A DNA stretch of 64,000 bases from Capsaspora owczarzaki ATCC 30864 (taxonomy: Eukaryota; Opisthokonta; Filasterea). The stretch is taken from contig NW_011887292.1 of NCBI RefSeq assembly GCF_000151315.2, positions 1,645,689-1,709,688 of the forward strand, written 5' to 3'. A program made the position numbers and the translations under genes. Every line of letters starts with the position of its first letter. Positions within the stretch are counted from its first letter, which is position 1. Below the pieces are notes generated by a model. The model had not been told where the DNA came from. It ran no database searches and saw nothing but the letters and a program-made list of their open reading frames with translations. This document shows, piece by piece, positions 1 to 64,000 of the stretch.

Positions 1-1641
1 TGCAGAGACCTGCGTCGAATGCAAGGCGGTAAGAATGTCTGTCACCAAAAGTGTTTGTCCAGCACAACGCAAAAGAGCAACGGCACCCCGTCCCCTTGCC
101 TTTGTGTCATTCTGTTTGATGTATCGCAGCAGTATATGTGTCTTGTCTGTCGTGATGACTGTCGAGTCGTCGAAAGCGGGTGAGACTCTCTTGCGCGACA
201 GCACACTCTAGCCACAGCAGTGCCCATGCAAGCATGCAGGCAGGGCAACTCTGAATGACACCAGCAATAACAGCAAGAACAGACTGCAGACCTTGGTCCC
301 CTGGTGGGAGGGAGCGGTCGCTCGTGGCAGTGTAGACGGCAGGCCGCGTCGCATGGTGCGCCTTGTTGCGCGCATTGTAGTCCGAGAAGGCACTCTGATC
401 GAACGATGGCAAGCCTGACAGGAAGTTTGCCTGTGGGTTTAGCGATCAGAGTGAAATGGCAGCGAGAGCGAGGCATGTGAGTCTGGGGGAGCGAGGGCCA
501 GCCAATTCAACGCAATGGATGGATGGCACTGACCATCGTCGCTCAAATCATCAAAATATCAAGCAAAGACTGGTGATTCAACCAAGCTCGAGCCGTCAGA
601 ATACATGTACAAGCTAAACTGGATTGTTCAACCAATTAATTCTGGCAAACAAACTGGATTGCTCGAGGGTTTTGCTGCACAGTGCGCGACTTGGTTTTGG
701 GATGCAACTGATCAGTTCCTCAGGTCCAGTCAAAATTGGTTTGACTCTGGCCAAGCTAGAGCTGCACTTGTAAAAAGCTGTGTGCAGACGTCTTTTGCTT
801 TGATGTTTTGTCAATAAAGTGAATCAGCAACTTGATGCAGTACAAAGCAGAAGTGGATGTTTCATTCAGGATGCAACAATCATCAACAAAAGCGTGCGTT
901 TCGAATCGAGATCAATTGTGTAAGCCGACGGGCATCGTCGACTAATCACCAAAAAAACCTCTCTGACACAGCAACATGAGGTAGTTCATCCAACAACACA
1001 CAAACCGCCGGGATGGAATGGACGGGGGGTTGAGTCAACCAAACTGCCAAACTGCTGCGCAAGCCACACGAGCACTGGTGGCATGATGACTCGCATGACC
1101 CCGCCTCATCTTATTTCGCCTCTCCGCGTCGCTCCATCAGCCAATCTGCTCCATGAGTCCATTTGATTGGCCTATGACCCGGCGCTGAAGGAGATTGGCT
1201 GGTGGCTCGTGCGATAACAACGTCCGTCATAACAACGTAAACCCGTCGGCGAATATTAAGTACTGTCGTTTCCCACCCAAATGTTCGCACTGTTTTTTTT
1301 TCTCTGGCTGATGCTCCACTCTCCTGTTCGCCCGTTCCTCGTTGAGGTGGCCAGACCCACGCAAGCCGCTGCAGGCCTCGTGTCTCTTGGAGCGCATTCA
1401 CCAACCTTCAAGCCACAATAACACAAACACATTGCGGCTCGGTAAAAAGAAAAGAGAAAAACAAAATTTCATTTCATAAAAACCGCCAAAAAAACAAAAG
1501 CCATCAGTTCTGTTTTTGGTGTTTGTGTTTATTTTGGATGTTGTTTGTTGTTGTTTATTTCGTTCTTGTTGATTCCATTGCGCAGTGTAATTTTGGGTTT
1601 TTTTTTATTCATCTGTCTGTTACTGATGGTGTGCTTTAGCT

Positions 1642-1673
<32 letters not shown>

Positions 1674-1911
1674 ATCGTGGGTTGAAGTGCGAGACGGGGG
1701 GGGGGCGCGTGAGCGAGTGCGGGTTTTTGTAATCGTTTTATTTTTCCTATCAACGGTGTTGTTGTTGTTTTGTTGTTGTTCACGTTTTTTATTTGCCGCT
1801 TGACTCATTCTCCCGCTCTTCTGTGTGTGTGTGTCTCTCTCTCTCTATCTCTCACACACTTCCGTTTGGCGCTCGTATCACTGTCTCGTAACCTTCAACA
1901 GCTCGAAAGCC
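1..1911. other. Intergenic region, no gene recognised
   Basis: No reading frame here resembles a known protein, and the open frames on both strands are short with unremarkable composition. The stretch holds a (GT)n microsatellite at about 1644-1672, a G run near 1697-1705 and T-rich segments. An AATAAA hexamer at 812-817 could be a polyadenylation signal of an upstream gene lying outside the window. The last few hundred bases should contain the promoter of the first receptor-like gene; no TATA box is obvious. Confidence 0.5.
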
Positions 1912-4900
1912 ATGGTTGTCCACGCCGCGTCGTCGAGCCATTGTCGTGCGCTCGTCGCTGTATCTGCTTTACTGCTCGCAGTGTGTGTGCCGCTCGCCTC
2001 TGCCGCTCTTTCTCCGTACTTCCGCCCGCCAGCCTTTCCCATCGTTGCGAACAACCCGTACTGGTCCATTTGGTCTTTATCGGATGCTCCTGGCAGGTCG
2101 TGGACCGAACACGCGTAAGTTTTGCTCATGGTTGATGCAGCTGTTCTGCCGTGTGGTTTTTTGTGTTTTGGTTCCTTCTTTTTCTTGATCTTTCTCTTTA
2201 TCGTTATCTTCCATTATCGTCTTCTTCTTCTTCTTGTTTCCTCCACTTTGTCATCTTATTGCTAGTATTGGAGAGCTGCGAACATGCAGGGATGAACAGT
2301 TGGCAGAGCCTCTTGCAGTTTACTTGTCCGGATCGGCAATTTTCGAGGCTTGCCATTCATATCTGCTTCTCCTCCCCCTAATTCGTCTCCCCGACTCTGC
2401 TTTCAATGTACTCCTGTCATTGACCGAGTCAAATCACGTCCTGCACCGTTTGTTTGCATGCATCTAGAAACGGCGGCGTTCAAGCAATGACTGGCTACGC
2501 CAAAGTCGATAGCACCTACTATCGCTTTCTGGGAGTGCCGTCTGTCGGTGGCACAGGCATCATTGTGGATCCCATTTCGACCCAGGTTTGTTTGATTAGC
2601 GCCCTTTGAGCTTGCACGATCGGCAAAAGTACCCCGACTTACGGAACGATCTGTTTCACTGGCGAATAGATTTTGCCGCTGAGCACCGTTTACACCTTCA
2701 AGCTCGGAACGGCCATCCAGATGGTGTTGACTTTCTCAAACCCAGCACAACTCGATGACGATACCTTGGTCTCGGTGCCAGTGACGTATGTCACGTTCGC
2801 GCTCTCGTCCCTTGATGGCGCATCGCACACTGTCAGTCTCTACATTGATCACTCGGCCGAGCTTGTTGTAGCGGATCCTGCTACGTCAGTTAATTGGAAC
2901 GATGTTTCAACCAGCGCCAACACAATTATCCGCATGGGCGCCAATGTACAGTCAGGTCAGATTTCTGGTCGAGATGCTTCATTGATTCAAAAACGGTATT
3001 GCACTCATTCAACGAAATTACAGTTTTAAGCGGCTCCACGAATGACCGTATCAACTGGGGTAATGCATACATGGCTGCCCCCAAGGAAACTGCCCTCGTA
3101 GGCACTGTCAGTTCCGATGCCAACTGCAGAAACGCATTTATCAGTGGTGCTGCTGCACCAGCTTTGCAAACTGGTCCTCGAAATGGCAACGATAACTGGC
3201 CTGTGTTGTCACTGAGGTGGAACGGCCTGAGTGTGACCTCCACGACAAGTGTCACTAAATTTATGACCCTTTCCTATGACAATGTCAACACGATGAACTT
3301 TTTCTCCAAGGTTCTCCCTCCGCTCTGGTCGACAAAGATTGGCACGATCCTGACGGTGATTGCACAGATGCACACCAACTATGCCACCTACATGAGTGCC
3401 ATCAACGCCCGCAACACTGCCCTTGTGACTCTGTTCGACAAGCGCGGCTCCAACTCTTACACCACCTTGCTGTCGCTCGTGTATCGCCAAGTCACTGCAT
3501 CGACCGAGCATGCGATCGACACGACCACACAACAGCATTACGTCTTTATGAAAACGTTCGCCACCAGCTCGACCAATGGTCCGGTCAACGGGCAGGTCAA
3601 CGCGGTGACCACCATGTTCTTTGCCTCTCCGTTCTACTTGCTGCTGAATCCCTCGCTTGTGCCAAAGATGCTGCTTCCTGTGCTCAAGTACGCCAACAGC
3701 GAGACCTCGTTCCCGTACACGCGTAGCTGGGTAAGTGTTGCTGTTGCAGCTGCAGTTGTAGTTTGTGTTTCTTGCAGCAGCTTTGCTCAGCTTGGCATGT
3801 ATGGTTGGTTGCACGATATTCTGCAGGCTCCTTCGCATCTTGGCCAGTGGCCGCTCTGCACTACCGCGGTTCCCACAACCTACGACATGCCAGTCGAGCA
3901 CACGGCCAACATGCTGATCATGATCACGGCTGCCGCCCAGCGTGGTGCTCCGCTGACCTATCTGCAACCGTACTGGCCGCTCCTGACCACCTGGGCAAAC
4001 TACTTGGTCGCCAGCCTGCCTTTCCCAACGAGCCAGCTCTTTGTGGACTCGTATGGAACAGCGTCTGCGAACAACGTCAACCTTGCCATGAAGGGTGCGA
4101 TAGGAGTTGGCGCGTACAGTCTGCTGCTCAGCCTGACTGGCAACACCACTGCTGCGGCCCAATACATGAACTCGGCCACAAGCTTTGCCAGCCAGATTCT
4201 GGCGCAGTCCTTTTCGACGGACCATTATCTGCGCGAGAAAGGCGCGGTGAGTTTCTCCTCGTTTTTGCGTTTTCGAGCTGAATGGGGATTCTGTCGTTGT
4301 GTTCACTGACGAAGGGGGTTGGTTGCATTGCCATTGCCAGGCTGCAACCACCTGGTCTCTCAAGTACAATCTGCTGTTCGACCGCGTGCTCAAGCTCGGA
4401 CTGTTTGCGGATGCCGTCATGACGACGGAACAGACCTTCTACACGCCCAAAATGGGCGCGTATGGTTTGCCGGTTGACAGCACAACCAGCGCCAACGGTC
4501 GTGTTGGCGAGCAGGGCTTTGTTGCGGCAACCGGCACAACTGCTCAGTTTACATCCATTTTTGACAAGCTCTTCCTCTATGCCAACACCACCGCGAGTCG
4601 TCTACCGCTGGGTGGTAAGTAGTTTGTTACGAATGGGGGGGGGTGCCTGCGGTTTGTATATTCACTCACTGTGACTGCAATTTTGGCCCTCAGATTACTA
4701 TGTTGTTGGATCAGGCGCCAATGTGGACTTCCGAGCAGGCGCCTTTGTCGGTGGCCTCTACGCTCGCGAGCTTCTCGAGGATGTTCGGGCAGTGGCCTCG
4801 ACCTCTTCGATTTCTGCTCGCGCAGCCTCGACTGTGTCTGCTGCAACGGCTTCGTCGGCGTCGCTTGCATCGTTTTCCTCGGCTTCCATTGCTTCTGCAT

Positions 4901-5991
4901 CGTCAGCTTCTCTCGGTTCTGCCAGCTCGGCCTCGATTGCGTCTGCGTCCATTGCATCTTCACAATCTGCGTCTATCGCATCTGCCAGCTCAGCTTCTGC
5001 CGCCTCCGTCGCATCGTCGGCATCCGCGTCCATTGCATCCGCTAGCTCAGCATCCGACGCGTCCTTGGCGACGGCGTCGTCGGAGGCTTGGCAAACTTTT
5101 GTCGCGTCCGAGGCCTCTGCAGCGTCCGATGCGTCTGTAGCGTCGTCGGCGTCGGCGACTGTTGCATCTGCCAGCTCAGCATCAGATGCATCTGTTGCAA
5201 CTGCCAGCTCGGCATCTGATGCATCGGTGTCATCGGCCAGCTTGGCATCTGATGCGTCCGACGCCTCTGTCGCGTCGTCGGTGTCGGCGTCGGTTGCATC
5301 GGTCAGCTCGGCATCCGATGCATCCGTTGCCTCTGTCGCATCTGACGCCACTGTCGCGTCGGACGCCTCGGTTGCGTCGTCGGTGTCGGCATCGGTTGCA
5401 ACTGTCAGCTCGGCATCCGATGCATCCGACGCCTCTGTCGCGTCCACTGCGTCTGCGTCTCTTGCAACTGTCAGCTCGGCATCCGGTGCGTCTTTGGCGT
5501 CGGCTTCGTCGGCAGCGTGGCAAACCTCCGCAGCGTCCGCGGCGTCCGCAGCGGCAGCAGCAGGGAGCGACTCAGATTCCACCCCGATCATCATTGGTGT
5601 TGTGGTCGGCGTGGTCTGCCTGCTTTTGATTGTCCTGGTGATTGTTCTGGTTCTTCGTCGCCGTCGTGTTCGGAAGCCCGCAAGCGCGCCAGCATTCGAC
5701 TCCACGGCTCCATTCTTCCAGGTTCCAAGCTCCATTGTTGCAAATTCTACGTTCGACCCGTCCTATGACGATCTGCACACCCCGTCAGAGCCAAACTATG
5801 ACACGCTGCAAAATGTCTCTGGCGCCGAAACCAAATCTGAAGCCGCAGTCGTGTCTGAGAGTACGTATGACGAGCTGAAAGGCGCCCATTCCGGAGCGCC
5901 ACAGTCTGAAACCTTGTACTCGGAACTGCGCACGTCGCATCCCCCGCAGGATTCGCCAACACAAGAAGACGCGCTGAAAGCGACCGACTGA
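1912..5991 (+). CDS. GtaA-like ectodomain receptor with ITAM-type tail (paralog 1)
   Basis: Exons: 1912-2114, 2468-2585, 2670-2955, 3024-3730, 3827-4246, 4341-4614, 4694-5991, giving 1101 residues with all phases consistent. A signal peptide covers about residues 1-30. The ectodomain follows the fungal/bacterial glutaminase A (GtaA; DUF4964-DUF5127-DUF4965-DUF1793) order, with family landmarks such as FRPPAFPIVANNPYWSIWS, the MPVE..ANMLIM segment, TTWSLKYNL and YGLPVDS. A Ser/Ala-rich stalk (about 700-965) leads to a single membrane helix (about 968-990) followed by RRRR, so the protein is type I. The tail of about 110 residues has tyrosine motifs YDDL (Y1027), YDTL (Y1038), YDEL (Y1061) and YSEL (Y1078); the first pair has exact ITAM spacing (YxxL-x7-YxxL). 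The usual PHDLG and MPVEE family motifs read PSHLG and MPVEH, so enzymatic activity is doubtful. The role as a surface receptor is inferred from architecture only. Confidence 0.85.
3281..4943 (+). repeat. Homogenised segment, copy 1 (partner 7941-9607)
   Basis: From 3281 to 4943 the sequence matches 7941-9607 almost base for base, including three introns. I counted only a handful of substitutions (for example at 3481, 4344 and 4302) plus small changes in the G run of the last intron. Outside these limits the two genes are clearly diverged although still homologous. This is the pattern of gene conversion, or of a very recent partial duplication, between the tandem genes. Confidence 0.9.
4800..5560 (+). 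repeat. Ser/Ala-coding degenerate repeat (receptor stalk)
   Basis: A degenerate tandem repeat built from GCATC/GCGTC-type units encodes the SAS, DAS and VAS motifs of the extracellular stalk in paralog 1. The stalk is much longer here than in paralog 2, where the equivalent part ends near 9650. The composition (Ser, Ala, Asp, Val) suggests an extended and possibly O-glycosylated linker. Length differences between alleles would be expected. Confidence 0.8.
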
Positions 5992-6485
5992 ACGGTTGGA
6001 CTGTCAATTTAATTGTTTGCATTCCGTGTTGAATTTTTGGCCGATTTCTTCTGCTTGCTTTTTCTGTTTGCTTCTTTTGTATGGTTTTGCCAAGTTATTT
6101 GCATGCTGTTTTCGTGATGACTGGACATTTGCTTTCGCGGCTGCCTTGACGGTCTCTCGCTACAAGTGCAGACTCCTTTCAGCTTGTTCGTCCAGCTCAC
6201 GAGGTCCTCAGTCCCACCCTTGAAAATAAAATCCAATATTTCGCCCGTACCGCTACGTCCAACATTTTGCCCCGCCTTCCCACCCCCCCCCCTGCAAAGC
6301 GTTGTATTGTGTGCTTGAGCGTGGACGTTGTGATTTGCAGTATTTTGAGGTTGTTTTGGCGTATTTTCGATTTTTTTTTACTAATTTACGACCAGTCCTC
6401 GACCGTCGGGTCAAACCCGTTTGATTAGTGCTCCGTGAACGAACGTCAACCCTCCTCAGGAAGAACAGATTCCACTGCGCTGATA
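5992..6485. promoter_or_regulatory. Spacer between tandem receptor-like genes
   Basis: This 494-bp spacer should hold the 3' UTR of paralog 1 and the promoter of paralog 2. An AATAAA hexamer lies at 6225-6230, about 235 bp past the stop codon, and is a candidate polyadenylation signal. A C run sits near 6281-6292 and a T run near 6372. No gene is seen. Confidence 0.5.
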
Positions 6486-9400
6486 ATGTTCACGGCTCGG
6501 TGCATACGTCGCGCGTTACTCCTCGCTGCTGTGGTGCTGACTGCGGGCCGGCTGATCGTCATGCCAGCTGCAGCCACTGTTTTGACGTTTCGCCCGCCAG
6601 CAGTCCCCGTCCTCGCCAACAATCCGTACTTTTCCATGTGGTCGGCAGCAGACTCTCCCGGAAGGTCGTGGCTGACTCACGCGTAAGTTTGGTTGTGTTT
6701 GTGCGCGCCGCGGTCGTGTGTGCGGGTTTCGCTGCGCAAGTGCAAAAAAGTCGGCTGATTGTGGTGGTTTTTTTTTTTTTTTTGGTTTTTTTTTTTTTTT
6801 TGGTTTGTTTGATTGTTTTTGAGCTTTTGGAAGACGGAGGGAGTCGACAGTGTCCACTGTGCCCTGTGGTACCGTTGGGGTTGAGCGCGAAAGATGCTTG
6901 TATTGAGGTGGTGGTCGGTGGTTGAAGAGACGCGTTGAATACAAAATGAGCGCACATTTTTACAGCCAAACAACAACAACAACAACAACAACAAGAACAA
7001 CAACAAGAACAAACATGCTGTTGATTCAATGAATGCGCAAGCCTTCGTCGTCGGCTTCGCTCTTCGTATGACGGCTCACAGCCAGGTTTGCATTTGCGTG
7101 AAAAAAAAAACCAACAAAGAAACGATGGAATTCAAGCCATTGCCGGATATGCCAAGGTCGATGGTGCAAATTTCCGCTTCATGGGACAGCCGTATCAAGG
7201 GGGTTCGCAACTGGCGACAAATCCCATCTCTGTGCAGGTATGTTTTCGGAAGATGTCGACTTTTGAAGCAGAGATGGTCAAGTGGAGCCACACACACACA
7301 CACACCATTTGCCATGTGTATGTTGCAGGTTTTACCCCTGAGCACGATCTACACGTACACGCTCGGAGCCGTTCGGATGCTGTTGACATATTCCACCCCA
7401 GCACTACTCGACGATGACGCGCTGATGTCTGCTCCAGTGACTTATTGCACATTTGAGCTGTCGTCGATGGACGGCGCACCGCACACGGTTGATTTGTATA
7501 TCGATCACTCGGCTGAGGTTGTGGTCACCTATGCGTCGAATACCTCGGTGACTTGGGACGACTTGTCGACATCCGCCAGCACAATTCTTCGTATGGGCGC
7601 AAGTGTACAATCCGGTGAGACTCGTGCAAATGAGGGTGCTTCAATGAGGATTGTGATTGCGCTCATTAGATTTGCCCTCACAGTTTTCAGTTCAACGGAC
7701 GACCGCATTAACTGGGGCTACTTTTACTTGTCGGCCCCTAAGGAGGCCGCGCTCGTAGGCACTGTCAATACCGACACCAATTCCAGAGATGCGTTCGTTG
7801 ACGGCAACCCAGCACCAATTTTCGATACGAACAAGCCTCGCTTGGGCAGTGATAACTGGCCCGTGCCGTCCTTGAGGTGGACTGGCCTGGCTGTGAGTCC
7901 CACGGCAAATGTCACTCGATTTGTGACTCATGCCTACGACAATGTCAACACGATGAACTTTTTCTCCAAGGTTCTCCCTCCGCTCTGGTCGACAAAGATT
8001 GGCACGATCCTGACGGTGATTGCACAGATGCACACCAACTATGCCACCTACATGAGTGCCATCAACGCCCGCAACACTGCCCTTGTGACTCTGTTCGACA
8101 AGCGCGGCTCCAACTCTTACACCACCTTGCTGTCGCTCGTCTATCGCCAAGTCACTGCATCGACCGAGCATGCGATCGACACGACCACACAACAGCATTA
8201 CGTCTTTATGAAAACGTTCGCCACCAGCTCGACCAATGGTCCGGTCAACGGGCAGGTCAACGCGGTGACCACCATGTTCTTTGCCTCTCCGTTCTACTTG
8301 CTGCTGAATCCCTCGCTTGTGCCAAAGATGCTGCTTCCTGTGCTCAAGTACGCCAACAGCGAGACCTCGTTCCCGTACACGCGTAGCTGGGTAAGTGTTG
8401 CTGTTGCAGCTGCAGTTGTAGTTTGTGTTTCTTGCAGCAGCTTTGCTCAGCTTGGCATGTATGGTTGGTTGCACGATATTCTGCAGGCTCCTTCGCATCT
8501 TGGCCAGTGGCCGCTCTGCACTACCGCGGTTCCCACAACCTACGACATGCCAGTCGAGCACACGGCCAACATGCTGATCATGATCACGGCTGCCGCCCAG
8601 CGTGGTGCTCCGCTGACCTATCTGCAACCGTACTGGCCGCTCCTGACCACCTGGGCAAACTACTTGGTCGCCAGCCTGCCTTTCCCAACGAGCCAGCTCT
8701 TTGTGGACTCGTATGGAACAGCGTCTGCGAACAACGTCAACCTTGCCATGAAGGGTGCGATTGGAGTTGGCGCGTACAGTCTGCTGCTCAGCCTGACTGG
8801 CAACACCACTGCTGCGGCACAATACATGAACTCGGCCACAAGCTTTGCCAGCCAGATTCTGGCGCAGTCCTTTTCGACGGACCATTATCTGCGCGAGAAA
8901 GGCGCGGTGAGTTTCTCCTCGTTTTTGCGTTTTCGAGCTGAATGGGGATTCTGTCGTTGTGCTCACTGACGAAGGGGGTTGGTTGCATTGCCATTGCCAG
9001 GCTTCAACCACCTGGTCTCTCAAGTACAATCTGCTGTTCGACCGCGTGCTCAAGCTCGGACTGTTTGCGGATGCCGTCATGACGACGGAACAGACCTTCT
9101 ACACGCCCAAAATGGGCGCGTATGGTTTGCCGGTTGACAGCACAACCAGCGCCAACGGTCGTGTTGGCGAGCAGGGCTTTGTTGCGGCAACTGGCACAAC
9201 TGCTCAGTTTACATCCATTTTTGACAAGCTCTTCCTCTATGCCAACACCACCGCGAGTCGTCTACCGCTGGGTGGTAAGTAGTTTGCCACGAAAAGGGGG
9301 GGGGGTGTGCCTGCGGTTTGTATATTCACTCACTGCGACTGCAATTTTGGCCCTCAGATTACTATGTTGTTGGATCAGGCGCCAATGTGGACTTCCGAGC

Positions 9401-10253
9401 AGGCGCCTTTGTCGGTGGCCTCTACGCTCGCGAGCTTCTCGAGGATGTTCGGGCAGTGGCCTCGACCTCTTCGATTTCTGCTCGCGCAGCCTCGACTGTG
9501 TCTGCTGCAACGGCTTCGTCGGCGTCGCTTGCATCGTTTTCCTCGGCTTCCATTGCTTCTGCATCGTCAGCTTCTCTCGGTTCTGCCAGCTCGGCCTCGA
9601 TTGCGTCGGCGTCGAGTGAATCTGCATCAATCGCGACACTGGCTTGGTTGACCTCTGCGGCATCAGCGGCTTCTGCCAATGCTGCGGGTGGTGATGATGG
9701 CAACGCTGCTCCCGCCATCATCGGTGCTGTTGTGGGAGCCCTCTGCCTTCTTCTCATTATCCTGGTCGTTGTGCTACTCCGCCGCCGCCGTGCCAGGAAG
9801 ACACGTGAAATTGTGGCTGATCGGGATAGCGCATGTGAACTTTACCAAATTCCGACCGAGGTGAAAAATATCCTCGCTAGTTCGCACTACGACACACTGG
9901 CCAAGCCAAGAGGCAGCGCGGATCTGCAAAGCGGCAACACGGAAGACGGCGAGGCCAAGCTCGCAACAACCTCCGAGTATGAGCTGCCGGCACGCGCTAC
10001 CCATTACTCGGCCATCGTGGGCGGCTCTTCTTCAACCAGTGAGGCAACCTACGCGTCGCCTAGTGTGTCCTCGTATGCTGCGTTGAATCACGAACCCAGC
10101 GCGGGCGGTGATGAGGGTGCTTATTCCGTTCTGCAGCAAGACCTAACGATTGCTCCCAAAGAAGCTGGATACGCGCGCCCCGAGCGAGAGCGTGCATCGT
10201 CCCAATCCTCAGGCACGGGCGACAACGATTATGCTGCTCTCAGCCACCAGTAA
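6486..10253 (+). CDS. GtaA-like ectodomain receptor with multi-tyrosine tail (paralog 2)
   Basis: Exons: 6486-6682, 7120-7237, 7329-7614, 7684-8390, 8487-8906, 9001-9274, 9358-10253 (965 residues). Exons 2 to 6 have exactly the same lengths as in the upstream paralog, and every intron phase matches. ATG 6486 is chosen because it opens a signal peptide (MFTARCIRRALLLAAVVL). The layout is the same: GtaA-like ectodomain, a short Ser/Ala stalk, a membrane helix (about 786-808) followed by RRRR, and a tail of about 157 residues. The tail has tyrosines in YQIP (830), YDTL (845), YELP (875), YSAI (884), YASP (899), YAAL (907), YSVL (923), YARP (939) and YAAL (959). YAAL907 and YSVL923 are spaced YxxL-x12-YxxL, within the ITAM range. 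The tail aligns poorly with paralog 1 beyond the shared motif type. A signalling role through SH2 proteins is an inference. Confidence 0.85.
7941..9607 (+). repeat. Homogenised segment, copy 2 (partner 3281-4943)
   Basis: This is the near-identical counterpart of 3281-4943, offset by 4660 bases, rising to 4664 after a small length change in the G run of the last intron. It covers most of exon 4 through the start of the stalk. The introns at 3731-3826 and 8391-8486 appear identical, which coding selection alone would not maintain. Confidence 0.9.
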
Positions 10254-10476
10254 CCGGATTGGTTTGTCCGTGGTCAGACATGGTGTGTCATCACAGTTTC
10301 TCGTTTCGTCGTGAGGCCATTGGTTCGCCGTTTCTGTCGATGCATCTCGCTTGTGTGCTGTTGCTCGTGCGGGTTTTTTCCTTGAATTGTCTCATTTTTT
10401 TTTTTTACTTTGTAATGAACCGCGAGATCAATCGTTGCATTTGTCCACTGTTGTACCTGAATCTTTATTCAAGTCC

Positions 10477-10767
10477 GTAGTTTTCCCGCCATTCGAAGCT
10501 TCTAGGCGGTGGAAAGCAAAACGAAACAAAACAAAAATTGAAAAAGACTGACGACATTGATTACATTGCATTGTGCATGCAGACAAGGGTAAAGTCTTAT
10601 GGCATTCATGTGAGTTCAAAAAGAAAGCCAAAAGGTTCGGGCGAACGAGGTCAAAGCTACTGCTGTAGATCTATCTCACTTTGAGCAAGAGCCGCTTTTG
10701 TTGCTCAATGTCGCATCTCGAGCAACTTTCAACAATGTGCTGCTGCCGATGAGACATGTTTGAGCTC
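10477..10767 (+). repeat. Dispersed repeat, copy 1
   Basis: About 290 bp that recur, inverted, at 59561-59840 with an estimated 90-95 % identity by eye. The shared block begins at GTAGTTTTCCCGCCATTCGA and ends at TTTGAGCTC. In both copies a CT microsatellite directly follows the TTTGAGCTC end. No open frame, terminal inverted repeat or clear target-site duplication is visible, so the class is unknown; a short non-autonomous element with a microsatellite tail would fit. Confidence 0.85.
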
Positions 10768-10770
10768 TTG

Positions 10771-10957
<187 letters not shown>

Positions 10958-11376
10958 GTATCTGTATTGTGCGTTTTTGAGTTTTGTTTTTCAATTTCAC
11001 ATTTGCTGAGATGTTTCTGCGTTGTCGTTTCTTGAAGAACAAATGTTCTAACAAAATGATTGTTCAAGCAAAACGCTCATACAAATACAAGAACCCAAAA
11101 GGCGCACCTCATACTTCCACGCGTGCCTCAGCGAGTAGTTCCGACGACGGCGGAATCGGCTCGTACAAATCGCCAAACGTATGCTGGGCGTCATCATACA
11201 GAAACCGGCGCAACGGCTGCGGCGCGCGGAAGAGCGCCCGGCGAGCACTATTCAACAGCGACATCTTGGGGGGAGTGACTGCCAAAAAAAAACGAAAATA
11301 GCAAAGCAGCCCTCGTTGTCAGCAAGCAAACAGCACAACCGCCCAAAGCCATGTCAACCAGCGGCATGCTCACTCA

Positions 11377-13554
11377 TCAGCACTCACGCATGGCAATCCA
11401 GACTTGCGCCTCATCCTCCATCAGTATTTCCGTCGCTGAGTTTTCGGGTACTCCGCGCTGCAGCGAGGTTGGACCGACCGCAGAGCGCAACCGAGCAAGT
11501 AATTCTTCTCGGCTATAGTTGACTGGAATGCCAAGTAGCCGCAAAAGGAGAACACAACTGGCCGAACGTAACTCGCAAGCTGTTTCGAGCAAACACAACT
11601 CGCTCACAAGCGCAGCCGCATCGTGCTCCAGTCGCGACAAGGCGTAAATAAGCAGCTCGACGTTTTGGCAGACAAACTGATCGGGGCGCTCAGGCCGAAC
11701 AGACGCACAAAGCAACAGAAGCCAGGGTGCGCCATTGCCGTGGTCAATGAGCATGCGAATGGCCGCAGCGTCCTCGCTGCGGGCGACGAAAGCCGCAGCG
11801 AACTGCGCACCTCGGTAAATGCTCTTCTCGGTGTCCGAGAGTCCAGCAAGGTCGTACGATTTGCGGTTGGCGAACAAGTCAAACTCGGTTCCGTCGGCAG
11901 CGGGAAGGGCGCTGGGCAGTGGCAGCCCGTACTCGACAACCGCGAGTATGAAACGAGTTGTTTCACCCGACGAGATTGGCCTGGATGCCTCGGGCAGTCG
12001 CCGGGGAATTAACTCGGGCCACAGATGCATATCAAGCTCGGATATGGGGATGGATTGCAGCAGCAGTCGGAAGACCTCCAGATCGCGTGCGAGGAGAGCG
12101 TGTTGCAGTGCAGCTCGTGCTCCTCTCCGCGCCCCGTATGACAGCAGCAGCGGGACGATGCGCGTACTCTTGGCTGCCAGGCGAGGCAGCAGATCGACGA
12201 GATGTGGTCTTGTACTTTTTCCAGAAGTCGGATTATAGTACCGAGCCGGCACCTGAGCGTCGATGGGCGCGCCGAGCTCAAGCAACGCCTGAAGGAAGTC
12301 AGCGCGTGGGATGTCGTGCTCAAGGGTGTACACAGTGAGCTCCCGGGCCGTGACGACGCCGCCAGCCGCGACAAGGAAGCGGAGCATGTCGCAGTCGAGG
12401 TTGCGAACGACCCCATCAAGAAGAAAACGGGTCGGTGTCGCCCCAAGTTCCACCATCAGCCGGGCCATGTCGACGAGGCCATACCGCACTGCGGCCCAAA
12501 GGCCGAGCTCGACGGGCATGCCGCACTCCGTCACCAGGATGCGGATCACATCAGCATGGCGCCGCAGCACCGCGAGATGCAGGAGCGTGACATGGCTTTG
12601 GCAGCGCGAAATGCAACTCGTGAGTAGCTCGCCGGTCAGCACAGAGGCGAGCGTGCGGTCAGCGTCAGTCTTGCTCCTGGGCAGATAATACCACCACCTC
12701 CTTGAGCGCTCATCGAGTGGCGTGTTATCAAAACACACTCGCTGGACGATAATGCTCAACACTTCCGCAGCTGGGATATCGCTCTTTGACTGAAAGTTGA
12801 GGTTCGGCAGCGCCTGGCGCAGCGGAGCGCCGCTGTCAACAAGTGCCGACAGCTCGCCGAGCTTCTGTCTCAGGATGGGGATGTCACCGTGCCAGACAGC
12901 CAGGAAGAGGTGCCGGACGAGGAGGGGGCAGGTCAGCTGGTATGTCTGCCACTCGTCCCAGTCGAATCGCGGGTAGAGGCGCAAATGCGGCAGAGCGTAC
13001 ACATCATGCGCTTCGTTTGTGCCGTCGATCATGCCTTCGTCCAAGGGCAGACCGAGCTGGTTGAGGCATTCGACAATCTCAGCGAGCATCTGTTTCGGAG
13101 CGACATCGCGCCCCAGCTTCAAAAGTTGAGTGGGAACATCCGCAGTCTGGATGAGGTAGCGATCGAATGGTAAGCGGCCGGCGTGCCAGTAGTAGGCGAG
13201 CACGCGCAAGGCCATCAATGCCAGGTCAGCGTACGAGCGTTCGATGCCGTCGTCCCAATTACCATGATTCTTGCTCAGGAGAAACTCTTCGGGTCTCTTG
13301 ACACGAATGAGCGTGCGGCTGTGTGGATACCACGATGTGGGCGATGCTGCGAGCAGCTCGGTCGTCGGAGTGGCGAGGCTCGCGGCCACAACTGCTGGTG
13401 ATGGGGTGTCGAGTTGAGGGAGCGGCTGTGTCCCTTGAGCCTGCGTCCCTTGAGCCTGCGTCCCTTGAGCCTGCGTCCCTTGAGCCGTGGTTGTGGTCGA
13501 GGAGGAGGCAGATGCGGCAGCGTTACTTGCAGTAGAAACATGAAAATGCGCCAA
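11377..13554 (-). CDS. Ankyrin-repeat-like protein, function unknown
   Basis: One uninterrupted frame of 725 codons ends in TGA at 11377-11379. The middle section (roughly residues 310-520) has helical pairs of ankyrin type, with the signature TLLHLAVLRRHADVIRILV followed by weaker units. The C-terminal half is also helical and Leu/Ala-rich. The N-terminus is low complexity, with four copies of a GTQAQ unit coded by a 15-bp tandem repeat (about 13430-13487). The frame opens just after a stop and has no ATG before residue 114 (ATG at 13213-13215), so the true start is unresolved: an upstream exon, a non-AUG start or an internal start are possible. It could be an F-box or SOCS-like adaptor, but no such motif is seen. 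Confidence 0.65.
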   Translation of the reverse strand: MAHFHVSTASNAAASASSSTTTTAQGTQAQGTQAQGTQAQGTQPLPQLDTPSPAVVAASLATPTTELLAASPTSWYPHSRTLIRVKRPEEFLLSKNHGNWDDGIERSYADLALMALRVLAYYWHAGRLPFDRYLIQTADVPTQLLKLGRDVAPKQMLAEIVECLNQLGLPLDEGMIDGTNEAHDVYALPHLRLYPRFDWDEWQTYQLTCPLLVRHLFLAVWHGDIPILRQKLGELSALVDSGAPLRQALPNLNFQSKSDIPAAEVLSIIVQRVCFDNTPLDERSRRWWYYLPRSKTDADRTLASVLTGELLTSCISRCQSHVTLLHLAVLRRHADVIRILVTECGMPVELGLWAAVRYGLVDMARLMVELGATPTRFLLDGVVRNLDCDMLRFLVAAGGVVTARELTVYTLEHDIPRADFLQALLELGAPIDAQVPARYYNPTSGKSTRPHLVDLLPRLAAKSTRIVPLLLSYGARRGARAALQHALLARDLEVFRLLLQSIPISELDMHLWPELIPRRLPEASRPISSGETTRFILAVVEYGLPLPSALPAADGTEFDLFANRKSYDLAGLSDTEKSIYRGAQFAAAFVARSEDAAAIRMLIDHGNGAPWLLLLCASVRPERPDQFVCQNVELLIYALSRLEHDAAALVSELCLLETACELRSASCVLLLRLLGIPVNYSREELLARLRSAVGPTSLQRGVPENSATEILMEDEAQVWIAMREC

Positions 13555-13792
13555 CGCTCATTTCATGTTGTAAAGATTTCGCTGTCAGCTCTAATTGCTG
13601 AATGTCCTCTATTGAGCCTATACACCGAGATAAAACCAAAAAAAAAAAAAAAAAAAAAAAAAAAAGCGCCTTTCGAGAGGGTAATAGACCGACAAGGAAG
13701 GCACAGCACTGGGAGGCTCGAATTTTTCAAACAACCTGAAGTCCCAATCTCACTCCATCATTCAGTCTCTTCTTTTTCCATTGCATTGACCA
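13555..13792. promoter_or_regulatory. Divergent promoter region with A28 tract
   Basis: This 238-bp gap lies between the starts of the ankyrin-like gene (-) and the uL22m gene (+), so both promoters must fit in or overlap it. A run of about 28 A residues spans 13638-13665. Such poly(dA:dT) tracts commonly exclude nucleosomes; that role here is inference. Confidence 0.5.
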
Positions 13793-15374
13793 ATGTTGAG
13801 CAGCGGTGCGCTTCTGCTTCGTTCTCGCGGCGCAGCAGCCGCTCGCGTGCTCACCCAGGCCACGTCCCCGTCGACGCCCGCTCAGCAGCTCCAGACTGTG
13901 TCATCATCACACGCATCAGCAGCAGCGGCGGCAGTGCTTGCCCTGCGCATGTCAGGTAAACGAGATCTCTGGGCTTTGCCTCTTCCTCTCATCTCCCTCT
14001 CCCTCTCCCTCTCCCTCTCCCCCACTGCTCCATCGTATGCATATCCAAGGGGGAGGGGGAGTCCGTGATTTACAAAGCCCCAGTCGTTTGTTCCCCCTGC
14101 TCGTCGTTGGTGACTGTTTGACCTCTCATTCCCCATTCAACCTCGTGCTGGCCTCCATGCTCACGTCTGCTTGGCCTGCGTTCCACTTGGACGACCCTTT
14201 CCTCATCCTCAACCAAAAAAAACACCCCCACAGCACTGCACTTCTCGTCGTCCAGTAATCGCGCCGCCAAGGACCAACAGGCGCCAACAGAGGCGTCGGC
14301 CACCGGCAGCAGCAGCGCGGTCAAAGCGCAGGTGCCTGGTCGCCGACGATTGCCGCAGCTCCGCTACGAGCAACCGCGCCCAAAAGACACCAAGCGCGGC
14401 CAGCGCACCGCCCACAGGTACCTGTGGGACAAGGCCCTGGGAGAGCCCACATGGAAGGAAGGCATGCTTTCGCATCTTGCGCGCGTCCCGCCGTCCGTGC
14501 GCGCCGCTGAACGGCAAGCATATGAGACAGCCAGCGGTGCTCCTCCGACACCCAAGGCCACGCCACAGTCGGGCCAACCTGCCAAGCCCGAGCTGACCGA
14601 CGAGCAGCGCCAGCACGAGCGATACATGAACGTTTTCCGTCCACGAATTGAGCCTCCGGCACCCGTTGCTCGTAAACCGCGTCAGGTTTGTGTTTGCTGC
14701 TGCTGCTGCTGCTGCTGCTGTTGTTGTTGTTCTCTTTGGTGGTGCGTGGTTGATCATGCTGTGCAGTGCGGTGATCAACCTTTCCCTCACTATTGACCGC
14801 TTCCCTTCTCCTCTTCTTCCCCCCCCCCGGTGCAGTTCAATGGCATTCTGCGCTCGATCGCAATGGGCTACCGCAAAGTCAACCTCGTTGCTCGCCTGAT
14901 TAGCAATCTGCCATTGGCGGATGCCATCCTTCAGCTTCAATTCAGCCCAAAGCGCGCCGCAAAGCTCCTCTTGCCCAAGATTCGGGAAGTTGCCGTCCGC
15001 GCAGCCTTGCAGAACGTTCGGATTGAGAACTTGTTTGTCTGTAAGTGTGCCTCAAATTTGGCGACCTGGTCATTGTTTGGAATAGGGCCGTTTCTCGGGC
15101 GCTGATTTGTTTTTTCTTCGTGCTTCTCCTTTTTCTTCGTGCCTCTTCAGCGCGCTCGATAGTCGGCAGGGCCACCCCACTGAAGCGAGTCATTCCACAT
15201 GCTCGAGGCCGCGCCGGCTCCGCTCGCAAATACCGCAGCCATTACATGTTCACTCTTGAGGTTGGGTCACCTCGCCCACCAAGGCGACAAACCATTTTCG
15301 AGCGTCGTATCTACCGGACCTCGCGTGTCCACTTTGCCCCCGCCAAGAAGATTGTTTCTGGCCTTTCGAGTTAA
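13793..15374 (+). CDS. MRPL22: Mitochondrial large-subunit ribosomal protein uL22m
   Basis: Exons: 13793-13955, 14234-14685, 14836-15040, 15151-15374 (347 residues). The C-terminal half is a ribosomal L22 domain: a KVNLVARLI segment, then FSPKRAAKLLLPKIREVAV, and the basic loop TPLKRVIPHARGRAGSARK that lines the exit tunnel in L22 proteins. The N-terminal exon is Ala/Ser/Arg-rich, as expected for a mitochondrial presequence, and a mitochondrion-type extension of about 150 residues precedes the L22 domain. The 14234 acceptor is chosen because it alone keeps frame with exon 1. The intron between exons 2 and 3 contains a short CTG run. Cytosolic L17/uL22 lacks such an N-terminal extension, so the organellar form is favoured. 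Confidence 0.87.
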
Positions 15375-15651
15375 TTGAAAACAAACAAAAAAAAACAATC
15401 CTGGACTGTCGCGCGGTTTCGGGGGGTTTTGTTTGTTTTGCTACCAGAGATTTCTTGGTGGTGTTGTTCGATTGGTGATTTCTTTTTCTCACCTTTGCAC
15501 ATTCGATCGTGGCAGGCAATGGAAGCCTTTGTCATCAAAAGAAATGTTCATATTGACTATATCTGGGTCATCATGTGGAAAGGCAAAAACAAAAGGCAAC
15601 AACAACATGTATCAAACAGCACACGACAGTGTCAAAAACAAAAGCAACCGA

Positions 15652-17273
15652 CTAATGCGAGGCATGCTTGGCCATCAACTGACGCATTCGTGAAGCAAAG
15701 TCATCCCGATCAATGTAGCAGCCTTGCAAGTGCCTCACGCCACTGGAGGGATCGAAGGAAGTGCGGCCGTGCAACACGCGGCGGTTGTTGAAGGCAACAA
15801 CGTCGCCTGCGCGCATGTCCAAGCGCCACTCGCTGGCGCGCTCGCGCATCTTTTCGTTGATTTGGCGGAAGGCCGAGTAGAAGGGCACAATGGCGTCCGG
15901 GTGGGAAATCAAGGGCTGCATGGTGCGGTTGTTGACGTGGACCTCGTACACCTCTTGGTTGCGATCTGCGCAAAAGATCGGGACGTGGTTAATGTACGAG
16001 TGGTCGCCGTTCTTGATGCCAAACCCGACGTCGATGGACGAGAGCACCTGGAAGGCGGTCGGGTCGGTCTTGCGGAGCCATTCGGCAATCCAGAATCCGT
16101 CCACAAAGACACTCTCGCCACCGGTCGCGTCGGCGCGAATGCAGTGCAGAATCTGGATGCCAGGAGACTTTTCCATATAGTTCATGTCCGAGTGATGCTT
16201 GAGCTCCACGCCAGTGTAGGCCAAATGCGCGCCGGGGCGCGGCTCGTTGAGCACATCGAAGAGCAAGCCATAACTGGTCTCCTTGATGTGCGCAATGCGA
16301 CGGCCCATCGCAAGCACCTGCTCCTTCTCGGCCGGCGAGCCACGCACAACGGCAACACCGTAGCGCTCGAGCATCTTGAGCCACTTGAGCACGCCCTTGT
16401 CGTCGGTCGCAAGCTCGCTGTATTCCATGATGGGCAGCTGGCTTTCAATAATGTTCTGGTCCCACAGCGTCATGTTTTCCTTGCGCGTCGAGTTGGTCGG
16501 GGGTCGGGTCTCGTACAGCGAGTACATGTTTTGGCGCAAAAAGGCGGCGTCGTACGTCGATTTGTGGCCGTCGTTGTTCCAGACAATGTCGACATTGCCA
16601 TCCGCGTTCACACGCAGCGACGCAGGTTCAATGTTGATTGGGAGAGAGGGAGTGTCTAGCACCTTTTGGTGCGTGACTGGATGCCGGCAAGCCGGGCAAT
16701 GGCAGTTGTCGCGAAGCTGTCATCAGAGGCAAGTCACAATCATAGACATTCGATTCAAGTGAGCGGACCGATGGAGGTGGTGGGGAGATTGTGCATCAGC
16801 AGAGGGGTCTCGAAGAATATGAACAGATCAAACGAAAGAAAAGAAAGCAAAAAACAAAAACGCTGGGTCACTGTGACCAAAATGGGTCGCACAGTGTTGT
16901 CGCTTACCCAGATGTAGTGGAATTCAGCAGCCTTGCCGTCGGCCCAGGCGCACTTGAGGGACTGCGAGCCCATGGGAATGACTTGGCGGACACCGGTGGC
17001 AGCAGCGTGCTTGGGGGTGGAGGAAGAAGCCTCAGTGGCGAATTGCGCATGGTCGGAAACCGCCGCCGTCGCTGATGACCCACGAGCCGTCGCCGCCGTG
17101 GAGAGACGAGCGACCTGCTGTGTGGCAGCACGCAGCGCGGCAATGGAAGGAGTTGCGCCAGTAGCAACAGCAGCAGCAGCAGAAGAAGCAGCAGCACTGG
17201 TCGAAGCAGACCTGGCAGGTGCGAGAATTCGAGCGGTCGAGCGAACCGCACACGAAACCGAGCGAGCGAACAT
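15652..17273 (-). CDS. Carnitine-pathway 2-oxoglutarate dioxygenase (BBOX1/TMLHE family)
   Basis: Two exons on the minus strand, 16908-17273 and 15652-16716, encode 476 residues. The family uses Fe(II) and 2-oxoglutarate to hydroxylate gamma-butyrobetaine (BBOX1) or trimethyllysine (TMLHE). The N-terminal DUF971-like domain has a Zn site RDNCHCPACRH, with C127-x-C129-x2-C132 as in BBOX1. The iron site is H297-x-D299 (in KHHSDMNY) with distal H438 in NNRRVLHGR. Signature strings such as PGIQILHC and ATGGESVFVDGF fit both enzymes; THQ..LDT and the CYIDRDDF end are closer to TMLHE, while the Zn pattern favours BBOX1. The first 90 or so residues are Ala/Ser/Thr/Arg-rich and look like a mitochondrial presequence. 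It is transcribed away from an ALDH9-like gene 1.1 kb off, which catalyses the neighbouring pathway step. Confidence 0.85.
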
Positions 17274-18374
17274 TTTTGGACGTAAGAGTAGTTGGGGCTT
17301 GTAGAGTAGCTTGGGGATGTTCAACGCACAACACAACACGCGCAAACTTGTTGACTTTTGGTAAGTGTTGAGCAAGTGTGAAAAGAGAGAGTGAGAGAAC
17401 GAAAAACCAAAAACCAAAAAAACAAGGACTGAAGAGGTGAGCGAAACGGGAACGGAAGCAGCTGAAATAGGCGAGCGAACCAACCCCACACAGATGGCCC
17501 GCAGCTGTCAGGGCGAATGTCAGCACGCAATCAGGACACACATACGCATTCACACTCACATTCGCACACTCGGACACGAAAAGCGGCGTCTTGTTCTATA
17601 GGACAGGGCGAGAGAGAGGTGGGGGATGGAGAGGTGTTGTTGAGGAGGCGGAGGTAAAAAGAGAACGGAAACCCCTGAAATTGGGCTTCGCAACGAGACG
17701 AACTCGACGAGCGGAACAAGGTTGCGTAGACGCGGCATTTTGATACGATCGCATACGACATACCAACGCAAACAGAACGCAAGGCAGCACCTTGAGCGTT
17801 CAGGTTTGGTGCTACGCAATTGGTACTGCGGCAGAACAGAACTGAACGCTCATCGCTTCCTCGCTTCCCCCTCTCTTTGTCCTTCCGTCGGCCGTGCTTG
17901 CCTACCATGGGTTGTGTTTTTTGTTTCTTGATCTGTCCTGTTTCAAAGAGCAAAAGCCGGGGGGGTCGATTTTTGTGTCTCACGTTGCGTTTTCCAAACA
18001 ACGGCAGCAGGTTGACATTACGCCGCATGGGTCGGAACAGCTGTTGTCAGAGAGGGTCACGTTTTTGCGCTCACACACACACGCACACACACACTTCCTG
18101 ATCTCCGCTTCAGCATCTTCATCATCATCGTCATCATCGTCATCATCGTCACCATCAACTCTTCGGTGTTTAGTTGTTGTTATTACACTTGCCGAACCCA
18201 CACGAGTGCGAATTGGAAAAAACCGCCAAACTCACTCCTTCTGTTGTTCGTCATCATCACCGGACTGTTGTTCGCCTGTTTTTGTTTGTTTTTTTTTCTT
18301 TGTTGCTCCATCACTCAAACCTCGTTCAACTGACAAACAGCAGCAGAGCAACTACTCTACTCACCTGAAAACGC
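17274..18374. promoter_or_regulatory. Shared upstream region of the carnitine gene pair
   Basis: These 1.1 kb separate the start codons of the dioxygenase (-) and the aldehyde dehydrogenase (+). No coding sequence is recognised. It has a CA-type tract near 18071-18096, a CATCAT run near 18121-18160 and a T run near 18288-18297. Co-regulation from this region is inferred from the head-to-head layout and pathway relationship, not from any recognised binding site. Confidence 0.55.
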
Positions 18375-20110
18375 ATGCTGCAGTCCGTCGTCGTGCGCCT
18401 TCAACCGTCCGCCTCGTCCGCCTTGTCTGCTTCCGTCTGCCGTCGAATGGCTTCTTCCACCGCGCTGCCCATCATTACCTCGTACATTAACGGCGCACGC
18501 GTGCCTGTCGACGCTGCTCGTGCGGCGCTGTGCTTTGACAAGCGCAACCCAGCCACGGGCCAGGTGTTTGCCCAGGTGCAGTCCGCCGACGAGCGCGAGC
18601 TCAACCACGCAGTCGCCGTCGCCCAGGCCGCCCAGCGCGAGTGGGCCGCCCTGAATGGCGCCGAGCGATCCCGCATCCTGCGCAAGGCCGCCCAGCTCAT
18701 CCGCGATCGCACGCAAGCGCTCGCGGAAGTCGAAGTGCGCGATGTCGGCAAGCCAATTGCCGAGGCGCTCAGCTACGACATCAACTCTGGCGCAGACGTC
18801 TTCGAGTACTATGCCAGTGTTGCTGCCACCATGCATGGCAAGTTCTTTAGCAACTTTAGCACGTCCGTGGCCAGTCGACCAGCACGATCGTTTGCCTACA
18901 CGATTCGAGAGCCTTTGGGTGTTTGCGCTGGAATTGGTGAGTCGCGCGCGCAGCAATGTTGTTTTCGGAGAGATCCTGACTTGTGCATCCTGACTCGCAC
19001 TCTGATCGATGGTGTCACTCACGAGCAATCCCTCTTTTGTTTTGACACACAAATCTCTTCCTCGGCCCAGGCGCGTGGAACTACCCCTTCCAGATCGCCT
19101 CGTGGAAGACCGCCCCCGCCCTGGCGTGTGGCAACTCGATGGTGTTCAAGCCAAGTGAGCTCACGCCGTCGTCGGCCGTGGAGCTCGCCGCCATCTTGAC
19201 CGAGGCTGGTGTTCCCGCGGGCGTCTTTAACGTTGTCCAGGGCGCCGGCAACATTGGCCGCGGCATAACCGCACATCCCGACATTGCCAAAGTGACGTTC
19301 ACTGGCGAGAGCGGCACTGGCAAGCATGTGATGCGGTCGTCCAGCGACTCGCTCAAGAAGGTGACGCTCGAGCTCGGCGGCAAGTCGCCGCTGATTGTCT
19401 TTGACGACTGCAAACTCGACGACGCCGTCTCTGGCGCTCTCATGGCCAACTTTTACACGCAGGGCGAAGTGTGCACCAACGGCACGCGCGTCTTTGTCCA
19501 GCGCAGCATTCACGACAAGTTTATTGCCCGGCTGCGTGAGCGCATGAGTGCAACAGCCCAACCAGGCATTGTTATTGGCAATCCCATGGACGAGAAGACC
19601 AATGTTGGAGCACTCATCAGCGAGCCACACATGCAAAAGGTGCTTGGCTACATTGCCAAGGGCAAGGCAGAAGGCGCCAAGCTGATTGCAGGAGGCAACC
19701 GCTTCCAGCCCACGGACGCCGCTTTCAAGGACGGCTACTTTGTCGAGCCCACCGTTTTCGATGAGTGCTCCGACTCGATGGCCATTGTGCGGGAGGAAAT
19801 CTTTGGCCCCGTCATGTCCATCCTTCCTTTCGACACGGACGAGGAGGTCATTCGGCGCGCCAACGCCACATCCTTTGGGCTGGCCGCAGGAGTGTTCACC
19901 AGCTCGCTGCAACGCGCCCACACCTCTGTTGCGTCCTTGCAAGCTGGCATCGTTTGGGTGAACAATTACAACTTGGCGCCTGTCGAAGTTCCCTTTGGCG
20001 GCTTCAAGGAAAGCGGCATTGGCAAGGAGAATGGCACCGAATCGATCGAGAACTTTACCCAGCTCAAGATGGTCTACATGGAAATGGATGGCATTGCTTC
20101 TGTTTTTTGA
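18375..20110 (+). CDS. ALDH9-type 4-trimethylaminobutyraldehyde dehydrogenase
   Basis: Exons: 18375-18936 and 19071-20110 (533 residues). This is a full aldehyde dehydrogenase: the NAD-site segment GAWNYPFQIASWKTAPALAC, general-base Glu288 in TLELGGKSP, and catalytic Cys322 in GEVCTNGTRVFV. The strings NGTRVFVQ, EEIFGPVMSI and NNYNLAPVEVPFGGFKESG match ALDH9A1/betaine-aldehyde dehydrogenases best. In ALDH9A1 the enzyme oxidises 4-trimethylaminobutyraldehyde to gamma-butyrobetaine, the substrate of BBOX1 encoded next door. Two in-frame starts are present: M1 opens an Arg/Ser/Val presequence and M25 (MASST) would give a cytosolic form, so dual targeting is possible. Betaine-aldehyde dehydrogenase for osmolyte synthesis is the main alternative. 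Confidence 0.87.
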
Positions 20111-20242
20111 CGAAAAGAGAAAGAAAGAAGGAAAGAAAGAAAAAAGGGGGCAAGCAAGCAATTCGATTTTTGTGCGTGTGTGTGAAATTACCCATTGATA
20201 GATCAACAAATAACAATGACGATAATAAGGGCAACGACAACG

Positions 20243-20335
<93 letters not shown>

Positions 20336-20339
20336 CAAC

Positions 20340-20385
<46 letters not shown>

Positions 20386-20552
20386 CGCTCGACAACGATC
20401 AAATGCAAAGCTGCAAACTCGAAACACGAGATAAAATACTAAAAGCACAAAAAAAAAACAAATCAGAAAACAGATCCTGAAGAAATACCAAAAACAAAAA
20501 CCGCTCTTGAAGCGGCGCGGCCAGCCAGCCGTAGCAAGGAGAAACTGGGCGG
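20111..20552. repeat. Convergent spacer with (AAC)n microsatellite
   Basis: The spacer lies between the 3' ends of the ALDH9-like gene (+) and the transporter gene (-). Most of it (about 20234-20395) is an AAC trinucleotide repeat with one interruption near 20333. Frames through it give poly-Asn, poly-Thr or poly-Gln and are not considered genes. Confidence 0.9.
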
Positions 20553-21770
20553 TTACTTGGCGGGTCGGGCCTTTGGTGCCTCTTCGATAAACTTGACGTA
20601 AGAATAGTACACGCTACCAGAGACGGAAATGTTCAGGCCAACAAAGTTGGCCATGGAGAAGATGTAATCGCCACCGAGGAACATGCCCAGGTAGGTGGTG
20701 AGGATGTTCTTGAGACAGCCGACGACGGTGGTTGTGAGCGGCGAGTTGGCCTTGGTGCACAGGAAGATGGAGTAGTTGAGGATCAGGCCCATGACGGATG
20801 AGAGAAGGAATTGGAATTGGAAGCCGGCATCGCCCCAACCTTGGAACTGGAGCATGGCGTTCCACTCGGCGGGAGCAAACAGGAAAAAGTACGCAAAGCA
20901 GAATGGCAGCGAGAAGAGCGAGTTGTAGTAGAGGAGGCCAATGGTGCCGAGCTCCTTGCTGTCGAGCTTCTTCTTGAGGACAACACCAGAGAGGGCGGTG
21001 CACAGGTTGTTGACTGTGACCATAAAGTATCCGAACGGATCGAACGCGAGATCGTCGGCGGCAGCGATCAGAGCACCGCCGATGAGCAGACCGACGCTGA
21101 GCTTGACCTTGGGCGTGGAGGAGACGCCGAGAATGTAGTACTCGAGGACCATGGTCATGAAGATGGAGAAGCGACGCAGCACGGTGAGCATTGGCAGGCT
21201 TGTGAGCTTTGTGCCACCCAGTCCGCTGGCCGTGTTGAGGAAGAAGAGCAAGGGCAGCGGGAAGGTCATCTTGGCGACGTGCATGGAGAGATCCGGGAAG
21301 GTGACCTTGCCCAGCGCCTTGAGCACTTGCAGCGTGACGATGGTGGCAACAAACTGGCCGAGCGCGACGCCCATGAACGACGGGAAGCCGTACGTGGTCA
21401 GGACAATCTTGTTGACAAAGATGATGAGGAGGGACGAGACGGCGTAGAACAACGCAGTGCCGATCTGCTCCCTGCGGGACGGGCCCGAGTGGGCGGACGA
21501 GGACGAGGACGAGCCGCCGCCGCTGCTGCTGCTGCTGCCACTGCCAATGTTGCCACTGCCGGAGATGTTGTTGATGTTGATGTTGTTGTGGATTGAGGGC
21601 ATGCCGATCGCGATGGACTGACCGCCGGCAGAGGACGAGCCATCTGAGGCGGTGTCATGGACGAGGCCAGTCAGGTTGATCCGCTCACGAGAGCCGCGCT
21701 GCCCGGCCGGCAGGTGAGCAAGGCCCATGTGGCCCATGTGACGGTGCTGCTGCTGTTGCTGCTGCTCCAT
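20553..21770 (-). CDS. SLC35D-type Golgi/ER nucleotide-sugar transporter
   Basis: A single exon of 405 codons, ATG 21768-21770 to TAA 20553-20555. About ten hydrophobic helices follow a hydrophilic N-terminus of about 90 residues rich in Gln, Gly and Ser. The family signature is strong: LTSLPMLTVLRRFSIFMTM, KKKLDSKELGTIGLLYYN, and TTTVVGCLKNILTTYLGM with GGDYIFSMANFVGLNIS. These match SLC35D1/D2 and related UDP-sugar or GDP-mannose transporters, which exchange nucleotide sugars for nucleoside monophosphates across the Golgi or ER membrane. UDP-glucuronate/UDP-GalNAc (SLC35D1-like) is the likeliest substrate class, but sequence reading does not settle this. The long Gln/Gly/Ser N-terminus is unusual for the family. 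Confidence 0.85.
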   Translation of the reverse strand: MEQQQQQQHRHMGHMGLAHLPAGQRGSRERINLTGLVHDTASDGSSSAGGQSIAIGMPSIHNNININNISGSGNIGSGSSSSSGGGSSSSSSAHSGPSRREQIGTALFYAVSSLLIIFVNKIVLTTYGFPSFMGVALGQFVATIVTLQVLKALGKVTFPDLSMHVAKMTFPLPLLFFLNTASGLGGTKLTSLPMLTVLRRFSIFMTMVLEYYILGVSSTPKVKLSVGLLIGGALIAAADDLAFDPFGYFMVTVNNLCTALSGVVLKKKLDSKELGTIGLLYYNSLFSLPFCFAYFFLFAPAEWNAMLQFQGWGDAGFQFQFLLSSVMGLILNYSIFLCTKANSPLTTTVVGCLKNILTTYLGMFLGGDYIFSMANFVGLNISVSGSVYYSYVKFIEEAPKARPAK

Positions 21771-22536
21771 TTGCGTTGCGGCTGGTGAAGCGAGTTCAGG
21801 AGGGAGAAGCGAATAATGATAAAAATAATAATAATAATAAAAAATAACAGATTCACCCTTCTGAACAACAAGGGGAGGGGGAATGAGAACTGGGGTGCAA
21901 AATCAAAGATGGAAAGGATGAGGAAGATGAAGATTAGAAGGAGGAGGAGGTGTGGGGGGGGGGAAAGGGAAATTGTGTCAACGACGAGTGAAAGAGAGAG
22001 AGAGAGAGAGAGAGAGAACGCGTGGATCTCAAGGGGGGAAACACAGCCCCTCACCCTTCCCTTCCCCTCATCCCCAAAGGATCAAAAGTGAGCAAAATAC
22101 AAGACACCCCCCAATTGGTAGTCATGGGGCCCGGCCGGGGGAAACTCGTGCACACTACCACGGGAGGTTGATTCATCAACGGACTGTTCCGGAACAGGAG
22201 GATGGATCACCAAGGAGACACATCCCATCATCGCAACAGCGTGGATCGGTGATCAAGCTTACCAGTCGCAAGCGGCGGAGCAAGCGTACAGTAGTCCAGT
22301 ATTCTGATTCGGCTTAAACATCGAGTGCAAAACAAGGCGAATCACGAAAGCACAAACAGCAACATCGCAGTTGCCGCGTTGTGTTCGCTTGATTGTCGCG
22401 GCAAATCACCTGTCATGAAGCCAAAGCTCAGACACCAGTTTGTGACAACAAATAAAAAAAAACTCGAACATGCGTTGCGAAACAACGTAAACGCTCAGAC
22501 CAGTCGCTGTTTTGTGTTGTTTTAGCAGGCTTTCTG
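21771..22536. promoter_or_regulatory. Divergent upstream region
   Basis: These 766 bp separate the transporter (-) from the PD-(D/E)XK-like gene (+). They contain ATAATAATA runs near 21813-21843, a G run near 21953-21963 and an (AG)n tract at about 21992-22017. I see no gene or recognisable control element. Confidence 0.5.
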
Positions 22537-23722
22537 ATGCAGACAGCCAAGAGTGCCAAGCCAACCATCAGCCCAAGGATGGAGCGCATCCAAGCACAGG
22601 ATGTCCATGTTCGTGCGCGAATCGCAGCGTGTGCTGCGCGAGCTCAGGCAGTGCTCGACTTGCTTGCCAAGTACGAGCTCGCGGAAGCAGCAAGAGCCGA
22701 TGCACAACCAGCAGAAGCAAGCAGATCAGGCCCATCCGCGTCCGGCGCAGAGCAGGCAGTGTCCGATGCACCGTCTGAAACTGTGCACGCTGAGGCTACG
22801 GCACTCACGCCTGAGACGATGAGCGCAGGTTTCTCTGAGCCACGAGGCCAGCCGAAGAAGAAGGGAGCGAAATCCCAATCGCGCGCCTCGCCGACCAACG
22901 TCCAGGCTGGCAGGCAGCAGGCACATGCATCAAAGCCCACACCGCGTCCTGATTCAGCCGCCGTCGCCCATGCGCGCGAAACGCTCGTGCATGCTTGGCT
23001 GGTGGACCATTTGTTGCAGCAGAGCGGCAGTGTCCTCGCGCACTTTCCGTACGTCTACGAGCACGAGTGGGATGCGAGCGGGAGCCCTGATGGTGGACGC
23101 CAAGTAATTCCTCGCGAGCAGCGACGTGAGCGGCTCGGGAGCGGCGACCTGGTGCTCCATGCAGCGTCTGGGAGCGAATTTGCGGTCGTCGAGGTCAAGC
23201 TGATCGAGTTTCCTCCTCGCCGCAACCAAATCGAAAAAACTGAAGGCAACCCAAAGGAGCCTTGTACAAGTGCACCACCGGGCCATGAGGACTTGTCTCC
23301 TGCTCGTCAAGCAGCCGAAACCGAGACTTTGCCAGCAATCGCACCGACCTCCGCGGACAGTCTCGCATCCAAGCTGGCCGAACTCCATTTGAATGCCTCA
23401 GTCCCAATCCCAGATGCCACAGAATGCCTCAGTCCCAATCCCAGATGCCACAGAAACGAGCAAGTGTGATGCATCCGACGCCGGAGGAGATTCGTCGAGC
23501 AAGGACTCCAGATTATTAAGTCGTCAGCAGCCGAACGCCAACACGAGCCGGCAAAAGGCTGCCAAGCTTCGCGAGCAAGCCCTCCGCTACGGCGAATGGT
23601 GGATGCGCAAGCACCCTCAGGCTATTACGCGTGTCTTTACTGTGACCGGGGCTTCGGAAGATTGCATCAGCGAGCTTGGTGCGTATGCGAAGGGTGCGTG
23701 GCTGCCAGTTGTCGCCCTCTGA
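22537..23722 (+). pseudogene. PD-(D/E)XK nuclease-like gene, frame broken by 31-bp duplication
   Basis: From ATG 22537 the frame runs 310 codons to a TGA near 23467. A second frame carries the apparent continuation to a stop at 23722. The break coincides with a perfect 31-bp tandem duplication (23391-23421 and 23422-23452); since 31 is not a multiple of three, one copy too many shifts the frame. Residues 145-222 look like the core of the PD-(D/E)XK fold: a helix (HARETLVHAWLVDHLL), then GSGDLVLH with D204, then FAVVEVKLI with E219-x-K221. The downstream frame supplies a helix (KAAKLREQALRYGEWW) typical of the segment that follows ExK. The regions between are low complexity. Whether this is a pseudogene, a polymorphic allele or a sequence error is open. 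No close named homolog is recognised. Confidence 0.55.
23391..23452 (+). repeat. 31-bp perfect tandem duplication
   Basis: Two adjacent identical 31-bp units starting GAATGCCTCAGTCCC. The unit length shifts the reading frame of the host gene by one. No sensible GT-AG intron removes exactly one unit. Confidence 0.9.
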
Positions 23723-23870
23723 TCCTTGCCCTGTCCTCCGACCATTAATATAGACCTGATGTTTCCATCTTTCGTCTCGTTTTCCTTTATTTTTGATTTG
23801 CAGCATTTGGATGCTCGTTCTTCGAGAGCTCACTTCATTTTTCTTTGTTCCTTGTTCTGCGTTGAGAAAA

Positions 23871-24441
23871 ATGACTACTCTCTCTGTCGACGGCCAGCGC
23901 ACCAGCGGCCAGAGCATCCGCACACAAAATGGTATGCCCGCTTGCTTCGTTTCTGTGTTCCTGTGTGGGTTGGTGTTGAGACAGGGGCGGTTGAGTGTAC
24001 ATTGCAATTGAAGCGCAGCCAACTTTGATTATTATTTTATTTTTATTTTATTTTTTATTTTTTGTTTGTCTCAACCTGCTTCTGTTTTGTCCTCGTGTTC
24101 TGCAGTCATGGCTGCCATGTCGGTCGCCAACATTGTCAAGAGCTCCCTCGGCCCGGTCGGTCTGGACAAGATGATGGTCGACGAAATCGGTGTATGTTAA
24201 CCTCTTTTTTTTTTTTTTTTTTCACGATCTGTGAATTTTTTTTTTTTTTTTTTTGGTAATTCTCGTCCGTTTTTTTTGTTCCCGCGGTCTCGTCGGGAGC
24301 GTCACCGCGCGCACCCCTGCTGTCAGGTTGGAGTCGTCGTCGATGAGTAGATGGATGTGCGCAGTCCGATGCGCAGGTCACAGCAGCACGTACAGCAGCA
24401 ACTCCCAGCAGAAAGCAAAAAGCGCTCTGAAACACGCGGCA

Positions 24442-24473
<32 letters not shown>

Positions 24474-26335
24474 CGTTGGGTTTCATTCAGCGAAACTGTT
24501 AGATCAGCATTACGAAAAACAAAAAAAAAAAAAATCGAGCTCGAACAACAACAGAAGCATCAGACACAGTGCGATGGCTGTACATCAACCCGTGCAAACC
24601 TGCTCTTTGACAACCCCTCTGTTGCCATACTCACCCTCGTCACTTGAATTCAAACAACACCAAACAAAACAAAAAAAAAAAAAAAAACAGGATGTCACCA
24701 TCACCAACGACGGCGCTACCATCCTCCGCCTGCTGGATGTCGAGCACCCTGCTGCCAAGGTGTTGTGCGAGCTGGCTCAGCTGCAAGACCAGGAGGTTGG
24801 CGACGGCACCACCTCGGTCGTTATTGTGGCTGCAGAGCTGCTCAAGAATGCAGACGAGCTTGTCAAGTGCAAGATCCACCCGACATCCATCATTGCCGGC
24901 TACCGACTGGCGTGCAAGGAGGCTGTGCGATACATCCAGGAGCACCTGTCGATCAGCACAGACTCGCTCGGCCGCGAGTCGATTGTCAACGCCGCAAAGA
25001 CGTCCATGTCGTCCAAGATTATTGGCGCCGAGTCAGAGTTCTTCTCCAACATGATTGTGGACGCACTCGAGGCCGTGTCCAAGATTAACGCAAACGGCGA
25101 CCGCAAGTGCCCCGTCAAGGCCGTTAACGTGCTCAAGGCGCACGGCAAGAGCGCTCGCGAGTCTGTCCTTGTCAAGGGCTACGCCCTCAACTGCACAGTG
25201 GCTTCGCAGGCCATGCCCAAGCGCATTGAGAACGCCAAGATTGCCGTGCTCGACATCAACCTGCAGAAGGCGCGCATGCACCTCGGCGTCAACGTTCTCG
25301 TGGACGACCCAGACAAGCTCGAGGCCATCCGTCAACGCGAGGCGGACATCACCAAGGAGCGCATCCAGAAGATTCTGGCCACTGGCGCCAACGTCATTCT
25401 CACCACCAAGGGCATTGACGATCTCTGCCTCAAGTACTTTGTTGAGGCTGGCGCCATGGCTGTCCGCCGCTGCCGAAAAGAAGATCTCAAGCGCATCGCC
25501 CGCGCCACCGGTGCCACGCTGTGCTTGACGCTCGCCAACCTCGAGGGCGAGGAAAGCTTTGACGCCTCCATGCTCGGCCACGCCGATGAGGTTGCTCAGG
25601 ACCGCATCAGCGACGACGAGCTCATCTTCATCAAGGGCACCAAGGCCCACCCCGCCTCCTCCATCATTCTGCGCGGCGCAAACGACTTTATGCTGGACGA
25701 AATGGAACGCTCCGTCCACGACGCTCTCTGCGTGGTCAAGCGTGTCATGGAGTCCAAGTCGCTCGTTCCCGGCGGTGGTGCCGTCGAGGCCGCCCTCTCC
25801 ATCTACCTCGAGAACTTTGCCACCACTCTCGGCTCGCGCGAGCAGCTCGCCATTGCCGAGTTTGCCCACTCGCTCCTCGTCATTCCCAAGACCCTGGCTG
25901 GCAACGCTGCCAAGGACTCGACCGACCTCGTTGCCAAGCTCCGTGCCTACCACAATGCTGCCCAAGTCGATTCTACCAAGACTGAGCTCCAGTGGTATGT
26001 GGGGGAGGGGGGTTTGTTGCTGTTGTTGTTGTTGTCGTAGTAGTAGTAGCAGTTGTTGTTGTTGTTGTGCCTCCAAGCTCACTTTTGCCCCCGTCCTCTT
26101 TGTTTGTCTCTTTTGCAACATCAGGACTGGCCTTGACTTGATCGAGGGCGTTGTTCGTAACAACTTGGCTGCCGGTGTTCTTGAGCCCGCCATGAGCAAA
26201 ATCAAGAGCTTCAAGTTTGCGACTGAGGCTGCCATCACAATTCTGCGCATTGACGATATGATCAAGATCACCCCTGACCAAAAAGACGACCCCAACTCGT
26301 ATCAAAACGCCATGCGCTCTGGCGCACTCGGGTAA
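23871..26335 (+). CDS. TCP1: T-complex protein 1 subunit alpha (CCT1)
   Basis: Exons: 23871-23931, 24106-24191, 24691-25994, 26125-26335 (553 residues). This is a subunit of the eukaryotic cytosolic chaperonin TRiC/CCT, which folds actin, tubulin and other proteins using ATP. The family motifs are intact: [34 protein letters not shown], the ATPase motif GDGTTSVVI and [19 protein letters not shown]. Strings such as [13 protein letters not shown] and [18 protein letters not shown] identify the alpha subunit. The 5' introns are very T-rich, with several runs of 15-22 T; the intron of about 500 bp before exon 3 ends in a long A run before the acceptor. The next gene is convergent. Confidence 0.96.
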
Positions 26336-26611
26336 ACGATCCGGACTTCTTTCTTTTTCCCCCTCGCGCAAGTCCTTTTTTACTTCTCTTGCGTCATTCT
26401 GGATGATTGTTGCCTTGCCCCCGTTTTTCACTGCCCGTTGTACTGCTGAACCAAACAAAAACAAATTGTACACCTATCATACTCTGCTGCTGCGTGATTG
26501 AAACAAAGAGTGTGGAAGCTGGGAAGAACAAAAAAAAAAATGGCGTTGGATGAAATCAACAGGCAGACAAAAATCCCGTCGCGCAGCGTGTGACTATGTA
26601 TGTAAAGGGTG

Positions 26612-27213
26612 TTAACGAGCTTGGAACTGAACCACTGGAAACGACAAGAACGAAGACAAGAGCAGTGAGAACAAGACAAGAGCAGTATTGTGCAGATGCA
26701 TGTGGAGACGACGCTCTCTTCTGCATGCTTCCAACAGAGGTCGGCTTACTTCGTCGCGTTCGCTCCTTGTACATGATTCTGTAACCACATGCGGTGCACT
26801 TGATGGCATCCCGTTGCTTGAGCTCGTTGCGGGCACGGCAATCTGGGAAAGAAGGAAGAAGCAAAAAAAAAAAAAAAAAAAAAAAAAAAGTGAGAGCTCA
26901 AAGACCAGAGCTTATTCGCGCTGATTGCAGCGCAAGGGAGACTGGAAGTGTCAAGGAAGGGAAGTGTGAAAGGCGTGTGGTGCCCCCAAAAACCAGGAGG
27001 AGCGGACGCGCGAAAGAGGGGGGCAAAGCTGAGGCAAGCATGGTCTTTCTTGAACGTTGTCTCCACGTTCTCTTCGTCCTGCGCTGGCTGCTCCCCGTCC
27101 CCTGTCCCACCATCGCAGACGCCCGTCAGTAGGCTGTGTGTTGTGCGTGTGCTGAACGTACTTGCGCTGCCGCAGATGTAATACATGCCCGTCTGGGGTT
27201 GTTGCCGATCCAT
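26612..27213 (-). CDS. POLR2K: RNA polymerases I/II/III subunit RPABC4 (Rpb12)
   Basis: Three small minus-strand exons, 27162-27213, 26750-26842 and 26612-26634, give 55 residues. The product matches human RPABC4 over its whole length: YYIC...[21 protein letters not shown], with ERTRRMVQFQAR at the C-terminus. This zinc-ribbon subunit is shared by the three nuclear RNA polymerases. The last coding exon is only 23 nt. An oddity is the first zinc knuckle: the best GT donor gives C14-x4-C19 where other species have C-x2-C; the second knuckle C33-x2-C36 is normal. A GC donor six bases earlier would break the frame, so the longer knuckle is the best reading. Confidence 0.88.
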
Positions 27214-28410
27214 GCTTTTTGTGTAGTGGGAATCGAAAGAAAAAAGCAGACTGGCTCAGACAATGAGCAGAAAGTTACAAGCGGGTGTCATATGTAATGG
27301 GGAGAAAATGATGCTCGATGAAAACGAGACGTTGTCGGAGAATGGGGCCGAAGCGAAACAAAGTGCTGCTTTTGCGGGCGTTCAAACCGACCCGACTTTT
27401 GAGGAGGCTTTCTGTTGCTTTCGTGGGATAGTAAAGCCCAACCCGTGGATACATTCACGTTCAAAATATAATTGACTATCAATTGCAACAGGCAAAGGGC
27501 GAAATGTGTGAAGGTACGAGCGGTTCTTTCCATTTACAACTTTTGCGCGAATCAACACCTCGTATCGTCGGCTACGTTCGACCTTGAGCGATGGATTTTG
27601 AAAGGATGATAGATCGTGGTGATTTTTAATCGATTGTTGCAGTGCCGACTGCGGTACGAGGCGTTTTCGCAAACCCTGATTTTTGCAGTTCAAGTTGCGC
27701 TCTTGCAAAAAGTACCTGGCAGACGACTTAAAGTCCCAAAAATGACAACAAGTTGTTCTACGGCCGCGCCGCGCCTACCACGTCAATTCCAAACATTGGA
27801 CATTCATCAGGCGCCAAAATCGAGGCCCGTCCAGCCGGGAACGGTCGCGTCTGGAGCATTTGGAGCGTTTTTTCCAGGTTGCCATTGCAACTGTGGGCAA
27901 TCCGACGTTTTTCTTTGGCCAAATCGCTCGCAAGTCCGAACCCGCGGGATGCCATTCCTCACTCGCAATCGCTTGAATCAGACTTGAGTGTTACTGGCGA
28001 CCGCTGTGCTTTTCAAATGGAACGCTGAAACCAAAGCAACCGTTGCTTGTTGTTGTTGTCTGTTCAACAACCAAACCGCAGCCCTTTGACAATTTATTTT
28101 TTGTCATTTTTTTGTTGTTGTTATTTTTTGTATTTGATGGGCGCCTCACCGTGTCCAGCCCATGCACTCTCCGTCCACGCCTCTGATCGTGCTGACATGC
28201 TCTCGATCTCCCGGTTGGCCGTCCAAGCAAACAAAAGGTGTTGGGGTTGTGGCGTTCGAATCAGGACGAATTTTTTTCTTGTTTTTTGGTTTTTCCTGTT
28301 TTTTTTTTATTTTTTTTCAAGCCAAACAAACACAAACACACAAAAATCCTGTTCCAAAAGCAGGTTCAGCTCACTCCCAATTTCACCAAACAACCCCTCA
28401 CCGAAACACC
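27214..28410. promoter_or_regulatory. Divergent upstream region, no gene seen
   Basis: These 1.2 kb lie between the RPABC4 gene (-) and the fascin gene (+). Several short open frames occur but none resembles a protein. T-rich stretches occur at about 28090-28130 and 28268-28320. Confidence 0.5.
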
Positions 28411-31184
28411 ATGTCTGAAACCCTCAAGTGGACCCTTGGCCTGCTGAACAACGGCAAGTACCTGACCCAGGAGACCTTCGGCAACCAGATGAACATCAGC
28501 AGTAAGTTGAACCGCCGCGCGTTTTTGGATGTTGTTCTGTGCAAACGCGATCGATTGAAGAAAAGACCACAAAAAAAAAAAAGAAAAGAAAAAAAAAAGA
28601 AAAAAAAAAAACACACAGTGTTCCGCCGCTTGTTTTGCTGAGGGAGCACCTCGACTCATCGCCGTGCGGCGCCTCTGAAGCTCGCTGCGCTACATGCAGT
28701 TTGCCACGAATGCCAATCGGTGTATGCTGGCGGTCGCGCTCGTTCCTTGCACTGCAACAATAGGTGTTCGATACTTTGTTTTTCTTGTTTTTATTTTTCG
28801 ATTTTTTTATTTTTATTTTTATTATTATTTTTTTGAAGTGTGGCCGTGAAACTTTCGCGGTGTCTCTGCTGCGCGTTCGCTCGACTGCAAGCGTTCGCTT
28901 TTGTCGGCGTTCTGCCAACGACAGCCTTGAGAATCAGTTGCATGTGCGCTGAATCTCCGTCGCTTGTGCCACTGCCTTTCCTCAACAAATACTAGCGATC
29001 TCGCCAAAAAACAAAAGTTTTTTTTTGTGTTTTTTGTTATTTTTTATTTAAAAAAACTCTTCAACACTCACAGTTTGCGCTGCTTTGCTTTGCGTTTTCC
29101 GTGCTCTGCTTCCGCGCTTTGACCAGGCCCGTTCCTCCGCAAGAAGCAGATCTTCACTCTTGAGCAGAACCCCGGCTCGAGCGTCGTCTTCTTCCTTACG
29201 TAAGTTGCGCGTTGCTCCATGTCATCGACTTTTTTCCTTTTCCTTTTTTTTTTTTCCTTTTTTTTTTTTCTCTCTTTCTTCTTCTCTTCCTTCTCTCGAT
29301 TGCTGCAATCGTCGACGGCGGGCGGATGGTTTGGCGACGCCCGAGGGACTGTTGCGTTGGACGCAGAGCTCCTGTCGGGCTCCCTGTCCCCATGTTGTGC
29401 ATCCGGCGAAGTCTTGCTTGTGCCTTTTTTTTTTTTTAGTTGTTTCAATTTCAATGTTGTTTGTTATGTGTTTTGTTTGTTTTGCGGCTGGATTTGGCAC
29501 TACTTTCTTTTCTTGGTGCGGTGCTTTTTATTTTTTATTTTTACTTTATTTTATTTTATTTTCAGCTTTGCTTTTTTTCTTTCTTTCGTCTCGTGCGCTG
29601 GGCAGTTGCAGCCTCTTTGATGCCCGTTTGGTTTGACACATCCTTTCCCCCTTTCTTTGGATGCATCGCTTGCTCGTGCTGCACGTTCAATTTTGCGGTG
29701 GTCGGTTTGTTTTCCATTTATTTTTCTTGATGTTCAGTTCCACCTTCCTCTGCACCACCTTCCTCTGCACCACCTTCCATTCATTCCTTCCCACATCTTG
29801 AATGATTGCTGACTCTTCGTCTCTTCCTGCACTCCAACCAACTGTGATGCTCACATTGTTTGATTTTCCCCTCCTCCATGTCCTACTTATTTCCCCAAAT
29901 CCACGCAGCCCCAACGGCAAGTACCTGAGCGCTGGCCCCAAGGGCGAGTTCAACGGCGCCGCCGAGGAGAAGGGCAAGAACGAGGAGTGGACTGTCGTCC
30001 CCCAGGCTGACGGCCGCTGGGCGCTCAAGTCCACCCACGGCTACTACTTTGGTGGCACGGAGGCGTCTCTGCACGCTTTCGGCCGTGAGGTTGGCGAGTC
30101 TGAGAAGTGGTCCATCCACCTTGCCATGCACCCCCAGGTTTGCATCCGCAACGTCAACCGCAAGATGTACGTCCACCTTGCTGGCGAGGAGCTGACTGCC
30201 GACGAGGCCATCCCGTGGGGCCACGACGCGCTCGTCACCTTTGAGTTCAAGGGCGGCAAGTATGCTCTGCGCGCCTCGAACAACAAGTTCCTCGACAAGA
30301 GCGGCAAGCTCGTCGACGCTGTCAACGACGACTCTCTCTACATTATCGAGTTCAACGACTCTCAGATTGCCCTCAAGGCCAACGACGGCAAGTACCTCCA
30401 GGGCTACGGCCCCAAGGGCGCCCTCCAGGCCCGCCGCACCCAGGTCGGCAAGGACGAGCTCTTTGAGCTTGAGGACTCGCACCCCCAGTTCTTCCTCACC
30501 GGCCAGAACGGCAAGCGCGTCTCCATCCGCCAGACTGAGGAGATCAAGGCCCACCAGGCCATCGGCGACGAGACCGACGCCGAGATTTTCCAGATGGAGC
30601 TTGTTGGCAGCAAGGTTGCCTTCCGCTCGAACAAGGGCAAGTACTGGACCTCGCAGGACGGCGCCATCAAGGCCACCTCGGACAAGCGTGGCGACACTGA
30701 GCTTTTCGACGCCACTTGGCTCGGCCACCAGGTTGCCCTCAAGGCCTCCAACGGCAAGTTTGTGGCCATGAAGCCCAACGGCTCGTACGCTGCCACCGGC
30801 GACGAGATTGACGAGATTGCCAAGATCACCCTCACCCTCAAGAACCGCCCTCAGCTCGTCCTCCGCTGCGAGTACGGCTTTGTTGCCACCAAGGCCAAGG
30901 AGGCTATTGTTGCCAACGGTGTCGAGCACGAGGTTCTCTCCCTCGAGGCCAACGAGGGTGTCTACGCCTTCAAGAGCGCCAACGGCAAGTACTGGAAGCT
31001 TGAGGGCGACGGCAGCTTCACCGCCACCGGCGCCGCCCCCGAGCAGTTCCACTTTGAGTTCCTCCTCCACACTCGATTTGCCATCAAGCACGTTGCCTCT
31101 GGCAAGTACATCAAGGGCGAGCACCAGGGCAACTTCCGGGCTACCTCGACCTCTGTCACCAAGGACGAGCTCTGGGAGTACTAA
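28411..31184 (+). CDS. FSCN: Fascin, actin-bundling protein
   Basis: Exons: 28411-28501, 29127-29199, 29909-31184 (479 residues; human fascin is 493). Four beta-trefoil units are visible, each with FxxxNGKYL/W-type strands. Signature matches to animal fascin include LRKKQIFTLEQ, RWALKST with YYFGGTE, EKWSIHLAMHPQV and the final DELWEY. Fascin cross-links actin filaments in filopodia, and thin filopodia are expected in a Capsaspora-like amoeba. Two large introns (625 and 709 bp, T-rich) split the first 55 codons, while the rest is a single GC-rich exon with strong codon bias, suggesting high expression. The human PKC-site serine before LKKKQ is not clearly conserved: the local sequence is SSPFLRKKQ. 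Confidence 0.95.
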
Positions 31185-31646
31185 GCGAACGTCTTCTTGT
31201 TCCAGCTCATTCACACAATTTTTTTTTTTGTGGTGGATGCAAAAGTTGTGTTGTTTGGTTGTTCCTGTGAAGTTTTTGATTTGACACTGCTTTTTTTTGT
31301 CAATGTGTACAATTTCTTGTCTCCCATGAGTCTTTGTTTTATTCTGAGTAAATCTGAGAGTAATCCGAACATATCACGGTGACGGGCAAGGGCAGTCTTT
31401 ACCCTGTGTTTGCAACAATGGACGGCGGTAAAAGCAGCTATTCTCCCCCTTCCTCCTCGTTTCTGTCGTTCCCTGTCATGTGTTCTTCTCCCTTTGGTTT
31501 TTTTCGACGATAATGTTGCGCACACAAGTCAATGGAGACGTTTGATGTGTGCTCGCGAGGCAGCTAGGCAGCTAGCTCACTTTGACTGGGGTTGTTGGTG
31601 AATTTTGGCCTCCGTGTTGCGCGTTCCAGAAGCAGCAGCACCAGCC
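31185..31646. promoter_or_regulatory. Spacer between fascin and PHD-protein genes
   Basis: These 462 bp hold the fascin 3' UTR and the upstream region of the PHD-finger gene. A possible tiny first exon (31418-31427, ATGGACGGCG followed by a GT donor) joins in frame to an acceptor at 31629/31630. If it is used, the PHD protein starts there rather than at 31647. Confidence 0.45.
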
Positions 31647-34442
31647 ATGTACGAGTCCCAGCGGGTCAACCTGCGGACATCCAGGACCATGCTGGCACAG
31701 TACGCACTGGGCTTGCAAGAGTGCGCCGAGTTTAACGTCGAGGTCGGAATTGGACGGCGAGCGCGGCCAACTGCGATCGATCATTTTACTGGTATCGTTT
31801 TCGTCGAAGCGCAGCGCGTCGCTCGGATATCCGCAGCGTTGACCGCCGTCTCGCAGCATCCAGTTGCTACAATGCACGGCCAGACAAGCGATGCCTACCC
31901 ACTGTAAGCGCTCCGAGGTCCAGGGTTGGGTGTGTGGCTGTCCCATCAGACAACCTCAGACAACATCAGAGCTAACTTGGCCCCGTCCCCACCCATCCCC
32001 CCGCCTTCCCGTTGCGCGCAGATACACACCAGAGCAAGTCAAGTATCTCCCCTTGGACTCTGCGTCCAAGCAGCTGCCTCGTGCGCGACCGGCATGGCAA
32101 TCGGTCAGCGTTTCGCTCCCGTTTGTTTCAGGGCCGCCGTTGCTCCCCATCGCCGTTCCAATTCCAGAGAAGGACGTGAGTGGCTCAGACAATAGCGGAA
32201 TGATGTTTGGAGAAGATGTGGTGGATTAAAGGAGGGGGGGGGAGGTGTTGATGTTTTGTTTGGTTGGGTTTCGTTTGTTTGTTCAATCGTTCTTGTCGTT
32301 CGTTGATTTCTCCGAATCCAGCCTCCGGCACCCAAGCGAAAGGCCGAAGATTTGCCCGCGGGTATTATCAAGGTACAAACGGCACCGTCATTCAATTTCC
32401 TCTTGCGCGTGCTGTGTCGCGTTTGGTCTGAATTGTTTTCCATGTGACTTTGCGCAGAAACCTAGACGTGTCATCTCAGGCTTGACGTGCTCTGAATGCG
32501 GTAGCACCAACGAATACACACCCTCTGGCGAAGACGACGACATGGTTGCATGCGCCTCCTGCAACAATGGTGGTGAGCCATCATTTTTTTTTTTTGGTTT
32601 CCCTACGTCTGCAGCTTTTGGTGTATGGTGATGGTGTAATTTCCTCATGCTTTGCGTCGTTGCTTGGCGCCACACAGGTCATGTATCATGCTTCCACATG
32701 ACCAAACTGATGGGTGAAACTGTTCAAACGTATGGGTGGGAGTGTTCCAACTGCAAGTCCTGTGCCATGTGCAACTCGACCGAAAATGAGGTGAAACGCT
32801 CACGCTTGTATGCTTGTGCTTGTATCTGCCGAACAAGCATCAGTGTTTGACTCGGAGCTGAGTTGTCGACGTTGATTCCTTTTCCGTCTTCTTTTGCAGA
32901 CCGAGATGCTTCTCTGTGATGTTTGCGATCGCGGTTATCACATTCAATGCATCGATCTCAAAACCATGCCATTGGGTAAGGCACCGTCGACTGAGACTGA
33001 GGCGCAGTTGCATGCGGAAGTATATTTTTTTTTTTGCTCGCTCACTTTCTCGTACGCGTTTCGCGCAGGCCGATGGGTGTGCTCTTTATGTAACGCGTGC
33101 ACAAACTGCCACAGCAAACTGGCTGGTGCTATTCTACCGAGAAAAGAGGTAGGTTGTCTTTTCCTTCCTTGTTCGAGCCTTTCCGGATTTTTTGTAATTT
33201 CGCTCACCAATCGAACACGCGCAGTTTACTCGACCAACAGATGGATCGGCCAGTCGACTGGCTCACGTTCTATGCCACAGATGTGCAAAGTATGAAGTTC
33301 TGCTCTGCTCGTTCGTGTGTGCAACGCACATTTTGCTACTTTTGCAGAGTTTTGGTTTTTTTTCCCCTCAATTGCGCGTTTGACACTTGTCCTTTGCTTC
33401 TTTCGCCGTAGGAGCTGGAGCCAGCACGAGTACTGCGCAATCTGCTTGAAAGTCAACCATCCCGGAGAAAAGCTCCGATTGTACAAGTGCGATGGCTGCT
33501 TGCGGCAGACGCATCCGTCCTGCGACAAGCTTTACAAACGGCCGCGAGGCAGAACGCGGTACTTTTGCCCGATCTGCCGCGGCGATTCGCAAGATCCAAT
33601 CCTGCCAAACTTTGTCACCACCAAAACAATCCAGATGGAGAGTTGGCAGCAGAGTGTCACCAACGAGCAGCAGGCTGGCGGCGCTGCGGAAGTGCCCGAG
33701 GCGGCTGCCGACAACGATGGAGGGTTTGTTCCCACCGTACTGGAGCCCCGAACCAAGGTGCTGGACCAACGCATGAAGGAGCACTGGCATGGCGAAGCAT
33801 TGCGACGACGGCCTGCCGAGATTGCATACGGTCCTCCGAAGGTGGTTGCGATGGAAGCCGACGCCGTTGAGAAGGACGATGTGCAAACAACTACAACTGC
33901 CACTGCAACTGCAACTGCAACTGCAACTGCACCTCCAACTGCAACTACAACTACAACTACAACTACAACTCCAGCTACAGCCAATGAGCCAAGCCAGACA
34001 GGAGACCCTCAGACAACCATCAGCCGACACCTCAGCTGATGGCGCTTCCGCTCCTCCACCATCATCTGCCGTGAAACGCCGAGGCCGGCCGCCCAAGTCG
34101 TCCTCTGCTAGCCGTACAGGGTCTGATGCAGACTCGGATTCTGAAGAATCCTTCCGAGCCGCCTCTCCGTCCGTGTTGCGGTCTCGGCGAGCTGCTGCGG
34201 TTGCAGCGACCCCCAGGTCGACGCCTCGCCGCGGCGCTGTTGTGACGCCGTCACCACTCGCCAAGGCCCCTGCGTCCCGTCGTGCAGCTGCAGCAGCTGC
34301 AGCAGCCATAGCACGAGCGAATTCAGATCAAGAGTCTGACGACGACGACGACGACCAGGACGACGACCAGGAGGACGACGATGACGACGAGGAAGTGCGT
34401 GCGCCAGTTCGGACTACACGACGGTCAACACGACGGTCGTAA
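31647..34442 (+). CDS. Multi-PHD-finger nuclear protein (PHF10/MLL-like) with AT-hook
   Basis: Ten exons: 31647-31903, 32022-32175, 32322-32372, 32458-32572, 32678-32790, 32900-32975, 33069-33148, 33225-33289, 33412-33880, 33981-34442 (613 residues). Residues about 160-285 form tandem PHD fingers (CSECG, CASCNN, WECSNCKSC, LLCDVCDRGYHIQC, WVCSLCNAC) as in PHF10/DPF/SAYP and KMT2C. A further zinc region at about 285-365 (LCHRCAK, YCAICLKV, YKCDGCLRQTHPSCD, FCPICRGD) resembles the extended PHD of MLL-type proteins. The last exon adds an AT-hook (KRRGRPPK, about 492-499) and an Asp/Glu tail. The N-terminal 150 residues are conserved-looking but not recognised. A chromatin-reader role, perhaps in a SWI/SNF or COMPASS complex, is inference. 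The final intron consists largely of ACTGCA/ACAACT repeats. An alternative start at 31418 is possible. Confidence 0.8.
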
Positions 34443-34774
34443 CCCATGACGTCGGCCGCGGCTGTTGAGGGCGCGGGCTTGTTGGCTTTTTTGGAATCCT
34501 GTCCTTTTCGACTTTGACACGTTTTTCTTCCCCCCCTTCATTGTTCAGACAAAATGTAAATGAAGCGATAGTGTATTTGTCCCACCTCAACCAGCAATGC
34601 GGAAACAAAACCCCCAGAAACAAAACAACAACAAGTGGCATGCAGAACATGGCGAAATTTCCACAGGGTCGGCAGGCACTGGTCTTTGACAGGTGTTTCA
34701 TCCCAAATTGCATCGAAGAGGATGGCGGTGACATGCAGGCAAAAGCACACACACAAAAGAGCAGACTTTTGCTT
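34443..34774. other. Convergent 3' spacer
   Basis: These 332 bp lie between the stops of the PHD-protein gene (+) and the peroxiredoxin gene (-). No feature is recognised beyond UTR-like sequence. Confidence 0.5.
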
Positions 34775-35303
34775 TTACTGCTTGTTGAAGTACTCTTGCG
34801 AGTCCTTGACGTCGGGCTTGATGGTGGCCTTGCCAGGGGTCCAGCCAGCGGGGCAAACCTCGCCGTGCTTGTCAGTGTACTGGAAAGCCTGGACGAGGCG
34901 GAGGGTCTCATCGACCGAGCGGCCAACGGGCAGATCGTTGATGGTGATCTGGCGGAGAATGCCCTTGTCGTCGATGATGAAGAGGCCACGGAGCGCAATG
35001 CCGGCATCCTCGAGGAGCACGCCATAGTCGCGCGAGATGGTCTTGGTGACGTCCGCGAGGATCGGGATGTTCATGGGGCCGAGGCCGCCGTTCTTGCGCG
35101 GGGTGTTGATCCAGGCCAAGTGGGAGAACTTGGAGTCGATCGAGGCAGCGACGACGGCAGTGTTGAGCGCCTCAAACTCCTTGACGCGGTCGCTGAAAGC
35201 GATGATCTCGGTGGGGCAGACGAAAGTGCTGCAGGCGAGATAGGTGAGCCATGTTTTGTTGTGCGTTCGATATTCCAATCCCAATCCGAATCCGAATCCC
35301 AAT

Positions 35304-35344
<41 letters not shown>

Positions 35345-35796
35345 CCGCGATCTCTCTCAATTGGTGCTGTTCGCTCCAAATGCTGGGACACTTGCGCTTC
35401 AAACGATGGAGCGAAAGAACGCAAAAGCGCAACCAACAAAAAAAAAAAAAAAAAGGGGGGGGGATCAAAACGGAGCTTGTAGACTTACAAGTCGAGGGGG
35501 TAGAAGAAGAGGACGAGGTACTTGCCCTTGAAGTCGCTGAGCTTGACGGTCTTGAACTCGCCGTTGCTGACCGCGTCCGTCTCAAAGTGGGGAGCGGGCT
35601 TCTGAATCTGGGCCTTGGACATGACTAGAACGTGCTCTGCGGGGCGCGATCCACGGAATTGGTGGTTGTCGTTGGGGAAGACGTGGTCAGTCTCGTAGCG
35701 ATCGCAATGCTCAAACGCACACACACAAGCGGCCATCATCATCAGCATCACGACCAGCAACCGCGCTGTTGTTGTTGTCGTCGTCTTCATTGTCAT
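34775..35796 (-). CDS. Secretory-pathway 2-Cys peroxiredoxin (PRDX4-like)
   Basis: Two minus-strand exons, 35489-35796 and 34775-35228, give 253 residues. A signal peptide ([19 protein letters not shown] and following) precedes a typical 2-Cys peroxiredoxin: FYPLDFTFVCPTE with peroxidatic Cys107, [29 protein letters not shown], and HGEVCPAGW with resolving Cys228. The signal peptide and short linker match PRDX4, which detoxifies peroxide in the ER or outside the cell and can support disulfide formation. There is no C-terminal ER-retrieval signal. The GGLGP motif, typical of sensitive eukaryotic enzymes, is present; the C-terminal YF occurs as EYFNKQ. The intron carries a 39-base A run (35305-35343). 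Confidence 0.92.
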
Positions 35797-36642
35797 CCTC
35801 GATAAATAGAAAAAAAAAAGAGAGGTGGAACGCGATTCAAAGGCGGGGAAGGGGAGATGCTGGGGTTTGATAGAGGGGAAAGAACAAAAAAACGCGAAGA
35901 GACTGAGCGCACTGGCCCATCAAACGCCCATGTGCGAGATTCATTCATGGTTGCTTTTTTTTTTTCGCTCTTGGCTCTTGGCTCTTGGCGTCGCTCGTCG
36001 CGTCGCGTCGCGTCTCGTTGTGGCATCTCACATTCCGCTTGATCACGCGTCGGATGAGATCTGGCTGCTGTGCTTGTGCAAGAGCGGAGGCGGATCGCAT
36101 GGGGGAAGGAAGCAGGGCGATTTGATCGTGGTAGAAAGAAGTCAACGGTCAACGTTGCAACTTACAACTGCTGTTTGTGCAAACAAAAAGGGGGAGTGAG
36201 CCAAGAAGACACCTGCTGAAAGAAAAAAGAAGAAGAAGAGGAATCGGAAAGCACAGAAACTACAAGTGGATGATGGTGCAGCAAAACGGCAGGTCGAGTG
36301 GCACGGGTTTGAGAGCTTGGAAACTTTCGCGAGCACAGGGAGAGGAACTCGTTGTGTGCGTTTCGTACATGGATTACAGTAGTTTAACAGTGAATCGAGG
36401 GCTTAGCCAGAGGAGCGCAAGCGGAGAGATGCTTCTTCTCGACGGGAAAAGTGGTAGCCAACAGCATCGTTGTTTGAAGGAAACAAGACGAACTCAACCC
36501 AACCCAACGCAAAGGGCTCAAAAAGGACATCCGCGGTGGCACCCCTGAAATTGCACCGTTGGGCGTTACTACACCATGCTCAGACTGGTGGGCTGTCCCA
36601 AATCCCAAATCCAGTCGCGTTACTCACTCGTCCATTTCTCAC
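35797..36642. promoter_or_regulatory. Divergent upstream region
   Basis: These 846 bp separate the peroxiredoxin (-) and the CCCH-CUE-SMR gene (+). They contain an A run near 35811, a T run near 35957, short direct repeats (CTCTTGG, GTCGC) near 35968-36010 and no convincing coding sequence. Confidence 0.5.
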
Positions 36643-38721
36643 ATGAACGCCGGCACCAGCACCAGCAACGCAGCGGTCATTGAGCGCTGGTTTGCTCGCC
36701 AGCTCGACGCTGTTGGTGCAGATGGCGCCACGTTTGCGCCGTACATCCTCGGCGAGATTGACGAAGCACGCAGCGAATGCGACGCCGCAGCACCAGCGAG
36801 CGGCTTTGATCTCCACTCGTGCGCGACGACGGCGCTCGTGGAGCAAGCACAGCTGCCTGCCGACGTCGCCGCCAACGTTGCAGAGCGACTTGTCGAGTAC
36901 TTGGCTGGAGGCTGCAGCGAGCCGAGCACTGATGACGACCTCCCGTCCCAGCAACCAACAAGCGCTGAAAATTTGGCGCCAACTTTGTCGGCAACAACAG
37001 ATTTGCAGTCAGGTACAAAAGCTGCTTCACGGCCTCACAGTATAGGCGCACAAGTTCCATGTGCCCAAGTGTCTATTGAATTCGGTGCTCATCTGTGGCT
37101 GTCCGCCTTGTTGGTAGACGACGTGGAAGAATTGACCTCAAGCAACAGTACCATGCCTTCGATGCAACCGGTCGACGGCAACGACGACCTCGATCATAAA
37201 GACGTCAGCCAGGTCGCCGATGCCATTGCTAACGGGTTTGCCGAGTATGGCATTAGTCCTTCGGAGGCACTTGAGCTGTTTGAGAGCACGGGGTTTGACC
37301 AGATGCGCACTTTCGCGCTGCTCCTCGAGTTTGTCGAGCAACAGCAGATTCAAGAAGAGGCCGGCGAATCGCCTCATAGGGACGATCATTTGGCAGATAA
37401 TACGGCGCAGTTTGCAGCGAGCTCGGATACTCAAACGCCTTCCTCATCCATCCTCAACGACCGCCCGCCCATTTGCACCTTCTTTTTGACGGATCAATGC
37501 CGTCGCGCTGACTGCTGGTTTTCCCACGACCTAACCGAGGTGCAGTGCAGGTTCTGGCTGGCTGGTCGGTGCCACAAAGGAGCCGCCTGTCCCTTTTTGC
37601 ATGGGGTTGGATCGGGCGCAGCCAGCAAGTTGTCGGCGTCTGCCGCGCAAGCCTTGCTGTCGATTCAACGACCAAACGCGTTACAGCCCCAGTCGTCGGC
37701 GTCGTTGGCCCCCGCGCAAGCTCCAACCATTGCGTCCGAGCAAGAGTTTCCGGCGCTGGGCGGCGTTCGGCCTTTGGCTCGCAAACAACCTTCGCCGGCG
37801 CGGCCTGCTGTTCAAGTGGAATCGCTGGGCTCCAAGCTCAAGCTCCATGCCTTGCAGGCATGCTATCCATCACTTGCACCCTGGGATATCCGAGAGGCGT
37901 TTGAGCGCGCAGATTGCAATCAATCAGCCACCGAACGCGCTCTAGATGCTCAATTTCCAGAAGCGCGAGTTTTGCAGTCCTCACCCGCTCAACAGTCTGA
38001 CGAACAAGCACGCGCCAGTCGGCTGCAGCGCCAACACACCTCGAGCACTCGACGCGTGGCTTTCCCCATTGGCGCGGCGTCCCGATCGGCGCTTGCATGG
38101 GTTTCGACTGGCGCCGACCTCCGCGATCTATACCAAAGCCGGCGGCAACAAGCAGCCGATCTTGCCGTCGAGCGAAACAAACTCCTAGTGGTGAGTTGCG
38201 GCGCACGATAGCTGTTGTGTTTGGTTGTTTGTGCTGTAGAATAGTCGAGAGCACAGCAAGAACACCGACCTTTTTGGTTTTTTTTTTGTTTTTGCTTTCT
38301 CCAGCACGCGTCAAATGCCTTCAAGAGCGGCGATGGCCGCAGCGCAGCAAGCCTTTCTGCAAAGGCGCGCGATTTTGATCGACAAATGCAACGGCTGCAC
38401 AGTGAGGCGGCGGACGCGATTTTCGCAGAGCGCAACCCGAACTTGATTGTTCAGAATGGGACGGTCGCCTTGGATGTTCATGGCCTACACATTGGTGAGG
38501 CCGTTGATATGGTTGAGCGCTTCTTGCTCGCCCCGTCAACCCCGTACCAGTGGGTTCAAGTTATTACCGGCACCGGCCACCACTCGGCTCAGAGTCGAGC
38601 AAAGCTGCTTCCTGCGTTGAAGGCGTTTTGCAGTGCCAATAGCTACCAATATCGCGAGCACGGCATGAATGATGGTCGAGGCGGCGTCGTGTTGATTCGT
38701 GTTCCGACAAGTCTCAAGTAG
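36643..38721 (+). CDS. CCCH zinc finger-CUE-SMR domain protein
   Basis: Exons: 36643-38190 and 38305-38721 (654 residues). The N-terminus (ERWFARQLDAVGADGATFAP) resembles the start of CCDC43-type proteins. Two CCCH fingers follow at about 278-320: C-x7-C-x4-C-x3-H (CTFFLTDQCRRADCWFSH) and C-x7-C-x5-C-x3-H. A CUE-like helical unit lies near 397-435 (LKLHALQACYPSLAPWDI). The C-terminus has a DUF1771 helix pair and an SMR domain (from about 570; LDVHGLHIGEAVD and the GTGHHS motif). SMR proteins with CUE domains (yeast Cue2, worm NONU-1, animal N4BP2) cleave mRNA at stalled or collided ribosomes; this gene is a candidate for that role, with CCCH fingers giving RNA contact. ATG 36643 is the first in-frame ATG. 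Confidence 0.85.
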
Positions 38722-38861
38722 ATAGATGTATTTCAACATCAGATACTGTAGTACAGCATTTTTAGCAGCACAAACAGCCATATCATGAGATTGCTTGCCA
38801 CACCTGTGCCGTTGTTGTCTTAGTCTTTATTCTACATCGCAACCGACCCTCAGAACTGAGA

Positions 38862-40759
38862 ATGGCTGACGAAGAGTAAGTTTCGGCTCTCTCGCGCGCT
38901 CTCTCTCAAGCCGCGCAGTCACTCGACCACTCGACCAGCGGCTCTCTGCTGCTCGAGGCCTTTGGTCGCAGTGTCCAAAAATCTGCTGTGGTCGCAGGGC
39001 GATGCTCCAAGTGCTCCAAAAACCCCTCAGCGAAACACCAGTGACGCGTGTTACTCAATCACAGCTGCTGCTGTACTCCAACACGCACTCGCCATCGTGT
39101 CGCTTTGCTCCTCGCAAAATCTGTTCACTCTCTCGTTCTCACTCTGCTTTGGACCAACCAACAACAAACAAACCCCAACCCCCCATCAGAAGCTACGAAT
39201 CCGAGCTCGACCTGCTGCAGGCAATGTACTACGACGAAAGCTTGATTGTCAGCCCCGACAATCCACGCGAGCTGTCAGCGCTCATTGCGCCGCGCACCGC
39301 CCACGACGAAAAGCAGCAGTTTGTGCGCTGCACACTTGGCATTCTCGTGCCACCCAAGGTGAGTGCTGACTTTTGCGGTTTTGCGTTTTGGAGCCGCAGA
39401 ATGTGCTGGCGGATGTTTCGCCTCGTTCTTTGTGTGCGCGTTTCGTTCCCGCCATTTTCGCTGGGGTCGCTGTCAGTTTGTCGACAATTTCGTGGGGTCT
39501 CGTGTCCGTCTGATTTTGCGACAACCGCCAACTCACCACATTACACATACAAATAGTATCCACACGAGTTGCCGGCCATCTCCATTTCCAAGCCGCGAGG
39601 GCTGAGCGAGGCCCAAGTCCACGATTTGCTCGCAGTGCTTCGCGCGCATTGTACCGCAAACAAGGGCCAACTGATGCTCTACCAGCTCATCGAGCTGGCT
39701 TGCGAACGTCTCACCACAAATAACATGCCCACTGGCGCCTGCCCGGTCTGCTTGGACGAGTTTGACCAGGACTCGCTCGCACGCACCGAGTGCTTTCACG
39801 CCTTCCATACGCATTGTTTCGAGTCTTATCTTGCAGCACGCCACGAGCGGCGCCAGGAGCTCTCGCGCGAAGTGATCAATCACTGGGAAAAAGTACCAGA
39901 GCTGCTGCAGGTGGACGATGTCTCGCAAACCCAGTGTCCCGTTTGCCGCGAGCGCATCCCTGTTCCACCCCAGGTTGACACTTCCATCCAACCAAAGCTG
40001 CGCTCTGCTGCTATCGAAACGGAGGTAGAGCGAGCCTGTTTCATGCATCTCGCTGCTTGGATTGGGTTGTCGCGATGGGAGGATTTTTTTTTGGGTTGGT
40101 TGGACTTGCCTCTCACAGGTCATGCTGCTCCTCCCCAACACACACGCACGCACACAGGAACCAATTGTGTTTGTGCCGTCACCCGAGTTGCGTGCTCAAC
40201 AAGCGCAAATGGCCATCTTGTTTGAAAGACAAAAATCTCAGAACGGCATTATTGATCGCGACGCCAAACGCAAAGAACGCCACATTGGGACCAGAATCCC
40301 CGTGCCGCAATCTGACAGAGATGATAGTAATAGAGATAGTAGTAGTACCAGTAGTAGTAGTCCTTCCCCAGCCGTCGAGGCCATACCAGAGGTAAGACGA
40401 TGAGCCGATGGTAGTTGTTCGTATGCTGCTCGAGAGCTCACAAACAACCCCCCCCCCAACTTGTTGATTGTCACGGTGGGCCACTTGCTTTGACTCGCGA
40501 TGCACAGGTTGTCTCGACAAGCCCAGCTGCTGAAGTCGAGGAAACCAAAACTGGTGAAGATTCGACTGAAACCGGAAACGAGCCGTTTCCCTTTGAAAAT
40601 CCAAAGTACGGCAAAAAGAACCGCAATTCTAAGCCCGCCGTTCAATCTGCCGGGCCTTCAGAGTCCGAGGAAGCGGATACCACGGCCGTGGATACAAAGG
40701 TCAGCCTTAGCACGCCCGTTTCCAAGCCCAAACACAAAAACCACCGCAACAAGCGATGA
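38862..40759 (+). CDS. RNF25: RWD-RING E3 ubiquitin ligase, RNF25-like
   Basis: Exons: 38862-38875, 39190-39358, 39557-39973, 40158-40391, 40508-40759 (361 residues). A 14-nt first exon codes MADEE. An RWD domain (about 5-115; YESELDLLQAMYYDE and a YPHELPAISI strand) is followed by a RING finger: CPVCLDEF from C123, CFHAFHTHCFESYL, then QCPVCRERI after a long insert, exactly as in animal RNF25. The segment ERQKSQNGIIDRDAKRKE also matches the RNF25 C-terminal region. RNF25 works in ubiquitin signalling at stalled ribosomes and in NF-kB and DNA-damage responses in animals. The neighbouring SMR gene also belongs to ribosome-stall biology and starts only 140 bp upstream of this gene's ATG, which may be coincidence. 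Confidence 0.9.
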
Positions 40760-41230
40760 GTACTAGCGAAAAAAACAGCTGTTCCTTGCGAGCTCCATTG
40801 ACTGGTTTCGATGCTTGTAACGAGATGTATCATACACTGTTCCCTTGTCTCGGAGACGAACAAGTTATTGCATTTTTTTTTTTTTTTTTTTTTTTTTTTG
40901 CGGCAGTCCGCTGTCAGCGTAATTCTGTTCGGAAGACCGACGTGACTTTAGTATACGTGCGCCGCCAAGTAGGCGGCGTTTTCCAGAACAAAAAGGAGTG
41001 GATGTACAATGATGCAAAAATCATCAACATTGTCCAAAAACACACATCGAGGTGTCCGAACAAAGCAGAAATCAAACAACACAAAAGGTCTCGCGCTCTG
41101 CCAAACGTCTGGCTTGACGTGGTCAACACACCACCCGCAATGACAACCCTTGGCGTCGCAACACATCCAACAGACGACCTGAAACAGCACAGACAGACAA
41201 CAGACGAGAAAACGAAACAACAATTGCCGT
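40760..41230. other. Convergent spacer, T-rich
   Basis: These 471 bp lie between the RNF25-like (+) and ZNF706-like (-) stop codons and include a T run of about 25 (40875-40899). No gene is recognised. Confidence 0.5.
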
Positions 41231-42120
41231 TTAAGCGGTGGCGAATTCTGGGGGATGCGCCAACTTGGGGTGCTTTGCGTCGAAGTGCTCGCGGTATGTT
41301 TGCAGATCGCTCATGGGGGCCTGGAAGCAGAATACGGACGAGCGCAACGGTAGAACAATGAGTGCATTGTATTGTGTAATCTTGAGAAAGTCAGCCTGCT
41401 TCCCGCAACCCGCTGTTCCACTCCCTCCGCAGCCACTCGCAGACTGAACTGCATCTTTTTGTCCACGAGCGTCAAATCGACGTCGTGGACAATGTGGCTG
41501 AAGCGGGAAGAAGACACAATGCGAAAAAAAAGAAAAAAAAAAAAGAAAAAGCGAAATGAAATGCCTTCCTGCTGTCCTTTGTACGGCCGTCGCCACGCGC
41601 ACGCCAGACACGGCTGTGCAGCCAAACATCCCCACCCTCGCAAGAAACCCAACGCATGCAGCTCCGGCGTGGTCCGACGCCGCCGCAGCTCGACTGCAAT
41701 GGTCAACCGCCGACCAGCCGCTTCAATATTTGTGGTCCGCATGGTCTGTTCTGCATCGTTCGAATTTTGAAGCTTTTCAGCGCTCAGCTCGGCTCGGCTC
41801 GTCCCGCGTTGAGCCCAAACGGCCAACCCCCGAAAGAGAGACAGCGTCAGAGACAGAGAGCGAGGGAAAGTGTGAGAACCAGGAGGCGGGAGGCGGAGAG
41901 GGAAGAGTGAGACCGAGAAGGTGGCCCTGCCCGCTGCACTCTCTACCTTGCAGAACTGGCAGTTATACTTGATGGCAGCAGCAGCGGCAGCCTTGCCGTC
42001 CGACTTTTTGCCAGCAGCGGCCTTCTTTTCATTGTTCTTGGCCTGCGCCTGCAGCTTTTGGAGACCGCGCGTCATTGCAATGCTGCGAGTTTTGTGATTG
42101 TTTGTGACGACTGAGCTCAT
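41231..42120 (-). CDS. Small zinc-finger protein, ZNF706-like
   Basis: Two minus-strand exons, 41947-42120 and 41231-41320, flank a 626-bp intron and give 87 residues. The product has the ZNF706 layout: a basic Lys/Gln/Ala N-terminus (TRGLQKLQAQAKN), an Ala-Lys linker, and one C2H2 finger CQFCK...YREHFDAKHP, then a LAHPPEF end. Human ZNF706 is 76 residues. A second ATG at 42073-42075 (MTRGLQ) would give a protein with exactly the family's N-terminus and may be the real start. The human protein is linked to exit from pluripotency; its molecular role is poorly known. The upstream side faces the p53-family gene. Confidence 0.85.
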
Positions 42121-42654
42121 GATTGATTTTATTGATTTATTATTGATTTTATTGATGTGATTTTGCGATTCAGTCTGAGTTGATTGGGTTGTTGCCCACT
42201 TTCGCTTTTTTTTTTTCGACGTTGTTCAATTGGATTGTACAGTTCTCATGGTGATGGTAGTGGCTGGTTTTGGCGCCAAAATGTAAACGCGCGTTCCGGC
42301 TTTTTGAGCCGTGTTCCCTTCTCGCCCCCTCCTCAGCCCATCTTTGTACCTTTCTTCCACCCCAAAAGGCAACACTCGGCCTTGAATGATAGAGGGGAGG
42401 GGGAGCGAGGCAACGTGAATGGGTGAGCGTCTTGTTGCTTTGGGTCGCCGCAATGCACGCAACTTCTTGCGACTTTGTTCCCCCTCTGTTTTTGCTGTTT
42501 TGGTTGGTTGGCCTTGTTGCTCTGCTCGTCCTGCGCTCCCATGCATGGTTTATGCCTTTGAGTTTTATTTATTTGTTTTGCCCCATTTCATCTTCTGAGA
42601 GAAGTTGTCATTGCTTTTTTTTTTCTTTTCTGTTTTGTTTTTTTGGATTGCAAA
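42121..42654. promoter_or_regulatory. Divergent region upstream of the p53-family gene
   Basis: These 534 bp separate the ZNF706-like (-) and p53-family (+) starts. Near 42120-42175 there is an AT-rich repeat of TTGATTTTATTGAT type. No p53 half-site pair was recognised by eye. No coding sequence is seen. Confidence 0.5.
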
Positions 42655-45541
42655 ATGGACAAGCTCGATGCGACGAATCTGTTTGAGCTGCTTGGGTGAG
42701 CTTTGCTTTTTTTTTTTTGTTGTTGTTTGTTCCCGCTTCGTGCAGCTGGTCAGTTCGTTCTCGCATCGCGCGTTGCAGGCAAATCAGCGTCCGCTCTGTT
42801 TGATTGAATGGCTGGGGTTTGAGTGCGGAGCAAGCAGAACATCAATGAGCGACAAAGACAAAGGAAAAACGAAAAAAAAAAAAGAAAAAAAAAAGGAAGT
42901 CTGCGTTCTGCCCCCCACTTTCCCTCAGAGAAAGACAACTCGACGGCTCGACGGCATGACAATCACATGCTTGGAACGCACCACCCTCCAAACACGAAGC
43001 AAGTGGGTAGGACAGGGAGACATTTGGCGACCGCGAGCGAACGAGAGAAAAGCACTGATTTTTTTTTTCGTTTTTTTTTTTTTTTTTTTTGGCGCGCTTT
43101 CGCTTTTGCCCGCGTTCGTCCAACGTCGACACAACACGCTTTGACACATATCAGTTCCTTGTTATTGGAGGAAGCAGCATTCTCACTTTGGCCGGGCGGA
43201 CCCTGGATCACCCTTGTCCGCGATCGGAAAAAACCTCTCCTTTGCTTTTGTTCTCTAATCATTCTGACTTGTCGCTTGGAATCATCAATGCAACAGGGAC
43301 GACGCGCAGGTGTTCACCGCATCGCAGGACTATCTGATTGACGAGACAATCGATGCACATGGATATGGTGCGATTGACCCGCGGACAGTCCTTCCAGCAG
43401 CAGCAGCAGCAGCAGAAGAGCGCTTCCCAGCAGAACGCAAGTGGCGACGGCGCTGCTGCTGCTGGTGCTGGTGCTGGTGCTGGTGCTGGTGCTGCTGCCG
43501 GGGCTGACGCCGACGCCGACTCAAAGGGATCGCATGACCCCGCGGATCTCAATTCAACACTGTTGCTGGGGGATTCGCGTCTTCCACAAGCCTACTCCAA
43601 TCCATCTTCCCGCCCAATCTTGGAACGACACCCACCCAACTATTTGCAGAGTTTGGCGAGACCACGGGCACCTCGCTTCTCAACATGTCCGGATTGCGCG
43701 GGTTTAACACGCCGTCGTCGTCCAGCAGCCACCACAGCCACCACAGCCACCACAGCAACAGCAGCAACAGCAGCTTTCTAGGCCGGCCGCGGACGCTTCC
43801 AGTGCAAAAGCCTCTCTCCATCCTGCAAGGCAGTGCGCCCGAGCCGTTTGTCGAGCCGCTGACGATCGGCGAGCCAATCTACGCGTCGCCAAATTCGCTC
43901 GGAGAGGCAGGCTTCCTGCTCTCGGTCGACGTTTCGAACGCCCGCCACTCGGCCATCTCGTCGGCCTACTCGTACTCTGAGGCTCTTGGCACGCTGTTTA
44001 CCAACTTTGACGTGGGCGTGCCGTTTGTCTTTCGAGTGGCCAAGCCGCCGCCCACCGTGCATCCGCTCCACATTCGCGCCACGCTCCGCTACAAGCAAAT
44101 GCAGTTCATGAAGGAGCCCGTGCGGCGCTGCCCGCTGCACCTGTCGATTGACAGCGACCTCCATCTCTTGCGTGCGTGCGACCAGGACACGGTCTACTCG
44201 GTCGACTACCACGGTCGCGCATCGATTGCCGTTCCGTTCACTCCGACCATGCAGCCGCTCGTCCCCGTGCTCATCAATACTCTCAAGGACGCGCATGTTC
44301 CCTTGGTCACGCGGCATCCGTCCAGCACTCACGGCGAGGCGTCCCGAAGCAACCCGTACGTCTGCTGGTCGATGACGTGGTTTCTCAAGTTTATGTGTTA
44401 CACGTCCTGCACGGGCGGCATGAACCGTCGCGCCACTGAAATTGTCTTCACCCTCGAGGACTCTCAAGGACTCATTTACGGTGCCCAGGCCCTCGATTTC
44501 CGAACCTGTGCATCGCCGAGTCGCGACCGCAAGCAGCTCGAAAAGTCTCCGCCGCCGATTCCCGTTGGCTCCATCATTCCTCCCGAAGTTGTGACTGCTC
44601 ACCAAGGGTCTGCCCTGGCCGATCCGGGCACCACAGCGTCCACCCCGACACGGCGGAGTGCGCAACCAGTTGTGCCCTCCCCGGTTGTTGCTGCTTCTCC
44701 TACGCCTGCGCCCGGACTGCTCTCGTCCGGGCGAAAAGCCGGGGCGATTCCCGTGACAGGGGTTACACCACGCCCTCTCGTTGTCATTCCCGCTGCCTCT
44801 TCGGCGCAGACCGCGCCGACCGCGCCTGCAGCTGCGATCGCCGCTCCATCCCCAGCTCTTACTGAGGCACACGCAGCGCCAACAACGCTGCTTCGTGACC
44901 GCAGTATAACAGCCATTGCTAAGCGACGTCATGCCGACGACGACGACGAGATTTTCACCATCAGCATTCGGGGACGTGACAATTTTGTGCTCGTTTCCAA
45001 AATCGTCGAGGGTCTGAACGCATTGGCGCAGCGAACCTCTGCAGCCGTTGCCTCAAAGCTGGAGCGCACCACCACCCCGCCCGTCGTCGAGGACGATCCA
45101 AGCGCGCCACCTGCGCTGTCGGCACTGGACACGCTCGCCCAAGCGGCCGCTGGTCACGTCCGCGCCCCAGACGAGGCTGCACCTGCCACGCACGAGCGCA
45201 AGCGCGCACGCTTGGCTGACGACGACACCAAAGCGGGCCGCGCCACGGAGGCGTCTGGCGAGTCCATTTCAACGTGGCTGGGCAGTTTTGGCTTGAAGCA
45301 GTACGCTGTAAACTTTGCCAAGAATGGGTACACGAACACGCCTCAAATTTTGAACTTGTGTGAGGACGATCTCAAGTCCATCGTCCGCGTCAAAGCGCAT
45401 CGCGTTCGAATCGCTGCCGCCATCGACGAGCTTGCAGACGCGCAAGCCGAGCCAACATCGACTCCGCCCATGTCCTCTGACGGTGATGTGACGGTTGTTC
45501 GCATGACCATTCGTCGCACCACCAGCTCCACCGCCAAGTAG
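42655..45541 (+). CDS. p53/p63/p73-family transcription factor with SAM domain
   Basis: The first exon is 42655-42695 (MDKLDATNLFELLG); a second begins at 43297 (DDAQVF...). The splice pattern between 43297 and about 43650 is unresolved, but one frame is open from about 43540 to the TAA at 45541. The DNA-binding domain (about 43835-44545) keeps the zinc ligands as RRCPLH (Cys 44129, His 44138) and FMCYTSC (Cys 44396 and 44408). It also keeps the DNA contacts GGMNRR (Arg248/249 equivalents at 44426) and FRTCASPSRDRK (Arg273 and Arg280 equivalents). A tetramerisation segment (FTISIRGRDNF, about 44945-45035) matches the human FTLQIRGRERF. A SAM domain (STWLGSFGLKQYA, about 45266-45430) ends the protein, as in p63/p73. 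The linker is Pro/Ala-rich. It is a sequence-specific transcription factor by family; target genes are unknown. Confidence 0.92.
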
Positions 45542-45884
45542 TCGATTGGTGTTTGTTTTTTCGCATTTTCGCAAAAAAAATATGTTGGTTTTTTTTTTCT
45601 ATCAGATGATTTTTTTTTGTGTGTGTGTGTTGCGGTTTGCATTTGTGAATGAATGTTGAATTTTTCAAACAAAGTGAAGCCAATTTTGTCCAACCTGAAG
45701 CACGAAACGAACACAGAAACAAATGCACAGTGCAGGCAGCAATCACATGCGAAGCAAACATGACACAAGAAACAAAACATGACACAAACACAAGAAACAA
45801 ACCAAACGAACGAACAACCAAACAAACAAACAAACTCGAACACAACCCTCCACAACAACAACAACAACAACAGCAACCAATCAT
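45542..45884. other. Convergent spacer between p53-family and Par-6-like genes
   Basis: These 343 bp contain T runs near 45588-45598 and 45611-45619, a short GT run and a (CAA)n run near 45853-45874. No gene is recognised. Confidence 0.5.
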
Positions 45885-48037
45885 TCACCAGTTCAGCAAA
45901 AAGTTAAACTTGACAGGCTCGGCAGGCAAAGCGCTAGACGAGTCCGTCAATGTCGAGTTGCGCAAGCTGGTTGGAGTTTGGGCGCCAGAGCCGTTTTGAC
46001 CGGAGGTGGCAGGGAGACTCACGGCCGAATCGCTCGCCATGATGGTCGAAACTGGTCGCGACGCGGGTCGCGTCACAAACATGGAGACAGGCCTGGAATT
46101 GTTCTGTGACGATGGGCGCGAACCAGATCGAGGTGAAGACGAATCATCCAAGCTGCCCTTCACTGGCGTTCGCTTGGGCGTTGCAACCGGCGAGCTCAAA
46201 GTCTGCGCCTGAGAGGCAACGTTCGCGGAAACAGGCGAGGCAACGATCGACTGTGCCGACGGATGGTCCTGTGCATCCGCACTATTTGGTTCACCATTGG
46301 CTTGATCGTGTTGCACTTCTTCGGCTCGCTCCGTGTCGAGAGGGTGCTGCTCGGCAGCGGGTGCCTCATCTCCAACGGTTTCGTCCACTTGCTCAATGAT
46401 TTCTTCAATTTCGTCTTCGACTTCCTCAATTTCGTGCACAACCTCTTCTTCAGGTTGAGGTGCTGCAGGCTCCTCCAGGTCGACATGGGTCTTTGGTGCG
46501 GTGGCAGGCTGTTCGTCGTCGTGCTCCTCGTCCACATCTGCCAAGGCCACATTTGTCTCTGGCTGGTGAGCCGTGATGCGGATAGCGGGGAGAGATTGAA
46601 CACCATTGGCTGGGGGCACGCTTGGAGCAGCACGCTTGGGCGCGGCACCAGAGGTGCTCATCGAAGCGTTGTGCGCGGAAAGGGCGGCGTTCAGCGCAGC
46701 AGCGTTTGCTTCTTGCAAGGCTTGAATGGATCCATTGGAGGTGGCCAGATTCGTGGACGACGCCAGCGTGCTTGCTCCACGCGAGCTGGACTGCGACGTC
46801 GCCAACTCTTCTGTCGAGAGCGCGCGCAATGGCTCGCCACCTGCAACAGGGCGGGCTGGGGTGCCTGTCGGCGTTCGAGCCGCCCCCATATTGTTGGTAT
46901 AAACTACAGTCGGTGAAATGTCTGCGTCTTCGTTGGCGCGAAGAGTGCTCTGCAACCGCGTGGCGGCTTGGGCAATCTTGGCGGCTGGGGGACCTTGCTG
47001 CGAAACACCCATGGAAATGTTCCCCGAGGAGGTCCAGCCTTCCACATCGGGGCCCGAGTGAACAAGCTCTGCGTCTGTGCTCTTGGTGTTGGGAGACATG
47101 ACTGCAATGAGAGGCGCTTCGCGGACAATGACGAGCTGGAGCCGAGTCACCCGACGCATGACCACGCCGATGCTATCCATATCCAGCTGCGTCACGTCCA
47201 CGCCATTCACCGAGGTGATTTCGTCGCCAGGTTGCAATGCACCCGACAGATCAGCCGGGGTACCGAGGACGAGGCGCGAGACAAACAGGCCAGTGTCTCG
47301 CTCGCGCTCGTCGTTGCCGATGCGAACATAAAAGCCCACCGTTCCGTCGGCCGCCTTGTCCAACTCAATCGTCTTGTAGCTGCTGACCGTAGCCGAGGCA
47401 CCCGATGTCACACGCAGCTGCCGTGGCGAGGAAATGGACACACGCTCTACTGCGCGGACTGAGGATGGCGCTCGCTTCTTTGTTCCCGGTACTTTACGCG
47501 GCGCTGCAAATCGAGTACATGCGCAGGCAGGCAGGCAGGCAGGCAGGCAGGCAACAGTTCAAGACAAGAATGGGGGGGGGGTAGGAGGAGGAGGACGAGC
47601 GTCAGTGACCTTGGTTTTCAACCAACCAACAAAAAAACCAAAAAAAACCACTCTTACCAACAAGGAGCTTTAGGCATGGCTTGGAGACCCGAGCGGCCTC
47701 CTTGAGCATTTCTTCGGTGGCAATTTCAATATAGGCGCCTTCTGGGTCTTGAAAGTAGATGGCGAACGCTGGAATGGCCTGACCAGCGGCATCCCACACG
47801 AATGCGTCGTCTTCCTTAATGTTATGGGTCTTGCGCACAATCCAGTAAAAGTCCTTCCAGACGAGTAAGCTGCGGGGATCCATTGGGAATCTTCGCGTGT
47901 CTTGTTCATACTAAATCGACAAAAACAAACGACAAGGTTACAACATTCGCAGCGAGTCAGGTTTTTTTGAGTGAATTCGCAGTGAGTCGGGGTCAGGTTT
48001 CGTTTGAATGTTCACGCATTCTTCGTTGCTATGCCAC

Positions 48038-48097
<60 letters not shown>

Positions 48098-48379
48098 TCC
48101 TCTCTTTTCCTATGACAAGAATGTGCTTCACCAAACAAGCCCTCCCCCCTCCTTGTGTTGGGTTTTCGTCAAGAGAGGCATGCGTCGTTTGTGTGCCTTT
48201 TGAGTCGCTTTTGGTTGTGTTTGAGTGAGTTTAGTGTCATGATGCACAGTGACCAATCACTCACGCTTTCTGTCTCTCTTTCCAAGGGATGAGTTCAACG
48301 CAAGCCCTCGTCCCCCCCCCCCAACCCCAACAACCTCCCCCCGCTTCCTCTGAAATAGATCAGCAACAAAACAAAAGAA

Positions 48380-48418
<39 letters not shown>

Positions 48419-48865
48419 GGAATGGACCATCCCAAAACGCAAACCACTCAACCCTCTAACCCCCAAGTCCCCCCCATTCATTCACTCTCCGTCTCTCCAA
48501 TCGCCCGTCTCCAATCCCTCCTCCTGGGTTTTCACCCTGTGATTGCCACACATCCAACCCCGGAGCACGACGAGCCAGCCAGCTGATAGAAGCCAGTTTG
48601 TCTTTTTTTTTTTTTTTTTATTTTTTTTTTAGATTTTTGAACGAACCTTGGATTTAACGTGGAGCAGCGAACTGGCTGCGGAAGAGTCCTTGCTTGGCGC
48701 CGCCATGCTGAGCGCGTAGGGTGCTGCTGCTGATGCCTGCATTGGTGATGCGGATGTCGCCGCAACGGCCGCGCTGCTCGACCGCGACATGCCGCGCGAT
48801 GGCGTTCCTGCCAAATTCGCCTCCGAGCCGCTCAACGAGCCGCCCGCACTGCCGCTATTGCTCAT
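45885..48865 (-). CDS. Par-6-like polarity protein (PB1 - semi-CRIB - PDZ)
   Basis: Three minus-strand exons, 48647-48865, 47658-47910 and 45885-47503, are all in phase and give 696 residues. Residues about 70-157 resemble the Par-6 PB1 domain, starting VKSKYEQDTRRF against the animal VKSKFxxxFRRF; K71 aligns with the lysine that contacts aPKC. Residues 181-195 (ISSPRQLRVTSG) resemble the semi-CRIB ISMPxDFRPVSS that binds Cdc42-GTP. A PDZ domain spans about 200-287 (VGFYVRIG, GLFVSRLVLGTPADLSGAL, PGDEITSVNGVDV), again like the animal GFYIRDG and IFISRLVPGG. The remaining 400 residues are Ser/Ala/Thr-rich with an acidic stretch (about 46370-46460) and are not recognised. The exon join that completes VKSK-YEQD is required to see the PB1 domain. 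In animals Par-6 links Cdc42 and aPKC in cell polarity. Confidence 0.82.
47911..48646 (-). repeat. Large Par-6-like intron with (CT)n and T tracts
   Basis: This 736-bp intron lies between exons 1 and 2 of the Par-6-like gene. It holds a (CT)n microsatellite at about 48040-48095, a T run of about 34 at 48383-48416 and another T-rich block at 48602-48630. The minus-strand donor is AAG|GTTCGT and the acceptor GATTTAG|TATG. No separate gene is seen inside. Confidence 0.7.
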
Positions 48866-49127
48866 TTAAACGAAACAAAAAAATCACCAATGCTGGGCCT
48901 GTTGAGGAGTCGTCAAAGTGTGTGTGTGTTCGTGTCGTGACGTGCGTGTTTTGCGTTCAGTTCTGTGGAGTGTTCTTTCAAAATAAAAATAAAAACCCAA
49001 TAAAAAACAATAGAAGAGTGAAATCTGAGCTGGCTCAGAATAAAACAAAGCTTTTTAACAAATAAAACTGAAAAATGCACATTGCGTGAAAAAAAAATTA
49101 CAACTCGCTTGTCACCGGAGTCCCCGC

Positions 49128-50507
49128 TCAAATAAACTCAATGCCTTCCAGCTTGGCATCGAGCGCAATCAGCGTGTCGGGCAGGAGGACTTCACCGTAA
49201 ATGGTAAAGATGGTCACGTAGCTCGACAGCTTGCCGGCAACCTCTTCCGTCTTGATGGCAATAATCTCATTGTCGTCCGTGTACGGGACAAATTTGAAGG
49301 ACGAAAACCCGCGTCGAGGCTCGACGCGCCCAATCTCGGTGCGCGTGATTGTCTCAAACCGCTCGTCCGCCGCCAGCAGCCAGTTGGTGCCACGAAGCTC
49401 GTCCTGCACTTCGTCATAGGGTTCGGAGCTTGCTCGCCGAGGCAAAAAGTACCACTGTCGATGCAGGGGGCTCCAGACGGCCGACTCGTGGATCAGGTAG
49501 CCCGGGAAGGACGTGCCCGTGCTCGCTCGCATCGCATCGTAGAATGGCTTCCAATCCAGGTGTCGAATCCTGCCAGTGCCGTCAATCTGCTTAATCCACT
49601 GCGGGTGGGTGTGCACGACGACGCCCTTGCCCGTCGTCCACTCTTTGCCCAGGCCACCCACCACCAACCGGTTGTCCTTGATGGTAGCCCACTCTGCTTT
49701 AAAGCCCTTTGACGCATCGCCAGGACCGTCCGAAAGCACATAGCGCGGGACAACCTCCACGGAAAAGTCGCTCTTGCCGCTGCCGGCGCCACTTCCTTTC
49801 AGCATTGCAGGTGTCAGGTAGAACAAATGGTCTGCAAAGTGAGACTCGTGCGCCAGCTTGAGAGCCTGCTCCCGCAGCGCGGCCTCTTCATCGGGCGTGT
49901 GGACGTGGATGCCGGTGCCATCTTCCTCGTTTCGCAAAACGAGCTCAAAGATGATGCCCGTCCTGTCGTCCATCGCCAAAAGGCGTCCGTGGAAGGCAAC
50001 GAGCTCCGAGAGCTCCATTCCGCGACCCTTCTCGGCATAGCGGGACGTGAGTCGCGCGGCGGGCTTGGGGTCAATCTCAACGCTGTACTTGTTCGTGTCA
50101 GAATGGAAGACGAGGTAGCCTCGGACCAAGAAGCTGTGCCACTCCTCGTCATCGGGACTGCGCGAAGCTTGATCGAGATCAGCCACCATGCCAATGCGGA
50201 ATCGGACCTCGCCAGGCGTTCGCAGTGGAGCAGTTCGCGGGTACGGGATGAACGACAAGTCCTCGGCCGAAGCCACGCCGTCCTGCAGCCCACCACCACC
50301 ACCACCACCACCACCGCCACCAGCAACAACAGCAGCAGCAGCACCCTTGGGATGCGCGACACCATCGGGACTCCAGACGGCCGCCGAGTCCAGATGCGGC
50401 GAGAACCGGCCGCCAAAGCCAGCGCGCGGCGCCATCGAGCCCAGCCAGTATCCCAGGCAGACAAGCATGAAGCCGACCGCGGCCAGCGTCAGGCGTGATC
50501 GAGGCAC
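49128..50507 (-). CDS. CANT1: CANT1-like calcium-activated apyrase, type II membrane
   Basis: One minus-strand exon. The frame covers 459 codons from a GTG at 50505-50507; the first ATG is at 50466-50468 (446 residues), and the frame opens right after a stop, so the start is uncertain. The apyrase (CANT1) family is clear: RFRIGMVADLDQASR, KAEWATIKDNRLVVGGLGKEWTT, PGYLIHESAVWSP, WYFLPRRAS, GFSSFKFVP and the C-terminal EGIEFI. The enzyme hydrolyses UDP and GDP in the ER/Golgi lumen with Ca2+ and supports glycosylation by removing the UDP left by glycosyltransferases. A hydrophobic stretch near the N-terminus (LTLAAVGFMLVCLGYWLG) fits a signal anchor; starting at the internal ATG would shorten it. 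A poly-Gly run (about 50299-50322) lies in the stem. Function pairs naturally with nucleotide-sugar transporters. Confidence 0.9.
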   Translation of the reverse strand: MPRSRLTLAAVGFMLVCLGYWLGSMAPRAGFGGRFSPHLDSAAVWSPDGVAHPKGAAAAVVAGGGGGGGGGGGLQDGVASAEDLSFIPYPRTAPLRTPGEVRFRIGMVADLDQASRSPDDEEWHSFLVRGYLVFHSDTNKYSVEIDPKPAARLTSRYAEKGRGMELSELVAFHGRLLAMDDRTGIIFELVLRNEEDGTGIHVHTPDEEAALREQALKLAHESHFADHLFYLTPAMLKGSGAGSGKSDFSVEVVPRYVLSDGPGDASKGFKAEWATIKDNRLVVGGLGKEWTTGKGVVVHTHPQWIKQIDGTGRIRHLDWKPFYDAMRASTGTSFPGYLIHESAVWSPLHRQWYFLPRRASSEPYDEVQDELRGTNWLLAADERFETITRTEIGRVEPRRGFSSFKFVPYTDDNEIIAIKTEEVAGKLSSYVTIFTIYGEVLLPDTLIALDAKLEGIEFI

Positions 50508-50943
50508 GGTGCAGCTTCTCTAAGATTGTTGTGATACGTGGTTGTGGGTGAGAGACAGAACGAGAATGAGATTCAAACAATTGCCACCATTGCTTCAGTG
50601 TGGCTGAGCGACTCTGCAGTAGCGCAGGCTCGAGTTATTCAAGCATGCCAGCGCTGAAACGAAAGACAAGCACAAAAGACAAACCATAATGCGCGACGAT
50701 AGGACAGAGGCGGTATGTGCGGTGGGACGAGGCTTGTTCCAGTCCATGCAAATGTCGCAATGCTGCACCCAAAGGGTTTGTAGGACTGGAATGGAGTCGA
50801 TCCTATCCTAAATGGAAGGGTTGACAGCGTGGCATATTACAAGTTGGCAAAGGCGGGGAGAAACGCTGGTTCATTGACGGGCAGAGCAGTGACAGAACAG
50901 CAACAACAAACAACAAACAAACAACACCCAAAACAAACGCCCT
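50508..50943. other. Spacer upstream of CANT1-like gene and downstream of PI4KA
   Basis: These 436 bp lie between two minus-strand genes. They should contain the CANT1-like promoter and the PI4KA 3' UTR. Nothing else is recognised. Confidence 0.5.
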
Positions 50944-53900
50944 CTAATACGGGATGCCGTTCTGCATGTACTGCAGAATGTCATACAACTTGGTGCGCGT
51001 GTTGAGGTACGAGTTCTTGACGGTCTTGATCATGAACGACGCCGCTTCCCGCTCGGTTTTGTCGGGCTGGAATCGGGTCCTGAAGAAATTAAATTACACA
51101 CGCACAAAACACACAACATAAACAGCAAAAGGGAACGATGAGCTGACAAGCAATCCAACACAACAAAACTCGAGCAGACAAACATCGATCTGGAAGGCAA
51201 CGTACCGGAGACGCCGCAGCACTTCCAAATCCATCTCGCGGAAACATGGCAATCCAGTGTCCAGCATCAACGCCACAAGAGCAATCACACTCTCGTGATA
51301 CGGCCTGAAACGCAGAAAGGGAGGCATCACGTGTGAGTGCGTGACACACAACCAAACAACCGAGCATTTTAAAAACACAAACGACAACAAAACCAAACTT
51401 TTACGGACCGAACGGCAAGGTACGCTCGGACGCAAAGCTCCACAAACCACTTGAAAGGCGCGGCTTCCATGTCACCTCCCATGATGTCCACCATCTCTTG
51501 GGTGAGCTTCAGATCGGGCTCAAAGCCCATGTTGCCGCCAGGAGAGGACTGGAACATGAAACCAAAGTCAATGTGAATGATGTGCCCGTCCTTATCGATC
51601 AGGAGGTTGCCATTGTGACGATCCTTGAACTGTAAGAGGAAGCTGATGACAGAGTAGGCAGCCATCGACTTGATAAAGCACGCGCGCGCACGCTCAAACT
51701 CGACCGAATGGGGATCGCCATACGTGGCGACAAAATAGTCATGCAGCGTGACTTCTGTCTGCCGACCGAGCTGGTCGCGCGACTTGGTGTTGGGCACCAC
51801 CTCAATGACACCAGCGCCAGGGGACGTGGCAACAACGCGGTACGGGAAGACGTACAAATCCAGACCGCACTGCTCAAAGATCTTTTTGAACAGGCCAATC
51901 ACCTGAAGAGCGAGCATGTCTTGGCGGACATCATCGCCAACCTTGAACAGGCAAGACTGGGCGACAATATCGGCGCCTTCCGTCACATGCGGCGACAGCT
52001 CGGCCTCGTCATCAAACGCCTCAATCTCCGCCACGGAGCACTTCTTGACCAGGAATGTGGCAAGGTACGGGGCCTTGGCGGCCGACTGCATGGGCGTGCC
52101 TGACGAGTACTTGATGCCCACAACGGTTGCCTCGGGGTTGGAGGGCAGGTACACGCCCGACTCGGCGACAATCTTGGCGAGCTCTTCCAAGCACACCTTC
52201 TTGCGTGCGGCCTTGTCTTCGTCGGTCTTGAAGACGGGGACGGCTTTCTTCATGGTGCCCGAAATGGCCGTGACGCGGCCAAAGAAGGAGAACTCGCGCT
52301 GGTAGAACTTGAGAGCATGGCCAGAGAGCGACGACACAATCTTGCCGATAATGGTGTCCAGTTCGGGCGCCAGCGTGTCCAAATGCTCGGCCTCCTCGTC
52401 GACATACATGTTGGTCCGCATGTTCCAGATGAGCTGATGCGCAATCAACTGGCTGGACTGTGCGGCCAGCAGCAGATATTCGGCGACATATCCCAGGCGA
52501 TCGTAGCGAAGCGCTTGCACGAGCTGGGGAATGTAAAACAGAATGAGATCGGCAGGGAAGGAGCGAAGCACGCGGAGCGCAAACTGGGCCACGACGGGGT
52601 GCGGCGAGTAGAGCTTGGAGAAGAGCGCCAGGGCTCCAGCGGGCGAGACGGGCGCCCAGCAGAGGACGTGACTCATTTCGGGAATATCGCTGCGAATGGC
52701 AGAGTCAGTAACGAGCAGAGGTAGAGCCTCTGGCAGGCCGCTGACGGCCAGGGGATCCAGGCGCACGCGGCGCTCCACCTCACGTCGCAAAGCCTCGGAT
52801 TGCGAGAAGCGCGCCACCATCTGAACTGCAATGTGCGGATTCGCTTGCCAAGCCATGCGCACGTGATCCTTCCACATTCGGTCTGAAATGACCTTGTTGG
52901 CACCTCCGGCGGCCTCATCTTCGCCCGGGGCTGCTGGGGCTCCTGGCGCGGCCGCCGCTGCGCCGGCAGTGTTGACGCCGGCGGTGGCAGTCGCCGCGCC
53001 ACCGACAACCTCACGCTCGCCCTCCAGCACCAAGCCGGGAAGGTCGTGCGGGTTGTGCCACACGCCCAGTCGCTCGATTTGGTTTTGCAGCAGCAGCATG
53101 ATGAGCACACGGCGACGACGCAAATCCTTCATCAGCAGTTGTCCAGCGTCGTCAAGTGCACCCGCATTGCTCAAGGGCCGCGTAGCAGTGCTCGAGGAGC
53201 CCGCGGTCGTGGCCGATTCGGGATCGAGCAAGCCCTCGTTGCTCGCAGCCGCCGCAGCGGCACCGCCCGACATGAGCGAGCTGCTGACGGTCATGTATCC
53301 GTCCCAAGGGCCGACCGTGTAGTCGCTACTGACGGCTCGCGAGCGCTTGGACTCTTTGGACATGACTGACATGCTCGAAGAGATGGCAATCGTATTCATG
53401 GCGCCGCGGGAGAGCGCGGGCAGCATGAGCTCAATATCAGCACGCGTGAGCGTGTTGCCCTTCACCTGGCCGGTGCGCTTCATCATGGCGGCGTCTACGG
53501 CAGCGCCAGCAGCCGCACTGCGTGCAATCGCCGCGGTGGCGCCAACGCCGCCAGCGAGCGCGTCGGACAACAATGGTTCGAGGGACTTGAAGTAGCGGCG
53601 ATCGGCACGCATGGCACGCGTGAATGCAATAATGTCCGCCAGATTTTCGCGAATGATGGACGGGCTGTTGCCATTGGGCCAGCTGGGCTCGACGCGGAAC
53701 CACGCCAGAGCAGCATGGTAGACACGCTCACGAAGCAGGTAGCGGCTCAACAGACTGCGAATGTGCGTCCCTTGCGCAAGTCGGAGCGCCAGCAAGAGGA
53801 CGCGATACACGACGCCCGTGCACGACACGTGAACGCTGAGATGGGTCGGGTCGGCGAGCGTACGGTGAATCATCGATGCATACAGATCGATCTGCACCTG

Positions 53901-56900
53901 AGACTTGTGGCGAATCACCTCAAAACGCTCCGAGAAGAACCGCATCCAGACCTTGTGCGGGCCGGCGTCCGTCTTGTTGGGGTGACTGGGCTCGGACGTC
54001 GGCGGCAGAATCTTCTTGACAGCAGCGGCCGCAGATGCAATGGCCGGCAGGAGGGCAGTACCCGCACTTGTTTGTTTGGTGTTGGAAGACATTGGCGTAA
54101 AGAGCGGGTTGGCAGCCCGAAGCGAGGTGCAGAACAGACCCATGCGCTTCTCCAACGTCCAGTCCCAGGCCAGGGTGAGCTCGCGCAGCACGCTCTCTTC
54201 CAGCGTTGGGCGCGCAGCCACAATCCACGACCAGCAGAACGCGCCCACAGACATGGCCTTTTCGGAAAAGACGTAAACGGGCGCCCAGCAAACCAAGTGC
54301 ACGAGCTCGTGGTGGAACGAGTTGGACTGCGAGATGATAAAGGCAGTGAGACGGTACAAGTTGGCACGCAGCGAGCCAAAGTCGACATGCTCCGGTCCTT
54401 TGGTCTTGGCGATCTCGATGCAAACATGCAAGGCGCGTTTCAGCCGATCGACAAACCCAGACACGGTCCCATCGGCGTCCGTCCCTTCAGTGGCTGGAAT
54501 TTGCGCAGCAGAGCTAGTGCTCGAGCGGGGACCAGTCGCGGCAGCCGCGGGCCCGAGCGAGCTGAGGATGCCAGCCACCTCGCCAGCATAGTGGTTGCGG
54601 AGCTCGAGCTGCGTGACAAACACACTTGCAATGCTCTTGGCACAGTCGGGGCGGTTGCGCGCCAGATCGCTCGGCAATGAGGTCGCACTGGCATTCAGGC
54701 CAAAGGACGCGTACTGCGTCGCGAGCGACCGGCCAGCGTGCGCAGAAGACAGGTTGCCCCGGTCTGCCGACGCGAATGCATAGTCCATTTGGCGTCCGTT
54801 GGGCATGGTGGAGGAGTCGACGTGGGCCTCCGCAGCCTCCGCCACAACGTCCTGGGCGGCGGATTGCGAGAGGTATTGCTGCAGCAGCGCCTGCATTTCC
54901 AACGGCGAGACTTGCATCGCAAACTTGAGCAAGTCCTGCACACGGCTCGTAAAGTCCTGCACCATCATTTCGCGCGCCTCGTGGTCGCCGGGAATGAGCA
55001 GCGACGAAGACGTGCCGGGAATGGCAGTGTAGTAAGGCAGCCGTTGATCGCCCTCTTGATCGAGCGTTCGCGCGAGCAGGTCAATCAAATCAAACATGAC
55101 CTGAAGCGCCTTCGCGTTGTGCGAAAGATGCGGGAAGGCGTTCACGAGCTCGGTCAGATACTCGTCGGCTGCGCGCTTGACAACCTTGTTCACATTGTTA
55201 AAGTTGACGAGCAAAAACACAATGTGGCTTTCGAGATCCGACTCGCGCTCAAAGGACTTTTCGCGATCCGCCATGCTGTTCAGATAGCGGTGGAAGACCT
55301 CGTTGGCAATCGCGCGCACCAAGCCGGACAGACCGGCGCGCTCAATACCCTTGTCCTCGAGGTAGCGGAAAATTTGGCGGAAGGAGCCAGTGTGCACGCG
55401 CAGGGTCTCCAGGTGGTACACGGCCATCAGGTAGGTGCACTGAGCAGGCGTCAGTTTCGCAATTTGCGCGTTGAGGGGCGTCGAGTTCAGGAGCAAGCTC
55501 AGGGCAGAGCGCAGCTCTTGCTGCTCCTCGGACGACACATTCTTGCGGCGAATGGCCGAGTCAAGCTCCAACTCTTCGGCAAACGACGAGCCACTGGCGC
55601 TCGTGACCAGCACCGGCGACTTGGCAGACAGCCGTGTCACTGCGTCAAACCATTCGGGCAGCCACATGCCCTCCGTCACAAACCCAAACGTCACGAGGTA
55701 AAACCACAAGTCGCGGAACAGGCGAACGGCACGCGACGAGGCGTTGATGACAGGCGGCACGCGCTTGACGAGCTCTGACAGAACTGGAAGCAAGAAGCCC
55801 AGGTTGCCGGCAACAGAAGAGGCTTGAACTTTGACCTTGGACGAGTTGGATTGCTGCACGCTCATGCCCAGCTTGATGAAGAGCTCGCAAACCCGCAGGA
55901 ACAGGTCTTCTAGCGCGGCAACGTTCTCCAGCGTCTGCGCCATGTGGAGGAAGGACGCGGTGATTGCGGGAGTACAGTGGCGATACGCAGCTTGAATGTC
56001 GCCAGCGCTCGAGGAGCGGTTGGAGCTCGCCGCGGCAGCAGCGGCGGCAGCAGCAACAGCAGCAGCCGCACGCGTGACGGCAGTCTGCGCAAGTGACGAA
56101 GTTGCAGTCGACGGAGCAGCCGAGGGCCCGCTACCGGGCACGGCAAGGGTCGCGCTGCCGGTGGTCGTGGTGCTGCCAACAGAGGCGCCGCTGGGAATGG
56201 TGGGGAGCGTGCCAGCTCCCGTGGGATTCTGGCTCATCAGCGCAACCAAGGAAAGGTCCAGCGCAGACGTGTGCAGGGACGGCTCGTGCGTCAATCCGTA
56301 CAGCGAGTTGACCGTCGAGGCGTTTGCAGTAATGTTGCTCAGGCCCGAAGTGCCCGACGGCGAGAACGGCAACGATCCAGGAGAGCCGGGGCTGGGCTGG
56401 CCGCCGGACTGCGCGCTCGGAGAGACTGAGAGGGTGTTGGAAATCAACGACGTGCGGGCATTGGCAGGAGCGAGCGCCAGACGGACGGAGTCGCCCGAAA
56501 TCTGCAGGAAGAGCTCGACGATGGGGCGCAGCGCGTGCTGCGGCTGACCCACAGCAACGCGACCGAGCTGCTCAATAATCAGGCTGTCCAGTTCGGACGG
56601 CGGCTGACCGACCTTTTGCATCAAAATGGACAAGACAGACTTGGTGATTTTGCGGTCGTGCATCGCGACAGCAATGTGCGCGAGCATGATGACGACAAAA
56701 CGCGAGACGTGGAAGGACACCGAGTAGTGCTGATGGGAGGCGTCGGCTTGTGAGAAGCCCGAGGCGGAGGCGAGCAGAGCAGTTTCGTCCGGGCCGGCAG
56801 TGATGGAGGCGGACGGCGTTGCCACATCATCGCCAGAGTACAGCCGGTTGGCAAGCGGCCCAATGAACGCCTCGGCCAGATCCTGGTGCATGGCAGGGCC

Positions 56901-59483
56901 AAGGCGCAGCACCTGACAGACTGCACGAGCAGCCGCGTTCAGCAGGTCGTCGTGGGCGAGCTTGAGTAGGAGGACGCTGGGTTGTGTGACAAACTGCCGC
57001 AGAACGTCGAGCACACGCGGCGACAGCTGGCGCGGGCGTCGGCGACCAAGCTCTCCGAGACCACGGAGGCAAGCCACGTAGACGGGGATGAAGGCCCAGT
57101 CGACATCCGATTCCTCGACCTTGAGTTCGTCGCGGAGGACGGAAAAGGCGCGATCAAACTGCTCGTTCGTGGTGGCACTCGCAACAAGCAAATCCACATT
57201 GAGTGCAAGCAGTTGGATGGTCGGACCAGTGGAGGTGGTGGGTGTGCCAACGGCATTCGCGCCATTCGCGGCATTGCTGGTGCTGGTGCTGGTGCTGATA
57301 CTGCTGCTGCCGGCACCTGTCGCTCCACTTTCAGACACGATACTGTTCAGAACGGCGCTCGAGTGCTCCAGGCAGCGCAAGGCGGATTGGAAAATGTCGC
57401 CCAGGAAGGCTGGCCGGCCATTCTGCTCGAGGGCGGAGAGCAGCAAACTCGCCTCGTAGCTCGCCGGTTGAGAGCCAGCCGCCAAGTGGGCGCCCTCGCT
57501 CGTGAGACTTGCGCTCGCGGGAAAGTGCACTCCTTCGTATCCAGACATGATCACCTGCCCGCTTTCGGTGGTGATGGCGGACGGCCGCGGCTTGTCTTCC
57601 TGCATTCGGGTCAATCCGAATGGCGCCGAGGAAGTGCGAGGTCGGGATGCCTCGGGTTGCACAGGCAAGGCGTGCTGAGCGATCGAGTCGATTTCGCGGT
57701 CGCAATCAAGCACAGAGGCAAGCAGAGCACGGAGCCACACGTGCAGGGCGGGAACAATTGCGCGGTGCAAGTCGGCGCCAAAGTCGAGATCCCGCGCTTT
57801 GACTGTCAGCAGCACGGCCTCGAGGCGGCTGATGTTGTCGCTCTTGGTGAGGACCAGCACGGCCTGTGTGATGCGGCGAGCATGCGCAACCGTCCACGGG
57901 ATGACAGCTCGCTGCGCGGCGCTGTCCGAGGTGGTCGTGCTGCTTCCCTGGCTAACGGTCGTCGTGGTAACGCTGCTGCCAGCGACGGAGCGGAGGGTGG
58001 CTGCAGTGTCGCCACGCCCAGACGAGGAGAGGAGCAGACTCGGCAGCTGCTGCCCGCTGAAGAGCGAGATGGCGCGTGCGAGGCCAATCGTGGTTGGAAT
58101 GACGACGCGGCACAGACGTGCTGGCACGTCAACAACCTGCTTTGCAGCGTCGTCGGCGGCGTGGGTGTTCTCCTGGGCAAGCCAAAAGCCACAGAGCTCG
58201 AGCGTCTCAACAATCGCAACCCGGATGGCCTCGGCCGAGGACGGCAGCTCTCGCGCAATTCCGAGCAGCATGGTGACGAGACTGAAGGCAAAGTGCTCGG
58301 CGGGGAGGGCCGTAGTTGCGTCGGCCAAATCGACGGGATTGTCAGAATGGTCGGACGCCGCGGCAGCGGCAGCGGCGCCAGGGCTGGACGTGCCTGCAGC
58401 TGACAACGCGCTCGCGACACTCGCCTTGACAGAGGCGACGCCAAACGAAGCAAGCGCGCCCGAAAGGACGGCCAGAGCTGCCGGGGAAACAGCGTTGCTC
58501 GTGGAATACGACAGGAAGGGCAGATGGTGCAGCAGCTGAAACAGGTACGGCAGAATCTGAGTCGGGTAGGCACCTGCAGAGGTAACAAAGTACTTGCCCA
58601 ATGCGAGCACGGCGCACTGGTTGCGATCCGTGACGGTGGGCAGCGCTGGAGCGAGGGTGGCCCAGATGTCGGCAGCTCGCGAGCGCGCATGCCAATCGGC
58701 AGAGGGAGCAGCAAACGCCAGGGCTGCTGGGGATGCTGCCGCAGTGCCGGCCACCAGCGACGCCGCCATGGACGCTGCCACACCGGGCGTTGAGGGTTCC
58801 GTGGTCGTCGCCCCCGAGGCAGGCACAGACGACACCGACGGATCTGGATCAGCAACAAAGGCGACGACCGGCGGTGCCTGTTGTTGCTCCGAGCCATCTG
58901 CTCCCGTCGTTGAAGGCGCCAGACCAAACTGCGAGTTGCTGCTGGTCGAGACTGCGGCAGAGCCCGACGCGGAAGGGGTGACGATTGGCGACGAGGGACC
59001 ATAGGAGACCAACGTTGGCGTCGGCATGACCAGTCCTGTACCAGCAGCGCCACTGCTACTGCCGCTACCAGGGCTCGGCATCGTCGGACACAGTGTCAGC
59101 AGTCTGTTGACCTTGGACCACGGCGGCGGCGTTTGCAGTGCGCCCAGCGACTCGGCCAGATGCATCACAGTCTCCTGGAACAGGGCGTCGCGGGATCCGC
59201 GCCCCACTGCGCCCGCCACGGCTGCGGCCGCGTTCGAGACTGTCGTTGTTGTCGTAGAAGCGGATGCTGCAGTCGTGGGAGTGGCAGCCGCAGCAGCAGC
59301 ACCAGCAGCAGCAGCAGCAGCAGAATCGCGAGATCTCGCTTCGCCATTGCCGCCAGCCGAGCTCGCAGCCGCGCCGGCAGGGCCCGCTGACGCCGATGAA
59401 GACGATCCTGGGGCGAGGAGAACGCCGCTCGGTGCTCCCGGCGGTGGCGTCGCAACGGTCGAGACGGCAAATTTCGACGCCAT
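50944..59483 (-). CDS. PI4KA: Phosphatidylinositol 4-kinase III alpha
   Basis: Three minus-strand exons, 51409-59483, 51206-51304 and 50944-51079, give 2769 residues (human PI4KA is about 2100). The first exon is 8.1 kb. The kinase makes PI4P at the plasma membrane, in animals and yeast as part of a complex with EFR3/TTC7 proteins. The catalytic core is intact: VGDDVRQDMLALQVIGLFK, catalytic loop KDRHNGN (D2621) and HIDFGFMF (D2639), then the C-terminal WFVELCVRAYLAVRPYH and LQYMQNGIPY. The upstream half is helical-solenoid sequence with Ala/Ser/Thr-rich low-complexity inserts, especially in the first 260 residues and near 1130-1170 and 2010-2140, which account for the extra length. The first intron has an unusual donor, CG|GTCCGT, required to keep RPYHES in frame. 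Confidence 0.95.
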
Positions 59484-59824
59484 TCAACAAGAGCAAAGCA
59501 CAAAGAAGAAGAAGCAAAAGGAAGAATGAGTGAGCTTCTGAGAGACAGAGAGAGAGAGAGAGAGCTCAAACAGGTCTCATCGGTAGCAGCACATTGTTGA
59601 AAGTTGCTCGAGATGCGACATTGAGCAACAAAAGCGGCTCTTGCTCAAAGTGAGATCGATCTACAGCAGTAGCTTTGACCTCGTTCGCCCGAACCTTTTG
59701 GCTTTCTTTTTGAACTCACATGAAGAATGCCATGAGACTTTACGTCTGCATGCACAATGCAATGTAATGAATGTCGTCAGTCTTTTTCAATTTTTGTTTT
59801 GTTTCCACCGCCTAGAAGCTTCGA
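59484..59824. promoter_or_regulatory. Divergent PI4KA/HERC upstream region, mostly repeat
   Basis: The 341 bp between the PI4KA and HERC start codons consist largely of a short GA tract (about 59539-59564) and dispersed repeat copy 2. Any bidirectional promoter here must therefore lie within, or be supplied by, the repeat. Confidence 0.6.
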
Positions 59825-59840
59825 ATGGCGGGAAAACTAC
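59561..59840 (-). repeat. Dispersed repeat, copy 2 (inverted relative to 10477-10767)
   Basis: Read on the minus strand it reproduces 10477-10767 from GTAGTTTTCCCGCC to TTTGAGCTC, with a few substitutions and small indels. The GA/CT microsatellite again abuts the TTTGAGCTC end. The block runs across the start codon of the HERC gene, including its first five codons (MAGKL). Confidence 0.88.
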
Positions 59841-60589
59841 ATTTCTTCTTGTCAGCACAGCCGTCACAGCCAACACGAGCAGCAGAAGCAGCACCAGCAG
59901 CAGCAGCGGACTCGCAGCCACCACCAGCATCAGCACCACTACCAGCATCAGCACCACCATCATCAGCACCACTGACACCGACGCCGACGCCGACACTCGC
60001 GCAGCAGCGGGGCCCTGCGTGGTGGGCGCTCAACCGTTTCAGGTCGCTCTTCCATCGGCCAGCGTCGTCAGCCTTTGACGCCGCCGCCGCCGCCGCAGCC
60101 GCAGCAGCAGCAGCCGCACCCAGCCCAACCGCAGACACCCGGTTACCACTCGCAGTGCCAATGCACGTGGCGCGTGGCCACCCCGTCGCGGACGCCGACG
60201 ACGCAGCGGCAGACCGAGGGGCAGAAATCTCCGTGGCGGCAAAACCCGACGTCGCGTCTGTTTCGTCTGGCGTTCATGCGAGCCGCAGCGCTCCAGCCGC
60301 CACGGCATCCCCTGCGCCTCGCACAGATGAAAACGCAGCAGCCGCGGCGTCCGCAGCCGCGCCCGCACGGGACACTGTCGTGCCAGCGGCGCACGCGCAA
60401 CTCGCTGGGAGTGTTTGGGCCTGGGGCAACCCAACTGACGGCCAGCTCGGCCTTCGCCTGACCAACGACCACACGCTTGCCGTCCCCGAGCCGACCGAGC
60501 TCGAAGCCTTCTCGTCCGTTTCAATGGTAAGGTTCTTTTATCGAAGCTGGGACGCCGATGGGGATTGGCTGTGTTGTGCTCACTTTTTT

Positions 60590-60620
<31 letters not shown>

Positions 60621-63600
60621 GTTTGGCTGTGAGCAGTCGACGTTGGCGTCAGCAATAGCATGTGGACGCGCACATACTCTGTTTCTGGTCGACGGACAAG
60701 TCTACTCGTGTGGCTCCAATGACCAGGGCCAGCTGGGTCACAAAAAGCATCGCTCGAAGCCAGGTGAGAAACAGCCAAAAACAACAAACAAACAAACGAA
60801 ACTCTCAGAAACTCAGAAACTCACAAACGTAGCTAGGCGGCTTCTTCATTCGCCTTGCATTGCTACAAACGTTTCACACACTCACAAAATATTCTTTGAA
60901 AATCCACAAACACAACACAGAACGAGTCGACGCGCTGGAGCCGTACACCATCACCCAAATTGCATGTGGTGAAACACACTCGCTGGCACTCACAAGCAAT
61001 GGTCAGGTCTTTGCGTGGGGCGACAACAAGGCCTCGCAGCTGGGCCTCACTCCTTCCGAGAGCAGCCGGCAGCCGTCGACGCGCTCCTCTGCACCCAAGA
61101 CGGCAGCAGCTTCCATCGACGATGTGGACGAGCTGGACGCCGCTACACTCGCGTACATGGACTTTATGACTCGGCCTCGCCTGGTGCGCGCATTGACAGG
61201 CCACAAGATTGTGCAGATTGTCTGTGGGGCAAACTTCTCGCTCGTCTTGTCGGAGCGAGGCGATGTGTTTGCCTGGGGCGATAACACGTCGGGCCAGCTG
61301 TGCTTGCGCGAGCTCAAGACCGTCCCGGTCCCCACGCTCGTCAAGGAGCTGTATGGCATTCCGATTCGACAGCTCGCTGCTGGCGGGCGTCATACCCTCG
61401 CCCTCACGTTCAACGGACAGGTTTATTCGTGGGGCAACAACCAGTTTGGCCAACTTGGCGTTGGAGACACTGCTCCGCACACCATCCCATCACGCCTCAA
61501 GACGCTGGAGCACCAATTCTGCGCGCACATTGCATGCGGCGAGGATCACTCGGTTGTCCTCACCGAGACAGGCGGCGTATACTCGTTCGGTGCCGGCGGC
61601 CAAGGCCAGCTTGGCCATGGCACCCTACAGAACGAGATCAATCCGCGCATGATTTTCGAGCTGATGGGCAAGTCGGCGTCGCAGGTGCTGTGCGGGCGGC
61701 GTCACACCATCGTCTTCTTCCCCAAGACCAACAAAATCTACGCGTTTGGCCTCGGTGGCAACGGGCAGCTGGGCACGGGAGTCGGCGTCGAGCCGCAGCA
61801 ACACGTGTTGACCCCGATGCTGGTTCGCGTCTTGGACGCAACTCCCATTCTGCGCATTGCGACTGGTGCGAGCGCCTCACACTGCTTTGCCGTTGTTGGC
61901 AACCGCAACCATGTCGGCGCAGCAGAATCGGCACAGTTGCCATGGGATGCTCGACATCGCCAAGCGTCGCAGTCTCCGCTCGTCTTGACGCTTCCTCTTG
62001 TTCGAAAGCTGCTGGCGGACGCCGCGGCTTCCAAGGACGTCTCTGCCCTCACTCGCACGCTTCAGGTGGCGTTGTCATCGGCCTCTTGCCTCAACGGCTC
62101 CTTCCTTGCGCACGAGCCTGGCCAAGAGCTCGGACCGTCTGCTGCTTCCAACACGGCCGATGCAGCACGCGCGTTTGGCGCCGTTGTCGACACCGCTGCC
62201 ACCGCGCTAAAGAGCGCACCGTCAGCCTACCCCGCGCCAGCGCCAGCGCCAGCGCCAATGCAAATCGAGGGTCAACCATCAGGCGCTGCATCAGACTCTG
62301 CATCAGGCTCGTCCAGCCAACCTTTCGTCCCTTTCGACGCGCCCGATACGGGCATTGCATCCCTTTCCTCACCGGAGCATGCTGGCCATTTGGACAGCCG
62401 CACGGACGACCACCCATCGGGACTCTGCCTTCAGCACGTGCGCCTATTTTGGGACGCGCTTCGCGCTATCGGCAACACCACGGTCAACGATGTCTGCAGC
62501 AAAGCCCTGCTATCGCTCGTTGTGTCGCTGTCCCAGATGCCCATCTCCAACCTCGACACGTGCAAACTCTTCTTGACTCTGCTCGAGGCTCCCGTCTTTG
62601 CCACCTCGCTCACTCCGACCGCGGAGACAATGCTCAGCGCGATTTCCCTGAAGATTCTCGAGTTTGTGCCCCGCGTCCAAGAGCTCCTTCGCTATTGGTG
62701 GTACTTGTTGCCGGCCAAGTTCTTTCTCCGACAGGTGGCCGTCTACCAGCGCTTCCTCTCTCACCTGATTGACACTGCGCGCTTCAAAGACAAGACAATG
62801 CCGGATACGACGCGGTACAAAACCCTTGTGCGCGCTGTTCGCCTCATTGAAATGCTGTATTCGCTCAACGAGGTGTCTGCTGGTGGCGCCTCTGTCCTTG
62901 GGAGCGCCGTGGCGGCTGACGGTCCCAACCAACTTCGAACGTCGCTCACCCAGTGGTCGAATCGCACCGTGAACATTACCTCGCTGGAAACTGCCTCGCG
63001 GGCCATGACCAATGCACTCTCCAAGCTCACCAAGGAGACTCCGCCCCTGGGATTGAGCAAACAGAGCGGTGAAGGCGCGACTTTGGGCTGGTCTGTCCAT
63101 GACGAACATTCGCATGCACTGCAACTCAATTCCGATGTTGTTCTGAGCTCGATCGGCCAAACTATCGTCCCTCGCAAGGCGTTCAACAACTCCACCGTCT
63201 GCTCAAGCATTTCGCTGGTGGACGACTATGCCATGTGGTGCACAGTTCCCCAAACATTCTCGTTTTGCCAGTACGCCTTCTTTTACGATGCCGATGCCAA
63301 GGCCAAGCTGCTGCAGATCGATGCGCAAAACCAAATGGCGCGCAAGGCACACGAGGCCTTTTACATGAACGTGCTTGCCCACTTGCCAGCGTCCTACATT
63401 CTTGGCCTCTCTGTCCGGCGCAACAACTTGGTGCAAGACACCCTGGACCAAATCATGAGCATCCAGCCCTCCGAGCTCAAGAAGCCCCTCAAAGTGCAGT
63501 TTGTTGGCGAGGACGGTGTCGATGCTGGTGGCGTGCGGAAGGAATTTTTGCAGTTGCTCTTGCGTGAAATCCTGGACCCCAAGTACGGCATGTTCGTGTC

Positions 63601-64000
63601 GAATCCGAGGACCCGGCTGCTATGGTTTAGCGGCCATTCCTTCGAGGCCGAGCACATGTTCCGGCTCATCGGCATGCTGTTCAGCTTGGCCATCTACAAC
63701 TCGATCATTATCGACGCGCCCTTCCCGTCCGTCTTGTACAAGAAGCTGCTCAACCGCATACCCGTTCTCGAAGATCTCGAGCAGGTCGATCCGGACGTCT
63801 ATCGCAATCTCAAGTACCTGCTTTCTTGCCCTGCCGACGAGGTGACTGATCTGGCGCTCACGTTTGCTGTCTCGACCGATAACTTTGGCGAAGTTGTCAC
63901 GTACGAGCTTGTCCCCAACGGCGGAGAGATTTCCGTGACGGCGGACAACCGGCGCGACTATGTCACGCGTCACGTTGACTTTTGCTCAATCGCATCGTCG
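59825..64000 (+). CDS. HERC-type HECT ubiquitin ligase with RCC1 repeats (3' end cut by window)
   Basis: Exons: 59825-60526, 60637-60763, and 60921 to the window edge; 1303 residues are present. After about 210 low-complexity Ala/Pro/Ser residues comes an RCC1 propeller (about 215-620) with repeated units such as VWAWGNPTDGQLGL, VYSCGSNDQGQLGH, VFAWGDNTSGQL and VYSWGNNQFGQLGVGD. A helical middle region (about 700-1090) precedes the HECT domain (from about 1110: LKVQFVGEDGVDAGGVRKEF, HMFRLIGMLFSLAIYN). The order and spacing are those of small HERC proteins (HERC3/4). The HECT C-lobe with the catalytic Cys lies beyond the window, so activity cannot be judged. The chosen ATG lies in a dispersed repeat; the next in-frame ATG is near codon 113, so the start needs transcript evidence. 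Confidence 0.9.

Follow-up and report, generated by a model that had tools for sequence, protein, structure and literature searches.

Two adjacent genes of Capsaspora owczarzaki are best read as encoding SH2-docking co-receptors whose ectodomain is a pseudoenzyme, kept matched in ligand to a receptor tyrosine kinase by gene conversion; we put the probability of this reading at about 0.6. Both genes lie in a stretch of 64,000 nucleotides of contig NW_011887292.1, analysed as a whole and called the window below. Their architecture, and the ectodomain that they have in common with an intact receptor kinase, can be read directly from the sequences, and the patterned tyrosines of their tails suggest a role in docking.

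Two kinase-less genes with a GtaA ectodomain

Both genes have the layout of a type I membrane protein, in which a signal peptide and GtaA ectodomain are followed by a Ser/Ala stalk, a single helix with RRRR and a tyrosine-bearing tail. The original prediction had proposed this arrangement for two neighbouring genes, and exon models and hydropathy bear it out. The ATG of gene 1 is at 1912 and the final base of the gene 2 stop codon is at 10253. The spliced models contain no internal stop, and their introns are GT-AG.

1912..5991, + strand: gene 1, kinase-less GtaA receptor, 1101 aa, 7 exons
1912-2114, 2468-2585, 2670-2955, 3024-3730, 3827-4246, 4341-4614, 4694-5991, + strand: gene 1 exons
1912..2004, + strand: gene 1 signal peptide, 31 aa, judged by eye
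3827..4246, + strand: gene 1 exon 5, acceptor CTGCAG, with the MPVEE-type family motif present as MPVEH
4789..5586, + strand: gene 1 Ser/Ala stalk, 73% Ser+Ala, no Cys
5587..5655, + strand: gene 1 transmembrane helix, hydropathy 3.77
5656..5988, + strand: gene 1 tail, RRRR, then YDDL, YDTL, YDEL, YSEL
6486..10253, + strand: gene 2, kinase-less GtaA receptor, 965 aa, 7 exons
6486-6682, 7120-7237, 7329-7614, 7684-8390, 8487-8906, 9001-9274, 9358-10253, + strand: gene 2 exons
6486..6575, + strand: gene 2 signal peptide, 30 aa, judged by eye
9453..9716, + strand: gene 2 Ser/Ala stalk, 70% Ser+Ala, shorter than that of gene 1
9717..9779, + strand: gene 2 transmembrane helix, hydropathy 3.33
9780..10250, + strand: gene 2 tail, RRRR and nine Tyr motifs (five YxxL/I, four YxxP)

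Hydropathy is the mean of the best 19-residue stretch, and RRRR follows directly. The exon 5 acceptor, CTGCAG in both genes, ends at 3826 and 8486; CTCAG was ruled out as the acceptor, since the kinase paralogue is without it and the soluble paralogue reads W, then APHHLG. The domain search proposed for both proteins, made on models with the CTCAG acceptor, placed PF16335 at 1e-87 (gene 1) and 8e-87 (gene 2) and also returned PF16334 and PF17168. The order PF16334, PF17168, PF16335, all above curated cut-offs, recurs in the paralogues. Transcripts that splice out the membrane and tail exon had been named as evidence against a receptor. That exon (4694-5991 in gene 1, 9358-10253 in gene 2) also holds the end of the GtaA domain and the stalk, so skipping it gives no clean soluble form. 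Searches of the window for phage DNA, Rfam families (at gathering cut-offs) and tRNAs returned no match.

The ectodomain is shared with a receptor tyrosine kinase

A third GtaA gene (L009), 2 Mb away on the same contig, joins the same ectodomain to a complete tyrosine kinase and to leucine-rich repeats: Pfam reports GtaA, LRR_8 and PK_Tyr (1e-83), and the HRDLAARN, DFG and APE motifs are present. Genes 1 and 2 are without its leucine-rich and Cys-rich modules, and the intracellular parts of all three differ. A fourth GtaA gene is soluble and ends at the point where the receptors enter the stalk. The ectodomains of gene 1 and L009 are identical at 663 of 681 residues (97.4%), and the DNA is alike across introns. 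A second block of high identity links genes 1 and 2.

2056..4790, + strand: gene 1 stretch matching L009, 93-100% identity per 150-column window, introns included
3213..4971 (gene 2: 7873-9635), + strand: block common to genes 1 and 2, 97.9% DNA identity over 1764 aligned bases, introns included

Within that block, identity is 97-100% in windows from about 3296 to 4930. Near-identity of the two ectodomains holds for a run of 422 codons, separated by about four synonymous changes and one amino-acid change, and not for the N-terminal ~255 residues that precede it (63% identity) or for the whole (86.0%). Synonymous divergence (dS) is 1.29 in the N-terminal part vs 0.013 in the block, with dN/dS of 0.20 and 0.08, respectively. 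This difference in dS rules out a recent whole-gene tandem duplication. The pattern is that of gene conversion confined to the ectodomain region, with a sharp dS boundary, introns included, and identity lost again in the stalk. The sequences show conversion-type identity and, in most comparisons, purifying selection. Between gene 1 and L009, dN/dS in the N-terminal part is 0.98 (20 changes), so their ligand sites may differ.

A paired-receptor layout, with near-identical ectodomains on differing intracellular parts, had been suggested for genes 1 and 2. Gene 1 and L009 fit it closely, and the presence of the ectodomain on a receptor tyrosine kinase makes the case stronger than first proposed. 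A layout known from animal immunity appears, on this evidence, outside animals.

Tyrosine tails and a wider gene class

The tails had been predicted to hold 4 and 9 tyrosines, mostly in YxxL/I. The counts were confirmed, and the motifs exceed chance when the remaining residues of each tail are permuted 20,000 times. Gene 2 carries YQIP, YDTL, YELP, YSAI, YASP, YAAL, YSVL, YARP and YAAL. YxxL/I accounts for 4/4 tyrosines in gene 1 (p 5e-5) and 5/9 in gene 2 (p 5.5e-4). Over both tails, all 13 tyrosines have L, I, V or P three residues downstream (+3; p 0.0018 for gene 1, 0/20,000 for gene 2). Pfam finds no kinase family in either protein, and no PF07714 place among those listed falls in the window. 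Splicing of the tails to a downstream kinase exon is not supported: HRDxA and DFG motifs are absent from the + frames of 5991-6486 and 10253-13000.

The genome has many further kinase-less genes of the same build. We read 67 closed tails, 64 of them with at least three tyrosines; the tails average about eight. L/I/V/M occupies +3 in 54% of cases vs 16% in shuffles. In a set of 20 loci, a downstream HRDxA/DFG motif was found at 4/4 receptor kinases and at 0/16 kinase-less loci (1.5 kb downstream covered); the remaining 51 of the 67 tails are taken as kinase-less from the closed tail and the PF07714 places listed. Among 49 non-redundant tails (395 tyrosines), L/I/V/M at +3 reaches 53.6% (shuffles 15.5%, maximum 19.3%) and P 21.3% (shuffles 9.2%, maximum 12.5%), with no comparable hydrophobic excess at +1, +2 or +4 to +6. 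Weaker preferences occur for a hydrophobic residue at -1 and for P at -2 and +6, and shared ancestry of motif blocks may therefore account for some of the pattern. The idea that using the gene 2 tail as query created the hydrophobic excess is not supported: the excess holds (52.1%; shuffles 16.6%, maximum 25.3%) in 21 control tails, chosen because their match to the query covered just the helix and at most 26 aa of tail, the identical copy L085 being left out. In this control, P at +3 is within shuffles (17.0%, maximum 17.6%). Across 19 paralogous tail pairs, all inside the Capsaspora genome, tyrosine is the best conserved residue (240/275, 87%, vs 65% for all residues; 238/270, 88%, by identity scoring). 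The tails show a position-specific +3 preference and tyrosines conserved among paralogues.

These features bear on two alternatives. Genes 1 and 2 could be decoy or dominant-negative receptors, comparable to truncated receptor kinases, that dimerise with L009 or compete with it for ligand and in which the tail is of little importance. The near-identical ectodomain on an intact kinase gene would suit this, as would juxtamembrane starts that look alike by eye (FDSTAPFFQVP in gene 1, RDSACELYQIP in gene 2, KDSTGPIYQEA in L009). A pure decoy, however, does not need a tail, let alone one whose tyrosines are its best conserved residues and whose +3 position is strongly patterned, and we consider this explanation unlikely.

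The YxxPhi consensus, in which a bulky hydrophobic residue stands at +3 from the tyrosine, is an AP-2 endocytic sorting signal. Read in this way, YxxL/I/V would mark uptake (scavenger) receptors, and the strongest part of the tail signal does fit. YxxPhi nevertheless leaves P at +3 unexplained (110/538 tyrosines; 4/9 in gene 2), and about eight tyrosines per tail is, in our judgement, above what uptake needs. That F and M are almost missing at +3 (3/538 each) says little about YxxPhi, because F makes up only 0.7% of tail residues. On balance, uptake as the main function seems rather improbable.

The ectodomain resembles a worn-down enzyme

We compared the GtaA proteins at 84 columns that are at least 95% conserved among 22 prokaryotic homologues, a small sample chosen by two peptide patterns or plasmid residence. 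Each of the three receptors has changed 33/84 columns vs 15/84, including a D to H, in the soluble paralogue. Twenty columns altered in every one of the receptors are unchanged in the soluble protein, among them E376, D387, H430, E452, D502, R614, K619, D621, W622 and R672 (soluble numbering). These changes at family-wide conserved positions, a possible active site, suggest that the receptor ectodomain has probably lost its ancestral catalysis. The case is one of conservation in that sample. A PDB sequence search gave no match for gene 2 and one chance-level match (E 0.86) for the soluble paralogue, and thus no solved template by sequence.

A membrane-anchored glutaminase or glycan-processing enzyme, its tyrosines incidental or regulatory, would be consistent with three GtaA Pfam domains above cut-off, with the 51/84 conserved columns that gene 1 keeps and with a Bacteroides homologue that lies between GH76 and GH92 genes. 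The joint alteration of the 20 columns, many of them charged or aromatic, argues against it and makes this reading very unlikely.

SH2 proteins and the mode of signalling

The SH2 proteins through which the receptors had been predicted to signal are present, with at least 34 SH2 matches in the genome, some of them half-exons. Tandem-SH2 places among the matches listed look like PLC-gamma, an SHP-type phosphatase and RasGAP, and one further pair lies on C9; no tandem-SH2 kinase of the Syk/ZAP-70 type occurs among these matches and 150 listed kinase places. The SHP-like protein is encoded at C13:292722-294496 and the PLC-gamma-like one is L143; Src and Crk types are further candidate partners of the tails. 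Those 150 PF07714 places, a lower bound (at least 176 matches; 134/545 candidates scored), include seven kinase loci with a same-strand SH2 match within 4 kb, each with one SH2 (in one case split in two halves).

An ITAM is defined as YxxL/I-x6-12-YxxL/I in a cytoplasmic tail. The original prediction of ITAM-type tails stands as far as spacing goes (YDDL-x7-YDTL in gene 1, YAAL-x12-YSVL in gene 2), and fails to find its kinase among the matches listed, which makes strict ITAM signalling less likely. True ITAM receptors acting through a Syk-like kinase are highly improbable: the spaced motif recurs in 34/67 tails (shuffle mean 0.89, maximum 5), but none of the seven SH2-linked kinase loci among the places listed is tandem.

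As SH2-docking co-receptors, both proteins would sit at the cell surface with no enzyme in the tail. The GtaA fold would now bind a ligand as a pseudoenzyme sensor, and the tail would be a strip offering several docking sites to SH2 domains. Once ligand is bound, the YxxL/I/V/P sites would be phosphorylated by a tyrosine kinase, most likely L009, which has the same ectodomain, and/or a Src-like kinase. They could then recruit SH2 proteins, for example those resembling PLC-gamma, SHP and RasGAP; the signal would presumably run in this direction. Gene conversion would keep the ectodomains alike and leave the tails free to diverge, so that kinase and kinase-less forms may see the same or a similar ligand.

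Relation to known systems

Signalling by phosphotyrosine is characteristic of animals. What is known of its forerunners in protists concerns mainly the kinases and SH2 proteins, and the substrates less so. Filasterean receptor tyrosine kinases were reportedly described by Suga and colleagues in 2012; the window genes resemble L009, L056 and L058 in helix, RRRR and juxtamembrane start and differ in being without a kinase. With the GtaA glutaminase family (PF16335) they share the domain order DUF4964-DUF5127-GtaA, to which they add a membrane anchor and tail while altering conserved polar positions. Kek-6 and LRIG1, as outlined in published accounts, are likewise co-receptors with a receptor-kinase-like ectodomain and no kinase, whereas the Capsaspora tails are dense in tyrosine motifs.

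The paired immune receptors Siglec-11 and Siglec-16, as summarised in PMC5701461, also combine near-identical ectodomains homogenised by gene conversion with different signalling parts; their fold is Ig-like, whereas the Capsaspora set uses GtaA and includes, as a third member, a receptor tyrosine kinase. In choanoflagellates, transmembrane proteins whose cytoplasmic part contains YxxP repeats can bind a Crk-type SH2 domain, and Capsaspora transmembrane proteins are also mentioned, with subsets of hits carrying YxxP repeats in Table S6 (PMC5043372). Like the window genes' products, these are membrane proteins of single-celled holozoans with repeated tyrosine motifs in the tail. The main text there deals with YxxP in a handful of proteins, whereas in the Capsaspora class YxxL/V/I outnumber YxxP, dozens of genes are involved and ectodomains are shared with receptor kinases. 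Among the titles and abstract openings listed (GtaA membrane proteins; ITAM, phosphotyrosine or kinase-less receptors in Capsaspora, choanoflagellates and holozoans), we found no description of this receptor class.

The choanoflagellate study notes that no pre-metazoan substrates are yet known for FAK, Src and Abl-type kinases (PMC5043372). The locus and its class name dozens of candidate phosphotyrosine substrates with a clear site grammar, and give testable kinase/receptor pairs. They also suggest that the use of one ectodomain with different signalling parts originated in a single-celled holozoan, by common descent or in parallel to animals. More tentatively, Capsaspora may offer an example, from outside the animals, of a split receptor system. 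It would consist of many kinase-less receptors with multiple phosphotyrosines, some of them matched in ligand to receptor tyrosine kinases through whole-ectodomain gene conversion, so that one ligand is read by kinase and docking-only receptors with interchangeable tails, the ligand-binding part being, in the window genes, a retired enzyme. If so, paired-receptor logic would not be an invention of animal immunity. Two other pairs of kinase-less and kinase genes have stretches of ectodomain in common, L049/L053 with 86.8% identity over 441 aa and L054/L040 with 94.3% over 106 aa.

Adjacent receptor genes share an ectodomain with a receptor kinase

The original prediction described two neighbouring receptors with GtaA ectodomains in a paired-receptor layout. 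Both genes were recovered as open-frame models with this receptor build:

1912–5991, + strand: gene 1, 1101 aa, 7 exons, single open frame
6486–10253, + strand: gene 2, 965 aa, 7 exons, single open frame

Domain searches of both proteins, performed on the first gene models, placed DUF4964, DUF5127 and GtaA_6_Hairpin far above Pfam cut-offs. C-terminal to GtaA, each protein continues through a Ser/Ala stalk and a hydrophobic helix to RRRR and a tail with tyrosines (4 or 9). One exon per gene encodes the GtaA end, stalk, helix and tail, and skipping that exon would therefore truncate GtaA too.

Searching the genome (G000; 27.46 Mb, 29 contigs; window at C1:1645689–1709688) with PF16335 gave 13 exon-wise matches, corresponding to four genes: the window pair and two others.

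C1 (the window's contig), 3.71 Mb: L009, receptor tyrosine kinase, modelled 1531 residues, 15 exons
Contig 14: L010, modelled soluble GtaA protein, 685 aa

The L009 model runs from a signal peptide through GtaA, Ser/Ala, leucine-rich repeats, a Cys-rich stretch, stalk, helix and RRRR to a tyrosine kinase domain (PF07714, 1e-83) with HRDLAARN, DFG and APE motifs. The paired layout was borne out by its ectodomain, which is 97.4% identical (663/681) to that of gene 1; the DNA of the two, introns as well as exons, is 93–100% identical in each window compared between the middle of exon 1 and the stalk. L010 shares ~46% identity with the receptors and terminates at ...VGGLYSRELFP; at this place the receptor sequence, GGLYAREL, passes on into the stalk. 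The juxtamembrane start KDSxGPIYQEA(V/I)EM is common to receptor kinases L056, L058 and L009; at L082 (C17:592500–593430), where the downstream part is N, the visible juxtamembrane resembles this kinase subfamily. Among the paper listings covered, from which the genome paper of Capsaspora and related work are absent, none describes GtaA receptors, or kinase-less/kinase ectodomain pairs in protists.

Probable gene conversion and constraint

Between genes 1 and 2, the first 252 codons compared have a dS of 1.29 and a dN/dS of 0.20, and the next 422 codons a dS of 0.013 (~4 synonymous changes and 1 replacement); beyond this near-identical block, stalk and tail are divergent again. Because the identity boundary is sharp within one gene, introns included, the ectodomain pattern is of the kind that gene conversion leaves. 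It is like the paired-receptor conversion pattern of Siglec-11/16 (PMC5701461). Judged from codon changes, the low dN/dS shows constraint on the block and on the gene 1/gene 2 N-terminal part. Gene 1 and L009 differ by a dS of 0.027 in the N-terminal part and 0.059 in the block; for the former, dN/dS was 0.98 (20 changes), which gives no sign of constraint.

Receptor GtaA domains are predicted pseudoenzymes

As a reference we used 22 bacterial and archaeal GtaA homologues (L121–L142), taken from 5 of 14 plasmid records found and from 17 genome contigs, several of them closely related to one another and one with a partial frame. Across this set, 84 alignment columns are conserved at 95% or more, of which 33 are changed in each of the three receptors vs 15 in soluble L010. 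Twenty columns are altered in all three receptors and retained in L010, including the second E of MPVEE (MPVEH in receptors), the T, D and G of TDDFxG, and the R....K.DW cluster. This column conservation suggests, but does not prove, that the receptor GtaA domain is a pseudoenzyme. In one homologue (L122, Bacteroides finegoldii plasmid, NZ_OY725911.1 42128–44987), the GtaA/DUF4965 gene is flanked by GH76 and GH92 genes, a position that hints at a function in glycan breakdown instead of glutamine hydrolysis.

The class of kinase-less receptor tails spans the genome

As a query at E up to 10, the gene 2 helix plus tail matched 123 places in a genome with at least 176 PF07714 kinase matches. Together with a fascin gene and a p53 gene that includes a SAM domain, this abundance of kinases is in keeping with the filasterean Capsaspora owczarzaki. 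By position, a listed PF07714 place follows directly on the same strand at 44 of the 123, leaving 79 without one. Eighty places were examined, comprising 76 of the 79 (the three weakest omitted) and 4 with a kinase. Thirteen of these were set aside: 5 for short tails, 4 as receptor kinases, 2 past the stretch end, 1 with N and 1 lacking a helix. The 67 tails kept, the window genes among them, are kinase-less, closed in frame and 80 aa or longer; weak cases are L084 and L085 (identical; may run into an intron) and L075 and L117 (few Tyr motifs). At least three tyrosines occur in 64/67. Sixteen of the 67 loci were checked over 1.5 kb downstream, and neither HRDxA nor DFG was found at any of them (0/16); in receptor kinases such a motif was present at 4/4.

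Nearly identical tails occur at L064 (C29:8400–9300, on a 10 kb contig) and L065 (C1:3475350–3476250), and at L094 and L095 (C4); duplication or conversion may thus be recent and ongoing in this class. SH3 domains were seen in the tails of three single-pass receptors of this build: L075 (C2:737800–738720, best model 5e-11), L089 (C2:2074850–2075760, 2e-10, with repeated YDPV motifs) and L115 (C7:398300–399200, 2e-13).

Leaving the window genes aside, we took 14 kinase-less loci, each with 1.5 kb of upstream DNA, and compared the open frame that spans the helix against 23 kinase ORFs representing 20 distinct genes. Long or near-identical ectodomain stretches are shared with kinases by 2/14: L049 with L053 (both Sushi repeats, without and with kinase; 86.8%, 441 aa) and L054 with L040 (94.3%, 106 aa). 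L060 and L058 make a weaker pair (39%, 357 aa). L043, L046, L048, L050, L055 and L059 mainly have a stretch of 36–125 aa, Cys-rich by eye, in common with several kinases, and nothing matched the other five at E 1e-6.

Tail tyrosines and their candidate readers

In 49 non-redundant tails (395 Tyr, 200 shuffles), L/I/V/M stands at +3 of 53.6% of tyrosines vs 15.5% in shuffles (max 19.3%), and P at +3 of 21.3% vs 9.2% (max 12.5%). Preferences are smaller for hydrophobic residues at -1 (26.8% vs shuffle max 19.5%) and for P at -2 and +6. As a control for query bias, we took 21 tails whose match to the query was confined to the helix and no more than 26 residues of tail: the hydrophobic +3 signal stays (52.1% vs shuffle max 25.3%), and P at +3 (17.0%) falls within shuffles (max 17.6%). 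Tyr is kept in 240/275 comparisons across 19 disjoint pairs of paralogous tails, vs 65% for all residues and 16/36 for F; the repeat with identity scoring gave 238/270 for Tyr. A 2016 study reported choanoflagellate membrane proteins with YxxP tails and found that a Crk-type SH2 domain of Monosiga binds such peptides. It also names membrane proteins of M. brevicollis, S. rosetta and Capsaspora, YxxP being present in subsets (PMC5043372).

The genome holds at least 34 SH2 matches, part of them half-exons. Places with tandem SH2 include one PLC-gamma-like protein (PLC-X, two SH2, SH3, PLC-Y), a site where a tyrosine phosphatase comes after two SH2 (C13:292722–294496, by position), an SH2-SH3-SH2-PH-C2-like stretch (L144) that reads by eye as RasGAP-like, and a further pair:

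C9:345598–346966 (positions 345598 and 346637), one strand: two SH2, ~1 kb apart

At 7 loci among the 150 kinase places listed, a single SH2 lies on the same strand no more than 4 kb away. Since tandem SH2 sit at PLC-gamma- and phosphatase-type places and each such kinase locus has one SH2, docking to SHP- or PLC-gamma-type readers appears better supported than an ITAM-to-Syk route. Signalling through SH2 proteins, as originally proposed, keeps its candidate readers. From the architecture we infer that ligand would be bound by the GtaA pseudoenzyme ectodomain, that receptors sharing this ectodomain, kinase-bearing and kinase-less alike, would then cluster, and that the receptor kinase or a Src-like kinase would phosphorylate tails in trans, on which SH2 proteins would dock.

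Elsewhere in the window, a long CT dinucleotide run (~10775–10955) lies shortly 3' of gene 2, and a single frame at 43538–45538 (+) encodes a p53 DNA-binding domain, a tetramerisation motif and a SAM domain.
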